Origin: Rhodopseudomonas faecalis
GTDB taxonomy: Bacteria; Pseudomonadota; Alphaproteobacteria; Rhizobiales; Xanthobacteraceae
Direction: 5' to 3'
Assembly (NCBI RefSeq): GCF_003217325.1
Contig: NZ_QJTI01000004.1
Coordinates: 62,001 to 126,000 of the forward strand
DNA length: 64,000 bases
A program made the translations under genes and the position numbers. The notes under the pieces were generated by a model. It was not told the DNA's origin and did no database searches. It worked only from the letters and a program-made list of their open reading frames with translations. This document shows, in pieces, positions 1 through 64,000 of this stretch (its first letter is position 1; each line of letters begins with the position of its first letter).

Positions 1-1103
1 TTCATCCAGGAGGAAAACACCGCGCCGATCGCGCCCCACAATTGCGCGTGCGGGTCCTGCGGAAAATCGCTGCCGGTCTCGCGGGCGACCGCTTCCTTGT
101 ACTGGCCGACCACTTCGACCCAATCATCGCCGTCGAGATCGGTGTCGAGCGTATAGCCCTTGGCGTCCTTGTAGTGATCAAGGATCTCTTCGAAGTGGTG
201 ATGGTCGAGGCCGAGCACCACGTCGGAATACATGGTGATGAAGCGGCGATAGCTGTCGAACGCAAAGCGGCGGTCGCCGGACAGCGTGGCCAGCGCTTCG
301 ACGGTGACGTCGTTCAGGCCGAGATTGAGCACGGTGTCCATCATGCCCGGCATCGACGCGCGGGCGCCGGAGCGCACCGACACCAGCAGCGGGTTCTTGG
401 CATCGCCAAACCGCTTGCCGGTGAGCTTGCCGACGGTGGCGAGCGCCTTCTCAACCAGGCCCTCGAGCTCCTTCGGATAGGTCTTGTCGTTGTCGTAGAA
501 GTAGGTGCAGACCGTGGTCGGAATGGTGAAGCCGGGAGGCACCGGCAGGCCGAGATTGGCCATTTCGGCGAGATTGGCGCCCTTGCCGCCGAGCAGGTTC
601 TTGAGCCCGGCCTTGCCTTCGGCCTTGCCGCCGCCGAAGCTGTAAACCCACTTGCCGGGCTTGATGGCGAGATCGCTCTCCGGCTTCTTGGCAACGACCT
701 TGGCGGGCTTGGCCTTCGCAGCAACCTTCGCGGCGTTCTTGGCTACGCCCTTCGCTACACCCTTGGCTACAGCCTTGGGCGCGCTTTTCGCAGCGCTCTT
801 GGCTGCCGTCTTCGCTGCGGTCTTGCTCTTGGCGGCGACCTTGGTCGACTTCGCCGGTGCCTTGGCCGCGTTCTTCTTGGCGGCGGGCTTCTTGGCTGCG
901 GCGGCCTTGGCGGCCTTTGCAGCGGCCTTGGTTGCAGCGGGCTTGGTTGCCGCGGGCTTCTTCGTCATCGCCTTTGCAGGCTTCGGCGGAGCTTTGGCAG
1001 TTGGCTTACGCGTCGGTGCAGCGGCTTTCGCCTTTGCCGGGGTCTTGACGGAAGCTTTCGACTTCGCGGCGGCTTTCTTCGACTTGGAAGCTGCTTTGGC
1101 CAT
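1..1103 (-). CDS. ppdK: Pyruvate, phosphate dikinase, N-terminal part (runs off the left edge)
   Basis: PPDK interconverts pyruvate, ATP and phosphate with phosphoenolpyruvate, AMP and PPi. The gene starts at 1103 and continues beyond base 1, so about 367 residues are seen. The PPDK fold starts near residue 151 ([10 protein letters not shown]), followed by the nucleotide-binding motifs [24 protein letters not shown] and [16 protein letters not shown], all characteristic of the family. Residues 1 to about 148 are an unusual low-complexity extension made almost only of Ala and Lys with some Pro and Ser, like the tail of histone H1. Its reading frame is continuous with the enzyme. The family usually starts close to the KWVY motif. 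The identity is certain; the role of the extension is unknown. Confidence 0.95.
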
Positions 1104-1193
1104 GACGATCAACAGTCCACATGAGGGAGATTGGGTGCGGTCATACACCACGTTTTGACGAGGCGACGCAAGCCGCCGCTCTTGACTTGCCGA

Positions 1194-1352
1194 CTAAAGA
1201 TGAAACCAGCGCAGCACGCCAAGACCGATGAGACCTATGCAAATCAGGTAGAGCGCGACCACCAGATTCAGCAGCCGCGGCATGATCAGGATCAGCACGC
1301 CGGCGGCCAGCGCGATCAGCGCCGGCAAATGAGCGGTGATGTATTTCAGCAC
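1194..1352 (-). CDS. DUF3096-type small membrane protein, 52 aa
   Basis: A short reading frame with a GTG start at 1352, preceded by AGGAGG with a spacing of 7. The product is one or two hydrophobic helices (LPALIALAAGVLILIMPRLLN then LVVALYLICIGLIGLGVL, read in pieces), ending RWFHL. The pattern ALxAGxLILIMPRLLNxxVAxYLIxIGLIGL matches the DUF3096 family of tiny inner-membrane proteins of unknown function. It stands alone between ppdK and a divergent secreted protein gene. The strong ribosome binding site and the family match make it a real gene although it is short. Confidence 0.8.
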   Translation of the reverse strand: MLKYITAHLPALIALAAGVLILIMPRLLNLVVALYLICIGLIGLGVLRWFHL

Positions 1353-1675
1353 TAATCGTCCTCCTGTCTGCCGCCGCGCGCACGCAGGCGGCCTCCGAAT
1401 CGGACCCGCAGGATAGCCGCTGCACCCGCCGGCGACCTAGCCATCGCGAATGGCACAATTTGGCCGCAGTTCCTGCGCCCGCGCGCTGTGTCGCGCTCGC
1501 GGGGCGCGGCAGTTTTTTTCTGTGTGATCAGACGGTTACAGCCATGTCGGCGATCATGCCGCCGCACCCGATAACATCGGAACAACCGCGCCGCGCCGGC
1601 ATTGCCCCGGCATCCTTGATGCGCAGTGCGAAGCACTCGCAGCCCCAGACCACCCCTCGCAAGGAGGAGCAATCG
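1353..1675. other. Intergenic stretch between divergent small genes
   Basis: This holds the upstream regions of the divergent DUF3096 and DUF1236 genes. The only element I can point to is the AAGGAGGAG ribosome binding site at 1661-1669 for the rightward gene. No convincing promoter, RNA or repeat was seen. Confidence 0.5.
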
Positions 1676-2008
1676 ATGCGTCACACCATGATCGCTTGGG
1701 CCGCCGCCGGCCTGATCGCCGCGCCCGCGACCGCTTTGGCGCAGAGTGTCGTGGCGGTGTCGGAAGGCGACCCCGGCATCGCCTTAGAGCAGCGCCCCGC
1801 GTTCCGCGAATATGTCGTTCAGCAGAACGTGCCAAACTACACGATCTCGGAGCGCGTGCGGATCGGCACGGTATTACCCGATACCGGCGTGGTGGTTTAC
1901 GACGTGCCGCAGCGTTTCGGGCAGACCACCCGCCGCTACACCGTGGTGAATGGCGAGACCGTGCTGGTCGAGCCGCGCACGCGGCGCGTGATCGAAGTGA
2001 TCGATTGA
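1676..2008 (+). CDS. Secreted DUF1236 protein, 110 aa
   Basis: The start at 1676 follows AAGGAGGAG with a spacing of 6. Residues 1-23 are a signal peptide (hydrophobic core AWAAAGLIAAPATA, cleavage near ALAQ). The mature part carries one copy of the DUF1236 motif set: REYVVQQNVP, RVRIGTVLPDTGVV, YDVP and RYTVVNGETVLVEPRTRRVIEVI. DUF1236 proteins are periplasmic proteins of unknown function, common in Bradyrhizobium and relatives. It is a single-gene unit by position. Confidence 0.85.
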   Translation: MRHTMIAWAAAGLIAAPATALAQSVVAVSEGDPGIALEQRPAFREYVVQQNVPNYTISERVRIGTVLPDTGVVVYDVPQRFGQTTRRYTVVNGETVLVEPRTRRVIEVID

Positions 2009-2090
2009 GATTGCCGATCGACACCCGTCCGCGATCGCGGCGGGCGGGTTATTTCGTGAACTGAAATTGTAGGCGCGGCGCGTTACGGGC

Positions 2091-3179
2091 CTAGCCGCGC
2101 AGCATCGACAAGAGCGTCGAGGTTGATTTGTAGCTCTGCACCGCATGATCGCGCAGCGCCGTGGTCCAGTTGGCAGCCTGGCGTTCCTCGCTGCTCATCG
2201 CCGAATAGGCATTGAGAATGCCGAGGCTGAGCTGGGTGGGATCGCCAGACGTCTGGCTCTGCTTCAGCGCCGCCAGGATCGAAGCGCGGCCGCGCGCATT
2301 GAGCTCCTGCTTGGCCGCAAACGTCTCCTGCGCGGAGAACAGCTGATCCTGATTGAGCGCGATCGCCGACAGCGAGCGGTTGTCGATCTGCGACAGGTCA
2401 GCGAGCTGCCCGGTCTTGCGGCCGGGATCGAATACCAGCTCCTTGCCGGCGGCCGCCGCGGCGCTGGCCTGGGCATCAAGCTTGGCGCGCACCGACTTCG
2501 CCACCGAGCCAAAATCCTGGGTCGGAATGCTGGAGCCGTTCGGATATTGCGCCAGATAGGCCGCGACCGGATCGTTGCTGATGCCGGACGGCGCCTTGCT
2601 GGGATTTTGCTGCGTGGCCTGCAGCCCCTTCACCACCGCTTCGCGCTGGGAGGCCCAGGTGACGGTCGCCTTCTCCTCGGGACCGGCAGCATCGAGATAA
2701 TCGAGCGCGACCTTGTACAGCGCACTGAAATCACCGGTGAGCTGCTGGGTTTGCGTCGCCGCCGACAGCGCGGTGTTGAAGCGGGTCTTCAGCTCATTGG
2801 CGGCGAGCGCCTGTTCGTCGGGCGTGAATTTCGCGCCGCTGTTGCTGGCGATCGCAAACAGCGCGCGGCGATCGAGCGAGGTCAAATCGACGGTCGGCTT
2901 GCCGGCGCTGTCATAGGGGCCGGTGACTTTGGCATCGCTATAAAGCTTGTCGAGCGCGCCGCGCGTCTCGCTGATCACCGCCGCGAAATCTTTAGCGGAA
3001 CTGGTCGCGAGCTGCGCGCGCGCCGCCTGCGACAGCGTCAGATGCGTCGCGGCGCTGGCGCTGCCGTGGCTGTCCTCCTGCCCCGACAGCAACGTCGCCA
3101 GCGATGGCTGCGTTGCCACCGCGCGCGAATAGGCCGAGCCGGCGTAAGGATTGCTGTAATTGGTGGAGACCGACGTCAT
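2091..3179 (-). CDS. Conserved hypothetical protein with a twofold internal repeat, 362 aa
   Basis: Function not recognised. The protein has no signal peptide or membrane helix and begins MTSVSTNYSNPYAGSAYS. Two halves share a motif: LTSLDRRALFAIASNSGAKF followed by TPDEQALAA (about residues 98-127), and LSQIDNRSLSAIALNQDQLF followed by SAQETFAA (about 268-296). This suggests a duplicated helical domain of about 170 residues. The Ser/Thr/Asn-rich start and absence of a leader resemble flagellum-associated or surface proteins, but no known family motif is visible. It is a single gene, flanked by an intergenic repeat cluster upstream. Confidence 0.75.
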   Translation of the reverse strand: MTSVSTNYSNPYAGSAYSRAVATQPSLATLLSGQEDSHGSASAATHLTLSQAARAQLATSSAKDFAAVISETRGALDKLYSDAKVTGPYDSAGKPTVDLTSLDRRALFAIASNSGAKFTPDEQALAANELKTRFNTALSAATQTQQLTGDFSALYKVALDYLDAAGPEEKATVTWASQREAVVKGLQATQQNPSKAPSGISNDPVAAYLAQYPNGSSIPTQDFGSVAKSVRAKLDAQASAAAAAGKELVFDPGRKTGQLADLSQIDNRSLSAIALNQDQLFSAQETFAAKQELNARGRASILAALKQSQTSGDPTQLSLGILNAYSAMSSEERQAANWTTALRDHAVQSYKSTSTLLSMLRG

Positions 3180-3372
3180 CGGCGCGCCCCGGGCGAATGG
3201 ACGGTGGTTAAAAATCCGTTAGTCGCCGCGAGGATTTCAGCACGTGGTTAACGAGCGGTTAACAATTGCTGATTGTGTCGGGATATTTCTGAAACGGCGA
3301 GTTTCTCAGCTCTCTCCGCTGCGCGGGCAGAGGTCCCCCGTCATTCCGGGGCGCGCCGGCTCAGCCACTCAG

Positions 3373-3453
3373 CGTCATTGCGAGGAGCGAAGCGACGAAG
3401 CAATCCAGTCAGTGTGCGAGACTCTGGATTGCTTCGCTTCGCTCGCAATGACG
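3373..3453. repeat. Palindromic intergenic repeat, CATTGCGAGGAGCGAAGC type
   Basis: The left arm at 3373-3407 (CGTCATTGCGAGGAGCGAAG then CGACGAAGCAATCCAG) is almost the reverse complement of the right arm at 3424-3453 (CTGGATTGCTTCGCTTCGCT then CGCAATGACG). Repeats of this sequence are widespread in Bradyrhizobium/Rhodopseudomonas genomes. The transcript would form one long hairpin. Confidence 0.8.
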
Positions 3454-3548
3454 GAAGAGGGTTCTGCGACCAAAACGGCTTCTGCTGCAGCGTGATACGC
3501 CCGGCCTTGGGCGTCCTGCCAAGCGGCCCGCTGCGATGCGAGGCATGT

Positions 3549-3772
3549 CCCCGTCATTCCGGGAAGCCTCTACCCGTCATTCCGGGGCGCGCCTGTTGGC
3601 GCGAACCCGGAATCTCTGCGCTGCCGGAATCTCGCTCGGCTGGTAACAGCCTTCGCAACAATCTCTGGATTCCGGGTTCGCGCCGCCATGCGGCGCGCCC
3701 CGGAATGACGCATCAAGACGGAAGCCCAGATTCCGGGGACGATCGTATAGCGAGCGCCCCGGAATGACGGCG
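3549..3772. repeat. Cluster of CGTCATTCCGGGG-type palindromic repeats
   Basis: At least four arms of the family CGTCATTCCGGGGCGCGCC...GCGAACCCGGAAT occur in both orientations (about 3552, 3575, 3661-3710 and 3725-3768), with one more partial arm at 3339-3360. The last ends 4 bases from the glyS stop codon, so the cluster may serve as its 3' end structure. The same family recurs at 12365-12576. Confidence 0.8.
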
Positions 3773-3773
3773 A

Positions 3774-6026
3774 TCAGTCCTGAATCTTCGAGAAATCCGC
3801 GACCGCGCGGGTGGCGGCACGGATTTCGTTGAGGAGTTTCAGGCGGTTTTCGCGCACCGCCTTGTCCTCGGCATTGACCGTGACCTTGTCGAAGAACGCA
3901 TCGACCGCCGGCCGCAGCTTGGCCATTGCCGTCATCGCCGCCGCAAAATCTTCTTTAGCGACAGCCGCGCCGGCTTCCGACTTGGCCGCGTCAATCGCGC
4001 CCGCCAGCGCCTTCTCCTCATCCTGCGCATAGAGCGATGGGTCCGGCGCGCCGTCATAGGCGCGGCCGTCCTTCTTCTCTTCGATCCGCAGAATGTTGGC
4101 GGCACGCTTGGTGCCGGCCAAGAGGTTCTTGCCGTCGTCGGTGGCAAGGAATGCCGCGAGCGCCTCGACCCGGCGCACGATCATCAAAATGTCGTCCTGA
4201 CCTTCGAGCGCGAACACCGCGTCAACCAAGTCATGGCGCGCGCCCTGATCGCGCAGTTGCACTTTGAGGCGGTCGGCGAAGAAGGAGAGGAGATCGCCAA
4301 TCCGCGCTGTCTCCCAACCGAGCTCGCCCGCATCGACGCGGAAAGTCAGTTGCACGGCGCTCCGACTGGATAAGCCTGAGAAATCCACAAGACCGGAACG
4401 ATGTCTTTCCGCGATCAACTCCTCAAGTTCAGGACGCTCATCAGCAAAGCTTCCTTCTGTCAGCCTCAAAAGCCGGAATATCAAGAAGCGCAGATGCTGA
4501 CGCACCACTTCTCTAATCTTGATACTGCTCTGATTATCTATCAGCAGCCTAATCACACCCAGCGCCGCACGGCGCAGTGCATAGGGGTCCTTGCTGCCGG
4601 TCGGCTTTTCGTCGATCGCCCAGAACCCGACCAGCGTATCGAGCTTATCGGCGAGCGCCACCGCGATCGAAACCGGATCGCTCGGCACGCGGTCGTTCGG
4701 CCCCTGCGGCTTGTAGTGTTCCTCGCAGGCCGCGGCGACGGAGGCATCTTCGCCTTGAGCGAGCGCGTAGTACTTGCCCATCAGGCCCTGCAGCTCAGGG
4801 AATTCACCGACCACTTCGGTGAGCAGATCGGCCTTGCACAGCTTGGCCGCGCGCTTGACCTTCTCGACATCGGCGCCAACCAGCGGCGCGATCTCGGCCG
4901 CCAGCCGTTCGATGCGCGCGACGCGCTCGGCCTGGGTGCCGAGCTTTTCGTGGAACACGATCTGATCGAATTTGTTCAGCCGGTCTTCCAGCTTGGTCTT
5001 CAGATCGGTCTCATAGAAGAATTTGGCGTCGGAGAGCCGCGCGCGGATCACGCGCTCATTGCCGGCGGTGATCTTTTGGCCGCCATCGCTCGCCTCGATA
5101 TTGGCGGTGAGGATGAAGCGGTTGGCGAGCTGCCCGGTCGCCGGATCGCGCACCACAAAGCACTTTTGGTTGTTGCGGATGGTGGCGCGGATCACCTCGC
5201 CCGGGATCGACAGAAATTCCTTGTCGAACGATCCCATCAGCGCCACCGGCCATTCCACCAGCCCCGACACTTCGTCGAGCAAACCGGGGTCTTCGACCAG
5301 TTCGAGATTCTGCGCCTGCGCCAGCGTTTTGGCATCGGCCAGAATGATGTTCTTGCGGCGCTCCGGATCGAGCACCACTTTGGCGTCGAACAGCTTTGAC
5401 TCATAATCAGCAAAGCGGCGCACGCTGATCTCGCCCGGTGCCATGAAGCGATGGCCGCGCGTCACCTGCCCGGCCACAATGCCGCTGACGTCGAAGCGCA
5501 CCACGTCGGGCTCCTCGGTGTCGATGCCGAAGGTCGCGACGATCGAATGCAGCGGCCGCACCCATTGCAGCGCGCCCGGCTTGGCGGAGCGCTCGCCCCA
5601 GCGCATCGCCTTGGGCCACGGGAAGGTGCGCACGATCACCGGCAAAATGTCGGCGAGCACGTCGATCGCCGGCCGACCCGGCTTTTCGATCAGCGCGATG
5701 TAGAAATCGCCCTTCTTCGGATCAGACTGGATCTTAGCCTCGCTGAGCGAGGCTAGGCCGGTCGCTTTCAAGAAGCCCTGCACCGCGGCATCCGGCGCGC
5801 CGACCTTCGGGCCCTTGCGCTCGTCCTTGAGATCGGGCTGCCGCGCCGGAATGCCATGCACCACCAGCGTCAGCCGCCGCGGCGTCGCGAACGCCTTGGC
5901 GCCCTCATAGACCAGCCCCTCGGCCACCAGCTTGTCGGTGACAAGCCGCTTCAAATCGTCTGCGGCTTTCGCCTGCATCCGCGCCGGGATTTCTTCGGAA
6001 AACAGTTCGAGCAGAAGGTCAGGCAT
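3774..6026 (-). CDS. glyS: Glycyl-tRNA synthetase beta subunit, 750 aa
   Basis: The beta subunit of the alpha2beta2 glycyl-tRNA synthetase, which binds and helps charge tRNA-Gly. The start [17 protein letters not shown] and the motifs [14 protein letters not shown]-type [44 protein letters not shown] and [11 protein letters not shown] are diagnostic. At 750 residues it is longer than the usual 690-700. The excess falls around residues 491-570, where base composition drops sharply (56 G+C in 120 bases at 4441-4560, against 43 in 60 at 4861-4920). The usual order is glyQ-glyS; here a fic gene lies between them and overlaps the glyS start by 8 bases, so glyS translation may be coupled to fic. 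Confidence 0.96.
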
Positions 6027-7188
6027 GGTCTTTTATACCAGATATGGCGTTGAGGATTTCACGGGCCGCAAAGAACTTGGGGTTGCTGGTCCCCGTGAAC
6101 TCGTGAAGTACGTTTGCAGAAAGTAATGTATCGACATTGAGCTGGGCCGCTCGATAGGTGACACCCAGATGCTCCGCGATCTGCGGGATGCTCAATATTG
6201 GTGAGCGGAATAGCAGATCGACGATGTTAAGCAGATTGGCTGATCGGCCAGCTTTTTGTAACCGCTCGCGATAGTCCCGCTGCACTGCGAGCAAACGATC
6301 AGCCGTCGCGACCGCGGCATGGCAGGACTGCGTCACCATATCAAGGAAGAAGCGGATCCAGCCGATCCAATCTCCCGTTTTGGAAACGTTGTACATCCGA
6401 TCGATGTATTCGTCTTTCCGCCTCTCGAGCGTCGGGCTGAGATAGAGGATCGGCTGCTTGACGACCTTCGCCGCGAACAGGTGCAGCGTGATCAGCATAC
6501 GACCGACCCGTCCATTGCCATCGGCAAATGGATGAATCGTTTCAAACTGGTAATGGATCAAGGCTGCGTCGACCAGCAGCGGCAGTCCATTTCGGTCGTC
6601 GCGATGGATGAACCGCTCTAGATCGCTCATGCAGGCGATGGTCTGCTCGCGGGGCGGGGGCACGAAGCGAGCGTTTTCGATTTCGTAGGCGCCAATGAAG
6701 TTCTGATATTGCTTGAACTCGCCGGCGCGAACAGTTGCGCCGCGTTGCCTAGCCACTCCCCCCAACAGTGTGCGATGGGCATCGCACAGCGTCCGCAGCG
6801 ACAGCGGGCAGTCGTCCAAGCTCTCGATCGCCGCGGAAAGGGCCCGTCGATAATTGAGGACTTCCCGGGTGTCCGGAGCCCTGTTCTGTTCGCCGGCTCC
6901 CGCCTCGACGAGCAGAAGATCGCTTAGCGTTGTGTACGTGCCCTCCATACTGGACGACGTAAGGGCCTCCTGCACCTGCAGAGGTCGGATCAGAAGATAG
7001 GGGTCGGGCAGAGTGCGACCGATCCCATTGAGTTCGCCTAGCGCCTGAGCGGCTTGGGCGATCGGCTCGGCCAGAACCGCCAGATCAATCTCGGCCGGCG
7101 GCAGCGGATTGGGCACAAACGCCCATTGGTTCCGCTCCGTGGGAACCAAGCGTCCGCTTGGGGAAGCCTCAAACTCGGCCTTTTTCAT
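6019..7188 (-). CDS. Fic-domain AMPylase-type protein with C-terminal winged helix, 389 aa
   Basis: Fic enzymes transfer AMP (or other groups) from nucleotides to hydroxyl side chains. The complete active-site motif [12 protein letters not shown] is at residues 219-230. The inhibitory motif S-x-x-x-E-G is at 78-83 (SSSMEG), placing it among the self-inhibited Fic proteins with an N-terminal inhibitory helix. Residues 320-372 look like a winged helix-turn-helix ([22 protein letters not shown]), so it may bind DNA. It sits between glyQ and glyS, overlaps glyS by 8 bases, and is lower in G+C (34 of 60 at 6241-6300) than its neighbours, consistent with insertion into an older operon. The substrate is unknown. 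Confidence 0.93.
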
Positions 7189-7209
7189 TTGATAGCATCC
7201 AAAGCGACC

Positions 7210-7241
7210 GGATTATACAAAAGGGAGCTTTCTTATAATCC
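7210..7241 (-). promoter_or_regulatory. Inverted repeat / candidate operator and -10 region for fic
   Basis: Perfect 8-bp arms GGATTATA (7210-7217) and TATAATCC (7234-7241) are separated by 16 bases, 22 bases upstream of the fic start. On the fic strand the proximal arm reads TATAAT, a good -10 hexamer, which would put transcription start about 15 bases before the ATG. A palindrome over a -10 box is a typical autorepressor site; the fic product has a winged helix that could bind it. The regulatory role is inference. Confidence 0.5.
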
Positions 7242-7286
7242 AGTGCCGCGGGGCGATAGACAAGTATGATGCGAGCTCAGCTCGCC

Positions 7287-8228
7287 TCACCCCGCCCGGC
7301 CCGCCTCGGTGTGCACCCAGGCTTCGCCGCAGGCTTTGGCCAGTTCGCGCACGCGCAAGATGTAGCTCTGCCGTTCGGTCACCGAGATCACGCCGCGGGC
7401 GTCGAGCAGGTTGAAGGCGTGGCTGGCCTTGATGCACTGGTCATAGGCCGGCAGCACCATCAGATGGCTGCGCGTGCCATCCTTGCCATCGCTTTGCCAG
7501 CCGGCCGCGAGATATTTTTGGCAGGCGGCCTCGGCCATCCGGAACTGCTCGAACAGCATCTCAGCGTCGGAATGCTCGAAATTGTGCCGCGAATATTCCT
7601 GCTCTGCCTGCAGGTACACATCGCCATAGGTGACCTTGTCGGCGCCGTCGCGGCCGTTGAAATTGAGGTCATAGACCCGGTCAACGCCCTGCACATACAT
7701 CGCCAGCCGTTCCAGGCCGTAGGTCAGTTCGCCAGCCACCGGCGCGCATTCCACGCCCGCGACCTGCTGGAAGTAGGTAAACTGCGACACTTCCATGCCG
7801 TCGCACCAGCACTCCCAGCCCAGCCCCCAGGCGCCGAGCGTCGGACTCTCCCAATCGTCCTCGACAAAGCGGATGTCGTGCAGATGGGCGTCGATGCCGA
7901 TCGCAGCCAGCGACTTCAAATACAGGTCCTGAATGTCCGGCGGCGACGGCTTCAGGATTACCTGAAACTGATAGTAGTGCTGCAGCCGGTTCGGGTTCTC
8001 GCCATAGCGGCCATCCTTGGGCCGGCGCGAAGGCTGCACATAGGCAGCGTTCCAATGACGCGGACCGAGCGCGCGCAAGGTGGTGGCGGGATGGAAGGTG
8101 CCGGCGCCGACTTCCATGTCGTAGGGCTGCAGGATGACGCAGCCATAGTCCGCCCAATAGCGCTGCAACGCCAGGATCAGCCCCTGAAACGAACGTTCGG
8201 GGCGCATGTGCGGGGGGAGAGAATCCAT
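7287..8228 (-). CDS. glyQ: Glycyl-tRNA synthetase alpha subunit, 313 aa
   Basis: The catalytic subunit of alpha2beta2 glycyl-tRNA synthetase: it activates glycine with ATP and loads tRNA-Gly together with GlyS. Diagnostic stretches are [79 protein letters not shown] and [10 protein letters not shown]. Its length is normal for the family. An alternative start at MRPERSF, 7 residues in, is possible. glyS lies downstream, separated by the inserted fic gene and a 98-base gap. Confidence 0.96.
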
Positions 8229-8580
8229 GATCGGCTTCGGTTTCGCGTGGCAGGAAAAGCGCGCGGACCGTATCGGCCGCGCCCTGCAGAATCAAGGCGA
8301 CGTCCGCGAAATGGCGACGTTAACCCGGCATTGACCAAGCCGCGCGGCCGGGCTCGGGTTTTTACCAATGTTAGGAATCTTACCCTTATGAATGAGGCCG
8401 TTCAAAGCCGCGTGCCTGCGGCGGCGAGCTGCGGCGGAGGTCCCGTGCCGACCAACGCCAAAGACCTCGGGCTTCCTCCGAGGAAAGCGACTCCAGGCTT
8501 GCTAGCCGGTTCTGGGTGGTGCCTCGCCCGGAGCCGGCGCAGCGCCGGCGCGAGCTTCACTCGCTCATATCAAAGACGAT
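8229..8580. other. Upstream region of glyQ
   Basis: This is non-coding between glyQ and a small membrane protein gene. A T-rich patch at 8370-8395 stands out from the G+C-rich surroundings, but no clean promoter hexamers were identified. I see no gene or RNA in it. Confidence 0.4.
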
Positions 8581-8714
8581 TGATACCAACCTATCCGCAC
8601 GTCATGACCGGCTCGTCCAGGCCATCCACGCCTTTGATCTTGTTGCGATTCCAAGGCGTGGATACCCGCGACAAGCGCGGGTATGACGGTCATTGCTACG
8701 ACCCGATGGTATCA
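8581..8714. repeat. 134-bp MITE-like palindromic element, copy 1
   Basis: Bounded by perfect 8-bp terminal inverted repeats, TGATACCA at 8581-8588 and TGGTATCA at 8707-8714. The interior is a long imperfect palindrome (GTCATGACCGGCTCGTCC, ATCCACGCCTTTGATCTTG, AAGGCGTGGATACCCGCGAC, GCGGGTATGACGG). The same termini and interior recur at 20975-21110. Confidence 0.8.
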
Positions 8715-8719
8715 GAGCT

Positions 8720-8914
8720 TCACCCCTTAGCCGGGCGATAGGCGCCGGTCACCGGATCGCGGCGCAGCGTCGGGATATCGGCCGGGCGCGGCTCGGCCAG
8801 CATCGCTTCGCGCACCTCTTCCAACTCCTGATTGATGCGGCGCGCGGTCTTATAGGCCCAGCGTGCCACGGCAATACCACCCACAGCGGCTGCAACAGCA
8901 ATCAGCGGCGGCAT
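8720..8914 (-). CDS. Small single-pass membrane protein, 64 aa
   Basis: The start at 8914 is chosen because GGAGGA lies 6-7 bases upstream; longer in-frame starts lack a ribosome binding site. The product starts MPPLIAVAAAVGGIAVARWA, one membrane helix, followed by a charged helix ARRINQELEEVREAM and a tail with PTLRRDPVTGAYRPAKG. The tail motif RDPxTGxYRP is seen in small conserved proteins of related bacteria. Function unknown. Its stop is 6 bases from the MITE-like element. Confidence 0.75.
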   Translation of the reverse strand: MPPLIAVAAAVGGIAVARWAYKTARRINQELEEVREAMLAEPRPADIPTLRRDPVTGAYRPAKG

Positions 8915-9013
8915 CGATCGGTCCTCCATGCGGTGACGATCGCGCATTGTTGCGCAGTCGCCGGCCGCCGGCAATCGCCTGCTCACGGGCCAAATGGCGC
9001 GGCGCCTCGACCC

Positions 9014-9910
9014 TCAAAAGCCATATTTTGCCCATAACGCACGCGCTTCCAGCGCCGAGATCATGTGCTCGGGCAGACCCGCCACAGCCTCGCTGCCGAG
9101 CGCAGTGCCGGCTCCGGACTTGCGGCCAAGGAGCCCGGCCAGCATGCCGGTCGGCGGCGCCACCACCGGGGTCAGCACCTTGTCGCCAAACCGGGCGCGT
9201 AGCACCGCGCGCAGATCGCCGATGCCGTCGGCGAGGCCGAGCGCCACCGAGCTGTTGCCAGCCCAGAATTCGCCGGAGAACAGCTTGTCGGGCTCGCCCT
9301 TGAGCCGCGCACCGCGGCTGTCCTTGACCAGCGCGATGAACACGTCATGGATCTCACGCTGCAACGCCTTGATGCGCGCGACGTCGCTCGGGTCCTCCGG
9401 CAGGAACGGATCGAGCTGCGCCTTGTGCTCGCCGGCGGTGTACAGCCGGCGCTCGACGCCGATCTTTTTCAGCAGCTCCGGAAAGCCGAAGCTGCCGCCG
9501 ACCACGCCGATCGACCCCAGGATCGACGACGGATCGCAATAGATCTCGTCGGCGGCGCAGGCCAGCATGTAGCCGCCCGAGGCCGCGACATCCTCGACAA
9601 AGGCCAGCACCGGCAGCTTCTTTTCCGCCGCCAATTGCCGGATGCGCAGATAGATCAGCCGCGACTGCACCGGCGAGCCGCCCGGCGAATTGATCACCAG
9701 CGCCACCGCCTTGGCGTTGCGGGCGGAAAAGGCGCGCTCAAGCAGCCGGGCGACCGCGGCCAGCGTCAGCCCCGGGCGCAGCGGCGTCACCGCGCCGATC
9801 GCCCCGCTCAGCCGCACCACCGGCACCACCGGCACATCGCGGCGCCAGCGCGCCGGCAACCACCGTGTCAGAATACCGAAAATACTCGTGCGGGCCGCCT
9901 GCTCCGTCAT
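9014..9910 (-). CDS. S49-family serine peptidase (SppA/SohB-like), 298 aa
   Basis: S49 peptidases (signal peptide peptidase A family) cut membrane-associated peptides with a Ser/Lys pair. The nucleophile is Ser111 in DVAASGGYMLACAAD and the likely general base is Lys163 in YTAGEHKAQLDPF. The oxyanion region LVINSPGGSP and SILGSIGVVGG also match. At 298 residues it is the short, single-domain form. There is no clear membrane anchor, only a basic/hydrophobic N-terminus (SIFGILTRWLPARWRR), so it may lie at the membrane face. It is transcribed away from a 31-residue peptide gene across a 112-base gap. Confidence 0.92.
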   Translation of the reverse strand: MTEQAARTSIFGILTRWLPARWRRDVPVVPVVRLSGAIGAVTPLRPGLTLAAVARLLERAFSARNAKAVALVINSPGGSPVQSRLIYLRIRQLAAEKKLPVLAFVEDVAASGGYMLACAADEIYCDPSSILGSIGVVGGSFGFPELLKKIGVERRLYTAGEHKAQLDPFLPEDPSDVARIKALQREIHDVFIALVKDSRGARLKGEPDKLFSGEFWAGNSSVALGLADGIGDLRAVLRARFGDKVLTPVVAPPTGMLAGLLGRKSGAGTALGSEAVAGLPEHMISALEARALWAKYGF

Positions 9911-9937
9911 CCGGTTTCCTCAAAATTTACCGTTTGC

Positions 9938-9955
9938 GGTTAGTTCTCACTAACC
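9938..9955. promoter_or_regulatory. Short perfect inverted repeat between divergent genes
   Basis: GGTTAGT (9938-9944), TCTC, ACTAACC (9949-9955): a perfect 7-bp stem with 4-base spacing, midway between the S49 peptidase and the 31-residue peptide gene. It could be a dimeric regulator site for either. No regulator is known. Confidence 0.35.
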
Positions 9956-10022
9956 ATGTGCATGTGGAATGCGTTTTGCAGCGCAGCAGATATATAGGCG
10001 ACGATTCTCCACGGAGAAGGAC

Positions 10023-10118
10023 ATGAAGATCTATCTGCTTGTCACCTTGATCGCGGCTTTGCTGACGGCGGTGCACTTCACCGCGCCGGACACCAGCTCA
10101 AAGACGATGCAGCCGTAA
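10023..10118 (+). CDS. Putative 31-residue membrane peptide
   Basis: ATG at 10023 follows GGAGAAGG with a spacing of 4. The product is a hydrophobic helix (MKIYLLVTLIAALLTAVHF) with a short polar tail (TAPDTSSKTMQP). Its length and composition suit a small inner-membrane peptide. It is supported by the ribosome binding site and helix only; no family is recognised. It ends 29 bases before the stop of the convergent methylase gene. Confidence 0.5.
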   Translation: MKIYLLVTLIAALLTAVHFTAPDTSSKTMQP

Positions 10119-10147
10119 TAGGCCCGCCTCACTTTTAGGCAGATCGC

Positions 10148-10924
10148 CTACCGGCCCAGCGGCAACGGCTGCCCGGCCCTGAGCACCGCATCGGCGGCAG
10201 CGCTCGGCGCGCCGCCGGGCTCGGCCAGCAGCAGCCCCGGATGCAGCATCAGCGGCGCCCGTCCGCCTTTGACGGCGCGCACCAGCACCCGAATCGCCGC
10301 GGCGCCGGGGGCGCCATGCACCGGCAGGATCGCCACGCTGCCAAAGCCGCGGCTGAGCGCGGCCAGCACCTCGCTTAACCCATCCGCCCGCCAAATCAGC
10401 GTCAGCTCGCCGCCCGATTTCAGCAGCCTTCGCGCGGCATGCAGCCACAGCGTCAGCGTGTTCTCGCCGGCGACATGGGCGAGCCGCCGTGATTCGTCGG
10501 GCGAGCCGCGATGGCGGGCGCCGTCGTGGAATGGCGGGTTCATCAGCACGGCGTCGGCGCTGTCGGGCGGCAGTCCGGCCGCCGCGAACGCCGCTGCCCC
10601 AGCCTCAATGTCGAGTTCGTGAACCGTGGCGGCGATGCCATTTGCTACGGCATTTTGACGCGCCAGCGCCGCCAGTTCCGGCGCGATCTCGAGCAGCACC
10701 AGCTCGATGCCGGCCACCCGGCAGCCCAGCGCCAAGCCGGCGCCGCCGACCCCGGCGCCAAAATCGACCACGCGGTCGCCCGGCTGCGCCGCGGTCGCGG
10801 CTGCCAGCAGCATGGCGTCATGGCCGACGCGGTGGCCTTTACGCGGCTGCCGCAGCCGCAAACGGCCGCCCAGCAAGCAATCCTCGGTGAAATCGTCAGC
10901 GCTCAAGGTCGGGCCGCAATTCAT
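10148..10924 (-). CDS. TrmN6/YfiC-like tRNA (adenine-N6) methyltransferase, 258 aa
   Basis: A class I SAM-dependent methylase. The SAM-binding glycine motif VVDFGAGVGG is at about residues 52-61 and the catalytic NPPF motif of N6-adenine methylases at 129-132. The early stretch LGGRLRLRQPRKGHRVGHDAML is typical of the TrmN6 group, which methylates A37 of tRNA-Val; the exact substrate here is inferred. The start overlaps the upstream DUF2007 gene by 29 bases, so the two are co-transcribed and probably translationally coupled. Confidence 0.85.
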   Translation of the reverse strand: MNCGPTLSADDFTEDCLLGGRLRLRQPRKGHRVGHDAMLLAAATAAQPGDRVVDFGAGVGGAGLALGCRVAGIELVLLEIAPELAALARQNAVANGIAATVHELDIEAGAAAFAAAGLPPDSADAVLMNPPFHDGARHRGSPDESRRLAHVAGENTLTLWLHAARRLLKSGGELTLIWRADGLSEVLAALSRGFGSVAILPVHGAPGAAAIRVLVRAVKGGRAPLMLHPGLLLAEPGGAPSAAADAVLRAGQPLPLGR

Positions 10925-11129
10925 GGCCGAGCCCGGCGTCGGTCAAAATCTGGCGCGCGGCGCGAAAATCGTCGTCGCCGACCAGCACCCTGCGCGGGAT
11001 CACCCCGACCGAGCCTTCGATCACGCTCATATTCTGATCCAGCACCAAATGGCCGATCTCGGCGCCGTCGAGCAGGGCCCCGATCACCGACAACAACACC
11101 ACGTCATTGGTTCGCACCAGTTCCCGCAC
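10896..11129 (-). CDS. DUF2007 domain protein, 77 aa
   Basis: A single small domain: MRELVRTNDVVLLSVIGALL, then DGAEIGHLVLDQNMS and PRRVLVGDDDFRAARQIL. This is the DUF2007 pattern (two beta-alpha units, formerly called putative signal-transducing proteins). The biochemical role is not established. It heads a two-gene unit with the TrmN6-like methylase and overlaps it by 29 bases; the pairing is common in related genomes as far as I recall. Confidence 0.85.
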   Translation of the reverse strand: MRELVRTNDVVLLSVIGALLDGAEIGHLVLDQNMSVIEGSVGVIPRRVLVGDDDFRAARQILTDAGLGHELRPDLER

Positions 11130-11232
11130 GCTTGCGCCTCCGGCGATCCCTGCATTATAGCTGCCGCGGCCCGTCTGGCCCGCCGGCTTCCGGGTTACAT
11201 GGCAGCCGGGATGTTATAGTGTGGCGTTCGAG

Positions 11233-11295
11233 CACGGAGCGTTTGGCTCCGTGATATGGAATCGGAGCCTTCCGAGCGGACCATTTCGGGTCCGC
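11233..11295 (+). promoter_or_regulatory. Two consecutive stem-loops in the leader of the polyprenyl synthase gene
   Basis: Stem 1 is CACGGAGC (11233-11240) with GCTCCGTG (11246-11253), 8 bp, loop GTTTG. Stem 2 is GCGGACC (11276-11282) with GGTCCGC (11289-11295), 7 bp, loop ATTTCG. They lie 32-95 bases upstream of the GTG start of the synthase gene. No U-tract follows, so they are not plain terminators; a leader structure or a small RNA is possible. Confidence 0.4.
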
Positions 11296-11326
11296 CTGCG
11301 TCGCTCCACGGATTTGGAGACCCAGC

Positions 11327-12337
11327 GTGGCCGTCATCGTACCCTTCGAGGGGCCAACGACCGCTTCGATCGACCAACTGGTCGAGCTTGTCGCAGCCGA
11401 CATGAAGCGCGTCAACGCCACCATCATCTCACGGACCGGCTCTGACGTGACGATGATCCCGGAGGTCGCCAACCATCTGATTTCCTCTGGCGGCAAACGG
11501 CTGCGTCCAATGCTGACGCTGGCGATGGCCAATCTCACTGGCTATGACGGCGACGGCCACATCAAGCTCGCCGCCGCGGTCGAGTTCATGCACACCGCAA
11601 CGCTGCTGCATGACGACGTGGTCGACGAGAGCGAGATGCGCCGCGGCAAGAAGTCGGCGCGCATGCTGTGGGGCAACGAGGCCAGCGTGCTGGTCGGCGA
11701 CTTCCTGCTCGGCCAGGCGTTCCGGATGATGGTCGAGGTCGGCAGCCTGCGCGCGCTCGACATCCTGTCGTCGGCGTCCGCCACCATCGCCGAGGGCGAG
11801 GTGATGCAGCTCGCCGCCGCCAAAAATACCGCGACCACTGAGGACGAATATCTCGCGGTGATTCGCGGCAAGACCGCCGAATTGTTCGCCGCGGCCTGCG
11901 AGGTCGGTCCGGCGATCGCCGAGCGGCCCAAGGCCGAGCAGTCGGCCTGCCGCTCGTTCGGCATGAATATCGGCATCGCCTTCCAGCTGATCGACGACGT
12001 GCTCGACTATGGCGGCAAGGCTGCCAAGCTCGGCAAGAATGTCGGCGACGATTTCCGCGAGGGCAAGATCACGCTGCCGGTGGTGCTGGCGTTCCGCCGC
12101 GGCAACGACGCCGAGCGCGCGTTCTGGATCAAGTCGCTGGAGCGCGGCGAGATCACCGACGCCGATCTCGATCAGGCGATCGGGTTGATGACCAAGCACC
12201 GCGCGCTGGAGGACACCATTCAGCGCGCCCACCACTACGGTGCGATGGCGGTCGATGCGCTGGCACTGTTCCCGTCCTCGCCGATGAAGACGGCGCTGGA
12301 GCAGGTGGTGGCGTTCTGCCTGGCGCGCTCGCACTAA
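11327..12337 (+). CDS. ispB: Polyprenyl (octaprenyl/decaprenyl) diphosphate synthase, 336 aa
   Basis: A trans-prenyltransferase that extends FPP with isopentenyl diphosphate to make the ubiquinone side chain. Both Asp-rich motifs are present: DDVVD (96-100) in TLLHDDVVDESEMRRG and DDVLD (223-227) in FQLIDDVLDYGGK. GGKRLRPML near 55-63 and the Lys/Thr pair GKTAELFAA fit the family. The start codon is GTG with GGAG about 11 bases upstream. Chain length (C40 or C50) cannot be read from the sequence; C50 is usual for quinones in this group. Its leader has two stem-loops. Confidence 0.94.
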   Translation: MAVIVPFEGPTTASIDQLVELVAADMKRVNATIISRTGSDVTMIPEVANHLISSGGKRLRPMLTLAMANLTGYDGDGHIKLAAAVEFMHTATLLHDDVVDESEMRRGKKSARMLWGNEASVLVGDFLLGQAFRMMVEVGSLRALDILSSASATIAEGEVMQLAAAKNTATTEDEYLAVIRGKTAELFAAACEVGPAIAERPKAEQSACRSFGMNIGIAFQLIDDVLDYGGKAAKLGKNVGDDFREGKITLPVVLAFRRGNDAERAFWIKSLERGEITDADLDQAIGLMTKHRALEDTIQRAHHYGAMAVDALALFPSSPMKTALEQVVAFCLARSH

Positions 12338-12364
12338 GCGGCGCGACACCTTCCGACACAGACC

Positions 12365-12576
12365 TCGTCATTCCGGGGCGCTCGCGTCAGCGAGCGAACC
12401 CGGAATCCACTTCGCTGGAAAACGCTATAAGCGGCGCTCGCTCGGGCTATTGGCACCGTCATTCCGGGGCGCTCGCGCATGCGAGCGAACCCGGAATCCC
12501 GAGCGGTTGAAATCCTCACATCGCTGAACACGTCCAGATTCCGGGTTCGCGCCTGACGGCGCGCCCCGGAATGACG
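12365..12576. repeat. CGTCATTCCGGGG-type palindromic repeats
   Basis: A single arm pair at 12365-12409 (CGTCATTCCGGGGCGCTCGC ... GCGAACCCGGAATCC) is followed by a longer inverted pair, 12457-12500 against 12537-12576. Each arm also has its own small hairpin (GCTCGCGTCAGCGAGC; GCTCGCGCATGCGAGC; GCGCCTGACGGCGC). Together they fill most of the gap between the convergent ispB and ispE genes. Confidence 0.85.
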
Positions 12577-12638
12577 GACGTTGATGGGTGATGATGGTGT
12601 GAAAACGCCGGCTTCGGTGGAAGCGAAAGCGCGCCGGA

Positions 12639-13535
12639 TCAGCTCAGGCTGCCAGCGTGCACCCACCAGTTCGGATGCGCGGCGCTGATCGCGCGCGCGG
12701 CCGCGGCGGCTTCAGCATCGCTGCCGAACAGCGCAAAGCAAGTGGCCCCTGAACCGGACATCCGCGTCAAACGCGAACCGTCGGCAGCAGCCAGCACCGC
12801 CAGCACCTCGCCGACCACGGGCTGCACCTGCTTGGCCGGCGCTTCCAGATCGTTGACGCCAGCAAGCAGCGCCGCAATCCAGTCGGCCAACGGCGCATCG
12901 CCTTGCGGCCAGGCCGGCGCGACCTGACCAGCGGCGCGCAATTCGCCGTTCTTCAGTCCGAGCGCGGTGAACACGTCCTTGGTGGCGACGCCGACCCGCG
13001 GATTGACCATCACCACCGGCAGAAGCGGCAATGGCAGCTTCTGCAGCCGCTCGCCGATGCCGCTCATGATGCAGGACGCCGAGCCCACACACACCGGCAC
13101 ATCGGCGCCGGTGCGACGCGCGGCTTCCATCAGCCGCGGATCATCGAACGCCAAGCCGTTCAGCTTGGCCAGCAGCCGCAATGCCGCAGCGGCATCGGCC
13201 GAGCCGCCGCCAATGCCGGCCGCGATCGGCAATTGCTTGTCGAGCGAGAAGCGGCCGACCTTGAGGCCGGGCACCAGCTCGCCGAGCAGCCGCGCCGCTT
13301 TCAGCACCAGATTGTCGGCGGTGGCGCCGCATTCTTCCACGCGCGGCCCGGTGGCGGTCAGGCCCAGCTCTTCGCCGGGCGTCAGCGTCAGCGCGTCGGC
13401 GCAATCGGCGAACACCACCACGCTTTCCAGCTCGTGATAGCCATCGGCACGGCGGCCGACCACGCGCAGCGTGAGATTGACCTTGGCGCGTGCCTGATCG
13501 CTCAGCGCCGTCACAACCGCGTCCGTCATTGCCAT
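12639..13535 (-). CDS. ispE: 4-diphosphocytidyl-2-C-methyl-D-erythritol kinase, 298 aa
   Basis: A GHMP kinase that phosphorylates CDP-methylerythritol in the MEP isoprenoid pathway, supplying precursors for quinones and hopanoids. The signatures are ARAKVNLTLRVVGRRADGYH at the N-terminus, the ATP loop PIAAGIGGGSADAAAALR (103-120) and MSGSGATCFALF near the C-terminus. Its ATG overlaps the stop of the upstream TPR gene by one base (TGATG), so translation is coupled. Confidence 0.96.
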   Translation of the reverse strand: MAMTDAVVTALSDQARAKVNLTLRVVGRRADGYHELESVVVFADCADALTLTPGEELGLTATGPRVEECGATADNLVLKAARLLGELVPGLKVGRFSLDKQLPIAAGIGGGSADAAAALRLLAKLNGLAFDDPRLMEAARRTGADVPVCVGSASCIMSGIGERLQKLPLPLLPVVMVNPRVGVATKDVFTALGLKNGELRAAGQVAPAWPQGDAPLADWIAALLAGVNDLEAPAKQVQPVVGEVLAVLAAADGSRLTRMSGSGATCFALFGSDAEAAAAARAISAAHPNWWVHAGSLS

Positions 13536-15316
13536 CAGCCGCCCTTGCCGTTGTCTTTCTTCTTGTCTGCCTCAGCAGACGACGGCGCCGGCTCGTCAGG
13601 CAGGCCGTTCGCAATCTTCGCCTCGATCTTCGGCAATTCCTCAGGCTCGGGCTTGAGGTCGCGCGCATGGGTCCACTGGAAGCGTGCTTCCAGCTTGCGG
13701 CCCACGCGCCAATAAGCATCGCCGAGATGATCGTTGATGGTCGGATCTTCCGGCTTCAGATCGACGGCACGTTCGAGATGCTTGACCGCTTCTTCGTAGT
13801 TGCCGATCCGGTAATAGGCCCAGCCGAGCGAGTCGACGATGTAGCCGTCATCGGGGCGCTGATCGACCGCCCGTTTGATCATCTGCATCGCTTGGTCGAG
13901 ATTGATGCCCTGGTCGATCCAGGAATAGCCGAGATAGTTCAGCACATGCGGCTGCTCGGGCTGCAGCTCGAGCGCCTTCTTCATGTCGACTTCGGCCTTG
14001 GCCCACTGCTTGGAACGCTCCTCGCAGATGCCACGGAAGTAATGATAGACCCAGGTATTCTTTTCATCGCCGCGCAGCGCGTCGATGCCCTTGGTGTAGG
14101 TCACCGCACAATCGGCGAACTTCTTGCGGCCGCGCTCGATATTGCCGAGCGCCATGATCGCGTCGAGATCGGTGGCGTCTTCGGCGGTCACCGACTTCAG
14201 CAGCGTAATCGCTTCTTCGCTGCGATCGGCAGAGTCGAGATTGGTGGCGAGCTGAATCTGCGCATTGCGCTTCAGCGGCGAATTCGCCGGCACCCGCTCA
14301 TAGACGGTGATCGCCATCTGCGGCTTCTTCACCGATTCATAGAGATCGCCGAGCGCCAGCAGCGCCAGCGAATGCTGCGGCTGCAGATAGAGCGCGAGCT
14401 GCAGATAGACCAGCGCCAGGTCTTCGCCGCCGCGCCGGGTCAGCGACGCGCCGATGCCATACAGCGCTTCCGCAGCGCCGGCCTGGGCGCTATCGACCAA
14501 GGGCGGCAGCTTCTTGCCGGCCTTGAGTTCGTTGATGGCATCAACCACCAGCGGATGACGCGGCAGCTTCTTGTCAAACGCCTCGAACACCGCCAGCGCC
14601 GAGGCGGCGTCCTTGTTGCGCGACAGCCAGCGGCCATGGGCCTCGACCACGCGCAGCGCGCTGTCATCGAGCTTGTAAGCTCGCTCCAGCCGCGCGCCGG
14701 CGTCCTTCTGCCGGCCCGCCAGCTCCAGCATCATGCCGGAATGCAGGTCCTTGAAGATCGGGTACCATTCCGGCCCGGCCAGACGGTCGATCGCGGTGAC
14801 CGCGCCCTTGACGTCGCCGGCGCCATAAGCCGCCCAGCTGCCGAGCAAGGTCGCGACCAGATCGGTGATCGGGCCGCGCACCGACTGCGCGATGTTCTGC
14901 TGCGCGGCGGCATAGCGCTTGGTCTTGAGATCGCGGACGCCGACCACCAGCCGCGCCACGCGGTTGTTTTTGTCGATGGTCAGAATCCGCTCGGCCAGTT
15001 TCACCGCCTCGTCGATGCCGCCATCGGCGAGCGAGGAGATGAAGGCGCGGTCGAGCAGTTCGTTGTTCTTGGGATCGTTGCGTAGCGCCGACCGATAGAA
15101 GGTCGCCGCCGCCGCCGCGTCGCGCTCGACGCTGGCGTGGCGGGCGGCGAGATAGCTGCCCGCGGAAGTCAGCGTCTTCAGATCAGTCTTGCTGGGATAG
15201 TGCGCGCCGTTGTCGCTCGGATGATCCGGCGTCTGCGCCGCCAATGGCCCCGACAGCGGCAGCAGCGCCAGCGTCAGTGCAACCAGCAACGGGCGACGAC
15301 ATCGGTTTGATCGCAT
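13535..15316 (-). CDS. Exported TPR-repeat protein, 593 aa
   Basis: The start at 15316 gives a proper signal peptide (MRSNRCRRPLLVALTLALLP, cleavage near PLAAQ); a longer frame to 15385 is less likely. The body is built of tetratricopeptide repeats, clearest at WVYHYFRGICEERSKQW, VLNYLGYSWIDQGINLDQAM, YIVDSLGWAYYRIGNYEEAV and INDHLGDAYWRVGRKLEARF. The last of these resembles TPR proteins of the outer-membrane/peptidoglycan interface. The C-terminus is charged (EADKKKDNGKGG). It is co-transcribed with ispE (1-base overlap). It is probably a periplasmic scaffold; no specific role can be read. Confidence 0.88.
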   Translation of the reverse strand: MRSNRCRRPLLVALTLALLPLSGPLAAQTPDHPSDNGAHYPSKTDLKTLTSAGSYLAARHASVERDAAAAATFYRSALRNDPKNNELLDRAFISSLADGGIDEAVKLAERILTIDKNNRVARLVVGVRDLKTKRYAAAQQNIAQSVRGPITDLVATLLGSWAAYGAGDVKGAVTAIDRLAGPEWYPIFKDLHSGMMLELAGRQKDAGARLERAYKLDDSALRVVEAHGRWLSRNKDAASALAVFEAFDKKLPRHPLVVDAINELKAGKKLPPLVDSAQAGAAEALYGIGASLTRRGGEDLALVYLQLALYLQPQHSLALLALGDLYESVKKPQMAITVYERVPANSPLKRNAQIQLATNLDSADRSEEAITLLKSVTAEDATDLDAIMALGNIERGRKKFADCAVTYTKGIDALRGDEKNTWVYHYFRGICEERSKQWAKAEVDMKKALELQPEQPHVLNYLGYSWIDQGINLDQAMQMIKRAVDQRPDDGYIVDSLGWAYYRIGNYEEAVKHLERAVDLKPEDPTINDHLGDAYWRVGRKLEARFQWTHARDLKPEPEELPKIEAKIANGLPDEPAPSSAEADKKKDNGKGG

Positions 15317-15466
15317 CGGTGTGCCGAGCTCCAGGATCGAGGATTGACGGGTTTCACGGATGCGAAACCGGACCGGCAGCATCACCCACCGGCCGACAAT
15401 GCCGCTTTTGGCGGTTCACCGCAAGGCGCGGCGAAGGCTCTGCCCGCGCCGCCACTGCGGCATGCC

Positions 15467-15527
15467 GCCGCCACGTCAGTCCACCTCCGAGAACGCCCGC
15501 AACGTGGCGGCATCGTGGCCTCGGAGG
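15467..15527. promoter_or_regulatory. Interleaved inverted repeats (pseudoknot-like or switch-like) upstream of the TPR gene
   Basis: The order is A-B-A'-B': GCCGCCACGT (15467-15476), CCTCCGAG (15484-15491), ACGTGGCGGC (15502-15511), CTCGGAGG (15520-15527). All pairings are perfect. Because the stems interleave, they form either an H-type pseudoknot or two mutually exclusive hairpins. The site lies between the ETF-QO stop and the TPR start on the same strand. Confidence 0.45.
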
Positions 15528-15546
15528 CTCCTGATCGCTGACGCCG

Positions 15547-17205
15547 TCACATTCCCTGATAATTCGGCCCGCCGCCGCCCTCCGGCGGAACCCAGGTGAT
15601 GTTGCCGTTCGGGTCCTTGATGTCGCAGGTTTTGCAGTGGACGCAGTTTTGCGCATTGATGACAAAACGCGGACCGGCGGCTTCCTCGACCCATTCATAG
15701 ACCCCGGCCGGGCAGTAACGACCGGACGGACCGGCGAAAACGTCGTGCTCGGAAGTCTTTTGCAGCGCCAGATCGGCGACCTTGAGGTGAACCGGCTGGT
15801 CTTCCTCATGGTTGGTGTTGGACAGGAACACCGACGACAGCCGGTCGAAGGTCAGCTTGCCATCCGGCTTGACCGGCGGATGCGGCTCGTGCTCCTTGGC
15901 GGTATCGAGCGTCGAGCGGTCCGGCTTGCCATGCGACAGCGTGCCGAAGAACGAGAAGCCGAGCGTGGCGCACCACATTTCGAAGCCGGCCAGCACCACG
16001 CCGACCCGGGTGCCGAAATTCGACCACAGCGGCTTGATGTTGCGGATCTTGAACAGGTCCTTGCCAACCGCGGACTCGCGCCAGGCGTTTTCATATTCCA
16101 CCGGCTCGTCATTGGTGCGGCCGGCCTTGAGCGCGGCGGCGACGTGTTCGGCCGCCAGCATGCCGCTGCCGAGCGCGTTGTGCACGCCCTTGATGCGCGG
16201 CACGTTGACGAAGCCCGCGGCGCAGCCGATCAGCGCGCCGCCCGGGAAGGACAGGCGCGGCACCGACTGATAGCCACCTTCGGTGATGGCGCGCGCGCCA
16301 TAGGAGATGCGCTTGGCACCTTCAAAGATCTTGCTGATTGACGGATGGGTCTTGAAACGCTGGAAATTGTCGAACGGCGACAGATACGGATCTTCGTAGT
16401 TGAGATGCACCACGAAGCCGATCGACACCAGATTATCACCGTAATGATACAGGAACGAACCGCCGCCGATATTGTCGCTGAGCGGCCAGCCGAACGAGTG
16501 CGCGACCAGGCCCTTCTTGTGCTTCTTCGGATCGATCTGCCAGATTTCCTTCAGACCGATGCCGAATTTCGGCGCATCGCTGTCCTTGTCGAGCTTGAAC
16601 TTGGCAATCAGTTGCTTGGACAGGCTGCCGCGCGCGCCTTCTGCAAACAACGTGTACTTGCCGAGCAGCTCCATGCCGCGGGTGTAGGAATCCTTGGGCT
16701 GGCCGTCGCGGCCGATGCCCATGTCACCGGTGGCGACGCCGCGCACTTCGCCGTTGTCGCCATACAGCACTTCGGTGGCGGCAAAGCCCGGATAGATTTC
16801 GACGCCGAGCGCTTCGGCCTGCGGCGCCAGCCAGCGGCACAGATCGCCGAGCGAGCCGATCAGGTTTTTGTGGTTGTTCAGCATTGGCGGCACAAGGATG
16901 CTCGGCACCTTGTACGACCGCTTGCTGGTCATCACGTAAAAATGGTCATCGGTGACGTGGGTGTTGAGCGGACAGCTCGTATCCTCGCGCCAGCCGGGCA
17001 ATAGCGCATCGAGCGGCGTCGGATCGATCACCGCGCCCGACAGGATGTGGGCGCCGACTTCGGAGCCCTTTTCGACCACAACGACCGAGAGGTCGGCGTT
17101 GAGCTGCTTGAGCCGGATCGCCGCGGCAAGACCCGAAGGTCCCGCGCCCACGATGACGACATCGAATTCCATGGACTCGCGGGGCGGCAACTCTTCAGCA
17201 CTCAT
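15547..17205 (-). CDS. Electron-transfer flavoprotein:ubiquinone oxidoreductase, 552 aa
   Basis: ETF-QO takes electrons from acyl-CoA and amine dehydrogenases via ETF and passes them to ubiquinone at the inner membrane. FAD is bound by VVIVGAGPSGLAAAIRL near the N-terminus. The single 4Fe-4S cluster is held by Cys498 (RYCPAGVYEW) and Cys521, Cys524, Cys527 (NCVHCKTC). The stretch PRLSFPGGALIGCAAGFVNV fits the quinone/FAD region. Its length equals that of the mitochondrial and alphaproteobacterial enzymes. No etfAB genes are adjacent. It is divergent from the uracil-DNA glycosylase gene. Confidence 0.95.
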   Translation of the reverse strand: MSAEELPPRESMEFDVVIVGAGPSGLAAAIRLKQLNADLSVVVVEKGSEVGAHILSGAVIDPTPLDALLPGWREDTSCPLNTHVTDDHFYVMTSKRSYKVPSILVPPMLNNHKNLIGSLGDLCRWLAPQAEALGVEIYPGFAATEVLYGDNGEVRGVATGDMGIGRDGQPKDSYTRGMELLGKYTLFAEGARGSLSKQLIAKFKLDKDSDAPKFGIGLKEIWQIDPKKHKKGLVAHSFGWPLSDNIGGGSFLYHYGDNLVSIGFVVHLNYEDPYLSPFDNFQRFKTHPSISKIFEGAKRISYGARAITEGGYQSVPRLSFPGGALIGCAAGFVNVPRIKGVHNALGSGMLAAEHVAAALKAGRTNDEPVEYENAWRESAVGKDLFKIRNIKPLWSNFGTRVGVVLAGFEMWCATLGFSFFGTLSHGKPDRSTLDTAKEHEPHPPVKPDGKLTFDRLSSVFLSNTNHEEDQPVHLKVADLALQKTSEHDVFAGPSGRYCPAGVYEWVEEAAGPRFVINAQNCVHCKTCDIKDPNGNITWVPPEGGGGPNYQGM

Positions 17206-17491
17206 GCTATTGTCTCGCAGACCTCTTAGGGGACGTTTCCAAAAGATGTTGTTTCCGATTTTTCGTTCGAGAACAACCTCCCAAATGTACCACCGCCGTG
17301 GTAGTTCACTTGAGAAAGGCCCTTTGGCGCTGCTGTCGGCGCGCTTTCAGCCTGCTGATGGCATGATCAGGCGTCGCCTCGGGCAGTGGCCAACGCGCAA
17401 CGGCGTCACCGCCTGATGGTTGCAGCCGGCTTTCGGAACCAGGCCGGCGCTGGTTCGATCGTGACAATCCTGTAAGACGGCGGTGTAAGAT

Positions 17492-17545
17492 GGCCTTTGT
17501 GAAACGGCCTTTGTGAAACGGCCTGCTGAGACGGCCCTGTGAGGA
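17492..17545. repeat. Short tandem repeat, 14-bp unit
   Basis: GGCCTTTGTGAAAC occurs twice head to tail (17492-17505, 17506-17519), followed by two degraded units (GGCCTGCTGAGAC, GGCCCTGTGAGG). It lies between the divergent ETF-QO and uracil-DNA glycosylase genes, about 40 bases before the latter's start, so it may touch its promoter or leader. Confidence 0.6.
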
Positions 17546-17586
17546 GCAAGTGAACCACCAATTCCGCCCCACGGTTATCAGCACCG

Positions 17587-18468
17587 ATGTCGCCTGAGCA
17601 CAGCCCGATATCGGCTGAGCACAGCCTGACCGTCCGAGAGCTGCTGGCGTTTTACGCCGCGGCGGGCGTCGATTGTGCACTGCTCGACGAGCCGGTGAAC
17701 CGGCTGCTGGAGGACGACGCCGCGATGGCCGCGCCGGCGATCGAGCCCGCGCAACGCCAAGCCGCTTCGTCGCCGGCCGCTTCTTCGGCCGCGGCGCCGT
17801 CGCGGCCGCCGCCAGGGGCGCCATCTGGGGCAGCGCCAGCAGCTACGGTCGTCATTCCAGAAGCCGCGATCGCCTCGGCGCGCGAATTGGCGCGCAGTGC
17901 ACCGACGCTGGAGGCGCTGCGCGAGCTGATGGAGCGGTTTGACGGCTGCGCCCTGAAAGCCACCGCGACGCGGCTGGTGTTCGCCGATGGCAATCCACAG
18001 GCGCGGCTGATGCTGATCGGCGAAGCGCCGGGCCGTGACGAAGATTTGCAGGGCTTGCCGTTTGTCGGCCGCTCCGGCCAGCTGCTCGACCGCATGCTGG
18101 CGGCGATCGGGCTCGACCGGACATCGGTGTACATTGCCAATGTCATCCCATGGCGCCCGCCCGGCAACCGCACGCCGACGCCGCAGGAAACGCAAATCTG
18201 CCTGCCATTCATCACCCGGCAGATCGAACTGGTCGATCCCGACGTGATTATGACACTCGGCAATCCCTCGACCCAGGCGCTCCTGGCGACGCGCGAGGGC
18301 ATCATGCGCACCCGCGGCCGCTGGGTCGATTATGACACCGGGCGCCGCACCATCCGGGCGCTGCCGACCTTCCACCCCGCCTATCTGCTGCGCCAGCCGA
18401 GCTACAAACGGCTGTCCTGGCAGGATTTGTGCGCGGTGTCGCGCGCGCTGCAAACGCCCGCGGTTTAG
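17587..18468 (+). CDS. Family-4-like uracil-DNA glycosylase lacking a full Fe-S cysteine set, 293 aa
   Basis: Removes uracil from DNA. The catalytic motif GEAPGRDED (145-153), GLPFVGRSGQLLDRML (156-171) and the second motif TFHPAYLLR (261-269) are those of UDG superfamily 4. Classical family 4 enzymes hold a 4Fe-4S cluster by four Cys. Here only Cys121 and Cys205 remain: the usual NVVKCRPP reads NVIPWRPP (Trp189) and the first CxxC Cys is absent. A cluster-free UDG class has been described from Bradyrhizobium; this probably belongs to it. Residues 47-90 are an Ala/Pro/Ser linker after a helical start. Confidence 0.88.
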   Translation: MSPEHSPISAEHSLTVRELLAFYAAAGVDCALLDEPVNRLLEDDAAMAAPAIEPAQRQAASSPAASSAAAPSRPPPGAPSGAAPAATVVIPEAAIASARELARSAPTLEALRELMERFDGCALKATATRLVFADGNPQARLMLIGEAPGRDEDLQGLPFVGRSGQLLDRMLAAIGLDRTSVYIANVIPWRPPGNRTPTPQETQICLPFITRQIELVDPDVIMTLGNPSTQALLATREGIMRTRGRWVDYDTGRRTIRALPTFHPAYLLRQPSYKRLSWQDLCAVSRALQTPAV

Positions 18469-18476
18469 TTAAAGCG

Positions 18477-19997
18477 TTACGGCGCCGGTTTGGGCCGCAC
18501 GATCGCCCAGCCGATCCGCAGCAGCGGTTGCCGGCCGGAAATCATCCATTCAAAGGCGCGCGGAATTTCCGGCACCAGGTCAGGAAAGCGCTTGGCGATC
18601 TCGGCAGGCGGCAGGCCGACGGTGTCGGAGGCGCGCCACACCACCACACCGCCGACCTTGGCGAATTCCTCCAGCGTCAGCCAGGGCGTGCTTTCGGGCG
18701 CGGCATCGCGCAGCCAATGCGGCCGGGTTGGGCCCAGGCCGATCAACGCCGCCAGATGCGGATCGCCCGCCACCGCCTCGAGCGGCTTGTTGGTGCGCCG
18801 CTCAAAACTGTCGCTAAAAAACCTTGCGATGTCGCGCGCCGGCAGCGAGGTGTCGCGCTCGGCGCCGCCGGTCCAGGGCTGCACCACGATCAGCGTGATC
18901 AGCACTGCCGCGGGCGCCGCCACCGCCACGCCCCAGGCGACGCGCAGCAGCCGCTGCCGGCGCAGATAGATCACATCGCCGCTCAGGATCACCACCGCCA
19001 GCCCGGCCAGCAGCAGCGCCACCCCGGCGCCGCCGACCACCTGATCGAAGCCAAACAGCGCGCCGAGCACGCTGCCGGCCACTGCCGGCGCCAGCGCGAA
19101 GAAATACACAAACTGCCGCGCCAACGGATCGACCGGCGGCCGATGCAGGCTCGGCGGCTCGGCGCTGCCGCCGAGCTGTTTGAGATTGAGCGCGGCCAGC
19201 GCCGCGATGCCGGCAAGCGGCACCAGCAGCGCGATCAGCAATTCGCCCCAATGCAGCGCCCGCGCCGCGAGCTGGTCGGGCGCCGGCAATTCCGGCAGCG
19301 GCACCACGCCGCCGCGCAGCAGCCAGATGCCATAGGGCAGCACCAAGACCGCGATCACCAATAGCGCATAGAGCGGATCGACCGAAGCCAAAGCACGACG
19401 GCCCCGCGGATGCACCAGCGCAAAGCCGATCGGCAGCAGCAGCAATGGCGCGGCCGATGGCGCCGCCAGCAGCAGCAGCCCGACATCGATCGACAGCGCG
19501 AACCAGGCATTGCGGCGGCCCTCGCCGATGATCTGCCACAGATGCAGCAGCAGCAGCGCCCAGAGCGGCCGTAGCAGCAGCAGCGGCCCGAACTCGACGC
19601 CGGGCGCGGCAAACACCGTGACGGTCAGGGTCAGCAACACCGCGATCACCGCATGCTGCGCCCCGACCATGGCCCGCGCCAGCTGATGCAGCGCCCAGAA
19701 GGTCAGCACCGCGGACAGCTGTGCCAGCAGATAGACGCCCGCGACGTGATTACCGGCGAGCCGGAACGCGAGATCGGCGAGCCAGAACGCCAGCGGCGGG
19801 CCGAATTCGCTGCCAACCTGATGCTCACGGCCGATCGCCAGCACCATCGCGAGATCGCGCGGCGGGCTGGCGTAGAACAGCAGCGGCAGCAGCAGCCACA
19901 ACCCGGACTGGATCGACACCGCCAGCCAGAACACCAGCCTCGGCCGGGCGCGTATCAGCTCGACGATCAGGGAGGTAAAACGCATCAAGGGGGTCAA
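18477..19997 (-). CDS. GT39-like membrane glycosyltransferase, 506 aa
   Basis: A polytopic membrane protein with about 9-11 hydrophobic segments in the first 370 residues and a soluble C-terminal part of about 130 residues. The early pattern SPPRDLAMVLAIGREHQVGSEFGPP, with an acidic loop after the first helix and a GPPL/AFWL segment, fits the dolichyl-phosphate-mannose/ArnT (GT39) family, which uses lipid-linked sugar donors. Donor and acceptor cannot be read. The start is at 19997 or four codons later. It converges tail to tail with the glycosylase gene (8-base gap). Confidence 0.75.
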   Translation of the reverse strand: MTPLMRFTSLIVELIRARPRLVFWLAVSIQSGLWLLLPLLFYASPPRDLAMVLAIGREHQVGSEFGPPLAFWLADLAFRLAGNHVAGVYLLAQLSAVLTFWALHQLARAMVGAQHAVIAVLLTLTVTVFAAPGVEFGPLLLLRPLWALLLLHLWQIIGEGRRNAWFALSIDVGLLLLAAPSAAPLLLLPIGFALVHPRGRRALASVDPLYALLVIAVLVLPYGIWLLRGGVVPLPELPAPDQLAARALHWGELLIALLVPLAGIAALAALNLKQLGGSAEPPSLHRPPVDPLARQFVYFFALAPAVAGSVLGALFGFDQVVGGAGVALLLAGLAVVILSGDVIYLRRQRLLRVAWGVAVAAPAAVLITLIVVQPWTGGAERDTSLPARDIARFFSDSFERRTNKPLEAVAGDPHLAALIGLGPTRPHWLRDAAPESTPWLTLEEFAKVGGVVVWRASDTVGLPPAEIAKRFPDLVPEIPRAFEWMISGRQPLLRIGWAIVRPKPAP

Positions 19998-20107
19998 TCC
20001 TGGCGAGTGTGCGGTTGGCCGCTGCCACCAATAGCCAAGTTCAGACCCAAAGAAACACCGGAATCGCTTTTACCTGTGGCTTTCGCGCGCACCGCGGCGC
20101 GCCAGGC

Positions 20108-20836
20108 TCACGCCGAGGCGGCCAGATCGAACAGATCGGGCGCTTCTTCAAGCGCGGGCGCGGCCGGCTGCGCCGCCAGCCGGTCATAGGCCGCGGCTAC
20201 CGGCGCAAAGCCGCGGCGGTGATGCTTGGTCGGGCCAAGCCGGTCGAGCGCGGCCAGATGCTCGGGCACGCCATAGCCCTTGTGATTGTCAAAACCATAG
20301 CCCGGCAGCTCGTCGGCGAGCCGGCACATCAGCCGGTCGCGCGCCACCTTGGCGATGATCGAGGCCGCGGCGATCGACAGGATCAGCCCGTCGCCGCCGA
20401 TCACCGCGTCGCAGCCGCAAGGGGTGATGATCTTGTCGCGGCCATCGACAAAGACGTGCTGCGGCGGCTCGGGCAGCGCGGCGACCGCGCGGCCGAGCGC
20501 CCAGAGCGAAGCTTGCAGGATGTTGTCGCGCTCGATGCGCGCCGGCGAGGCATAGGCGACCGCAACGGCCGCGCTGGCGCAGATTTCCTCAAACAGCGCC
20601 TCGCGCTTGTCGGCGGTCAGCCGCTTGGAATCGTCGAGCCCTTTGGGAATCCGTTTCGGATCGAGCACCACCGCGGCAGCCACCACCGGCCCGGCGAGCG
20701 GCCCGCGCCCGGCCTCGTCGCAGCCCGCCACCGGCCAGATGCCGCGCTTGAGCAGCGCCCGCTCACGCGAGAAGGTGGGCGCAACCACTGGCTTTACGCC
20801 CTTCTTGGCCGCGGATTTCGAGGGGGCACGAATCAT
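20108..20836 (-). CDS. rnhB: Ribonuclease HII, 242 aa
   Basis: Cuts RNA in RNA/DNA hybrids and at single ribonucleotides in DNA. The catalytic acidic residues sit in [21 protein letters not shown] (Asp-Glu), DSKRL and [10 protein letters not shown], with a further Asp in [13 protein letters not shown]. About 35 residues at the N-terminus are a basic extension before the domain starts at [12 protein letters not shown]. The gene is alone; a MITE-like element lies upstream. Confidence 0.95.
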
Positions 20837-20974
20837 GGCCGGATGCTGCGGGCTCGGCCCTGCCCGCGCAACCCGGAACTGCCGTCATACCCACAATCCA
20901 CCACCTCCGCAGCGCCCGGCGGCGCGGCACGATGGCGGCGCGGCAGCCACCCGAAGGCTCAGGCCAACGGCGAT

Positions 20975-21110
20975 TGATACCAACCACTCCGCACGTCATG
21001 GCCGGGCTCGTCCCGGCCATCCATGTCTTTGATCTTGCGACGATTTTAAGGCGTGGATACCCGCGCCAAGCGCGGGCATGACGGGGCACAATTGAGGGCC
21101 GCTGGTATCA
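20975..21110. repeat. 136-bp MITE-like palindromic element, copy 2
   Basis: Perfect terminal inverted repeats, TGATACCA (20975-20982) and TGGTATCA (21103-21110), identical to copy 1. The interior has GTCATGGCCGGGCTCGTCCC, GGCCATCCATGTCTTTGATC, AAGGCGTGGATACCCGCGCC and AAGCGCGGGCATGACGGGG. It lies between rnhB and the radical SAM gene. Confidence 0.85.
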
Positions 21111-21151
21111 TGGCCTCCGCCCATCCAGTTCGGGCCGTCCCCCGTCCGCGC

Positions 21152-22309
21152 TCAGAACAGGCTGAGCTGTTGGCTGACCCGCGCCGGCCGCGCGAAATGA
21201 TCAGTGGTCAGCTTAAAACGCCGCTTGTTGAGCCCGAGCTTGGCGCAGGCGACCTCGAAGCGCCGGCCGATCATCCAGGCGAGCGGCCCGGTGCCCTTGC
21301 CTCTCGTGCCCCATTGCGGATCGTAGTCGCGGCCGCCGCGCATCTCGCGGATCAGCGTGAACACGTGGCGATAGCGGTCCGGATAGTTGGCGACCAGCCA
21401 TTCCCGGAACAGATCGCGCACCTCGAGCGGCAGGCGCAGCAGCACATAGCTCGCTTCCTTGACGCCGGCATGGGCGGCGGCATCGAGAATCCGCTCGATC
21501 TCGCAATCATTGAGCGCCGGGATCACCGGGGCCACCATCACCGTGGTCGGAATGCCTGCCGCCGCGAGCTGCTGCAAAGCCTCCAGCCGCTTGGTGGGCG
21601 TCGAAGCGCGCGGCTCCATCGCCCGCGCCAGTTTGGGATCGAGCGTGGTCACCGACAGCCCGACCTTGACCAGCTGGCGCTTGGCCATCCGCGCCAAAAT
21701 ATCGATGTCGCGGGTCACCAGCGCCGATTTGGTGACGATGCCGACCGGATGGCCGACTTTATCCAGCACTTCGAGGATGCCGCGCATGATGCGCTGCTCG
21801 CGCTCGATCGGCTGATAGGGATCGGTGTTGGTGCCGATCGCGATCATCTTCGGCTCATAGTCCGGCGCCGCCAGCTCCTTGGCGAGCAGCGCCGGCGCAT
21901 CCGGCTTGGCGAACAGCCGCGCCTCGAAATCCAGCCCGGCCGACAGCCCGAGATAGACGTGGGTCGGCCGCGCGAAGCAGTACACGCAGCCATGCTCGCA
22001 GCCGCGATAGGGATTGATTGAACGGTCGAAGCCAATATCCGGCGAGTCGTTGCGGGTGATCACCTTGCGGGCGCTGTCGATCCCGACCGTGGTCTTGAAC
22101 GGCGGCAGTTCTTCCAGGCTCTGCCAGCCATCATCGAACGCGCCCCGGGCCTCGGCCTCAAAACGGCCGCTGGCGTTGGACTGCGCGCCGCGGCCACGGC
22201 GGCGCTCCGGATCGATATTGGTCGGCTCCGGCAGCGAAAGAGGCGCACCCGCCGCTAGGGGGGACGACGTAGCTGGCGGGTGCTTGAGGGCAGCGGTAGC
22301 TTTTCTCAT
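21152..22309 (-). CDS. PA0069-family radical SAM protein, 385 aa
   Basis: Radical SAM iron-sulfur enzymes generate a 5'-deoxyadenosyl radical. The cluster motif CxxxCxxC is seen as GCEHGCVYC within INPYRGCEHGCVYCFARPTH. Downstream AIGTNTDPYQPIEREQRIMR and TVMVAPVIPALND fit the PA0069/Rv2578c (SplB-related) family, whose reaction is not established. The start at 22309 is used because the longer frame adds an unlikely hydrophobic stretch. The N-terminal 90 residues are low-complexity and basic (RRRGRGAQSNASGRFE). Confidence 0.88.
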   Translation of the reverse strand: MRKATAALKHPPATSSPLAAGAPLSLPEPTNIDPERRRGRGAQSNASGRFEAEARGAFDDGWQSLEELPPFKTTVGIDSARKVITRNDSPDIGFDRSINPYRGCEHGCVYCFARPTHVYLGLSAGLDFEARLFAKPDAPALLAKELAAPDYEPKMIAIGTNTDPYQPIEREQRIMRGILEVLDKVGHPVGIVTKSALVTRDIDILARMAKRQLVKVGLSVTTLDPKLARAMEPRASTPTKRLEALQQLAAAGIPTTVMVAPVIPALNDCEIERILDAAAHAGVKEASYVLLRLPLEVRDLFREWLVANYPDRYRHVFTLIREMRGGRDYDPQWGTRGKGTGPLAWMIGRRFEVACAKLGLNKRRFKLTTDHFARPARVSQQLSLF

Positions 22310-22513
22310 GGTTCTCAGCCTAGCACATAACAAGAACAAAGCTAGAACAAAATGAAGGGGCGGTAAAGCTGTCAATTCGTTCGAACCCCAGGAGCCGCGT
22401 CACGATTCACTCCCCAGGCCACTGCCCGCAAAAACCGCAGCCGGCCCGGCTGATTTCCCGGCGGCGCAGTGCTAACGGTGCGGCGCAATTGTCAGCGAGG
22501 TGGCGCAAGCCCG

Positions 22514-23077
22514 ATGTTGAGCGTCGTGATTCCGACCGAGGGCGAAGAGCGGTCAGCCGTTGCCACGCTGACGGCGCTGGTGTCTGGCGTCGCGGCCGGC
22601 GTGGTCAGCGACGTGATTCTGGTCGATCGCCCCGGCAGCAGCGAGATCGAACGGGTCGCCGATGTCGCCGGCTGCCGCTTCATGGCCTTTGCCGGATCGC
22701 GCGCCGCGGCGATGGCCGCTGGCGCAGCGCAGACCAAATCGGAGTGGCTGCTGTTTCTGCAGGCTGGCGCGATCCCCGACTCCGGCTGGATCGATGAGAG
22801 CGCGCAGTTCATCAAGGTGGTGTCGGACGCTGGCCGGCCGCGCGCCGGCATCTTCCGCTACGCGCCCTCGCCCTATGCCGACACCGGCTGGCGCGACAGG
22901 GTGCGCGCGCTGACGCGCCTGATCGCGGGCCCGCGCGGCGATGAGGGCGTGCTGATCGCGCGCCGTCATTATGATCAGCTTGGTGGCTATGCCGCGGCCG
23001 GTTCCGAAACCGGCTTGCTGCGCCGGCTGGGGCGTAGCGCCCGCGCCGAGCTGCGCAGCCGCTTGGTGCGGCTGTAA
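22514..23077 (+). CDS. Short GT2-type glycosyltransferase-like protein, 187 aa
   Basis: The start at 22514 begins MLSVVIPTEGEERSAVATL, the beta-1 strand of family 2 glycosyltransferases, then VSDVILVDRPGSSE and EWLLFLQAGAIPDSGWIDE, the usual DxD region reading QAG instead of a clear DxD. At 187 residues it is shorter than active GT2 enzymes and the metal motif is missing, so it may be a degenerate or non-catalytic member. It converges with moaB. Function is not assigned. Confidence 0.7.
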   Translation: MLSVVIPTEGEERSAVATLTALVSGVAAGVVSDVILVDRPGSSEIERVADVAGCRFMAFAGSRAAAMAAGAAQTKSEWLLFLQAGAIPDSGWIDESAQFIKVVSDAGRPRAGIFRYAPSPYADTGWRDRVRALTRLIAGPRGDEGVLIARRHYDQLGGYAAAGSETGLLRRLGRSARAELRSRLVRL

Positions 23078-23098
23078 TCACAGCCCTGCCAGCGTCGG

Positions 23099-23653
23099 TT
23101 AGCGCGCCTTGTCGCGGCGCAGATGCTCGTCAAGCCGCGGCATGATCTCGACGAAATTGCACGGGTTGGTGCGATAATCGAGCTGCGCCGCCAAAATGCC
23201 GTCCCAGCCATCCTTGCAGGCGCCCGGCGAGCCCGGCAGGCAGAAGATATAGGTGGCGTTCGCGACGCCGGCGGTGGCACGCGACTGCACGGTCGAAGTG
23301 CCGATCTTGCCATAGCTCAGCATGTGGAACACCACCGAGAAGCCGTCCATGCGCTTTTCAAACAGTGGCTCGATCGCTTCCGGCGTGACGTCGCGGCCGG
23401 TGAAGCCGGTGCCGCCGGTGGTGATGATCACGTCAATGCCGGGATCATCGATCCAGTCGCTGACCACCGCGCGGATCGCCTCGACGTCGTCGGTTGCGAT
23501 GTCGCGCGCCGCGAGTTTATGGCCAGCAGTCGACAGCCGGTCGACCAGCACCGTGCCGGAGCGATCATCAGCAAGCGAGCGACTATCGGAAATGGTCAGC
23601 ACCGCGATGCTGAGCGGGATGAACGGTTTTTGCGGCTGTTCGTGATGCGGCAT
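23099..23653 (-). CDS. moaB: Molybdenum cofactor biosynthesis protein B (MoaB/MogA family), 184 aa
   Basis: Adenylyl-transfer family that acts on molybdopterin before molybdate insertion. The motifs are VLTISDSRSLADDRSG near the N-terminus, TTGGTGFTGRDVTPEAIEPL in the middle and YIFCLPGSPGACKDGWDGIL near the end. It is a stand-alone single domain, so MoaB-like rather than the fused eukaryotic form. No other Moco genes are in the window. Confidence 0.93.
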   Translation of the reverse strand: MPHHEQPQKPFIPLSIAVLTISDSRSLADDRSGTVLVDRLSTAGHKLAARDIATDDVEAIRAVVSDWIDDPGIDVIITTGGTGFTGRDVTPEAIEPLFEKRMDGFSVVFHMLSYGKIGTSTVQSRATAGVANATYIFCLPGSPGACKDGWDGILAAQLDYRTNPCNFVEIMPRLDEHLRRDKAR

Positions 23654-23883
23654 GTCGCGACCGGAAGGAGCGTGTCTGGAAACGTGTGCTGGGCGGCGGC
23701 GACCATGGTGGCGCTAATACGTTAGCAGAGCAAGCATTGCCGGCAGCCCTCGTTGTGACAACAGGACTGGCCGCCATAGCAGCGACCAACGGCTAACGGC
23801 GCTGGTGTGAGCGCGCCGAAACGCGATCCGGCGCGCCTCAGATGCGCGCGCTTCAGATACGGCGCCTCACATGGCCCGCGCCG

Positions 23884-24822
23884 TTACAGCCGCTCCGCCG
23901 CAAACGTGTTGCAGGCCGCCACGGTGCCCTGCTGAAAGCCGACCATGAACCAGCGCTTGCGCTGCTCGGCGGAACCGTGCGTGAAGGAATCCGGCACCAC
24001 TTCGCGGCCCGCCTTGCGCTGCAACGTATCGTCGCCGATCGCGCTTGCGGTCTTGAGCGCGGCGTCGATGTCGCCGTCCTCCAGGAAGTTCGGCCGCCGC
24101 TTGACTTCGCGGTTGACCCAGACGCCGGACAAGCAGTCGGCCTGCAGTTCGACCTTGACCTGCAGTGCGTTGGACGCGGCGCGGCTGCCGGACTGTTCCT
24201 GCATCCTTGTCACCCGCGGCAAAATGCCGAGCAGGTTTTGCACGTGATGACCAGCCTCATGGGCGATGATGTAGGCGGTGGTGAATTTGCAGGCGCTGCC
24301 GGTGCAGCCGCGGAACCGGGTCTCGACCTGTTTGAAGAAGCTGGTGTCGAGATAGATCTGTTTGTCAGGCGGACAATAGAACGGTCCCATCGCCGCATTG
24401 GCCATGCCGCAGCGCCCGCCATTGGTGACGCCGCGGAACAGCACGATGCGCGGCCCGACATATTTCTGGTTGCTGTCCTTAAAGATCTCGGTCCAACGAT
24501 CGTCGATCTCGCCGAGCACGCCGGCGATCATGTCGCCCATCTCATCGGTCGGCGCGCCGTCCTTCTTGGAGGAACTCGGCCGATGTTCCTGCTCATAACC
24601 CGCCGACTCGCGCGAGCCGGAAATGATCTCGGCACCGCCGATCAGCAAGCGCGGATCGATGCCGACCGCCCAGCCGATCAGGCCGAGCACGATGATGGTG
24701 CCGATGCCGAGCCCGCCGCCGCCCATCGGAAATCCGAAACCGCCACCACCTCCGCCGCCGCCGCCTTCTTCGTCGCGTCGGTCGTCGATGTTGTCGCTGC
24801 GACGGAAATCATCGTAACGCAT
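23884..24822 (-). CDS. Neutral zinc metallopeptidase of the YpfJ family, 312 aa
   Basis: One N-terminal membrane helix (GLGIGTIIVLGLIGWAVGID) follows a Gly-rich run (residues about 18-37). The zinc site is HEAGHHVQ in TTAYIIAHEAGHHVQNLLG. Other family marks are CGMANAAMGPFYCPPDKQIY, VELQADCLSGVW and FTHGSAEQRKRWFMVGFQQG. These proteins (YpfJ/KPN_02809) are predicted membrane-bound neutral zinc metallopeptidases of unknown substrate. It is divergent from ccrM across a 233-base gap. Confidence 0.92.
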   Translation of the reverse strand: MRYDDFRRSDNIDDRRDEEGGGGGGGGGFGFPMGGGGLGIGTIIVLGLIGWAVGIDPRLLIGGAEIISGSRESAGYEQEHRPSSSKKDGAPTDEMGDMIAGVLGEIDDRWTEIFKDSNQKYVGPRIVLFRGVTNGGRCGMANAAMGPFYCPPDKQIYLDTSFFKQVETRFRGCTGSACKFTTAYIIAHEAGHHVQNLLGILPRVTRMQEQSGSRAASNALQVKVELQADCLSGVWVNREVKRRPNFLEDGDIDAALKTASAIGDDTLQRKAGREVVPDSFTHGSAEQRKRWFMVGFQQGTVAACNTFAAERL

Positions 24823-24980
24823 GGCGATCGTCCTTCATTCAAGCGGCCGCGCTGCAACATCAATGCGGCTCGTAATAATAGCCCGCGGCCGTGGTCTTTC
24901 CCAACGGTTAACCATTAGCGCCCTCGGCAAATTTTGCCTAGCACGAAGCAGTTAGCAATTAAGTCGATTTTTACTTTGCC

Positions 24981-26189
<1,209 letters not shown>

Positions 26190-26338
26190 TCCAGCCCGCC
26201 TGGACAAAACTGCCGGCAAGTTTTTCCAGCAGCGCGCGGCGCCACGGCGCCCCGCATTGATCTTCCACACGATTTTCCAGGCATCGAATTTGCTCGTGCT
26301 TTGCCACGCAAGCACACGAGTCCTGGGGAGAGGTCGTG

Positions 26339-26668
26339 ATGGTCGATGCCGCCAGTGCATTCACGTCCAGCAGCAGCAGCGCAGCCACGGCGCGCAGCGC
26401 AACCGCCAACAAAGCCACCGGCAAACCCGCGGTAGCGGAGCAGAGCCCTGAGGAAAAGTTCCTCGCCTTTGCCAAAAAGACGCCCGCTGAAAAGATGCGC
26501 GACGCGCTGTTGTCGCAGCTCGGCCTGACCGAAGAGAAATTGAAGGCGATGCCGTTTGAGGAGCGCCAGAAGGTCGAGAAGAAGATCACCGAGATGGTCA
26601 AGGAAGCCGCCGAGAAGCAGGCCACCAAAACGGGCCAGACCGGCTTCATCACCGACCGCAGGGTGTGA
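26339..26668 (+). CDS. Conserved small hypothetical protein, 109 aa
   Basis: ATG at 26339 follows GGGGAGAGG with a spacing of 5; a GTG directly before is an alternative. Residues 1-35 are Ser/Ala/Thr-rich and disordered. Residues 38-95 are a charged helical region (EEKFLAFAKKTPAEKMRDAL, LGLTEEKLKAMPFEERQKVE, KKITEMVKEAAEKQ). No signal peptide or membrane helix. Function is not recognised. It sits between ccrM and the convergent mutY gene. Confidence 0.75.
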   Translation: MVDAASAFTSSSSSAATARSATANKATGKPAVAEQSPEEKFLAFAKKTPAEKMRDALLSQLGLTEEKLKAMPFEERQKVEKKITEMVKEAAEKQATKTGQTGFITDRRV

Positions 26669-26682
26669 GGCGCGGCGCCCGG

Positions 26683-27774
26683 TCAGTCGCCAAGGCCGTG
26701 GCGCACCACCTTGCGCATCACATTGGGCAGCGCTTCGCCTTCCAGTGCGTCGATCGCGACCCAGCGCATGCCATCGGGCGGCTTTGTGCCGGCCGGTGCA
26801 TCGGCGACATAGACCACAAGTTCCAGCGGAAAATGCGTGAACACGTGGCTGACCACGCCCGGCCGCCGCCGCCAGCGCGACAAGCCCGGCAGCACCGGCG
26901 CCTGCCGCCGCGCCGCGGCGTCGCTCTGCCCAGGGAGCCATTCGGAACCCGGGACTTCGGTCATGCCGCCGAGCAGCCCCTTATCGGCGCGGCTGCGCAG
27001 CAACAACTGATCGCCGCGCCGCACGATGAAGGCCGCGCCGCGCCGCAGCTCGCCGGTCTTCTTCGGTGCCTTGCGCGGAAAAGTCTCGGGATCGCCGCGG
27101 CGGCACGCCGCGCAATCAGGCTGTAGCGGACACAGCACGCAGCTCGGCTTTTTCGGCGTGCACAGCGTCGCGCCAAGATCCATCATCGCTTGCGCGCTGT
27201 CGCCGGCCCGCCCCTCGCCGGCCAGCATCAAGGCCTGCTCCTGCACTTGCGGCTTGGCCTGCGGCAGCGGCTGCTCGACCGCGAACAGCCGGGTCACCAC
27301 CCGCTCGATATTGCCATCGACCGGCATGCAATGGCGGCCGAATGCGATCGCGGCGATCGCCGCCGCGGTATAGGGCCCGATGCCCGGCAATTGCCGCAAG
27401 CCGGCCTCGTCGTCCGGAAAGGCGCCGCCATGATCGCGCACCACCGCCAGCGCGCAGGCGTGCAGATTGCGGGCGCGCGAGTAGTAGCCGAGCCCGGCCC
27501 ACATCTGCAGCACCTCCTCGCGCGGCGCCGCCGCCAGCGCCGCGACATCCGGCCAGCGCGCCAGGAATTTGGCAAAATACGGCCCGACGGTTTTCACCGT
27601 GGTCTGTTGCAGCATGATCTCCGACAGCCAAACCCGGTACGGATCGGCGGCGGTGCCGGGCCGCGCCCGCCAGGGCAGCACCCGGGCGTTTTGGTCGTAC
27701 CAGACCAAGAGCCGCGCGGCATGGCCGGGCTCGGCGGTTGAGATCGAAAGCCGGCGCGCGGCGGGCGAGGTCAT
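26683..27774 (-). CDS. mutY: A/G-specific adenine DNA glycosylase, 363 aa
   Basis: Removes adenine mispaired with 8-oxoguanine. The order is the SEIMLQQTTVKTV motif, the helix-hairpin-helix QLPGIGPYTAAAIAAIAFG, the catalytic Asp region, and the 4Fe-4S loop C-x6-C-x2-C-x5-C (CTPKKPSCVLCPLQPDC). A C-terminal NUDIX-like domain for 8-oxoG recognition follows (FIVRRGDQLLLRSRADKGLL). The start at 27774 is preferred; an in-frame ATG at 27828 lacks a ribosome binding site. It is divergent from the DUF721 gene. Confidence 0.94.
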   Translation of the reverse strand: MTSPAARRLSISTAEPGHAARLLVWYDQNARVLPWRARPGTAADPYRVWLSEIMLQQTTVKTVGPYFAKFLARWPDVAALAAAPREEVLQMWAGLGYYSRARNLHACALAVVRDHGGAFPDDEAGLRQLPGIGPYTAAAIAAIAFGRHCMPVDGNIERVVTRLFAVEQPLPQAKPQVQEQALMLAGEGRAGDSAQAMMDLGATLCTPKKPSCVLCPLQPDCAACRRGDPETFPRKAPKKTGELRRGAAFIVRRGDQLLLRSRADKGLLGGMTEVPGSEWLPGQSDAAARRQAPVLPGLSRWRRRPGVVSHVFTHFPLELVVYVADAPAGTKPPDGMRWVAIDALEGEALPNVMRKVVRHGLGD

Positions 27775-27880
27775 GGCTGGCGGCAGTCTCCCTGTGGGTT
27801 GCGGTATTTTATGCCAGAGCGGGGCCATTGCGACAGGCGGCGCGGTCGCTTGTCGACAGCGGCGATGCTATAGACCCGTC

Positions 27881-28357
27881 ATGGCAAAACCCCGCCCGAT
27901 CCCCGCAAAACCTCTGTCCGCGCTGCTTGGCGGCGTGTTTGCCGACGCCTTCGCCCGCCAGGGTTTTGCGTCGCGCGAACTGGTGCTGCGCTGGCAGGAG
28001 ATCGCCGGACCCGAAATCGCCGCCCATGCCGAGCCGCTCAAGCTGCAATGGCCGCGCCCCGTCGATGGCCAGGAACAGCGCCCGGCCACTTTGGTGCTGC
28101 GGGTCGATGGGCCGATGGCGCTCGAAATCCAGCACGCCGCCGACGTGATCCTGCAGCGGGTCAATCGGTTTTTCGGCTGGAACGCGGTCGGCAAACTGTC
28201 GCTGCGCCAGGCGCCGCTCAGCCGGCGCGACCGGCCGGCGCCGCGCCGGCTCGATCCGGCCGCGGTCGAACAGGTGGCGCAAAATCTCGGCGCGATCGAG
28301 GACGAGGCGCTGCGCGGCGCGCTGGCCCGGCTTGGCGCCGCCCTCAAGCGGACGTGA
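27881..28357 (+). CDS. DUF721 (DciA-like) protein, 158 aa
   Basis: The motif LVLRWQEIAGPEIAAHAEPL followed by LVLRVDGPMALEIQHAADVILQRVN is the DUF721 domain. DciA of this family loads the replicative helicase in many bacteria that lack DnaC; orthology with DciA is inferred. The C-terminal half (RRDRPAPRRLDPAAVEQVA onward) is basic and probably flexible. It precedes a DsbA-like gene by about 100 bases, an arrangement I recall from related genomes. Confidence 0.85.
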   Translation: MAKPRPIPAKPLSALLGGVFADAFARQGFASRELVLRWQEIAGPEIAAHAEPLKLQWPRPVDGQEQRPATLVLRVDGPMALEIQHAADVILQRVNRFFGWNAVGKLSLRQAPLSRRDRPAPRRLDPAAVEQVAQNLGAIEDEALRGALARLGAALKRT

Positions 28358-28455
28358 GCCTGCCCCGCGCCCGCCTGCGCAGCGGCATTGCCACCTGCCG
28401 CGTTTCAAGCTACGCGAATTGCCGCATCCGCCATGCCGTATCCGGGAGAGCTGCC

Positions 28456-29127
28456 TTGATTATCACGCGCCGCGCCTTTACCGCCGCTTTGTCGCTGACC
28501 GGGCTGCTCGCCCTCACCGCGTTGTCGCCGCTGCCATTGATCGGCCAGGCTGCCGCGCAATCGGCCGGTTCGCCGACCGCCGCTGAGGTCGCCAAGCCGG
28601 GCGCGCTGCCGGACATGGCGATCGGCAATCCGAACGCCACCGTCACCATCGTCGAATACGCTTCGCTGACCTGCGGCCATTGCGGGACGTTCACCGAGGA
28701 AGTGCTGCCCAAGATCAAGGCGAAGTATATCGACACCAACAAGATCAAGTTCGTGTTCCGCGAGTTTCCGCTCGACATCAAGGCCGCGGCCGGCTCGATG
28801 CTGACGCGCTGCATCGCCAAGGATGACGCCGCCAAATATTTCGCGGTGACTGAACTGCTGTTCCGGCAGCAGACCGAATGGGTGCTGAAGGACACCACCG
28901 CGTCGCTGAAGCGGATCGGCAAGCAGGCCGGCCTGTCGGAGCAGGCGGTGGAAGCCTGCCTCAAGGACCAGGCGTTGCTCGACAAGATCGCCGCCGATCA
29001 AAAATACGCCAATGAGGTGTTGAAGGTGAACGCGACCCCGACCTTCTTCATCAATGGCGAGATGCTGCGCGGCTTTGGCACTTTTGAGGACTTCGACAAG
29101 CGCCTCAAGGACCTGCTGAAGGAGTGA
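28456..29127 (+). CDS. DsbA-family periplasmic thiol:disulfide oxidoreductase, 223 aa
   Basis: A thioredoxin-fold protein with the active-site CGHC (73-76) in YASLTCGHCGTF and the cis-Pro loop NATPTFFING. The start is a TTG at 28456 with GGGAGAG 5 bases upstream; no ATG fits. The N-terminus IITRRAFTAALSLTGLLALT has a twin-arginine followed by a hydrophobic core, so export may be through Tat. It belongs to the thioredoxin_4/DsbA-like group (relatives of DsbG/BdbD). It is followed by REP repeats. Confidence 0.9.
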   Translation: MIITRRAFTAALSLTGLLALTALSPLPLIGQAAAQSAGSPTAAEVAKPGALPDMAIGNPNATVTIVEYASLTCGHCGTFTEEVLPKIKAKYIDTNKIKFVFREFPLDIKAAAGSMLTRCIAKDDAAKYFAVTELLFRQQTEWVLKDTTASLKRIGKQAGLSEQAVEACLKDQALLDKIAADQKYANEVLKVNATPTFFINGEMLRGFGTFEDFDKRLKDLLKE

Positions 29128-29143
29128 GGCACTCTAGTCCCCC

Positions 29144-29325
29144 GGGCTACAAACGCCGCATGACACCCTGTAGCCCGGATGAAGCGCAGCGAAATCCGGG
29201 TCACGCCCCCAACATCCCTGAGCGCAGTAAAATCCGGGATAAAGCGACGTGCCGACCGCAATCGGTGCGATCCCTTTTTGCATGCGACTGCCCCGGATTG
29301 CGCTGCGCTCCATCCGGGCTACGGG
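29144..29325. repeat. REP block left of the RAYT transposase
   Basis: Contains units TAGCCCGGATGAAGCGCAGC/GAAATCCGGG and CCCCGGATTGCGCTGCGCTC/CATCCGGGCTAC in opposite orientation. Bases 29231-29325 are a 95-bp direct repeat of 30000-30094 with only two differences by eye. Flanking REP pairs of this kind are the hallmark substrates of RAYT proteins. Confidence 0.85.
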
Positions 29326-29365
29326 ATACGGTTGCCTCCAAACCACCTTGGCGAGGCATGCCGCG

Positions 29366-29881
29366 ATGGTGCGATATCGGCGCAATCTTCTCCCTGGTGG
29401 GACGTTCTTCTTCACCGTCACGCTCGCAAACCGCCAGTCCTCCGCACTGATCACCCATATCGACCTACTGCGTGAGGCGTTCCGCCAAACCCGGTCTCGC
29501 AAGCCGTTCGTCATTGATGCCATCGTGATCCTGCCGGATCACCTGCACGCCATTTGGACGCTGCCGGCAGGTGATGCCGACTTTCCCGGACGCTGGAAAG
29601 CGATCAAGGCCGCGTTCTCACGCAGCATGGCAGTCAATGGAGGCGGTGAACGTGCGCTGTGGCAGCACCGCTACTGGGAACACACGATCCGTGACGAGGC
29701 CGATTTCGAACGCTGCGCCAACTACATCCACTTCAACCCGGTGAAGCACGGGTTGGTCTCGTCACCCGGCGCGAGGCCTCATTCCTCGCTGCATCACTTC
29801 GTTCGAGCCGGGCTGCTGCCGCCGGATTGGGGAGGCCATAGCAACCTTGACGCTGCAGGTTTTGGCGAGCGCGAGGACTGA
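29366..29881 (+). CDS. REP-associated tyrosine transposase (RAYT), 171 aa
   Basis: A Y1-type HUH nuclease that cuts single-stranded REP sequences. The HUH pair is H59-L-H61 in ILPDHLHAIWTLP and the catalytic Tyr120 sits in CANYIHFNPVKHGLV. The N-terminus MVRYRRNLLPGGTFFFTVTL is typical. The start at 29366 is used; the frame extends upstream into repeats. It is flanked on both sides by matching REP blocks, so it is probably an intact RAYT/REP unit rather than a relic. RAYTs are usually single-copy and not self-mobile. Confidence 0.93.
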   Translation: MVRYRRNLLPGGTFFFTVTLANRQSSALITHIDLLREAFRQTRSRKPFVIDAIVILPDHLHAIWTLPAGDADFPGRWKAIKAAFSRSMAVNGGGERALWQHRYWEHTIRDEADFERCANYIHFNPVKHGLVSSPGARPHSSLHHFVRAGLLPPDWGGHSNLDAAGFGERED

Positions 29882-29924
29882 TCCGGGGATTGCGCCTTCG
29901 GTCTTTCAGAGCGCGGCCAGCATG

Positions 29925-30094
29925 CCCCGGATTACGCTTCGCTCCATTCGGGCTACAAACGCCGCACATATCCTCTGTAGCCCGGATGAAGCACAGCGAA
30001 ATCCGGGATGAAGCGACGTGCCGATCGCAATCGGTGCGATCCCTTTTTGCATGCGACTGCCCCGGATTGCGCTGCGCTCCATCCGGGCTACGGG
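29925..30094. repeat. REP block right of the RAYT transposase
   Basis: Three alternating REP units: CCCCGGATTACGCTTCGCTC/CATTCGGGCTAC, TAGCCCGGATGAAGCACAGC/GAAATCCGGG and CCCCGGATTGCGCTGCGCTC/CATCCGGGCTAC. The shared phrase GGGCTACAAACGCCGCA also occurs at 29144 on the left side, so the whole block is duplicated around the gene. Confidence 0.85.
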
Positions 30095-30351
30095 CTCGTT
30101 ATCCACATCCATCCCCGGTTGCGGCCCCCTGGCCGCCACGAAATCCCCTGTTTTTTCAGCAACAAGCCACAAAAACACCTTGGGAAAAGCCGGCCGGCGC
30201 GGTTGCCCCGCTGGTCAGCGGCCGCCATTGTCCGGCCCCTGAGGACCTCGATAGGGCAGCTCTGCCGGCAGAACCATACCAGAAGTGGTATTCTGCCCGA
30301 TTACAGCAGAGTCGCGAATCGAGTTCGGAGCCCTCGCAACAGAGCAGCTAC

Positions 30352-33300
30352 ATGAAACTCACCCGTCTTCGCCTGCACGGTTTCAAATCCTTCGTGGAGC
30401 CGACCGATTTCGTGATCGAACCGGGGCTGACCGGCGTGGTCGGACCGAACGGTTGCGGCAAGTCGAACCTCGTTGAGGCGCTGCGCTGGTCGATGGGCGA
30501 GACCTCGTACAAGTCGCTGCGCGCCGCCGACATGGACGCGGTGATTTTCGCCGGCTCCGGCAACCGCCCCTCGCGCAACCACGCCGAAGTGGTGATGACG
30601 ATCGACAACAGCGATCGCACCGCGCCGGCCGCGGTGAACGACCACGACATTTTGGAAATCTCCCGGCGCATCGAGCGCGAGGCCGGCTCGGTCTATCGCA
30701 TCAATGGCCGCGAAGTGCGCGCCCGCGACGTGCAATTGCTGTTCGCCGACGCCGCCACCGGCGCGCGCTCGCCGGCGCTGGTGCACCAAGGCAAGATCGG
30801 TGAAATCATCCAGGCCAAGCCGGAACAGCGCCGCCGCGTGCTGGAAGACGCCGCCGGCGTCGCCGGTCTGCACGCCCGCCGCCATGAGGCAGAATTGCGC
30901 CTGAAAGCCGCCGAGACCAATCTGACCCGCGTCGAAGACGTGATCGGCCAATTGTCCGGACAGATCGACGGCCTGAAGAAGCAGGCGCGGCAGGCGATCC
31001 GTTTTCGCGACGTCGCCGCCAAGGTGCGCAAGGCCGAGGCCACGCTCTATCACCTGCGCTGGCTGAACGCCCATGCCGCGGTCAACGAGGCCTCGCAGAC
31101 CCATGACGTCGCGGTGCGCAACCTCGCCGAATGCACCCGCGAACAGGCCGAGGCCGCCCGCATCCAGGCGATCCGCGCCGCCGATCTGCCCGGGCTGCGC
31201 GAAGCCGAGGCGCGCGCCGCCGCCGGCCTGCAGCGGCTCACCAACGCCCGCGAACAACTTGACCGCGAGGAAGTGCGCGCCCGCGAGCGCGCCACCGAGC
31301 TTGATCGCCGCTTGATGCAGTTCCAGTCCGACATCGCGCGCGAGCAGCAGCAATCGTCCGACGCGGTGGTGGCGTTGCAGCGCCTGGAAACCGAAGACGT
31401 CGAGCTGCGCGAGGAGATCAAGGAGCGCGTTGAACAGCGCAGCGGCGTCGATGCCCGCGTCAGCGAGGCCGAAGCGACGCTGGCCGCGGCCGAGCGCGTG
31501 TTTGCGGAACTCACCACCGCGCTCGCCGATCAGAGCGCGCGCCGCCGCCAGATTGAAGGCAGCGTGCGCAGCCATCGCGAGCGGCTGGCGCGGCTCGATC
31601 AGGAAATCGCCGGCGTCGAAGCCGACATCGAGCGGCTGATGCAGGTCACCGGCGGCATCGGCGATCTCGAAACGCTGCAGGCCACCGTCGAAGCGGCGAT
31701 GGAAGCGCTGGCGGAAGGCGAGATGCGCGCCCAGGCCGCGGAAGCCGCCCATCAGGCCGCGCGCCAGACGCTGGAAAGCTCGCGCGCCCCGCTGACCGAA
31801 GCCGATCGCAAGGTGCAGCGGCTGGAAACCGAGGCGCGCACCATTTCGAAAATTCTCGACGGCGAGTCCAAAAATCTGTGGCCGCCGATCATCGACGGCG
31901 TCACCGTCGCCAAGGGTTTTGAAAAGGCGCTCGGCGCCGTGCTCGGCGATGATCTCGACGCGCCGGTCGATCCGAGCGCACCGATGCGCTGGACCGAGAT
32001 CGGCGTGCAGGAGGTCGATCCCGAGCTGCCGGAAGGCGTGCAGTCGCTGGCCTCACTGACCACCGCGCCGCCAGAACTGGCGCGGCGCTTAAAGCAAATC
32101 GGCGTGGTCGAGAAGGAGCAAGGCGCCGCATTGGTGTCGCAGCTCAAGACCGGGCAGCGGCTGGTGTCGAAGGATGGCGACGTCTGGCGCTGGGACGGCT
32201 TCATCGCCTCCGCCCACGCCCCGACCGGCGCCGCCCGCCGGCTGGCAGAGCGGGCGCGGCTCGCCGACATCGAAGCCAATCTGGAAGAGGCGCGCATCGA
32301 AGCCGCCGCCAAGCGCGAAGCTTTGGAATCGGCCGACGCCGCGCTGAAAGCCGCCGCCGCGATGGAAAGTGAAGCGCGCGAAGCGATGCGCGCCGCGCGC
32401 CGCGAAGTCGACGTCGCCCGCGAACGGCTGGCCAACACCGAGCGCGAGATCAACCGCCACGCCGCGCGGCAATCGGCGCTCGCCGAAGCGCGCTCGCGGC
32501 TCGATGCCAGCCGCCAGGAAGCGATCGGCGGGTTGGAAGCGGCGGAAGCGGCATTGGGCGACCTGCCGCCCTCGCTGGAAACCGAGGACCGGCTGACCGC
32601 GGTACGCAGCGAAATCGAAGGTCATCGCCGGCTGGCGGCGCAAGTGCGTGCTGAAGCGCAGGCGCTGGCGCGCGAAGCTGAACTCGCCGACCGCCGGCTG
32701 CAGGCGATCATCGCCGAGCGTGCCGATTGGCAGAAGCGCAGCGAAGGCGCCGCGGGCCAGATCGCGACCATCGAAGCGCGTATCGCCGAAGTGCAGCTCG
32801 AACGCGAGGGCCTGGAAGAAGCGCCGATGCTGTTTGCTGAAAAGCGCGCCGCGCTGATCAGCGAGATCGAATTCGCCGAAGCCGATCGCCGCAACGCCGC
32901 CGACGCGCTCGCCGCCGCGGAAAACGCCATGGCCGACACCGACCGCGCCGCCAAGACCTCGCTGGAAGCCTTGTCGAGCGCGCGCGAAGCCTGCGCCCGC
33001 GCCGAGGAACGCATGGAAGGCTCGCGGCGCCGGCTGGAAGACATTGAGCGCGAAATCCGCGAAATGCTGGAGGTCGAGCCGCAGGCGGTGGCTGGGCTCG
33101 CCGAGATCACGCCGGAAAGCACGCTGCCGCCGCTGCATGAGATCGAAGCCGATCTTGAAAAGCTGCGCCGCGATCGCGAGCGGCTCGGCGCGGTCAATCT
33201 GCGCGCCGAAGAAGAACTACGCGAGGTCGAAGCGTCGCACGGCACGCTGGCGTCCGAACGCGACGATCTGGTGGAAGCGATCAAGAAGCTGCGCAGCGGC

Positions 33301-33816
33301 ATTCAGAGCCTGAACAAGGAAGCGCGCGACCGGCTGCAAGCCTCGTTCGAGACCGTCAACAATCACTTCAAGCGGCTGTTCACCCGGCTGTTTGGCGGCG
33401 GCGAAGCGGAGCTAAAACTGATCGAGAGCGACGACCCGCTGGAAGCCGGCCTCGAAATCGTCGCCAAGCCGCCGGGCAAGAAACCGCAGACGCTGTCGCT
33501 GCTCTCGGGCGGCGAGCAGGCGCTGACCGCGCTGGCGCTGATTTTTGCGGTGTTCCTCACCAACCCGTCGCCGATCTGCGTGCTGGACGAAGTCGACGCG
33601 CCGCTGGACGATCACAACGTCGAGCGGTGCTGCGACCTGCTGCACGAGATGACCTCGACCACCGAGACCCGCTTCATCATCATCACCCACAATCCGATCA
33701 CCATGGCGCGCATGAACCGGCTGTTCGGCGTCACCATGGCGGAACGCGGCGTGTCGCAGCTGGTGTCGGTCGGCCTCGACGACGCGGTGAAGATTTTGGA
33801 TCAGAACGTGGCGTGA
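30352..33816 (+). CDS. smc: Chromosome segregation ATPase SMC, 1154 aa
   Basis: SMC dimers with ScpAB compact and resolve chromosomes. Walker A is GPNGCGKSN (31-39), the ABC signature LSGGEQ starts at 1051 and Walker B is VLDEVD (1077-1082). Two long coiled coils, rich in Glu/Arg/Ala, flank the hinge (about residues 510-630, around GVTVAKGFEKALGAVLGDDL). The start at MKLTRLRLHGFKSF is certain by homology; the longer upstream frame runs through REP sequence and is not real. The N-terminal head begins FKSFVEPTDF as usual. Its end abuts two intergenic repeats. Confidence 0.97.
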   Translation: MKLTRLRLHGFKSFVEPTDFVIEPGLTGVVGPNGCGKSNLVEALRWSMGETSYKSLRAADMDAVIFAGSGNRPSRNHAEVVMTIDNSDRTAPAAVNDHDILEISRRIEREAGSVYRINGREVRARDVQLLFADAATGARSPALVHQGKIGEIIQAKPEQRRRVLEDAAGVAGLHARRHEAELRLKAAETNLTRVEDVIGQLSGQIDGLKKQARQAIRFRDVAAKVRKAEATLYHLRWLNAHAAVNEASQTHDVAVRNLAECTREQAEAARIQAIRAADLPGLREAEARAAAGLQRLTNAREQLDREEVRARERATELDRRLMQFQSDIAREQQQSSDAVVALQRLETEDVELREEIKERVEQRSGVDARVSEAEATLAAAERVFAELTTALADQSARRRQIEGSVRSHRERLARLDQEIAGVEADIERLMQVTGGIGDLETLQATVEAAMEALAEGEMRAQAAEAAHQAARQTLESSRAPLTEADRKVQRLETEARTISKILDGESKNLWPPIIDGVTVAKGFEKALGAVLGDDLDAPVDPSAPMRWTEIGVQEVDPELPEGVQSLASLTTAPPELARRLKQIGVVEKEQGAALVSQLKTGQRLVSKDGDVWRWDGFIASAHAPTGAARRLAERARLADIEANLEEARIEAAAKREALESADAALKAAAAMESEAREAMRAARREVDVARERLANTEREINRHAARQSALAEARSRLDASRQEAIGGLEAAEAALGDLPPSLETEDRLTAVRSEIEGHRRLAAQVRAEAQALAREAELADRRLQAIIAERADWQKRSEGAAGQIATIEARIAEVQLEREGLEEAPMLFAEKRAALISEIEFAEADRRNAADALAAAENAMADTDRAAKTSLEALSSAREACARAEERMEGSRRRLEDIEREIREMLEVEPQAVAGLAEITPESTLPPLHEIEADLEKLRRDRERLGAVNLRAEEELREVEASHGTLASERDDLVEAIKKLRSGIQSLNKEARDRLQASFETVNNHFKRLFTRLFGGGEAELKLIESDDPLEAGLEIVAKPPGKKPQTLSLLSGGEQALTALALIFAVFLTNPSPICVLDEVDAPLDDHNVERCCDLLHEMTSTTETRFIIITHNPITMARMNRLFGVTMAERGVSQLVSVGLDDAVKILDQNVA

Positions 33817-33853
33817 GCTGGCTCCTGGCTTTTTGCAGCACGGCCGAAATTGT

Positions 33854-34028
33854 CTCCCTCACCCTTGCGGGGAGGGTCGGCCGAGCGAAGCGCGATGCGT
33901 AGCATGGCGCGCAGCGGAGGCCGGGGTGGGGTCCACAAAAAGACGTCCTCACCTTGCGATCCCCCCACCCGCCCCGGCTTCGCTGCGCTCTGCCGGGCCC
34001 CCTCCCCACAAGGCACAAGGGGGAGGGA
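33854..34028. repeat. CCCTCCCC...GGGGAGGG palindromic element, copy 1
   Basis: The left end CTCCCTCACCCTTGCGGGGA/GGGTCGGCCGAGCGAAG and right end CCCCTCCCCACAAGGCACAA/GGGGGAGGGA are inverted to each other, with GGCCGGGGTGGGG and CCCCACCCGCCCCGGC as inner arms. The same element recurs at 49416-49566. It sits between smc and the Rsm22-like gene. Confidence 0.75.
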
Positions 34029-34052
34029 CAAGACATTGCGCGGCGACCATTC

Positions 34053-34188
34053 ATTCCAATGGCAACCACTCCGCCGTCATGGCCGGGCTCTCGTCCCGGC
34101 CAGCCACGTCTTTTGATCTTGCTCAGCCTTCAAGACGTGCATACCCGCGACAAGCGCGGGCATGACGAGTCATAGTTGAGGGCGTTGC
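34053..34188. repeat. Degenerate MITE-like element, copy 3
   Basis: The interior matches copies 1 and 2 (CGTCATGGCCGGGCTCTCGT, CACGTCTTTTGATCTTGC, CATACCCGCGACAAGCGCGG, GCATGACG), but the terminal TGATACCA repeats have decayed (CCAATGGCAACCACTCC at the left). Confidence 0.7.
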
Positions 34189-34221
34189 TCCCCCTCACCT
34201 CGCAGCCATAATCGCTACCCC

Positions 34222-35205
34222 ATGATCAGCCCCGAACTCCCGCCCTCCATCAAAGCCGCGCTCGACGATGCGCTGCAGGGCACCGCGCGCACTGAGTTGG
34301 CGCCGCGCGCCGCTTCGATCTCGGCCGCTTATCGTCAGGGCGGCCATTCCGGCGTCATTCGCAGCCGCGCCGATGCGCTCGCTTACGCGCTGGTGCGCAT
34401 GCCGGCGACCTATGCCGCGGTGGCGGCCAGCCTGAATGCGCTGTGCGAACTATGCGCCGACATCGCGCCGAGCACATTGCTCGACTGCGGCGCCGGCCCC
34501 GGCACCGCCAGCTTCGCCGCCGCGCAGGCTTTTGCATCGCTCGGCACCTTCACGCTGATCGATGCCAATCCGGCGCTGCGCAGCCTGGCGCTCGAATTGG
34601 CGCAGCACGATCCACGGCTGGCGCAGCTCGGTTACCTCGCCGGTGATGCCCGCGCCACGCTCGCCAAAGCCGAGCCCGCCGAGCTGGTGATCGCCAGTTA
34701 CATGATCAGCGAAATCAGCGACAGCGCGCAGCGCGCGCTCGCCGATCTGTTGTGGCAGAAGACCGCCGACACGCTGCTGGTGATCGAACCCGGCACGCCC
34801 GCGGGCTTTGCGCGCATTCGCGATGTGCGTGCGCGGCTGATCGGCCAGGGCGCTCATGTGCTTGCGCCCTGCCCGCACGAGCGCGCCTGCCCGATGGTCG
34901 AGCCCGACTGGTGCCACTTCACCCAGCGCTTGCCGCGCTCGCGCGCCCACATGCAGTTGAAGGCCGCCGAAGTGCCCTATGAGGACGAGAAGTTCAGCTA
35001 TCTGGTGCTGAGCCGCCAGGCGCCGGCCGAGCGCGCGGCGCGCGTGCTGACCCAGCCGCAGCTCACCAAAATCGCGGCCAGCGTCAAACTGTGCAGCGAC
35101 GACGGCGTTGGCATCGTCACCTTCCCGCGCCGTGACAAGGCGGCCTATGCCCGCGCCAAGAAGCTGGCCTGGGGCGATGCGCTGCGCGGCAGCGATTCGC
35201 AATGA
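34222..35205 (+). CDS. Rsm22-like small-ribosomal-subunit-associated methyltransferase, 327 aa
   Basis: A SAM-fold domain with LLDCGAGPGTASFAAAQAF near residues 90-108. The second half has the family's Cys motifs: CPHERACPMVEPDWCHFTQR, then RSRAHMQLKAAEVPYEDEKF and YLVLSR. Mitochondrial Rsm22/METTL17 proteins of this family bind the small ribosomal subunit and carry an Fe-S cluster on such cysteines. In bacteria the target is not established. It is a single gene after the smc repeats. Confidence 0.88.
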   Translation: MISPELPPSIKAALDDALQGTARTELAPRAASISAAYRQGGHSGVIRSRADALAYALVRMPATYAAVAASLNALCELCADIAPSTLLDCGAGPGTASFAAAQAFASLGTFTLIDANPALRSLALELAQHDPRLAQLGYLAGDARATLAKAEPAELVIASYMISEISDSAQRALADLLWQKTADTLLVIEPGTPAGFARIRDVRARLIGQGAHVLAPCPHERACPMVEPDWCHFTQRLPRSRAHMQLKAAEVPYEDEKFSYLVLSRQAPAERAARVLTQPQLTKIAASVKLCSDDGVGIVTFPRRDKAAYARAKKLAWGDALRGSDSQ

Positions 35206-35338
35206 AGCGGCCAGAGAGCCACGCTTGAACCTGATGATGACGCGCGCCGACTGATGCTGCGGCGCCGCGCCATCGCCCCTGCCGTGCTGGCCGAAATTGG
35301 ATTACGCTGCGCCGATGGTCCCTTGAGGAGTGTCCGCC

Positions 35339-35896
35339 ATGACCGGCTGGATCGTACTTGGCGTTCTCGTGATTTTGGTGCTGCTGGCGCTCGGCGCCTA
35401 CAACCGGCTGGTGGCGCTGCGCCAGCGCGTCGGCCAAGCGTTCGCCGACATCGACGTACAGCTCAAGCAGCGTCACGACCTGATCCCCAATCTGGTGGAA
35501 ACCGTGAAAGGCTACGCCTCGCACGAGCGCGGCACGCTGGAAGAGGTGATCCGCGCCCGCAACGCGGCGATCGCCGCGCAGGGGCCGGGCCAAACCATCG
35601 CCGCGGAAAACCAGCTCACCGGCGCGCTCGGCCGCCTGATCGCGCTTGGCGAGGCCTATCCGGACCTGAAAGCCAACGCCAATTTCCAGCAGTTGCAGAG
35701 CGAATTGTCCGACGTCGAAAACAAGATCGCCGCCAGCCGCCGGTTCTTCAACAACGCGGTTCAGGAATACAACACCGGCATCGAGCAGATGCCGATCGCG
35801 CTGGTGGCGAAGCCGCTCGGCTTCCTGCCGATGCAGTTCTTCGATCTCGGCAGCTCGCGCACCGAGGTCGAACAGGTGCCGCAGGTGAAGTTCTGA
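35339..35896 (+). CDS. lemA: LemA family protein, 185 aa
   Basis: The start at 35339 follows GAGGAG with a spacing of 8. An N-terminal membrane helix (WIVLGVLVILVLLALGAYN) is followed by the LemA helical domain: RQRVGQAFADIDVQLKQRHD, LIPNLVETVKGYASHE and AASRRFFNNAVQEYNTGIEQ. LemA proteins are membrane-anchored, mostly periplasmic helical bundles of unclear role. The next gene encodes an M48 protease with its own membrane helices; LemA-M48 pairs recur across bacteria and suggest a joint membrane quality-control unit. Confidence 0.92.
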   Translation: MTGWIVLGVLVILVLLALGAYNRLVALRQRVGQAFADIDVQLKQRHDLIPNLVETVKGYASHERGTLEEVIRARNAAIAAQGPGQTIAAENQLTGALGRLIALGEAYPDLKANANFQQLQSELSDVENKIAASRRFFNNAVQEYNTGIEQMPIALVAKPLGFLPMQFFDLGSSRTEVEQVPQVKF

Positions 35897-36040
35897 GCAC
35901 CCGCGTCAATCCAGGGCGCGCGTCGCGCGAACCCGGCCTCCCGAGGTGTTGAAAAGAGTTCTCCCACGTCGAGATCAGGGTCTGCGCCGCTGAACGCGGC
36001 GGAATGACGTAGTGCATTGCGCGTAACTGGAGCGTGCCCG

Positions 36041-37165
36041 ATGGCCGCCTACGGTCTCTATACTCACATTGCCGCCAACAAGACCCGCTCGGTGGTGTTG
36101 CTGATCGGGCTGTTTCTGCTGGTTGATGTACTGGTGTTTGCGGGCGCGCTGATCGGCGAAGCGGTCACCGATAATAGCGGCCAATTCAGCGATTACCTCG
36201 CCCGCGCCGGCCACGACCTGCTGGTGGCCTTGCCATTCGCCACGCTCGGCACAATGGCGTGGGTGGCGATCGCCTATGCGTTCCATCAGAAGATGATCGA
36301 CCTCGTCACCGGCAGCGACGCGGTCAGCCGCAAGGAGCAGCCGCGGCTCTACAACGCGCTGGAGAATTTGTGCATCTCGCGCGGCATCCCGATGCCCAAG
36401 CTCAAGCTGATGCACAGCGAAGCGCGCAACGCATTCGCCACCGGCCTCAATCCAAAGCAATACGCCATCACCGTCACCACCGGACTGATCGACGGGCTCG
36501 ATGATCGCGAGATTGAGGCGGTGCTCGGCCACGAGCTGACCCACATCCGCAATGGCGACGTGCAGATGATGGTGGTGGCGATGATCATCGCCGGCGTGGT
36601 CGGCTTCTTCGGCGAATTGTTGTTCCGGCTGTTCTTCAACTCGAGCTGGCGGTTCGGCGGCGGCTCCTCGTCGTCATCCTCATCGTCATCGTCGTCGTCC
36701 TCATCGGACCGCAAGGGCGGCGGCGGCGCGGTGTTGGCGGTGATCCTGGCGGTGGTGCTGATCATGCTCGCCTGGCTGATGTCGCAACTGTTGAAGCTGG
36801 CGCTGTCGCGCTCGCGCGAATTTCTGGCCGACGCGGGTTCGGTCGAGCTGACCAAGGACCCCGACGCGATGATCTCGGCGCTGCGCAAGATCGAGCATCG
36901 CGGCGAACTTCCCGGCGCCACTTCAGCGGTGATGGAGCTGTGCGTCGACAATCCGCGCGAGGGCTTTGCCGATTTGTTCGCCACCCACCCCTCGGTGCCG
37001 GCCCGCATCGATGCGCTGGTGAAATTCGCCGGCGGTCACGATCCTGGACCGCTGCCCGATACCGAAGCCGCCGCGCCAGACACCGAATTGGATCAGCAGG
37101 AGGAAACGCCGACGCCCTTGCCAGACGCGCCCTCGCCGCCCGGCCCCTGGGAGCAACGCCGATGA
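36041..37165 (+). CDS. HtpX-like M48 membrane metalloprotease, 374 aa
   Basis: Zinc is bound by HELTH (164-168) and Glu260 in SRSREFLADAG; transmembrane helices lie at about 17-40, 65-82, 176-200 and 230-255. Between the last two is a run of 14 Ser (209-222) flanked by Gly-rich pieces, coded by tandem TCN triplets at 36665-36706. HtpX degrades damaged membrane proteins. The start at 36041 follows GGAG with a spacing of 8. It is encoded after lemA and probably acts with it. The Ser tract is a likely site of length variation. Confidence 0.92.
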   Translation: MAAYGLYTHIAANKTRSVVLLIGLFLLVDVLVFAGALIGEAVTDNSGQFSDYLARAGHDLLVALPFATLGTMAWVAIAYAFHQKMIDLVTGSDAVSRKEQPRLYNALENLCISRGIPMPKLKLMHSEARNAFATGLNPKQYAITVTTGLIDGLDDREIEAVLGHELTHIRNGDVQMMVVAMIIAGVVGFFGELLFRLFFNSSWRFGGGSSSSSSSSSSSSSSDRKGGGGAVLAVILAVVLIMLAWLMSQLLKLALSRSREFLADAGSVELTKDPDAMISALRKIEHRGELPGATSAVMELCVDNPREGFADLFATHPSVPARIDALVKFAGGHDPGPLPDTEAAAPDTELDQQEETPTPLPDAPSPPGPWEQRR

Positions 37166-37417
37166 CCGGCAGCCTGACACTGATAATCCAGCGCTTCCAA
37201 GTGCGGCTTGCTGCGATTCGCCACGCGCACTGGCGATTGTCGTGGGTATCGTGGCGTCAGGATATTGTGCGCTATTGCCCGCCTTGTTCTCTCCGCAATT
37301 GAATTATCCCTTGTTTCTGCCATGTTCGCGCCCAAAGCAGGGAAGGACGCCAGCCACAGCGGGACGCCGCGTGGCCGGGCGCGGAAAATCGGGCGCAAAA
37401 GCAATCTAGGGAATGTC

Positions 37418-38203
37418 ATGCCGAAGCCAGCAGTGATTGTTGTGGGGGCCGACAAGGGCGGCGTCGGAAAGACCACGGTCTCTCGTACCCTTCTCGATTA
37501 TTTCAGTGCCAACAACGTGCCGACCCGGGCATTCGATACCGAGTTTCCGCGCGGCACCTTGAAGCGCTTCCATCCCGACATCACCGAGATCGTCGATATG
37601 ACGACGACCGCGGACCAGATGAAGATCTTCGATACGCTCAATTCCGCGGCGCCGTCGGTGACGGTGATCGACGTGCGCGCCGGCCTGTTGTCGCCGGCCT
37701 TGGCGTCGCTGCGCGATATCGGCTTCCTGGACGCGGCTCAATCGGGCCAGATCACCTTTGCGGTGTTCCACATCCTCGGCCCGTCGATCGCCTCGCTCGA
37801 CGAAATCGCCGAGACCGCCAGCTTCATGCACGGCGCCAAATACTTCCTGGTGAAGAACTTCATCAACAACACCAGCTTCTTTGAGTGGGATCAGGCGACC
37901 TACAAGACCTATTTCCACCGCATCAAGGATGCCACCGAACTGACCATCCCCAAACTCAACGAAATGGCGTTCGAGCAGGTGGAAGTGTCGTCGGTGCCGT
38001 TCCTGAAATTCGTGGCCAATAAGGGCCATCACGACGAGCCGGCCAACTACTCGTTCGTGCTGCGCGGCTATGTGCGCCATTGGCTCGCCAATGTCTGGAG
38101 CGAGTTCGACCGCATTCAGCTCACCGACATCGTCGGCAAGGAGCGTTCCGGCCCGCGCCCGACCGTGAGCGGCGCCGGCATCGGCGCCCCGCCGGAGAAA
38201 TAG
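37418..38203 (+). CDS. ParA/MinD-like P-loop ATPase, 261 aa
   Basis: The deviant Walker A motif KGGVGKTT lies in VIVVGADKGGVGKTTVSRTL at residues 6-25. It is followed by RAFDTEFPRGTLKRF and VTVIDVRAGLLSPAL in place of the usual Walker A' and DxxP motifs. The second half (residues 120-240) has HILGPSIASLDEIAETASFM and FLVKNFINNTSFFEWD. It does not match ParA, MinD or MipZ closely. A related but divergent P-loop gene follows 56 bases later. Together they could form a positioning or cargo system; the function is not known. Confidence 0.8.
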   Translation: MPKPAVIVVGADKGGVGKTTVSRTLLDYFSANNVPTRAFDTEFPRGTLKRFHPDITEIVDMTTTADQMKIFDTLNSAAPSVTVIDVRAGLLSPALASLRDIGFLDAAQSGQITFAVFHILGPSIASLDEIAETASFMHGAKYFLVKNFINNTSFFEWDQATYKTYFHRIKDATELTIPKLNEMAFEQVEVSSVPFLKFVANKGHHDEPANYSFVLRGYVRHWLANVWSEFDRIQLTDIVGKERSGPRPTVSGAGIGAPPEK

Positions 38204-38259
38204 TTGCAACGCTGCGCGAATTCGTGGAATCAGACGGGATACCCGTCTGATCCCACACC

Positions 38260-38928
38260 ATGATCCGCACTCCGGTCTATATCGTTTGCTCACCTCGGCC
38301 GCTGGTCGGCAAAACGCTGATCGCGCGGATGCTGTCCGAGTTCCTGCTGCTGCAACGCCGCGACGTGCTGGCGTTCGACGTCAATGTCCGGGAACCGTCG
38401 CTGCTCGATTACCTGCCGAACGTCACCGAGACCGCCAATATCGACGACACCTTCGGCAAGATGGCGCTGATGGACCGGCTGATCGTCAATGATCAGCTCG
38501 CCAAGGTGATCGACCTTGGCTACCACGCTTTTCAAGAATTCTTCGTCATGATCGGCGAGATCGGCTTCCTGAAGGAAGCCGCGCGCCGCGGCGTGGCGCC
38601 GTTGGTGCTGTTTCTGGCCGATTCAGACCGGGTGTCGCTGCGCGCCTATGAGCTGTTGCAGGCGCAGATCCCGCCGCGGCTGTTGATCGCGATCGACAAC
38701 GAATATGTGCTGCGCGGCGAGCTGCCGCGCATCTATACCCAGGGCCGGGTGCTGCCGGTGGCCGCGCTGCCGAATTTCTTGAAGACCTATATCGACCGGC
38801 TCGGCTTCTCGTTCACCGGCTATCTGCGCGCCGAGCGTGACTCGTCCACCGAACTGCATCAGTGGATCCGGCGCAACTACACCCACTTCCGCGACCTCGA
38901 CATGGAATTGTCGCGGCCGCTGCGCTGA
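38260..38928 (+). CDS. Second, divergent P-loop ATPase-like protein, 222 aa
   Basis: Begins with a P-loop lacking the signature Lys, SPRPLVGKTLIARM (about residues 11-24), then VLAFDVNVREPSLLDYLPNV, reminiscent of the substrate loop of ParA-like proteins. Later VAPLVLFLADSDRVSLRAYE and LLIAIDNEYVL fit the Rossmann-like core. It is shorter than its neighbour and shares its overall plan, so the two may be an ancient tandem duplication. Function unknown. Confidence 0.75.
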   Translation: MIRTPVYIVCSPRPLVGKTLIARMLSEFLLLQRRDVLAFDVNVREPSLLDYLPNVTETANIDDTFGKMALMDRLIVNDQLAKVIDLGYHAFQEFFVMIGEIGFLKEAARRGVAPLVLFLADSDRVSLRAYELLQAQIPPRLLIAIDNEYVLRGELPRIYTQGRVLPVAALPNFLKTYIDRLGFSFTGYLRAERDSSTELHQWIRRNYTHFRDLDMELSRPLR

Positions 38929-39037
38929 GCAACCAAGCCGTCATGGCGAGGCGCGCAGCGCCGCAGCAATCCAGCAGCGTCGTGCTACGCCTTGAGCCCT
39001 CCCCCCGCAGCGCGGGGAGAGGGCAAATGTCGTCCGC

Positions 39038-39577
39038 TCAGTGGCCTTCGAACGAAATCAGGGTGCGCACCGGCACGCCCATGGCGCGGATCTTGTCGGC
39101 GCCGCCGAGTTCCGGCAGGTCGATCACGAAGCAGGCCGCCACCACCTCGGCGCCGAGCTGGCGCAGCAGCTTGATGGCGCCTTCCGCGGTGCCGCCGGTG
39201 GCGATCAGATCGTCAACCAGCACCACCCGCTCGCCCTTCTGCAGCGCGTCGACATGGATTTCGATGTGATCGGTGCCGTATTCCAGCGCGTATTCCATGC
39301 TGACGCAGGTATGGGGCAGCTTGCCCTTCTTGCGGATCGGCACGAAGCCCGACGACACCTGATGGGCGATGGCGCCGCCGAGGATGAACCCGCGCGCCTC
39401 GATGCCCGCGACCTTGTCGATCTTGGAGCCGGCCCAGGGTTGCACCAGTTCGTCGACCGCGCGGCGGAATGAGCGCGCGTCACCAAGCAGCGTGGTGATG
39501 TCGCGGAACAGAATGCCCGGCTTGGGATAATCCGGGATGGTGCGCACGCTGGCCTTGAGGTCCTGTTCGAAGGTCAT
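39038..39577 (-). CDS. apt: Adenine phosphoribosyltransferase, 179 aa
   Basis: Converts adenine and PRPP to AMP in purine salvage. The PRPP loop is [20 protein letters not shown]; upstream [10 protein letters not shown] and [18 protein letters not shown] are family marks. The length is normal. The gene lies 60 bases downstream of trpE(G) on the same strand, so it may be read through from it. Confidence 0.96.
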
Positions 39578-39637
39578 CTTCCTGTCTTTCGCAATGCTGA
39601 AGCGGTGGGGGAACAGACGTTCTCCGGGGCAAAACTG

Positions 39638-41800
39638 TCAATTGGCCGGAAGGCCAAGCCGGAAGGCGTTTTCGACGATTTTCAGCCCGACGCCGCCGCC
39701 GAGCGACATCAGCGATTCCGGGTGGAATTGCACGCCGCCGACCGGCAGGGTCTTGTGCTCGATCACCATCGGGATGCCGTCGTCGGTTGCCGCGGTGACC
39801 TGCAGCACCTCCGGCATGCTCGCCTGATCGACATAGAGCGAATGGTAGCGCCCGATCACGATTTCCGCCGGCAGGCCGCGCATCAGCGTGCCGCCGCGCA
39901 CCGTGACCCGCGACGGCCGGCCATGCGCCGGCTGCGCCAATTGCCCGAGCGTGCCGCCAAAATATTCGCCCATCGCCTGCACGCCGAGGCACACCCCGAA
40001 GATCGGCAGGTTTTTGGCAAGCCCGGCGTCGATCGTGCTCTTGATGTTGAAGTCTTCCGGCCGGCCCGGGCCCGGCGACAGCACCAAGAGGTCGTACTCG
40101 TGCTTGGCCAGCATCGGCAGCGCGTGCACATAGCGCACCACGGTGACCTGGGCGCCGACCTGGCGGAAATAGTCGGCCAGCATGTGCACAAAGCTGTCGT
40201 CGTGGTCGATCAGCAGCACCTTCTTGCCGGAGCCGGTGGCGTCCGGCGCCACCGCCGACAGCGGCTTGGGCGGATCGCCGCGCAGCGCCTGGAACAGCGC
40301 CGCCGCCTTGACGTGGCACTCTTTGTCCTCGGCCTCCGGATCGCTATCGAACAGGCAGGTGGCGCCGACCCGCACCTCGGCGAGGCCGTCCTTCATGCGG
40401 ATGGTGCGGATGGTCAGGCCGGTATTGATCGAGCCGTCGAAGCCGACAAAGCCGAACGCGCCGGCATACCAGCGCCGCGGGGTGCGCTCGTTGTCCTCGA
40501 CGAACTGCATCGCCCACAATTTCGGCGCGCCGGTCACCGTCACCGCCCAGGCATGGGTCAGGAACGCATCGAGCGCGTCGAAGCCCGGCCGCAACATGCC
40601 TTCGACATGGTCGACGGTGTGGAACAGTTTTGAGTAGGTCTCGATCTGGCGCCGCGCCAGCACCTTGATGGTGCCGGGCACGCAGACCCGCGCCTTGTCG
40701 TTGCGATCGACGTCGGTGCACATGTTCAGCTCGAACTCGTCCTTCTCCGAGTTCAACAGCTTCTGGATCTGCGCGGCATCGCCGATCGCGTCGGCACCGC
40801 GCGCAATGGTGCCGGAGATCGGACAGGTCTCGATGCGGCGGCCATCGGAGCGCACGAACATTTCCGGCGAGGCCGACACCAGAAATTCGCCGTCGCCGAG
40901 ATTGACCAGGCCGCCATAGGGCGACGGGTTGATCCGGCACAGCCGCTGAAACACTTCGGCCGGCGAGCGGTCGCACGGCTCGCCGAACAATTGCCCAGGC
41001 ACCGCCTCGAACAGATCGCCGCGCGCAAAAGCCTCGCGCGCCTTTTCCACCACCGCCGGATAGTCGCCCGGACCATGGTCGGCGAATTTCTGGCACGGCA
41101 GCTTCTTGTAGACGCTTTCGGAGGTGGCGTTCGGCAGCCCGGCGGTCGAGCGGCCGTTCCAGGCAAAATCGTAAGAGAGGATCACGCCGCTGCCATTGGC
41201 GCGGTCATAGGCCAAAAGCCGGTCCGGGACATAGAGCACGATATCGCGCTGATCGGCGGCACGCTCGCGGCGCTTCTTCAGGTCCTCGATCTGGAACACC
41301 AGATCATAGGCGAACGCCCCGTACAGGCCGAGCATCGGGTCAGCGCTGCTGCTGAACGCGGCGACCAGCGCCCGCACCAAGGACATCGCGCTGGCGCGGC
41401 GGGTGCGCTGTTCTTCATCGACCGGAGCCTCACCACGCAAAATTTTGCCGGCGATACGGCCGGCACTGCGTTCTTCAATGGCAAAGCTGGGGTCGCTGAG
41501 CGTTTCCGCCAGAAACGCCACCAGCACCTCGCCACGGGCGTTTTGCGCCTCGATGGCAAATTCCGCCTCGCGGGTGGTCAGCGACAGCGGCGGATCGGCA
41601 AAGCCGAGGTCAAAGCTCTCGTAACGGCCGGGCACCGTGGTGCCGGAGGACAGCATCACGCCGCGGCGGCTATCGAGCGTCTCGACCAGCGCGTCGAGCC
41701 GCGCGCCGCCGGAAAAGCTCTCGGTACGCCGGGTGATGGCGAGGCCGGCAGCCGTGACGAACTGGCTCTCGGGCGGGAGTGAAAACACGGTCCTGTTCAT
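39638..41800 (-). CDS. trpE(G): Fused anthranilate synthase TrpE-TrpG, 720 aa
   Basis: Catalyses chorismate + glutamine to anthranilate, the first step of Trp synthesis. Residues 1 to about 510 are the TrpE chorismate-binding part (PSPYGGLVNLGDGEFLVSAS, CPISGTIARGADAIGD, ELNMCTDVDRNDKARVC). After a short linker, residues from about 525 are the glutamine amidotransferase (LLIDHDDSFVHMLADYFRQV, LSPGPGRPEDF, nucleophile Cys in GVCLGVQAMGEYFGG, FHPESLMS). The single-chain fusion is characteristic of rhizobia and relatives. GAGGA precedes the ATG with a spacing of 5. It is regulated by a leaderless attenuator upstream. Confidence 0.97.
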   Translation of the reverse strand: MNRTVFSLPPESQFVTAAGLAITRRTESFSGGARLDALVETLDSRRGVMLSSGTTVPGRYESFDLGFADPPLSLTTREAEFAIEAQNARGEVLVAFLAETLSDPSFAIEERSAGRIAGKILRGEAPVDEEQRTRRASAMSLVRALVAAFSSSADPMLGLYGAFAYDLVFQIEDLKKRRERAADQRDIVLYVPDRLLAYDRANGSGVILSYDFAWNGRSTAGLPNATSESVYKKLPCQKFADHGPGDYPAVVEKAREAFARGDLFEAVPGQLFGEPCDRSPAEVFQRLCRINPSPYGGLVNLGDGEFLVSASPEMFVRSDGRRIETCPISGTIARGADAIGDAAQIQKLLNSEKDEFELNMCTDVDRNDKARVCVPGTIKVLARRQIETYSKLFHTVDHVEGMLRPGFDALDAFLTHAWAVTVTGAPKLWAMQFVEDNERTPRRWYAGAFGFVGFDGSINTGLTIRTIRMKDGLAEVRVGATCLFDSDPEAEDKECHVKAAALFQALRGDPPKPLSAVAPDATGSGKKVLLIDHDDSFVHMLADYFRQVGAQVTVVRYVHALPMLAKHEYDLLVLSPGPGRPEDFNIKSTIDAGLAKNLPIFGVCLGVQAMGEYFGGTLGQLAQPAHGRPSRVTVRGGTLMRGLPAEIVIGRYHSLYVDQASMPEVLQVTAATDDGIPMVIEHKTLPVGGVQFHPESLMSLGGGVGLKIVENAFRLGLPAN

Positions 41801-41847
41801 GTGATCCTCTAATTCAGACTTGCCGGGAGGAGCGCCACACAGGACAT

Positions 41848-41877
41848 AGAAAAGGCCGCCCTAGTGGTGACGGCCTT
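41848..41877 (-). terminator. trp attenuator terminator
   Basis: On the minus strand AAGGCCG (41877-41871) pairs with CGGCCTT (41858-41852), followed by TTTTCT. This is the intrinsic terminator of the trp leader, 48 bases before the trpE(G) start codon. Confidence 0.85.
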
Positions 41878-41913
41878 GACGATTGGAAACAGCAGATATC
41901 GCATGGCCACCTC

Positions 41914-41961
41914 TTAGGAGGTGCGCCACCAAAGACGGGTCTTGTGAGCTGCGATCTTCAT
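41914..41961 (-). CDS. trpL: trp leader peptide, 15 aa, two adjacent Trp codons
   Basis: The peptide is MKIAAHKTRLWWRTS. The two TGG codons (41931-41926) are where a ribosome short of Trp-tRNA would stall and free the anti-terminator. There is no ribosome binding site. The likely -10 ends 7 bases before the ATG, which fits a leaderless transcript starting at the A of ATG, as known for rhizobial trpL. Confidence 0.88.
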   Translation of the reverse strand: MKIAAHKTRLWWRTS

Positions 41962-41968
41962 GGCCGGT

Positions 41969-41997
41969 AAAGCACCATCGCAGCCCTTCGATGTCAA
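41969..41997 (-). promoter_or_regulatory. trp leader promoter
   Basis: On the minus strand TTGACA (41997-41992) is a perfect -35, with TGCTTT (41974-41969) 17 bases later as a weak -10. The start predicted 7 bases downstream is the leader ATG itself. Confidence 0.7.
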
Positions 41998-42111
41998 GAC
42001 TGTGATCGGCCCGGAATATCCCGACAATAGGCGGAGACGGAGGGACTGGCTGGCCTATTAACGACCGTTGAGGTGAAATAACAAAAGAGCCTCGAGCTGA
42101 GAGGTCTGGTC

Positions 42112-42306
42112 ATGAAGATCCGCGACGTGATCCAGTTGATCGAAGCCGACGGTTGGCGGCTAGTGGCCACCCGCGGCAGCCACCGGCAATTCAAACACCC
42201 CGTCAAACCGGGCCGTGTCACCGTCGCCGGCAAGCCATCCGACGACCTTGCACCGGGCACCTTTGCCAGTATCCTGAAGCAGGCTCACCTCAAGGAGAAG
42301 CCCTGA
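42112..42306 (+). CDS. hicA: HicA-type mRNA interferase toxin, 64 aa
   Basis: A small dsRBD-like toxin that cleaves mRNA. The catalytic His24 is in TRGSHRQFKHP; the family start MKIRDVIQLIEADGWRLV and the PGTFASILKQA end also match. The stop overlaps the hicB ATG by one base (TGATG), as is usual for HicAB pairs. It lies beside the trp leader, divergent from it. Confidence 0.93.
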   Translation: MKIRDVIQLIEADGWRLVATRGSHRQFKHPVKPGRVTVAGKPSDDLAPGTFASILKQAHLKEKP

Positions 42307-42512
42307 TGCGCTACGCCATCATCATCGAAAAGGCCGACGGCAACTACTCGGCCTACGTGCCCGATCTGCCAGGCTGCGTGGCAACCGGAGCGAGCGTCGC
42401 GGAGGTGGAAGTCGAAATCCGGGAAGCGATCCGCTTTCATATCGAAGGACTGAAGACTGACGGCCTGCCAGTGCCACCACCGACCAGCATCGCCAACTAC
42501 ATTGATGCATAA
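42306..42512 (+). CDS. hicB: HicB-type antitoxin, 68 aa
   Basis: A short HicB antitoxin: MRYAIIIEKADGNYSAYVPD then LPGCVATGASVAEVEVEIRE and AIRFHIEGLK, the RNase H-like partial fold that binds HicA. It lacks a C-terminal helix-turn-helix or ribbon-helix-helix domain, so autoregulation, if any, must rely on another DNA-binding mode. Translation is coupled to hicA by a 1-base overlap. Confidence 0.92.
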   Translation: MRYAIIIEKADGNYSAYVPDLPGCVATGASVAEVEVEIREAIRFHIEGLKTDGLPVPPPTSIANYIDA

Positions 42513-42914
42513 AATCTGGCTTTGCGTCCCGATCGGAACATGATTGCCGATGCCGCGTTCAGGTTACGCATGCCGGGTGACAACCGGCCGTAATGGGGAC
42601 GGCGGACGCAGCCTATTTTGCCGGTTTCTGACTGCGACAACAACGCATCGGTACGCGCTGACGCCTGACCCGTTCCCGGCATGCAACCTCGTTCCAGCCC
42701 TGGAACCAGATCCGCCTTGCCGCGTTGTTAGTTCAAGGCGGGTGCGGAGCGGTGCCGGTTGCGCTGCGGAAACGCAGTGCGGAAATTGCAGTGCAGCTGT
42801 GGAGTAATGTGGATAACAATCGTCGCCGCAACTGATCCCAATCACGCCGAAATCGCACGAAACTTCCGCCGTATTCCATTGGCGAAGTAACAACAGCAAC
42901 AATGGAGCTGTGTC
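42513..42914. other. Gene-poor stretch after hicAB
   Basis: About 400 bases without a supportable gene. Frames here are short or are shadows of the next gene. The last 100 bases hold the upstream region and ribosome binding site (GGAG at 42904) of the small gene at 42915. No repeat or RNA was recognised. Confidence 0.5.
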
Positions 42915-43082
42915 GTGAGTACTCCGGTTGAAATGCAGATCGAAGAAATCATTGCCACCTGCGGCGGCGACCTGCGCGGCGCTGTGAAGGCGCTCATTCT
43001 GGTCAACGAGCAACTCGAGATCGAAATCGCCAAGCTGCAGGCCGCGGCGTGCCATTGCGCAACCGCCGCGACCAAACACTAA
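42915..43082 (+). CDS. Small helical protein with two cysteines near the C-terminus, 55 aa
   Basis: GTG start at 42915, with GGAG 7 bases upstream. The product has two helices, VEMQIEEIIATCGGDLRGAV and KALILVNEQLEIEIAKLQAA, and ends ACHCATAATKH with a CxC. The first helix resembles those of small regulators of the HTH or coiled-coil kind; the second is a clear coiled coil. No family name can be given. I recall similar short proteins in Bradyrhizobium. Confidence 0.6.
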   Translation: MSTPVEMQIEEIIATCGGDLRGAVKALILVNEQLEIEIAKLQAAACHCATAATKH

Positions 43083-43112
43083 TCTTACAGCATAGCGGCT
43101 GCCACCAATGAC

Positions 43113-43206
43113 CCGTCATGCTGGCCTTGTCGCGGGCATCCACGTCTTGAGGCAGTGCAAGCTCAAAGACGTCGATGGCCGGGACGAGCCCGGCCATGAC
43201 GTGCGG
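43113..43206. repeat. Partial MITE-like palindromic repeat, copy 4
   Basis: CCCGTCATGCTGGCCTTGTC, ATCCACGTCTTGAGG, CTCAAAGACGTCGATGGCC and GGGACGAGCCCGGCCATGAC: inverted halves of the same family as 8581-8714. Terminal TGATACCA repeats are missing. Confidence 0.65.
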
Positions 43207-43239
43207 ATGGGGTGATAGCGATCGCCGTGGGCGGACGCG

Positions 43240-43458
43240 TTACGCCTTCTTCAAGAACTCGGTGCGCAGCACCAGGCCCTTGACCTTGTCGGTGCGGCCT
43301 TCGATCTCTTCCTCATTGTCGGTGAGGTGGATGTTCTTGATCACGGTGCCGCGCTTGAGCACGGTCGAGGAGCCTTTCAGCTTCAAATCCTTGATCAGCG
43401 TTACGCTGTCGCCCTCGGCGAGCAGTGCGCCGTTGCAGTCCCTGACCTTGATATCCAT
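43240..43458 (-). CDS. PhnA/YjdM C-terminal-domain protein, 72 aa
   Basis: MDIKVRDCNGALLAEGDSVT, LIKDLKLKGSSTVLKRGTVI, KNIHLTDNEEEIEGRTDKVK and GLVLRTEFLKK together are the C-terminal SH3-like domain of PhnA/YjdM. The N-terminal zinc ribbon of the longer form is missing, which is a common short variant. Despite the old name, no phosphonate role is proven. It is a single gene. Confidence 0.88.
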   Translation of the reverse strand: MDIKVRDCNGALLAEGDSVTLIKDLKLKGSSTVLKRGTVIKNIHLTDNEEEIEGRTDKVKGLVLRTEFLKKA

Positions 43459-43530
43459 GCGATGTCCTTGGTGATGTGACCGAGCGCGGCTGGCCCACGC
43501 CCGATCGGAAAAGAAAGTGCGGTGCGGCGG

Positions 43531-43803
43531 TTACGGCCGTTCCGGATTGTTCAGCATCATCTCGCCGAGATTGCGCTGGGCGCGGTTGGCGCGGGTCAGC
43601 GCGTTGCTGCGCTGCACGTCGCGGTTCTTGCGGCAGGCGACGTATTCATTGGAACCGACCGCGACGCCATTCTGACGGCAGAACGCATCATCGTCTTCCG
43701 GCATTGCGGCGTAGCTCGGGACCTCGTGACGCGAACTGCAGGCGGACAGCGCCAGCGCCGCCAGCAGCGCCAGCGCCAGGCGGCTCGGAACGGTGGGGGA
43801 CAT
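43531..43803 (-). CDS. Small putative lipoprotein, 90 aa
   Basis: The signal peptide LALALLAALALSAC ends in a lipobox (LSAC, Cys22), so the mature protein should be lipid-anchored. The mature part has DDDAFCRQNGVAVGSNEYVA followed by CRKNRDVQRSNALTRANR, including two more Cys (FCRQ, ACRK) that could form a disulfide. No family is recognised with certainty. The gene stands between PhnA-like and prpE on the same strand. Confidence 0.75.
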   Translation of the reverse strand: MSPTVPSRLALALLAALALSACSSRHEVPSYAAMPEDDDAFCRQNGVAVGSNEYVACRKNRDVQRSNALTRANRAQRNLGEMMLNNPERP

Positions 43804-43901
43804 GCGCGACGCGCTCCTGTGCGATTAAAACCCCCGCACCGATGAACCGGGATCGCGGCAAATGCAAGCCGCGATCCCGAAAGGTCAATGACGCCGCAGG
43901 A

Positions 43902-45812
43902 TCAGTGGTGGCTCTTGAGCGCCACGCTGATCTCTTCCAGCGCATTGGGGTCTTCGATGGTGGCCGGCATCGACCACGCCTCGCCGTCGGCGATCTTCTT
44001 CATGGTGCCGCGCAAAATCTTGCCGGAGCGGGTTTTCGGCAGCCGGCCGACCGTGACGGCCAGCTTGAACGCCGCCACCGGGCCGAGCTTGTCGCGCACC
44101 AGCTTGACCACTTCCTTCTCGATCTCGGCGTGATCGCGGGTGACGCCGCTCTTGAGCACCAGGAAGCCGCACGGCACCTCGCCCTTGATCGGGTCGGCGA
44201 CGCCGAGCACCGCGCATTCGGCGACGTCCGGATGCGACGCCAGAATTTCCTCCATGCCGCCCGTGGACAGCCGGTGACCGGCGACATTGATGATGTCGTC
44301 GGTGCGGCCCATCACGAACACATAGCCGTCTTCGTCCATGTAGCCGGCGTCGGAGGTTTTGTAATAGCCGGGATAATCCGCAAAATAGCTTTCGCGGCAG
44401 CGTTCATCCTGCTCCCACAGCGTCGGCAGACAGCCGGGCGGCAGCGGCAGCTTGATGACGATCGAGCCCATGGTGCCAGCCGGCACCGGCTTGGCGGCCT
44501 CGTCGACCACTTCGAGCTGATAGCCCGGCATCGGCACGGTCGGCGAACCATGCTTGACCGGCAACAGGCCAAGGCCGACCGGATTGCCGGCGATGCACCA
44601 GCCGGTTTCGGTCTGCCACCAGTGATCGATCACCGGCAGCTTGAGCTGCTGCTCGGCCCATTCCACCGTCGGCGGGTCGGCGCGCTCGCCGGCCAGGAAC
44701 AGCGTACGCAGCGTCGAGATGTCGTATTTCTTGATGAAGGCCCCTTCCGGGTCCTCCTTGCGGATCGCGCGGAACGCGGTCGGCGCGGTGAACAGCGCCA
44801 CCGCCTTGTAGTCCTCGACCAGCCGCCAGAACGCGCCGGCATCCGGGGTCGCGACCGGCTTGCCTTCATACATGATGGTGGTGGCGCCGTGGAACAGCGG
44901 GCCATAGACGATGTAGCTGTGGCCGACCACCCAGCCGATGTCGGAGGTGCACAGCCAAGCCTCGCCGGGCTTCACGCCGTACAGATTCTCCATGGTCCAT
45001 TTCAGCGCGACCAGATAGCCGCCATTGTCACGCACCACGCCCTTCGGCTGCCCGGTGGTGCCGGAGGTGTACAGAATGTACAGCGGATCGGTGGCGAGCA
45101 CCGGCGTACACGGCGCGCTCTTGCCGGCGGCGATCGCCTCGGCGCGCAGCGTCGCCCAATCATGATCGCGGCCATTGATCAGATCGGCCTTGAGCTGCGG
45201 GCGCTGCAGGATGACGCAGCTCTCCGGCTGATGGGCGGCGAGCGCGATCGCGTCGTCGAGCAGCGGCTTGTAGGGCACGATGCGCGACACTTCGATGCCG
45301 CACGACGCCGACAAGATCACCTTCGGCTTGGCGTCGTTGATGCGGGTCGCCAGTTCCTTGGCGGCAAAACCGCCGAACACCACCGAATGCACCGCGCCAA
45401 GGCGGGCGCAGGCCAGCATCGCCACCACGGCTTCCGACACCATCGGCATGTAGATGATGACGCGATCGCCCTTGCCGACGCCAAGATCGGCGAGCACGGC
45501 GGCAAACGCCTTCACCTCATCGAGCAGCTGCCGATAGGTGAACTTGGTCACGGTGCCGGTGACCGGCGAATCGTGAATCAGCGCCAGTTGATCGGCGCGG
45601 CCACCTTCGACGTGACGATCGAGCGCGTTGTAACAGGTGTTGACCACACCATCAGCGAACCAGCGGCCATAGAGGCCCTTGCTGGGATCGAACACCTTGG
45701 TCGGGGCCTGAATCCAGTCGATCTCCCGTGCGGCCTCGCCCCAAAATCCTTCGGGATCGGACACCGACCGGGCGTGGACCTCGCGATAGCGGCTGCATTC
45801 ATGAATGCTCAT
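43902..45812 (-). CDS. prpE: Propionyl-CoA synthetase, 636 aa
   Basis: Activates propionate (and less well acetate) to the CoA ester through an acyl-adenylate. The signature is YTSGTTGQPKG; WLCTSDIGWVVGHSYIVYGP and WWQTETGW are the substrate/AMP region, and KTRSGKILRGTMKKIA holds the C-terminal Lys that is acetylated in the family. The N-terminus (YREVHARSVSDPEGFWGEAA) resembles PrpE more than Acs. It is a single gene with no methylcitrate genes nearby. Confidence 0.94.
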   Translation of the reverse strand: MSIHECSRYREVHARSVSDPEGFWGEAAREIDWIQAPTKVFDPSKGLYGRWFADGVVNTCYNALDRHVEGGRADQLALIHDSPVTGTVTKFTYRQLLDEVKAFAAVLADLGVGKGDRVIIYMPMVSEAVVAMLACARLGAVHSVVFGGFAAKELATRINDAKPKVILSASCGIEVSRIVPYKPLLDDAIALAAHQPESCVILQRPQLKADLINGRDHDWATLRAEAIAAGKSAPCTPVLATDPLYILYTSGTTGQPKGVVRDNGGYLVALKWTMENLYGVKPGEAWLCTSDIGWVVGHSYIVYGPLFHGATTIMYEGKPVATPDAGAFWRLVEDYKAVALFTAPTAFRAIRKEDPEGAFIKKYDISTLRTLFLAGERADPPTVEWAEQQLKLPVIDHWWQTETGWCIAGNPVGLGLLPVKHGSPTVPMPGYQLEVVDEAAKPVPAGTMGSIVIKLPLPPGCLPTLWEQDERCRESYFADYPGYYKTSDAGYMDEDGYVFVMGRTDDIINVAGHRLSTGGMEEILASHPDVAECAVLGVADPIKGEVPCGFLVLKSGVTRDHAEIEKEVVKLVRDKLGPVAAFKLAVTVGRLPKTRSGKILRGTMKKIADGEAWSMPATIEDPNALEEISVALKSHH

Positions 45813-45943
45813 GGCGTCATCTCCCAGGAATTTGCGGCAATTCCCGCCATCTCCGGCTTTTTACCGCAGATAGCAACCCCACCTTTGTTCCTAATCAAGA
45901 GCTTTTTTGGCTCCAAATAGCCGAGTTTGCGACGCTTTTCAGC

Positions 45944-46699
45944 TCAATGGGCCACAGTGCCAAGTAATTCACGCAGCCGCGCCGTCATCACCGCGCGCAA
46001 ATCGAAACCCGGGCGGCCGAACGATGATGCGCGCGTCGCGAGAAATTGCTGCTGCGTGCGGCGCAGCGCCGCAACGTCGCCGCGCTCGGCGGCGCGCAGT
46101 CGCCGAGCGAACACATTGTCGATTTCGCGATCGAGATCGGCCAGCTCCGGATCGGCACAGATCGCTTTTTCGACCGGCGCGCGCGCCCGCGTGCAATCAA
46201 AACTCGGCTTGCCTTTCAGCGCGAGCTGCGCGCCGATCCGCTCTAATTCGCGCGTCAGCGTCTGCTGGTTACTACGCGCCGCCGTATGGTCCGGGTCGCG
46301 CTTCAATGCCGCGACGAAATCATCAAGCGCGCCGCGGCGGTCGCCCTGCTGCCGGCGCAGTTCGCCGCGCTGGTTGAACAGATCGGCACGGCTGTCGTCG
46401 AGCGCCAACACGGCGTCGTAATCAGACAGCGCGCGGGCGATCTGCTGCTTGGCTTGAAAGGCCGCGGCCCGCGCCAGCAGCGCCGCGATGCGGTCGGCCT
46501 TTGCCGTCTTGGCGTGATCGATCACCGCGCCGCATTTGGCGATCACCGCGTCATCGTCATGGGCCAGCTCGGCCTGCCGGCATGGCGCCGGGTCGAGCGG
46601 CGCGATCTCGACCGTTTCATCGACTGCGGCACGCAGCGCGCCGTTGCCGATCGCCGTGATGATCGCGGCGCTGATCGCCACGCTGCGCCATGAAGACAT
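45944..46699 (-). CDS. Secreted TPR protein with LprI/DUF1311-type C-terminus, 251 aa
   Basis: The start at 46699 gives a signal peptide (VAISAAIITAIGNGALRAAV). Residues about 70-140 are TPR repeats (ALLARAAAFQAKQQIARALS, LFNQRGELRRQQGDRRGALD). Residues about 175-250 carry the LprI pattern PSFDCTRARAPVEKAICADP and ELADLDREIDNVFARRL, a family first known as lysozyme inhibitor LprI. Which activity holds here is unknown. An upstream GTG at 46720 is an alternative start. Confidence 0.75.
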   Translation of the reverse strand: MSSWRSVAISAAIITAIGNGALRAAVDETVEIAPLDPAPCRQAELAHDDDAVIAKCGAVIDHAKTAKADRIAALLARAAAFQAKQQIARALSDYDAVLALDDSRADLFNQRGELRRQQGDRRGALDDFVAALKRDPDHTAARSNQQTLTRELERIGAQLALKGKPSFDCTRARAPVEKAICADPELADLDREIDNVFARRLRAAERGDVAALRRTQQQFLATRASSFGRPGFDLRAVMTARLRELLGTVAH

Positions 46700-46857
46700 A
46701 TTTGCTGCTCGCTCTGCCACGCTCGGCGGCGCTCGCCGTGCTTGCTCAAGCTTCGCCGAACGCCGCGTGAGGCGTTTTAGCCGCGATCAGCCGCAGTGCA
46801 ATCGGGCAAAGGCCTATGATGGCCGCGACCACGCTACGCTTGATCAGGGACGCTTGA

Positions 46858-47232
46858 TCAGGGATCGCAGGCGCGCAGCACTGTGGTCGCAGCATCATGG
46901 CTGTCGCCCAAAATCGCAGACAGCGTCTGACATTGGCCATCCGCGCACAGCCGCCATTCGCCGGCCGCGCCGGAATCGGCGAGCACCAGCTCGCTCTGCG
47001 GCGGCCGCGTGATCTGCCATTGCAGCCAGCCATCGACCAGCCGCGCGTCCGGCGGCGGCTCCATGCCGGCACCGCTACCCTTGATGCGCGCCGCCACCAG
47101 CGTCAGCCCGTCGGGGCCGACGCGCCAGTCTTCCTGCCAAGCGGTCTTTTCGATCGAATGGGTCCAAAGCAGCGTGAACGCCGCCAGCGCCAGCGATTTG
47201 GTGACGCCGGCCGACAGCAGGCACAGGCTCAT
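46858..47232 (-). CDS. DUF1850 protein, 124 aa
   Basis: A short N-terminal hydrophobic segment (LLSAGVTKSLALAAFTLLW) is followed by HSIEKTAWQEDWRVGPDGLT, the DUF1850 signature, then ARIKGSGAGMEPPPDARLVD. This small family travels with TAXI-TRAP transporters. Its ATG overlaps the permease stop (ATGA), so it is the last gene of that operon. The role is unknown; it is probably an accessory of the transporter. Confidence 0.88.
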   Translation of the reverse strand: MSLCLLSAGVTKSLALAAFTLLWTHSIEKTAWQEDWRVGPDGLTLVAARIKGSGAGMEPPPDARLVDGWLQWQITRPPQSELVLADSGAAGEWRLCADGQCQTLSAILGDSHDAATTVLRACDP

Positions 47233-49409
47233 GTCGGCGCCGTGGTGATGCGGCCGCGGCGCAGCCACTGCCAGGCGATCGACACCGCGGCCAGCGCAAA
47301 GCCGACCATGTCGCTGTAGTGAAACTCGCCGAGCAGGCACAGCGCCGCCCCGAGCGCGAGCAACCGCTCGGCGACGGTCATGCGGCTGAACAGAAAACCG
47401 ATCGCCGCCATGCCGAGCAGAGCGATCGCCAGCAGCGCTTTCAGCGACGCATAGGCGACCGCACCATAGAAGCCGAGATGGGCCTGCATCGGGTCGCCGG
47501 GCTGCAACATCAAGGCCGGCGAATACACCGCGATGAACGGGATCACATAGCCCGCGAGCGCGATCCGCATCGCTTCCCAGCCGATCTTGTCGGGGTTCTC
47601 TTTGGCGATCGGCGCCGCTGCCAGCGCCGCCAGCGCCACCGGCGGCGACAGGTCGGCCATGATGCCGTAGTAGAACGCGAACATATGGCTGACGATCAGC
47701 GGCACGCCGAGCTTGGCCAGCGCGGGCGCGGCCAGCGCCGCGGTGATGATGTAGGTCGGAATGGTCGGGATGCCGGTGCCGAGCAGGATCGACAGCAGCA
47801 TGGTCATCACCAGCGCCAGAAACAGGCTGGTCTCGCCAAGGCCGATCACCCAGCTGCCGAAGATGGTGCCAATCCCGGTCTGGGTCATCATGCCGATGAT
47901 GGTGCCGACGATCGCGCAGGCCATGCCGACGGTGAGCGCCGATTTGGCACTCACTGCCAGCGAATCCCGGCAGGCGGCGAGCGTGTTGCGGCCGCCGCGG
48001 GTCAGCGCCGCCAGCGCGATCAAGGCCGCGACGATGCCGGCGACCGCGAATACGTTCAGCCCCTGGCGTGACACCGCGCCGGCAATCAGCGCCAGCCCGA
48101 CCCAGAACAGGATGCGCAGCACGTTGTTGGAAAAGCCGTGCACGATCGCGGCGCCGAGGATCAGCACCACGGTCAGCGACAGGCCGATCGTGCCGGCATA
48201 GAGCGGCGTAAAACCCTCGAACAGCATGAAGATCAGCGCCGCCAGCGGCAGGACCAGATACCAGCGGCTCGCCAGCGCCTTCCAGACGCTGGGCAGCGCG
48301 GAGCGCTGCATGCCGACCAGGCCGTGCTTGCCGGCTTCGAGATGCACCATCCAGAACGCCGAGGCGAAATACAAAAGCGCCGGGATCACCGCGGCTTTGA
48401 CGATCACCGCGTAATCGACGCCGAGCGTCTCGGCCATGATGAACGCCACCGCGCCCATCACCGGCGGCATGATCTGCCCGCCCATCGAGGCGGTGGCTTC
48501 AACGCCGGCGGCGAAGGCGCGGCGATAACCGAACTTGATCATCAGCGGAATGGTGAACTGGCCGACCGTGACCACATTGGCGACGCCGGAGCCGGAAATG
48601 GTGCCCATCATGCCCGAGGCGAACACCGCGACTTTGGCCGGGCCGCCGCGCGTGCCGCCGAACAGGCCAAGCGAGACGTCGGTGAACAATTGGATCATGC
48701 CGGCGCGTTCCAGGAACGAGCCGAACAGGATGAACAGGAAGATGTAGGTGGCCGACACATAGATCGGCACGCCGTAAAAGCCTTCGGTGCCGAACGACAG
48801 ATGGGTGATCACCTGATCGAAATCATAGCCGCGATGATTGAGCGGCGCCGGCAGATACTGGCCGAAGAACCAATAGAGCAGACAGACGCCGCACATCAGC
48901 GGCAGCGCCAACCCCATCAGGCGGCGCGTCCCTTCGAAGATCAGCAGCGCCAGCACGGTGCCGACCACCAGATCGGCATGGGTCGGATCGCCGTCGCGGG
49001 CGATCAGATCGGCATAGAAGATCCATTGGTACAGACCACAGCCGAAGCCGAGCGCGCCGATCAGCCACGCCACGATCCGGCCGGCCTTGGTTTTGGCGGT
49101 GAAATTGCCGATCAGCCCGAAGGTCAGCAGCAGCAGAAAGCCGACGTGCACGCCGCGCACCACCTGGCTCGGCAGCACGTTCCAGGCGGCGATCACCAGT
49201 TGAAACACCGCAAAGGCGATCGCGACCGCATAAGCGAGATGATCCCAGCCGCGCGGCCCAAAGCCATCGGGAAAGCCGTGCTCGAAATTGTCGAACTCGA
49301 CCTTGACCGGGGCGTGGTCCACCGTGGTGACGGGCTGCAACATCTGCATGGTGTTGATCGCACTGCTCAGTGGTTGTCGAACGGTCGCCAGTTTGATCCT
49401 GACGTGCAT
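47229..49409 (-). CDS. TAXI-type TRAP transporter fused permease, 726 aa
   Basis: A large membrane subunit with the 4-helix and 12-helix TRAP parts fused, about 16-18 helices. Diagnostic stretches are FGTEGFYGVPIYVSATYIFL, GGPAKVAVFASGMMGTISGS/GVANVVTVGQ, AGVEATASMGGQIMPPVMGA and LGTGIPTIPTYIITAALAAP. Such permeases use ion gradients to import organic acids. The start at 49409 is chosen because GGAGG lies 10 bases upstream; that sequence is the edge of a palindromic element (49416-49566) inserted between the TAXI gene and this one. Confidence 0.94.
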   Translation of the reverse strand: MHVRIKLATVRQPLSSAINTMQMLQPVTTVDHAPVKVEFDNFEHGFPDGFGPRGWDHLAYAVAIAFAVFQLVIAAWNVLPSQVVRGVHVGFLLLLTFGLIGNFTAKTKAGRIVAWLIGALGFGCGLYQWIFYADLIARDGDPTHADLVVGTVLALLIFEGTRRLMGLALPLMCGVCLLYWFFGQYLPAPLNHRGYDFDQVITHLSFGTEGFYGVPIYVSATYIFLFILFGSFLERAGMIQLFTDVSLGLFGGTRGGPAKVAVFASGMMGTISGSGVANVVTVGQFTIPLMIKFGYRRAFAAGVEATASMGGQIMPPVMGAVAFIMAETLGVDYAVIVKAAVIPALLYFASAFWMVHLEAGKHGLVGMQRSALPSVWKALASRWYLVLPLAALIFMLFEGFTPLYAGTIGLSLTVVLILGAAIVHGFSNNVLRILFWVGLALIAGAVSRQGLNVFAVAGIVAALIALAALTRGGRNTLAACRDSLAVSAKSALTVGMACAIVGTIIGMMTQTGIGTIFGSWVIGLGETSLFLALVMTMLLSILLGTGIPTIPTYIITAALAAPALAKLGVPLIVSHMFAFYYGIMADLSPPVALAALAAAPIAKENPDKIGWEAMRIALAGYVIPFIAVYSPALMLQPGDPMQAHLGFYGAVAYASLKALLAIALLGMAAIGFLFSRMTVAERLLALGAALCLLGEFHYSDMVGFALAAVSIAWQWLRRGRITTAPT

Positions 49410-49415
49410 CGAACG

Positions 49416-49566
49416 TATCCCTCCCCCTTGCGGGGAGGGCGGCCGAGCGAAGCGGAGGCCGGGGTGGGGGTCGCCGGGCACTGCCTTCAAAGCCGAAGCA
49501 GAGCCTCGTGTTCCCCCCACCCGGCCGGCCTGACGGCCGTCCACCCTCCCCACAAGGGGAGGGATA
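49416..49566. repeat. 151-bp palindromic element inside the TAXI-TRAP operon, copy 2
   Basis: Terminal inverted repeats of 11 bp, TATCCCTCCCC (49416-49426) and GGGGAGGGATA (49556-49566). The inner arms GGCCGAGCGAAGCGGAGGCC and GGGGTGGGGG match the copy at 33854-34028. It nearly fills the 163-base gap between the binding-protein stop and the permease start. Confidence 0.85.
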
Positions 49567-49572
49567 AGCGAA

Positions 49573-50520
49573 CTACTTCAGCACGCCCTTTTCCGTGTAG
49601 TAGCGCGCGGCGCCGGGATGCAGCGGCGCCGGGCTGCCAGCGGCCGCGTTTTCCAGCTTGATTTCGCGGCCGGCGGCGTGGGCGTTGGCCAGCTCCGGCA
49701 GGTTCTCGAAAATCAGCTTGGTCATCTGATAGGCGAGTTCATCGGACACCGCTGAACTGGTGACCAGATAATTGACCACCGCAGCGGTCGGGACGTCCTG
49801 GTCCTGGCCCTTATAGGTGCCCGCCGGAATGGTCGCCGCCACGAATGGCGGCCCGATCTTGTCGACCACCGCCTTCGGCACCGACACCACGGTGATCTCG
49901 CTCGAATTGCTGAGATCCTTCAGCGACGCGACGCCAAGGCCCGCCGATTGCAGCGTGGCACTGAGCTGCCGGTTCTTCATCAGATCGACGGATTCGGCGA
50001 ACGGCAGATATTCGACCTTGCCGATATCCTTGTAGTCCATGCCCGCCGCTTTCAGGATCGCGCGCGAATTCAGCTCGGTGCCGGATTTCGGCGCGCCGAC
50101 CGACAGGCTCTTGCCCTTGAGATCGGCCAGCGTCTTGATGCCGCTATCGGCGGTGGCCACGATCTGGATGTAGTTCGGATAGATCGCGGCGATCACCCGT
50201 AGCTTGTCGAGCTTGCTCTTAAAGCCGGCTTCCTCATCGCCTTCCCAGGCCGCCTTCAGGGAATCGCCGAGCGAGAACGCGATCTCGCCGCCGCCGCGCT
50301 GCAACAGCACCAGATTCTCGACCGAGGCCTTGGTGGCCTGCACCTGGGTTTTCACATTGGCGATCTTGTCGCCGTAGATTTTGCTGATGGCGACGCCGAG
50401 CGGATAGTAAACCCCAGACGTGCCGCCAGTGAGGACATTGATGAACTGCTGGGCCTGCGCCTGCGGCGCCGCCAGGACACACGCGGCCGCAAGCGCGGCC
50501 CCGATCAACCCGAACTTCAT
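49573..50520 (-). CDS. TAXI-family TRAP transporter solute-binding protein, 315 aa
   Basis: The periplasmic receptor of a TRAP transporter. The start at 50520 is set by GGAGAG 8 bases upstream; signal peptide MKFGLIGAALAAACVLAAPQ with cleavage near AQAQ. The mature protein begins FINVLTGGTSGVYYPLGVAI, the TAXI signature, and continues SVENLVLLQRGGGEIAFSLG and LSVGAPKSGTELNSRAILKA. The ligand is unknown; TAXI proteins are linked to glutamate/dicarboxylate-like substrates. First gene of the operon TAXI-permease-DUF1850. Confidence 0.94.
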   Translation of the reverse strand: MKFGLIGAALAAACVLAAPQAQAQQFINVLTGGTSGVYYPLGVAISKIYGDKIANVKTQVQATKASVENLVLLQRGGGEIAFSLGDSLKAAWEGDEEAGFKSKLDKLRVIAAIYPNYIQIVATADSGIKTLADLKGKSLSVGAPKSGTELNSRAILKAAGMDYKDIGKVEYLPFAESVDLMKNRQLSATLQSAGLGVASLKDLSNSSEITVVSVPKAVVDKIGPPFVAATIPAGTYKGQDQDVPTAAVVNYLVTSSAVSDELAYQMTKLIFENLPELANAHAAGREIKLENAAAGSPAPLHPGAARYYTEKGVLK

Positions 50521-50784
50521 GAGCATTTCTCTCCCATTTTCTTGAGGTAGAAACTGAACGGCGCGCCGCCCGCGGTCAACCCTCCAAATCGGGCAAGTGG
50601 TCACTGTCCAGGAACGCGCGGCACCGGCCATCGATCCTGGTAGGAGGTATTGCGGTCGCAGCGCGCGGTCGCCGAACTGATCCCCGCCCCGCCCTCGCCC
50701 TTGAGCTTGCGCGGCGATCGTGCTGCACTTGCCCGGCGTATCGCCGATACTTTGCGAGCAGACTGCAGCGCATAGGGGGTGAGC

Positions 50785-52839
50785 ATGACCAGGAAAGCGA
50801 ACGGATCGAAACAGACCGGCCGCAGCCGGTCACGCGCTACGCCCGCCGCGACGCCGCGGCAGACCGCCGAACAACGCAGCGCCGCGGCGCCCTCGCCTTT
50901 GCCAGCCGACGCCGCCCCGGACGCCAGTGCCGGCTTTGGCGTCATCCAGCTTGGCGGCCGTTCGTTCACCGCCAAAACGACGACGCTCGGCGAGCGCAAG
51001 CTCGACATCCTGCCCGACCTGCCCGATATCCGTGACCGCATCTACGCGCCGCATCTGCGGCCGCTACAGACCGCGATCTATCCGCGCATCGCCTTTCCAG
51101 TACGCGATCAGGGCGCCGACAGCAGCTGCACCGGCTATTCGCTGGCGCATGTCATCGACTATCTGCGGTTCCGCGACAGCGTGCCCGAGCGGCCGCAGCG
51201 TGTCAGCGCGCGCATGCTCTACGAGATGGCCAAGCGCAACGACGAGTGGGAAGGCAGCGCCTATCAGGGCTCCAGCCTGCGCGGCGCCATCAAGGGCCTG
51301 TTCCGCAACGGCGTGTGCAGCGAGACGACCGCGCCGGACGGCGCGCAGGAGACGCCATGGGCGCTGACCTATGACATGGCCAAGGAAGCGCGCGACACCC
51401 GGCTCGGCGCCTATTTCCGGCTGCAGCCGGACATCAGCGACTATCACTGCGCGCTCAACGATGTCGGCGTAATCTACGCTTCGGCGCAGATCCATAGCCA
51501 CTGGCAGACGCTGCAAGACGGCCAGCGCATCGAGCCGGGCGGCACCCCGGCCGGCGGCCATGCCTTCGCGATCGTCGGCTATGACGCCGAAGGATTTTGG
51601 GTGCTCAATTCCTGGGGCCCGGAATGGGGCCAGAACGGCGTCGCCCATTGGCACTACACCGATTGGGCGGCGACCATCATGGACGCCTGGGTGCTGCAGC
51701 TCGGCGTGCCGGCACCGACGGCGTTCCGCGCCATTCCAGGCGCCAGCATCGCCAGCAGTGCCGAAGGCCTGTTCAGCCGCGATCCGGAGCGCAGCGATAT
51801 CATCGGCCATTTCATCAATATCGATGACGGCCGGCTGGTGACCGACGGCAAATACGGCTCGCCGACCAGCACCGAGATGCAGGAGACCGTGGAGCGGCTG
51901 ACGCTGCCGTCAGCCAATAGCGGCCGAGGCTATGATCATCTGGTGATCTACGCCCATGGCGGGCTGAACTCGCTGGTCGATGAAGCCAAGCGCATCGCCA
52001 CCTGGACCCGGCACAACATCTTTGCGCGCAACAAACTGTACAATTTCCATCTGATGTGGGGCTCGGGCCTGATTGACGAGGTGTTCGGCAAAATCTCGCA
52101 GTCGCATGTTGCCGGCAAGGTCGCGGGCGGGCTGTTCGACTGGTTGTTCGAAGCCGGCCCCGGCAAGGAAATCGGCAGTCACGCTTGGCGCAACATGAAG
52201 CAGGACGCCGCGGTGTCGTTCGACAGCTCGGTCGATTATGACGGCGGCTTCCGCGGCCTAAACCCGCTGCTGGCCGGGCTCGACGCCGCCAAGGATCACC
52301 GCCCGGTGCTGCATCTGGTCGGCCACAGCGCCGGCGCGATCATGCTCGGTCGGCTGCTGGCCGCGCTTGGCCGCTTCAAGATCAAGAACCTCAAGCTCGG
52401 CAGCATCCATCTGATGGCGCCGGCCTGCACGGTCGATTTCTTCAACCAGCATTACGCGCCCTACCTCACCGGCAAAGGCGCGCTGCCGCTGCAGGACAAG
52501 CTCTATCTCTATGCCCTGACCGACGCCCAGGAACTGGCCGACACGGTCTCGACCAACATTCCGGTGCTGCCGTCTTATTCGCGCTCGCTGCTGTATCTGG
52601 TGTCGCGCGGCTTTGAGGACCCGGTGCCGATGCCGATCGCCGGCATGGCAAAATACCACGGCGGGCTGCCGTCCTCGGCCAAGCTGAAGATCAGCTATTC
52701 GGGCGCGGGCGGCGACAGCCAATCGACCAGCCATGGCGGCTTTGACAACGACGCCGCGACCCTGACCACCATCATGAACCGGATCGCCGGAAAACCCGTG
52801 CCGCTGCCGCCGAGGCCCAATGAACTGACCGGCTACTAA
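50785..52839 (+). CDS. Papain-like (C1) cysteine protease fused to an alpha/beta-hydrolase, 684 aa
   Basis: Two enzyme domains in one chain. Residues about 75-310 are a C1 peptidase: Gln109 and Cys115 in RDQGADSSCTGYS, His259 in PAGGHAFAIVGYD, Asn275 in WVLNSWGPEWG; the preceding LPDLPDIRDRIYAP is typical of bacterial C1 proteins. Residues about 380-620 are a serine hydrolase: HLVIYAHGGLNS (oxyanion) and LHLVGHSAGAIML (nucleophile Ser515); SIHLMAPACTVDF follows. The first 55 residues are basic and disordered, with no signal peptide. ATG at 50785 follows GGGGG. The fusion is unusual and its role unknown; a processing enzyme or an effector is possible. Confidence 0.88.
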   Translation: MTRKANGSKQTGRSRSRATPAATPRQTAEQRSAAAPSPLPADAAPDASAGFGVIQLGGRSFTAKTTTLGERKLDILPDLPDIRDRIYAPHLRPLQTAIYPRIAFPVRDQGADSSCTGYSLAHVIDYLRFRDSVPERPQRVSARMLYEMAKRNDEWEGSAYQGSSLRGAIKGLFRNGVCSETTAPDGAQETPWALTYDMAKEARDTRLGAYFRLQPDISDYHCALNDVGVIYASAQIHSHWQTLQDGQRIEPGGTPAGGHAFAIVGYDAEGFWVLNSWGPEWGQNGVAHWHYTDWAATIMDAWVLQLGVPAPTAFRAIPGASIASSAEGLFSRDPERSDIIGHFINIDDGRLVTDGKYGSPTSTEMQETVERLTLPSANSGRGYDHLVIYAHGGLNSLVDEAKRIATWTRHNIFARNKLYNFHLMWGSGLIDEVFGKISQSHVAGKVAGGLFDWLFEAGPGKEIGSHAWRNMKQDAAVSFDSSVDYDGGFRGLNPLLAGLDAAKDHRPVLHLVGHSAGAIMLGRLLAALGRFKIKNLKLGSIHLMAPACTVDFFNQHYAPYLTGKGALPLQDKLYLYALTDAQELADTVSTNIPVLPSYSRSLLYLVSRGFEDPVPMPIAGMAKYHGGLPSSAKLKISYSGAGGDSQSTSHGGFDNDAATLTTIMNRIAGKPVPLPPRPNELTGY

Positions 52840-53327
52840 TTTTGGTCGAAGGTCATATCCAGACAACGGTTGATGTCTGGACCAAGCCCAGGATTGATGG
52901 TGATGCAGCCGCGCAGCTTCTGCGTGGTGGTGTCGCTGGCCCAAATCGCGTAGCCGCCGGTGCCGAAGAACGAGTTGGTGTTCGGCGGTTCGGTTTCCAT
53001 CGCGTCAAAGGAATAGTTCGAATCCGTCTCAAAGATGCGGGCTTTCTTGGCGCAGCCGCCATCGGTCTGGACGTTGATGATTTCCTTGTTGTCGCGCGTC
53101 ACCGACATGCTGACCTGGCAGCGGAAATACTCGGAGGTGCGGGCATTAAAGAGATAGGCGTAGGACCGGCAGGTGGCCGTATTGAGCTTGCCCGGGCTAA
53201 AACCGCGGCTGCAGGCGATGCGCTGATTGCTGACCAGCTTGAACTCGTCGGCCACCGCGGCCCCGGCCGGCAGCACCAGCACGGCGGCGACCACACTGCG
53301 CTTCACGATCTGACTCATTGGCATCAT
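52836..53327 (-). CDS. Secreted cysteine-containing protein, 163 aa
   Basis: The start at 53327 follows AAGGGAA with a spacing of 7. Signal peptide residues 1-26 (VAAVLVLPAGAAVADE). The mature protein has six Cys (IACSRG, TCRSYAY, FRCQVS, GGCAKKA, RGCITI, NRCLDM), which suits three disulfides in the periplasm. No family was recognised. Its 3' end overlaps the 3' end of the protease-hydrolase gene by 4 bases, tail to tail, so the two genes may restrain each other's transcription. Confidence 0.78.
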   Translation of the reverse strand: MMPMSQIVKRSVVAAVLVLPAGAAVADEFKLVSNQRIACSRGFSPGKLNTATCRSYAYLFNARTSEYFRCQVSMSVTRDNKEIINVQTDGGCAKKARIFETDSNYSFDAMETEPPNTNSFFGTGGYAIWASDTTTQKLRGCITINPGLGPDINRCLDMTFDQN

Positions 53328-53570
53328 CGCTGCATTCCCTTGCGGATTACATCCATCACCAAATCGTCCCGAAGGTGGGACCGCCCGTTCCGGCTGTCAA
53401 ACCGCCTCGGGTTGGTTCGAGCCTTTGAGCCGGGCGTCATCACAAGACCGATTCGAGGCCAAGGTCATTGACGCGCAACTACGTTCGCGGTCTGTTCGTC
53501 GACGAATTGGTAGGATTTTTATCGACCGTGGAATTGGTAACAATCACGGGTGAGAGCAAGGAGGTGCGAC

Positions 53571-53876
53571 ATGAAAACCAGCATGTGCGGATTGATGGCC
53601 GCTGCTTTGTTGAGCCTCACCCCCGCTGCCGCGCTCGCGGAGCCGGAGCCTGCGATGTCCTGGGAGCTGTCGCCCGACATCGCTTACGTGTACGGCAATG
53701 ACGGCAAGACGCTGTCCTATCGCCTGGGCACCAACAACGCCAAGGATCTGCTCAAGGGCGCCAAGCGGGTGCCGAAGGGCACGCTGTTCTTCCTGGGCAC
53801 CAACGGCCAGCTCTATATGCGCACCGGGCCGTATCTCGAAGCTGACGGCAGCTTCAAATTCGGCTCGGGGTCGTAG
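53571..53876 (+). CDS. Small secreted protein, 101 aa
   Basis: ATG at 53571 follows AAGGAGG with a spacing of 6, among the strongest sites in the window. Signal peptide residues 1-23 (MCGLMAAALLSLTPAAALAE). The mature part is WELSPDIAYVYGNDGKTLSY, KDLLKGAKRVPKGTLFFLGT and GQLYMRTGPYLEADGSFKFG, a beta-rich, tyrosine-rich small domain. No known family is claimed; similar short periplasmic proteins occur in Bradyrhizobium. Single gene. Confidence 0.75.
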   Translation: MKTSMCGLMAAALLSLTPAAALAEPEPAMSWELSPDIAYVYGNDGKTLSYRLGTNNAKDLLKGAKRVPKGTLFFLGTNGQLYMRTGPYLEADGSFKFGSGS

Positions 53877-53933
53877 TACCATCGGGTCGTATCAATGACC
53901 GGACCGCGCGGCGTAACCTCGTGGCGCATATGA

Positions 53934-53967
53934 CAATGGCGGTTCTGACCGATCAGAACCGCCATTG
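53934..53967. terminator. Bidirectional hairpin between the small secreted gene and shc
   Basis: A perfect 15-bp stem, CAATGGCGGTTCTGA (53934-53948) and TCAGAACCGCCATTG (53953-53967), with loop CCGA, between two convergent genes. There is no U-run of note, so it may end transcripts by hairpin strength or protect their 3' ends. Confidence 0.6.
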
Positions 53968-53993
53968 ATTGTGTCGTGCGCAGGTCAGCTTGA

Positions 53994-56063
53994 TTAGCGC
54001 GTCGCCGCCGCTTCCTTGGCCAGCATCGCCTTCATGCGGCCGAGTGCGGTCAAGGGGAAGTAGTGCCGATACATGTCGTAGCGCAGCATGAAGGAGCGCG
54101 ACAGCTCCGGCCCCTGCATCAGCCGCTTCGACAACAACGGATCGTTGAGCTTGATGGTCTGGCCGACGCCATAGCCCGGGAAGCCGGTGCCGGTGAATTC
54201 CGGCTCGACCCAGGTGCCGAGCCGCTGGTTGTCGATCAGGAACAGACAGCCGCGCTCGATCGCGTCGCGATCCTTCGGGCGGTTCGCCGCGAGCAGTGCC
54301 ATCACCGCCCACGCGGTCTGCGACGCGGTGGCGACGCCGCGGCCGGCCGCGCTCGGGTCCATATAGGACGAACAGCTCTCGCCCCAGCCGCCACTATCCT
54401 GCTGCTGCGCCACCAGCCAGTCGCAAGCCCGGCCGATATAGGGCTGGCTCATGTCTTCGCCGATCGCGGCCAGCGCCGGCAACACCGCGCCGGTGCCGTA
54501 GAGGTAATTGACGCCCCAACGGCCGAACCACGGACCGTTCGGCTCCTGCTCGCGCTTCAGATAGGCGACCGCGCGCGCCATGGACGGATGACGGCGATCG
54601 ATGCCCAGCTTGCAGAACGCTTCGATGACATGCGCGGTGACGTCGGCCGACGGCGGATCGAGCGCCTCGCCGAAGTCGCAGAACGGAATCTTGGCGAGCA
54701 GCTTCTGGTTGTTGTCCTTGTCGAACGCGCCCCAGCCGCCGCCCTTGCACTGCATGCCGATCAGCCAATCGACACCGAGCTGAATGGCTTCCTCGATGCC
54801 TTCGGCCTGCCATTTCGGATCGTTGCGGAACGGCGCCAGCGCCATCAGCGCCACCGCGGTATCGTCGGTATCGGGATAGAAGTTGTTGGCGTATTCGAAC
54901 GCCCAGCCGCCCGGCTTGACGTTCGGCAACTTGACCGACCAGTCGCCCGGCACCCGCACCTGACGCTGCAGCACCCAGCGCACCGAGCGCTCGACCTCTT
55001 CCGGATGCTGGCCGCGCATCTCGGCGTCTTCCAGCGACATCAGCGACAAAAGGGTGTCCCAGACCGGGCTGTTGGTGGCCTGCAGGAACGAGGCGTCGCC
55101 GACATCGACGCGCCAACCCGGATCGTTCATGCAGTCGAGCGCCTTGGCCACCACCGGATGGTTGAGGGCATAGCCCTCGCAATGCAGCGCCATGATGCCG
55201 TAGATCCACGGCGGTTGAATGCCGCCCCAGGCGCCGTCGGCGTCCTGGTGGCGGATAATCCATTCCAGCACGTGGTTGAGCGCCGCGCGGCGCATCAGGC
55301 CATGACGGCCGCGCTTGGCGCCCCAGGTCTGCAGCGAATGCAAAATGGTGTCGACCTTGCGGAAGAACGCATCCCACACGCCGGCGCCGAGCCGCTCCGG
55401 CAGATCGTAGTTGAAGTTGTCGCGCCCTTCCGGGAACAGCGCGTCCAAGCGGTTTTCCGGCGGCAGCGCGCGGCTCGGCCGATGCGCCGACAGAATGGCG
55501 ATCGGCATCAGCGTGGCGCGCGCCCATTGCGCAAAATTGTAGATCGACAGCGGAAACCAGGTCGGCAGCCAGATCACTTCCGGCGGAATGTTCGGCGTCT
55601 TATCCCACGGCCATTCGCCGATCACCGCCAGCCAGTAGCGGGTGAACACGCGGATATTGCGCAGCCCGCCCTTGGCGAGAATCCATTCGCGCGCCTTGCG
55701 CAGCGCCGGCTCGTCGTCGCGATGGCCGAGCGAACGCAGCGCGGCATAGGCTTCCACTGTGGCGTTGATGTCGCCGTTCGGCGCGCCGTGAAACACGTGC
55801 CAGGCGCCATCGGGACGCTGGGTATCAAGCAGCGCCTGACCGAGCCGCACGCGCAGCGGATGATCTTCCAGACCGATGAACCACAAGGCCAGGCACCATT
55901 GTGCCTCCATGCAGGCGTTGGACTCAGAGCGTCCGACCCAGTGACCATCCGGCTTCTGCTGGCTCATCAGCCATTCCGTCGCCTGCTGGATGGTCGCTTG
56001 CAGCGCGCCGTCCATATTGCAGGAGGCGCCTGCCCGCTGTGCCATAGTTGAATGCGTCGTCAT
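53994..56063 (-). CDS. shc: Squalene-hopene cyclase, 689 aa
   Basis: Folds squalene into hopene and diplopterol, the base of hopanoid membrane lipids. The catalytic motif DTDDTA is at 398-403 (Asp400 as the proton donor). Several QW repeats are visible (QKPDGHWVGR, QRPDGAWHVF, QDADGAWGGI, QCKGGGWGAF, QDSGGWGESC). C-terminal GTGFPGYGVGQTIKL matches too. It is a class of peripheral membrane enzyme. No hpn genes are adjacent in the window; squalene synthesis genes must be elsewhere. Confidence 0.97.
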   Translation of the reverse strand: MTTHSTMAQRAGASCNMDGALQATIQQATEWLMSQQKPDGHWVGRSESNACMEAQWCLALWFIGLEDHPLRVRLGQALLDTQRPDGAWHVFHGAPNGDINATVEAYAALRSLGHRDDEPALRKAREWILAKGGLRNIRVFTRYWLAVIGEWPWDKTPNIPPEVIWLPTWFPLSIYNFAQWARATLMPIAILSAHRPSRALPPENRLDALFPEGRDNFNYDLPERLGAGVWDAFFRKVDTILHSLQTWGAKRGRHGLMRRAALNHVLEWIIRHQDADGAWGGIQPPWIYGIMALHCEGYALNHPVVAKALDCMNDPGWRVDVGDASFLQATNSPVWDTLLSLMSLEDAEMRGQHPEEVERSVRWVLQRQVRVPGDWSVKLPNVKPGGWAFEYANNFYPDTDDTAVALMALAPFRNDPKWQAEGIEEAIQLGVDWLIGMQCKGGGWGAFDKDNNQKLLAKIPFCDFGEALDPPSADVTAHVIEAFCKLGIDRRHPSMARAVAYLKREQEPNGPWFGRWGVNYLYGTGAVLPALAAIGEDMSQPYIGRACDWLVAQQQDSGGWGESCSSYMDPSAAGRGVATASQTAWAVMALLAANRPKDRDAIERGCLFLIDNQRLGTWVEPEFTGTGFPGYGVGQTIKLNDPLLSKRLMQGPELSRSFMLRYDMYRHYFPLTALGRMKAMLAKEAAATR

Positions 56064-56316
56064 TCCAGGATCTCAGCAACGTTCAATCTGGTGGAGGGGG
56101 TTCCCCGCAGGGCCGCGGCTTACGCCTGAACCAGCGGCTCAGACCAAGACCGAGTGAATTGCACCCGGCCAACGCCAAGGTTGGCACATGGGCATAACTG
56201 AACCCGCCGCCAGCAGGCCGAGCGGGATCAGCGGCTCGTACTACAGAACGAACAGCACGTCAAAGCGCAGCTTCCATGCATCCGCGCGGCGAGCCGCGAC
56301 ATAAATGCGCGACGGT

Positions 56317-57516
56317 TCAGAACGCTGCAAACAGCTCGCGCGCGCCTGGATTATTGCTGGCGCTGTCCATGCGGCGGTCAGTCACAGCAAGTAGTTTGGC
56401 GACCGTGTTGTGGCGCACCGCCACCGGGTTGCGCTCATAACCGCTGCGCTGAAAGAAGTTCGCGGTTGGCACCACGTCGCGCATCTCATCGGGCATCGTC
56501 ACCATATCGAGACCCGTGCCATCGCCGGTGAGATTCATCATCTCCAGCTCGGCCGCGGTCAAAGGCTGCAAATAGCCCTTCATGCGCGCGAACTTCACCG
56601 AGGTCAGCAGCTTGTGAGTTTGCAGCCACGGCCCGACATCGATGTCGAGCACCAGCGCGTGCACCGCCCAGCCCTGCGGCGTATCGGCGAGCTTTTCATG
56701 CGCGGCCCATTCGTCCGGCACCGTGCGCGTGAACGCAATCATGCGCTTCACCACCGCGATCTTGTGATCCATCGCCTTGCGCGCCGGCCCGGTCAGCCGC
56801 GCGGCTTTGGCGTTCAGCTCACCGAGCAGATGATTGCCCTGCTCGGCCAATAGTTCGACGCTGTTGGTGGTGAGTAGCTGATTGTAGCCGATTGCAGTGG
56901 AGATCGCGCGCGAATTGGGACGCGACGCGCTCAGTCCCGATTGCATGTCGTGCGTACCATTGCCGCCGGTCTCGAACGCATAGACCCGCACCGCCTGCTC
57001 GCGCGTCAGCCCGGACGCTTTGGCGGCGCGGGCATAAGCACGCTTGAACTCGACCTCGGCGGACGGACGCTGCGGCGCGAACTGAAACTGCGCGGACGCG
57101 GCCTGCAACAGATCAGCCACCACCGGGATGTATTTGCGCGGCCGCGGCTGTTCTTCCGGCTCGGCCGGCATCGGATCGACCGGGCGTTTTGGCCCGTCAT
57201 AGACCGGCGGCTGCTCCAGCACATAATCGTCGAGCGACACGCTCTCGCCATTGCGGCGCTTGGCATTGCGGGCGCGGCGCTTGTCGGCGATCGCGCTCCA
57301 ATAGGCGCTGGCGTCCTGCTCATAGGCGGCGCGCGCTTCCTGATATTCGGCGAGCTTGCGCCGATACTCGGCAATCGCCTGCGGCGACACCGCCTGGGCG
57401 CGGGCGTTGGCGACGCCCTCGGGCAGCCGCAGGGCGTCATCGCCAAAGCAAGGCGGAGCCAGCAGCAGCACCGCAAGCAGGCTGAGGCCGGAGGTTCGAA
57501 TCGCATGAGCTCGCAT
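56317..57516 (-). CDS. Secreted muramidase-like hypothetical protein, about 399 aa
   Basis: The start at 57516 gives a signal peptide (LSLLAVLLLAPPCFGDD). Residues about 40-75 are a charged helix (EYRRKLAEYQEARAAYEQDA). Residues about 170-260 resemble a lysozyme/transglycosylase fold: AKASGLTREQAVRVYAFETG and GNGTHDMQSG, then ISTAIGYNQLLTTNSVELLA, where the Glu of FETG would be the catalytic acid. This is reading by pattern, not a confirmed family. The C-terminal third (KFARMKGYLQPLTAAELEMM) is conserved-looking but unknown. Confidence 0.65.
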   Translation of the reverse strand: MRAHAIRTSGLSLLAVLLLAPPCFGDDALRLPEGVANARAQAVSPQAIAEYRRKLAEYQEARAAYEQDASAYWSAIADKRRARNAKRRNGESVSLDDYVLEQPPVYDGPKRPVDPMPAEPEEQPRPRKYIPVVADLLQAASAQFQFAPQRPSAEVEFKRAYARAAKASGLTREQAVRVYAFETGGNGTHDMQSGLSASRPNSRAISTAIGYNQLLTTNSVELLAEQGNHLLGELNAKAARLTGPARKAMDHKIAVVKRMIAFTRTVPDEWAAHEKLADTPQGWAVHALVLDIDVGPWLQTHKLLTSVKFARMKGYLQPLTAAELEMMNLTGDGTGLDMVTMPDEMRDVVPTANFFQRSGYERNPVAVRHNTVAKLLAVTDRRMDSASNNPGARELFAAF

Positions 57517-57594
57517 GCGCCATGTTCTAGGCAAGACGGGCGCGCAAGTCAGCATGGAACCTGCGCGCGCGCCGGCGGCGCGACATCGCGACCG

Positions 57595-58224
57595 CTATTT
57601 CCAGGCAAACACCGGCTGTTCGAGATCGGCGACGCGGGTGGCGCGGCCGGCCAGCACTTCGCGGAATTGATAGATCAGCGCCGCGGTCGGGGCGTGGATG
57701 AAATCATCATCGAGCCGCAGCCGCACCACGCGCCGCTCGCTCTCCGGAATCCGCACGAAATCGAACGCATCCTCGGCCTCGATCGCGGCAAGCTCAATGC
57801 GATGCACCGACGACACCTCGTGCGGATTGAGCGCCAGCGCCGGATCGCGGCCGGCCCAGGCCACCACCGGGGTGATCAGATAGCCCGAGCGGGTCGGATA
57901 ATCGTCGAGCACGCCGAGCACGTCAGCAGCATCGAGCGCCAGCCCCAGTTCTTCATGGAGTTCGCGCAAAGCCGCGCCGATGGCGTCCTCACCCGGATCG
58001 CAGCGCCCGCCCGGCAGTGCCCATTGCAGGCTGTGGGCGCGCAGCCCCGCGGCGCGGCGCGTCAATAGAAAGCTCGAGGGTTCGGTGGCGGTTCGCTCCA
58101 GCACCGCGATCGCCACCGCGGCGTGCTTCAAGCCGGGCGGATGACCGGCTTCTTCGAGGCGTTGAAAGGCTGCGCAGCGTGCAGCGATCCGCTGCCGCAG
58201 CGCTTCGTTATGTGCGCGTTCCAT
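57595..58224 (-). CDS. NUDIX hydrolase (CoA pyrophosphatase-like), 209 aa
   Basis: The Nudix box Gx5Ex7REUxEExGU is complete at residues 73-95 (from GRCDPGEDAIGAA through RELHEELGL). KHAAVAIAVLER and FLLTRRAAGLRAHSLQWALP are upstream strands, typical of NUDT7/8-like CoA diphosphatases; the substrate is inferred. Its ATG overlaps the ATG of the divergent thioesterase gene (CATG), which leaves no space for separate promoters unless the latter starts downstream. Confidence 0.85.
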   Translation of the reverse strand: MERAHNEALRQRIAARCAAFQRLEEAGHPPGLKHAAVAIAVLERTATEPSSFLLTRRAAGLRAHSLQWALPGGRCDPGEDAIGAALRELHEELGLALDAADVLGVLDDYPTRSGYLITPVVAWAGRDPALALNPHEVSSVHRIELAAIEAEDAFDFVRIPESERRVVRLRLDDDFIHAPTAALIYQFREVLAGRATRVADLEQPVFAWK

Positions 58225-58732
58225 GACGCTTGACTACACCGCCGCCGTGACCGAGGAAACCGCGACCACGCACCGCATGGAAGCCTTGATGCCCCACGCC
58301 GCCCATCCCATCACTGCCGACGACATGAGAGCCGCAGGCTGGGAGGTGATGCAGGATGACGGCTTTATCGATCTGGTCGGCCCGATGTGGCACCGCCAGT
58401 TCGAAGGCGTGCACGAATACGCCATCATCGCCGAGGGCAAGCACCGCAACCGGCGCGGCCTGGTGCAAGGCGGGCTATTGATGACGCTGGCCGACCGCAG
58501 CTCCGGCATGGCGGCGCGGCTCGCCTCCGGCTCCGACCATCTCGCCACCGTGCAGATGGACACCCATTTCATCGACGCCGGCCGGGTCGGCGATTTGCTG
58601 GTGTCGCGGCCGCGGGTGGTGCGCAGCACCAAGAGCCTGGTGTTCACCTCGACCGAACTGAGCGTCGACGGCCGCTGCATCATTCTGGCGCATGGCGTGT
58701 TCAAGATCGTGGCGCCGCGCAGCCGGCACTGA
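58223..58732 (+). CDS. PaaI-type hotdog thioesterase, up to 169 aa
   Basis: Hydrolyses acyl-CoA thioesters. The hotdog motif is HRNRRGLVQGGLLMTLADRS, then SDHLATVQMDTHFIDAGRVG and CIILAHGVFKIV. The frame starts at 58223, but this ATG overlaps the divergent Nudix ATG and has no ribosome binding site; internal ATGs at 58277 or 58289 (the latter with GGAAG 5 bases before) may be the real start. Substrate unknown. Confidence 0.85.
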   Translation: MTLDYTAAVTEETATTHRMEALMPHAAHPITADDMRAAGWEVMQDDGFIDLVGPMWHRQFEGVHEYAIIAEGKHRNRRGLVQGGLLMTLADRSSGMAARLASGSDHLATVQMDTHFIDAGRVGDLLVSRPRVVRSTKSLVFTSTELSVDGRCIILAHGVFKIVAPRSRH

Positions 58733-58890
58733 CCGGCACCGCCCAAGCGGCATCATAACACCCCTCTCCTCCATATTCCGCGTGCCGAACGTCGCGTTTT
58801 GTGCGCAAGGGCTTGATTGCCCCGAAAAAGCGGTGGATGCTGCGGTAACACGTAATGGTTGCACCGCTCTTTTGGATGGAGAAGAGACAG

Positions 58891-59604
58891 GTGGAGACCC
58901 CGACGCCTTTCGACCTCAAAATCTTCCTCGCCTGTGCGGGGCCGGGCCGGAGCGTGATCGACGCGCGCCGGAATCAGACCATCTACGCGCAGGGCGACCC
59001 GGCGGACTCGGTGTTCTACCTGCAGAAGGGCTGCGTCAAACAGACGGTGCTATCCGAGCACGGCAAGGAAGCGGTGGTCGCGATCTTCGGGCCCGGCAGC
59101 TTCTTTGGCGAAGGCTGCCTGACCGGCAAGCAGTATCGGCTGTCGAGCACGGTGGCGCTGGAGCATTCGCTGATCACGGCGATCCCGCGCGAGATGGTGT
59201 TCAGCCTGCTGCGCGAGCAGCCGGCTTTCACCGAACTGTTCACCTGCTATCTGCTGAGCCGCAACAGCCGGATCGAGGAAGATCTGGTCGATCAGCTATT
59301 CAACTCCAGCGAAAAGCGGCTGGCGCGCCTGCTGCTGCTGCTCGCCCATCGCGAGACGCCCGATCAGCCGAAGCGGGTGCGGCCGCCGCTCAGCCAGGAA
59401 ACGCTGGCCGACATGATCGGCACCACCCGCTCGCGCGTCAGTTACTTCATGAACAAATTCCGCAAGCTCGGGCTAATTGCCTATAACGGCCGCATCGAAG
59501 TCAACGACGAACGGCTGACCGCGTTTCTGCGCAACAGGCCGCTATGCGACACTAAGGACTATCGCGACAGCCCTGCACAAAATTCAGGCGCATCGCCAGA
59601 ATGA
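58891..59604 (+). CDS. Crp/Fnr-family transcription regulator, about 237 aa
   Basis: An N-terminal cyclic-nucleotide-binding-like fold (QTIYAQGDPADSVFYLQKGC, VKQTVLSEHGKEAVVAIFGP, GSFFGEGCLTG) and a C-terminal winged helix (LSQETLADMIGTTRSRVSYF, MNKFRKLGLI). No Fnr Cys cluster is seen. The GTG at 58891 is the best start (GGAGAAGAG just upstream); ATGs at 58855 and 58876 lack such a site. The ligand and targets are unknown. The recognition helix TRSRVSYFMNKF is typical for the family. Confidence 0.85.
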   Translation: METPTPFDLKIFLACAGPGRSVIDARRNQTIYAQGDPADSVFYLQKGCVKQTVLSEHGKEAVVAIFGPGSFFGEGCLTGKQYRLSSTVALEHSLITAIPREMVFSLLREQPAFTELFTCYLLSRNSRIEEDLVDQLFNSSEKRLARLLLLLAHRETPDQPKRVRPPLSQETLADMIGTTRSRVSYFMNKFRKLGLIAYNGRIEVNDERLTAFLRNRPLCDTKDYRDSPAQNSGASPE

Positions 59605-60542
59605 TGCTTAGTTGAGCAAATTGAGACAGCGAATCGCACAGCGAACAGCTATCAACCTCGTGATCATCAGCCAAGCGCGGAGGAAAAGCCGACCATCGCA
59701 CGCACAATGTGACACCAACGCGCTTCACGACGCTCGTCACACTATCCGCGCCAGAACCGGCTCAGGAGCATCACGCTTCAATTCACAACTACGCTGCAAG
59801 CACCGATCAGGCTTTGAATATCGATCAGGCTTTGAATATCGATCAGGCTTTGAATATCGATCAGGCTTTGAATATCGATCAGGCTTTGAATATCGATCAG
59901 GCTTTGAATATCGATCAGGCGACCCGCGCCGGCATTGTGGCCGCGGGCGCTACGTGCCGACGCCTACCGTTGAACGATCAGACGTGAGCCATGCTGCGTC
60001 GATCAGGTCAACCGAGCACTGATCGATTGCGTCCAACAGAGACCACGCCGTGCCGCGCTTGCCGCGGCGGGCCACTTGAAATGACGAGCCTTGCGAAGCA
60101 ACGCACGCGCGCTGCAGCGCGTCGTGCGCCCGGGAATGCGCTGCCCGCCGAATAAAGCGCTAACGCCGTATAGCCTCGCTGCGATTAGCCTCGCTGCGAT
60201 CGCCCCACTGAACCGCACCGATCGCAACTTGGCGGCGACCGCACATTTAGCGCAGCAGCATCCGGTAGCGCAGCAGCATCCGGTCACCAGACCGGCACAC
60301 AACAGACGCGCATCCCGACGGCTGCGCGTTAGGCTAAGCGCCGAGCTGCGGCCGCTATAGCGTTGGCGAGCGAAGTGGCTGCCGGTTCGCGTCAGGAAAA
60401 TGCGACAGAACCGAAAGCTGGCCAACTCGCCCACGCCCACGACGGTCCACGCAGACGGCATGAATAACTGGCGGCACGCCGCCACCACCAAGGCAACAAC
60501 TCCATTGGCCCGCCGCCGTTAAGGGCCGCGTCAGGAGGGCCT
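59605..60542. other. Gene-poor, repeat-bearing stretch
   Basis: About 940 bases without a convincing gene. It contains three tandem repeats: 18-bp units at 59805-59920, TAGCCTCGCTGCGAT twice at 60171-60200 and TAGCGCAGCAGCATCCGG twice at 60248-60283. All unit lengths are multiples of three, so several frames stay open, but none has a ribosome binding site or a known domain. Confidence 0.5.
59805..59920. repeat. 18-bp minisatellite, six full copies
   Basis: The unit GATCAGGCTTTGAATATC is repeated six times without a mismatch (59805-59912), then a partial GATCAGGC (59913-59920). Read as protein it would be DQALNI or SGFEYR repeats. There are no spacers, so it is not a CRISPR array. Perfect identity suggests recent expansion. 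Confidence 0.95.
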
Positions 60543-60758
60543 ATGCAAAACGGAAAGGAATTTGTGGTCGCGCAGCCGGCAATAATCGAACCGGCCCCCT
60601 CGCCTTGCACGCAATGCGGCGCCCGGACGTGGCTGATGCGGATCACGCCAACGGCGCACGGCTATGAGCTGCGCACCTTCGAATGCCGCAACGGTCACAT
60701 CAATCGCTACGCCGTGGTGCACGGCAGCTCGCTGCCATGGGTGCTGATCAGGGAGTGA
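60543..60758 (+). CDS. Small zinc-ribbon-like protein, 71 aa
   Basis: ATG at 60543 follows AGGAGGGCC. CTQCGART (CxxC) and FECRNGH (C...H) around residues 22-52 could bind one zinc; between them lies WLMRITPTAHGYELRTFECR. The fold resembles the half zinc ribbon of small Bradyrhizobium proteins of unknown function. It ends IRE with SLPWVLIRE. A single gene in a gene-poor zone. Confidence 0.75.
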   Translation: MQNGKEFVVAQPAIIEPAPSPCTQCGARTWLMRITPTAHGYELRTFECRNGHINRYAVVHGSSLPWVLIRE

Positions 60759-60898
60759 TGGCGAGAGTGATGGGATGCGGCGGTGATCGTACCGAGAAGC
60801 AATAAGAAACGGCGCCGGCTTGAGCCACTGCGAATTCTAAACAGAAGAGTCCGCTGGCACGATCGTGACATTCACCCAAAGTGATAGAGCAGAAGTGC

Positions 60899-61546
60899 CT
60901 AAGCTGGCTCGTTCGGCCTGGCAGTATCCCACTGCGCGACCGCCCGTTCACCGGATTGCCAAAGGCGATAGAGTGAGCGCTCCCAAATCACAAAGATATT
61001 CTTGAACTGCTGGCTTGCTGGCGCAGTAGCATTCGCGATGATGGGGAGCCCCTCATTCACGTATGCCCCATAGCAATTCAGGTTAAGATAAATTGCGAGG
61101 CTTACGCCGGACTGGTAGCCTTTCGCGACCTTCTTGCTTACTACCCGCTCGAGTGCAGCCGGTATAGCTTCGAAACGGTCTCGGCAATGCTCGACCGTTT
61201 CCCACCACCACCTCTCAATAGTAGGCTCATCGCCTCTTCTACGACCTGCTCGGTCCGCTTCGGTGGCTTCGAATTGTTCAATCATCCCTCCGCTGCAGAA
61301 CTCGAAGTCAGGACGCTCCTCACAGACTAATCGCACCTTCTCCGGTAATAGCGCCGACGCAACGCGACTCGCGATCCAAGCGTCTCGAAGAAATGCTAGC
61401 CCGGCCTGCCCAAAGAAGACTTCTCGGCGCAGCGATAGAACGATTTCATCGACACGTTCTCGAAACGCTATTGGCGCCGTCCACATTGTCAGTTCTTCCT
61501 GCAACTCCCTGATCTTCTGCTTCGAAAGCCGCTCTGAATTTGTCAT
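60899..61546 (-). CDS. Orphan hypothetical protein next to tRNA-Phe, 215 aa
   Basis: The start at 61546 (MTNSERLSKQKIRELQEELT) follows GAGG with a spacing of 9. It is soluble, mostly helical and charged, with a Trp-rich patch (TIERWWWETVEHCRDRFEAI) and VEHCRDR; no family is recognised. Base composition is lower than its surroundings (33 of 60 G+C at 61021-61080), and it sits between the minisatellite zone and tRNA-Phe, so it may be acquired. An upstream ATG at 61561 is an alternative. Confidence 0.65.
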   Translation of the reverse strand: MTNSERLSKQKIRELQEELTMWTAPIAFRERVDEIVLSLRREVFFGQAGLAFLRDAWIASRVASALLPEKVRLVCEERPDFEFCSGGMIEQFEATEADRAGRRRGDEPTIERWWWETVEHCRDRFEAIPAALERVVSKKVAKGYQSGVSLAIYLNLNCYGAYVNEGLPIIANATAPASQQFKNIFVIWERSLYRLWQSGERAVAQWDTARPNEPA

Positions 61547-61818
61547 GTAGTCGGCCCTCATCAATTCCGCGTGGAAGCTCGCGGCGCGAACGTTCCGCGC
61601 GCTTGAATAGACGGAGAAATCGCGCCGCGATATTGCACGGCGCGGCATACCCCATTCGACGAGTGCAAGCCTGTGACTGGCAGCTACCGTCCTAAAGGGC
61701 TGAGCGAGACATATCGTTGTAAATCGGATGCAGGTTGGTAGTGGCGCCAAGCCTATGGCGACCATCGGTCACGCTGTCAGACGCGGAGCGTAATATTCTG
61801 ATTTTTCGGCTAAGGGAA

Positions 61819-61894
61819 TGGTGCCCAGGGGCGGGATCGAACCACCGACACTGCGATTTTCAGTCGCATGCTCTACCAACTGAGCTACCTGGGC
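61819..61894 (-). tRNA. tRNA-Phe (anticodon GAA), CCA encoded
   Basis: Read on the minus strand: acceptor GCCCAGG...CCTGGGC, D-arm GCTCAGTTGGTAGAGC, anticodon loop CTGAAAA (anticodon GAA), T-loop GGTTCGATCCC. The discriminator is A (61822) and CCA is encoded at 61821-61819. All stems pair. It lies 600 bases downstream of yacG on the same strand, as in related genomes. Confidence 0.97.
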
Positions 61895-62493
61895 GTCACC
61901 TCGGAACACGTCCGGGGGCGGGGCGGTTTATAGTGGGGGTCGGCGGCGATGTCCACCCATCCCGCGCATGTTCTTTTGGGGAAATTTTCCGGGCTGGGGA
62001 TGACGCGGCGGAGCCGGCGCGTTTCCGGTCGCCGGCGCCTATGGGCCTTGCAGCCGAGCGGCCGCGTTGGCGCGCCGAGCGGGCTCGATAAGGCGAGGAA
62101 CGCGCGGCAAAACATCGGCTTAGCTATTGAGACCCGCCTTGCCCGCGCGGGTCGCGGGCAGTCATCTCGATGGGCTGCAGGCGCAAAGACGTGGATGGCC
62201 GGGACGAAGCCCGGCCATGACGGCTTGGTCGAGGCAATGCCCCATGGTCATGCGCCCTGCCCGCCCTCCTGCTTTATGCACGCAAGCCAAAGCGTTGGAG
62301 AGATGAGGCGGGCGGGCCCCCACGCCCGATCAAGCCGGGCTACTCGCGGGCGGTGCCGTGACGCGCGCTGCGGGCGCAAAGGAAGCCCGGCCATGACGGG
62401 TGGAGCAGTGGGTGTTGGTGATGCGAAGCCCGGCCATGACGCGCCGATCAGCGCGTCAAGTCGCAGCGCGCCACGCCTCCGCCAGCCCTGCCC
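61895..62493. repeat. Intergenic stretch with partial MITE-like repeats
   Basis: No gene is supported between tRNA-Phe and yacG. It holds fragments of the CGTCATGGCCGGG family: 62181-62224 (GCGCAAAGACGTGGATGGCC, GGGACGAAGCCCGGCCATGA), 62381-62400 and 62425-62441 (AAGCCCGGCCATGAC each). Confidence 0.65.
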
Positions 62494-62688
62494 TCAATCG
62501 TTGTCGTCGTCCTCTTCGGGACGGCAGGGGATGGCATAGCTGCCGGACAGCCAGCGATTGAGATCGACGTCGCGGCAGCGCTCGCTGCAAAACGGCCGCG
62601 CTTCAGGGACGGCCGGCTTGCCGCAGATCGGGCAGCGTTTCGCGGGGGTGGCGGGCTGATCGGGCTCAGCCGGCATTGAGCCAACCAT
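62494..62688 (-). CDS. yacG: DNA gyrase inhibitor YacG, 64 aa
   Basis: A zinc-ribbon protein with CPICGKP and [15 protein letters not shown]; the four Cys bind one zinc. YacG binds GyrB and inhibits gyrase in E. coli. Length and the acidic tail (PEEDDDND) are typical. It overlaps the maf stop by 23 bases, so the two are translated as a unit; a shorter start at MPAEPDQ is possible. Confidence 0.93.
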
Positions 62689-63289
62689 CGCGGATCGGAA
62701 AGCCCTCGCCGCTCAGCAGCGCCACCGTGTCATAGAGCGGCAGGCCGACAATATTGGTGTAGGAGCCGACGATCTTGACCACAAAGCTGCCGGCGATGCC
62801 CTGCACCGCGTAGCCGCCGGCCTTGCCGCGCCATTCGCCGCTGTCGAGATAGGCCTTGATGTCCTCTTCGGTCAGGCGGCGAAACCGCACCCGCGATTCG
62901 ACCAGCCGCTGCCGAAAGGTCTGCTTCGGGGTCGCCAGGCACACCGCGGTGTAGACCCGGTGGTTGCGGCCGGACAACAGCCGCAGACACTGCGCCGCCT
63001 CATCGACCAGCTCGGCCTTGGGCAAAATCCGGCGACCAACCGCGACCACGGTGTCGGCGGTCAGCACCAGCGCGCCGCGCAGATCGTCGTCGAGCTGCAG
63101 CGCTTTCAGCGCCGCCTCGGCCTTGGCGCGCGCCAGGCGGTTGGCACAGGCGCGCGGCAGCTCGCCCTTGATCGGGGTTTCATCGACATCGGCGGGGCGC
63201 AGCGCGGTCGGCTCGATCCCGGCCTGGTTGAGCAGGGCGAGACGACGCGGCGAACCGGAGGCGAGAACCAATTTGGGACGGCCGGACAT
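62666..63289 (-). CDS. maf: Maf-family nucleotide pyrophosphatase, 207 aa
   Basis: Maf proteins hydrolyse non-canonical nucleoside triphosphates. The start at 63289 follows [23 protein letters not shown] is the substrate loop, [20 protein letters not shown] and [16 protein letters not shown] are the other family motifs. Followed by yacG and tRNA-Phe in the usual order; upstream, the usual neighbour infA is not present within the window. Confidence 0.94.
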
Positions 63290-63442
63290 AGGATATTCCT
63301 GAGAAAACGCGGCGGAACCTATCGGATGGCCCCTGCTTCGACAACCGCCTGTAGGCCCCATTCTTACATCCGCGGCCAGGACGCCATTCCCATCTCCAGC
63401 CCTCCCCCCTGGCTCCAACGGAGGTCCTCGGCATCGCCCTGG

Positions 63443-63697
63443 ATCACACATCGGGATGAAGTCGGTAGACGGTACAAAAACACCACTCGCGGTAATCTCC
63501 AACTTGGAACGCAGCCAATCCTCGTTTTCGGAGGCTCAATCAGGAGAAGATACCGCCAGCAGATTGAAGGAACTACCAAGACACCGCGATCCACCGAAGA
63601 AATCGAGCAGTTGCTCACAGGTGAGCTCGATGCGCCTTGCACGGCTTGCGTGTCTAAGGCTGTCTCAGTTAGCATTCCATCTGGGCGAGGAATGTAA
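63443..63697 (+). pseudogene. Possible truncated coding fragment
   Basis: An open frame with protein-like content ([39 protein letters not shown]) ends at 63697, three bases before the next start codon, as in an operon. It has no start codon or ribosome binding site, and base composition falls just as it begins (32 of 60 G+C at 63481-63540). It may be the 3' part of a gene cut by insertion or deletion. Confidence 0.3.
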
Positions 63698-63699
63698 CA

Positions 63700-64000
63700 A
63701 TGATTGCGAAACTGCTGCTTCAGGCGGTTATCATAAGTCTGCTAATTAGCTCTGCGTCTGCGTTTGAAGATGCGGATTGCGCCAGTTCGAAGTCTGTCGA
63801 CATCGTTAATATCCAAGAGCCGATTAAAAATATCGACGATTACACGCCTGCGAGAGGGCGAGCTTTGCAGCGCGCCTATCAGGAAGCAGCGGCCCGCGTG
63901 ACTGGCCTATGGGTTGAGTCTAGCAGTCGAAGCGAGACTGACATTCAACAAAACTTAGCTTACCAGAGCTTCAACCAGCTTGATAAGAGCGAACTTGCCG
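63700..64000 (+). CDS. Secreted protein, 5' part (runs off the right edge)
   Basis: ATG at 63700 follows GAGGAA with a spacing of 7. Signal peptide LLLQAVIISLLISSASAF with cleavage near ASAFED, then EDADCASSKSVDIVNIQEPI and LQRAYQEAAARVTGLWVESS. About 100 residues are seen; no family is recognised. G+C is low for this chromosome (29 of 60 at 63721-63780), with many AT-ending codons, suggesting acquired DNA. Confidence 0.7.
   Translation, partial: MIAKLLLQAVIISLLISSASAFEDADCASSKSVDIVNIQEPIKNIDDYTPARGRALQRAYQEAAARVTGLWVESSSRSETDIQQNLAYQSFNQLDKSELA

What the first reader, a model, noticed from the sequence alone, without database searches (positions are those of the whole stretch)
6019..7188. 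Fic AMPylase inserted between glyQ and glyS, overlapping glyS
The two subunits of one enzyme are normally adjacent. Here a self-inhibited Fic gene of lower G+C separates them and overlaps the glyS start by 8 bases, linking a possible translation-modifying enzyme to glycyl-tRNA synthetase expression.
Basis: partly seen in the sequence, partly recalled or inferred. Interest (0 to 1): 0.65.

Follow-up and report, generated by a model that had tools for sequence, protein, structure and literature searches.

The report
Toxin-like Fic enzyme inside glyQ–glyS
A self-inhibited protein-modifying enzyme of the SoFic type sits between the two genes of glycyl-tRNA synthetase; its closest relatives found, in ten genomes of five bacterial families, sit at the same spot behind a matching DNA switch, although the gene seems to have moved between families.

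Summary
In detail: glyQ, fic and glyS lie on one strand, and fic and glyS share 8 bases. The protein is a full-length SoFic-type class II Fic AMPylase with intact active-site and inhibitory motifs and a C-terminal winged helix. One premise is weak: glyQ and glyS lie within 50 nt in only 13 of 52 readable genomes. The reading as one local insertion is too narrow. All 10 homologs found at about 60% identity or more (nine genera, five families) lie next to glyQ, 9 of them also directly before glyS. None of 111 loci at 52% or less does. The fic and glyQ trees disagree, so fic appears to have moved between families but always to this site. All ten carry a palindrome of about 32 bp upstream of fic (weak in one); its arms co-vary, and a recognition-helix residue (R or P, position 346) switches together with an operator base. 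I conclude that this is an autorepressed SoFic module resident in the glyQ|glyS junction, probably a growth-arrest or anti-phage toxin, spread by recombination across conserved flanks. Whether it acts on glycyl-tRNA synthetase is open: no GlyQ or GlyS residue tracks its presence.

The parts
7287..8228 (-). glyQ, glycyl-tRNA synthetase alpha subunit (upstream gene)
   Evidence: Pfam PF02091 471 bits, NCBIfam NF006827 493 bits
7189..7286 (-). glyQ-fic intergenic region (98 bp), leader and presumed promoter of fic
   Evidence: 111-nt strand 7180-7290 folds at -37.8 kcal/mol, z -3.8; consensus scan found no sigma-70 site on this strand
7210..7241 (.). palindrome, putative Fic operator: GGATTATA-N16-TATAATCC; the arms contain TATAAT
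   Evidence: one site per genome in 6 of 6 genomes searched; palindrome in 10 of 10 glyQ-linked fic genes; arm covariation score 0.277 against 0.099 shuffled, 0 of 500
6019..7188 (-). fic, SoFic-type class II Fic AMPylase with C-terminal winged helix, 389 aa
   Evidence: PADLOC SoFic 359 bits; model pLDDT 90.5, Z 40.4-40.6 to SoFic 3eqx/3zcn over about 355 residues
6940..6957 (-). inhibitory-helix motif, residues 78-83 (SSSMEG)
   Evidence: S78, S79, E82, G83 invariant in 38 sequences; residue check
6499..6534 (-). Fic active-site motif [12 protein letters not shown], residues 219-230
6067..6240 (-). winged-helix domain, residues 317-374, with recognition helix 345-357 (R346 at 6151-6153)
   Evidence: secondary structure of the model; R/P346 tracks operator base 3 in 10 of 10
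6019..6026 (-). 8-bp overlap of fic stop and glyS start (ATGCCTGA)
   Evidence: fic stop lies -20 to +7 bp from the glyS start in 9 of 9 members that have glyS downstream
3774..6026 (-). glyS, glycyl-tRNA synthetase beta subunit (downstream gene)
   Evidence: Pfam PF02092 631 bits, TIGR00211 784 bits

Best explanation
fic encodes a SoFic-type class II Fic AMPylase that lives as a one-gene module in the glyQ|glyS junction. The protein is held off by its own N-terminal inhibitory helix. It also limits its own synthesis: its winged helix binds, as a dimer, the palindrome between glyQ and fic and represses the fic promoter (inferred, by analogy with CccR). Transcripts that reach fic also reach glyS, and the near-zero spacing couples glyS translation to fic (inferred). 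When released, by phage infection or stress (inferred), the enzyme AMPylates a cellular target and stops growth. The module moves rarely between bacteria; because the glyQ 3' part and the glyS 5' start are conserved, recombination across these flanks puts it back at the same site (inferred). Shown here by sequence: domain set, intact active site, purifying selection, site fidelity, tree conflict, and a co-varying palindrome with a matching recognition-helix residue. Not shown: DNA binding, AMPylation, target, phage defence, transfer mechanism.
For: SoFic identity: Pfam Fic_N and Fic, PADLOC SoFic 359 bits, E 8.8e-108, whole-length fold match Z about 40, invariant E82/G83 and active-site residues. 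Selection: dN/dS 0.06 to G014. Site fidelity: 10 of 10 homologs at about 60% identity or more are at glyQ, 9 of them directly before glyS; 0 of 111 loci at 52% or less (92, 12, 7). Movement: fic clade G188+G711+G680 (families f1, f16, f42) has support 1.0, whereas glyQ places G188 with the window's group (0.905); fic identity G188-G711 is 75% against 59% for G188-G000, glyQ 82% against 88%. Operator: palindromes upstream of 35 of 77 non-redundant homologs (p<=0.05) against 11 of 120 other genes and 9 of 77 regions downstream of fic; covariation score 0 of 500 shuffles; one site per genome; R/P346 with A/T operator base in 10 of 10. Published analog: CccR (Fic plus HTH) represses its own gene through AGATAATCAT-N26-ATGATAATCT (PMC9755527, passages). 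Sofic is described as a toxic anti-phage protein (PMC12249575; abstract, introduction and results read).
Against: No experiment was run. The NCBIfam SoFic equivalog model scores 176 bits against a cut-off of 550. The E. coli antitoxin AS1 has no room here, because glyS follows directly. Defence genes around the members were not sought. No recombination tract is visible in the flanks. The consensus scan found no sigma-70 site on the fic strand. 42 of 77 homologs have no palindrome at p<=0.05. In one search two of five measures are less extreme (pairs changed on both sides 49 of 500 shuffles; further pair types 18 of 500), and I chose the arm register by eye. The palindrome of G680 is weak. 12 of 251 variable columns separate the two operator types, so R/P346 is not unique, though it is the only one with a single residue on each side. 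G575 keeps fic at glyQ but not at glyS. The glyQ tree is a single-gene tree that itself mixes families (G566 falls among f1 genomes).
Confidence: 0.6

Rival explanations
1. A dedicated regulator of glycyl-tRNA synthetase: Fic AMPylates GlyQ, GlyS or a partner, and its operator tunes glyS expression, so the gene stays at glyQ-glyS because it works on that enzyme.
For: Position kept in 10 of 10 close homologs over five families despite apparent transfer; near-zero spacing to glyS in 9 of 9 that have it downstream; one operator match per genome, at this locus only, in 6 of 6 genomes.
Against: The module is rare (6 of 391 family genomes; 5 of 397 order genomes; both counts include the own genome; 1 of 28 in family f16), so it is dispensable. 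No GlyQ/GlyS residue separates fic+ from fic- genomes: 10 against 22 for glyQ, 9 against 22 for glyS. G575 lacks glyS downstream. No paper in the library holds both 'AMPylation' and 'glycyl-tRNA synthetase'.
Confidence: 0.2
2. Passive cargo in a permissive junction: the glyQ|glyS gap tolerates many single genes, and fic is one of them with no special tie.
For: 35 of 52 readable junctions are over 200 nt. Occupants named by Pfam in ten proteins tested: DUF559 (four genomes), CDGSH, MFS, glutamate symporter, glyoxalase, DUF4262, DUF2207.
Against: One fic lineage (support 0.954) is at glyQ in 10 of 10 genomes spread over five families, while 0 of 111 other homolog loci are there. Random capture would not keep one lineage at one site.
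Confidence: 0.15
3. The gene is ancestral at this site in the order and was lost many times; no horizontal movement is needed.
For: Site and palindrome are shared over five families. fic and glyQ identities correlate across pairs (r 0.64).
Against: The fic and glyQ trees conflict on supported splits (G188 with G711 and G680; G216 with G575). Presence is about 1-4% in each sample, requiring very many losses.
Confidence: 0.15

Closest known systems
SoFic / Sofic (PADLOC SoFic; Shewanella SO_4266, E. coli EcSofic)
   Same: Fic_N, Fic and winged-helix domains over the full length; inhibitory glutamate; HPFxDGNGRxGR; fold Z about 40. Single-gene module.
   Different: 26-27% identity to SoFic in the fold alignment; below the NCBIfam equivalog cut-off. 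No downstream AS1-type small gene; glyS is in that place. Fixed genomic site.
CccR of Yersinia pseudotuberculosis (Fic toxin and autorepressor)
   Same: Fic plus C-terminal HTH; inverted repeat near the promoter boxes. CccR site AGATAATCAT-N26-ATGATAATCT (PMC9755527, passages).
   Different: Here the repeat has another sequence and a shorter spacer (16 bp between the outer arms in G000 and G014), and binding is untested. CccR is a secreted type VI effector; secretion was not examined here.
CbFic2 (class II Fic with HTH, DNA-stimulated)
   Same: Class II motif TSAIEG, Fic motif HPFDDGNGRIGR, C-terminal HTH (PMC10628234, passages); fold Z 28 (8cil).
   Different: About 18% identity. CbFic2 was tested with random DNA; the passages read name no specific site.

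Membership tests
Class II Fic AMPylase | Fic motif HPFx(D/E)GN(G/K)RxxR | tested here: met
   H219-R230 [13 protein letters not shown]219, P220, D223, G224, N225, G226, R227, G229, R230 invariant in 38 sequences
Class II Fic AMPylase | N-terminal inhibitory motif (S/T)xxxE(G/N) | tested here: met
   S78-x3-E82-G83
SoFic | Fic_N, Fic and C-terminal winged helix in a SoFic-like whole-length fold | tested here: met
   Pfam Fic_N and Fic above cut-off, HTH_13 just below (24 against 26.1 bits); Z 40.4-40.6 to 3eqx/3zec/3zcn over about 355 residues
SoFic | PADLOC SoFic profile | tested here: met
   358.9 bits, E 8.8e-108, profile 6-358 of 361; PADLOC's own cut-off is not shown by the tool
SoFic equivalog NF046030 | NCBIfam curated cut-off (550 bits) | tested here: not met
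   175.8 bits: same kind, not that equivalog
SoFic | protects against phage / toxic when expressed | not testable with these tools
   needs plaque and growth assays
Fic autorepressor (CccR-like) | inverted repeat in the own promoter region | tested here: met
   the promoter itself was not shown
Fic autorepressor (CccR-like) | protein binds that repeat and represses | not testable with these tools
   only indirect: R/P346 tracks operator base 3 in 10 of 10
EcSofic-AS1 toxin-antitoxin | small antitoxin gene directly downstream | tested here: not met
   fic stop lies -20 to +7 bp from the glyS start in 9 of 9 members with glyS downstream

The most novel reading that the evidence does not exclude
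A SoFic lineage has made glycyl-tRNA synthetase its partner. glyS takes the place that the antitoxin gene holds in E. coli, GlyRS is the sensed or modified target, and the glyQ-operator-fic-glyS cassette travels between families as a unit that always returns to its own essential operon. That would be a homing-like anti-phage or growth-arrest module without a homing nuclease.
Probability: 0.17. Interest if true: 0.85.

Novelty: new variant of a known kind. Interest (0 to 1): 0.6.

Why it matters
PMC12249575 (introduction) says that Sofic protects against phage by unknown mechanisms. A lineage fixed beside one essential enzyme names a first target to test. The palindrome and the R/P346 switch make autoregulation of a defence-type toxin directly testable, and palindromes upstream of 35 of 77 homologs suggest that it is common in the family. 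The case also shows a gene that seems to move between families yet keeps one site inside an essential gene pair.

Tried and rejected
Early reading as a recent single insertion in two sister species: rejected after the family-wide search.

GlyQ/GlyS residues that mark fic+ genomes: none better than a frequency difference of 0.46. Recombination tract in the flanks: not seen. Remnant of a DUF559 gene in the fic junction: no match better than E 0.5. glyS ribosome site: not distinctive (-2.9 kcal/mol against -10.4 to +0.3 in others). Close fic homolog on mobile DNA: none listed (phages: 44 records, all under 60%; plasmids: 1046 records, best listed 43%, one unlisted record in the 60-80% identity band not looked at; viral contigs: best long matches 30-41% among the 80 kept of 110). 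Papers with Fic, glyQ and glyS: 0; AMPylation with glycyl-tRNA synthetase: 0.

Full report
Observation. glyQ 7287-8228, fic 6019-7188 and glyS 3774-6026 all lie on the minus strand; the glyQ-fic gap is 98 bp and fic and glyS share 8 bp. fic has lower G+C than its neighbours (58.5% against 63.5 and 62.8%; GC3 68.5% against 81.5 and 79.0%).

The protein. Pfam finds Fic_N and Fic, with HTH_13 just below its cut-off. PADLOC's best match is SoFic, 359 bits. NCBIfam's SoFic equivalog scores 176 against a cut-off of 550, so the protein is of that kind but not that equivalog. An AlphaFold2 model from 38 sequences has mean pLDDT 90.5. It matches SoFic structures over about 355 residues with Z 40.4-40.6, and a Mycobacterium marinum Fic (7cb8) with Z 40.9; CbFic2 (8cil) scores 28. 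E82 and G83 of the inhibitory motif and the active-site residues are invariant in the 38 sequences. dN/dS is 0.06 to the sister genome G014, whose fic dS (0.095) is close to that of glyQ (0.099). Four more distant pairs give 0.03-0.10, but their dS exceeds 2 and is saturated; one further pair could not be computed.

The junction in relatives. Of 61 genomes, 52 have glyS downstream of glyQ on the same contig and strand; the matched ends are within 21 nt in 11, within 50 nt in 13, within 200 nt in 17, and further apart in 35, the two fic carriers included. Among 16 genomes held for the genus, 2 carry fic there, 11 carry an ORF that looks like DUF559 (Pfam-tested in two of them, L006 and L007; the others by reading), and 3 have contig breaks. 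Ten junction proteins were tested with Pfam: DUF559 in four, and CDGSH, MFS, glutamate symporter, glyoxalase, DUF4262 and DUF2207 in one each. A tree of glyQ and glyS puts G000+G014 outside a clade of G020 (adjacent genes) plus the rest of the genus, so fic and DUF559 are probably separate arrivals.

The key turn. A search of 296 family genomes found four closer homologs in four other genera, 88, 73, 66 and 60% identical; all four lie between glyQ and glyS. Sampling 391 family genomes gave 7 matches at E<=1e-90, of which 6 are at glyQ|glyS; the seventh, G322 (49%), is not. Sampling 397 order genomes gave 12, of which 5 (the window's own and G575, G566, G711, G680; 60-62%) are at glyQ; the other 7 (47-52%) are not. 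385 class genomes gave only the own genome, and 28 genomes of family f16 gave only G711. Together, 10 of 10 homologs at about 60% or more sit at glyQ, and 0 of 111 loci at 52% or less do (92, 12, 7; some of these loci are short and show little flank). G000 and G014 are near-identical, so nine are independent. In 9 of 10 fic is followed by glyS with a spacing of -20 to +7 bp; in G575 another gene follows.

Movement. The ten fic proteins form one clade (0.954) whose inner order conflicts with glyQ: G188 (family f1) groups with G711 (f16) and G680 (f42) at support 1.0, and G216 (f1) with G575 (f31) at 0.998, whereas glyQ groups G188 with the window's group (0.905) and G575 with G680 and G711 (0.972). 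These are single-gene FastTree trees, and the glyQ tree itself places G566 (f14) among f1 genomes. No recombination tract is visible. Between the members compared, the conserved stretch of glyQ at about codons 261-300 is 80-95% and the first 20 codons of glyS 77-93% identical in DNA, which could serve for homologous exchange (inference).

The operator. The 98-bp gap holds a palindrome, GGATTATA-N16-TATAATCC at 7210-7241. The sister genome has 12-bp perfect arms. All ten members have one, 12-58 bp before the fic start by the arm finder (6 bp in G216, where the finder ran on beyond the core); that of G680 is weak. Over nine sequences (eight distinct), with arms taken in a register chosen by eye, the 13 pairs are 92.3% standard pairs with covariation score 0.277 against 0.099 in shuffles (0 of 500); cells changed on both sides 11 against 4.9 (0 of 500). 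Two other measures are less extreme (49 and 18 of 500). Sliding the arms destroys the pairing. The relaxed pattern occurs once per genome in 6 of 6 genomes, only here. In 77 non-redundant homologs, 35 have an upstream palindrome at p<=0.05 and 42 do not, against 11 of 120 upstream regions of other genes (120 drawn from 148) and 9 of 77 regions downstream of fic. The first, redundant version gave 45 of 90 against 10 of 90 (4 of 94 loci dropped for lack of a usable gene or upstream DNA). The fic upstream regions are poorer in G+C (0.44 against 0.51), which the per-sequence shuffles allow for.

Recognition. Residue 346, second in the recognition helix 345-357, is R in the six members with half-site xxATTATA and P in the four with T at that base. 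On the fic tree the P/T state arose at least twice (G236; G188+G711+G680) by parsimony on the tree. Of 251 variable columns 12 separate the two groups, but only 346 does so with one residue on each side. This supports direct binding but is not proof.

Literature. CccR, a Fic toxin with HTH, represses its own gene through AGATAATCAT-N26-ATGATAATCT (PMC9755527, passages). The CbFic2 paper states that DNA binding had not been shown for SoFic (PMC10628234, passages). Sofic of E. coli is toxic, is counteracted by a 47-residue downstream protein, and its family is described as an anti-phage system (PMC12249575; abstract, introduction and results read). In the library searched, no paper holds Fic with glyQ and glyS or AMPylation with glycyl-tRNA synthetase.

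Verdict. An autorepressed SoFic-type module with a fixed address in the glyQ|glyS junction. The autoregulation and the site fidelity are supported by sequence. The toxin or defence role is inferred from the family. Action on glycyl-tRNA synthetase is the boldest reading left open, with one null result against it.

Noticed in passing
L006-L010, L013-L016, L019, L021 (junctions of the genus): In 11 of 13 readable genomes of the genus a DUF559-like ORF sits between glyQ and glyS, in several ending at the glyS start; DUF559 is also there in G019 and G055 of other groups (Pfam run on four of these ORFs).
   Followed up: partly
L023, L025, L027, L101, L107 junctions: Other relatives carry small proteins that look like CDGSH iron-sulfur proteins at the same junction (Pfam-tested only in L025; the others by reading).
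   Followed up: partly
L115, upstream of position 5001: A Rhodovibrionaceae MAG has a perfect palindrome with 29-bp arms and an 8-bp spacer just upstream of its Fic gene.
   Followed up: no
L224, upstream of fic (G767): A 47% homolog that is not at glyQ carries a similar TTATAC-AAA...TTT-GGTATAA inverted repeat, so this operator type may be older than the glyQ address (seen by eye).
   Followed up: no
L225 (G575), 791-1942: In G575 the gene after fic is not glyS but an ORF that reads like an M20-family peptidase such as DapE (named from memory, not searched); glyS was not found in the 6 kb taken.
   Followed up: no
L006-L019 junction gaps: GC-rich elements of the kind CCCTCCCC...GGGGAGGGT recur between glyQ and the DUF559 ORFs of the genus (seen in the sequences printed).
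   Followed up: no
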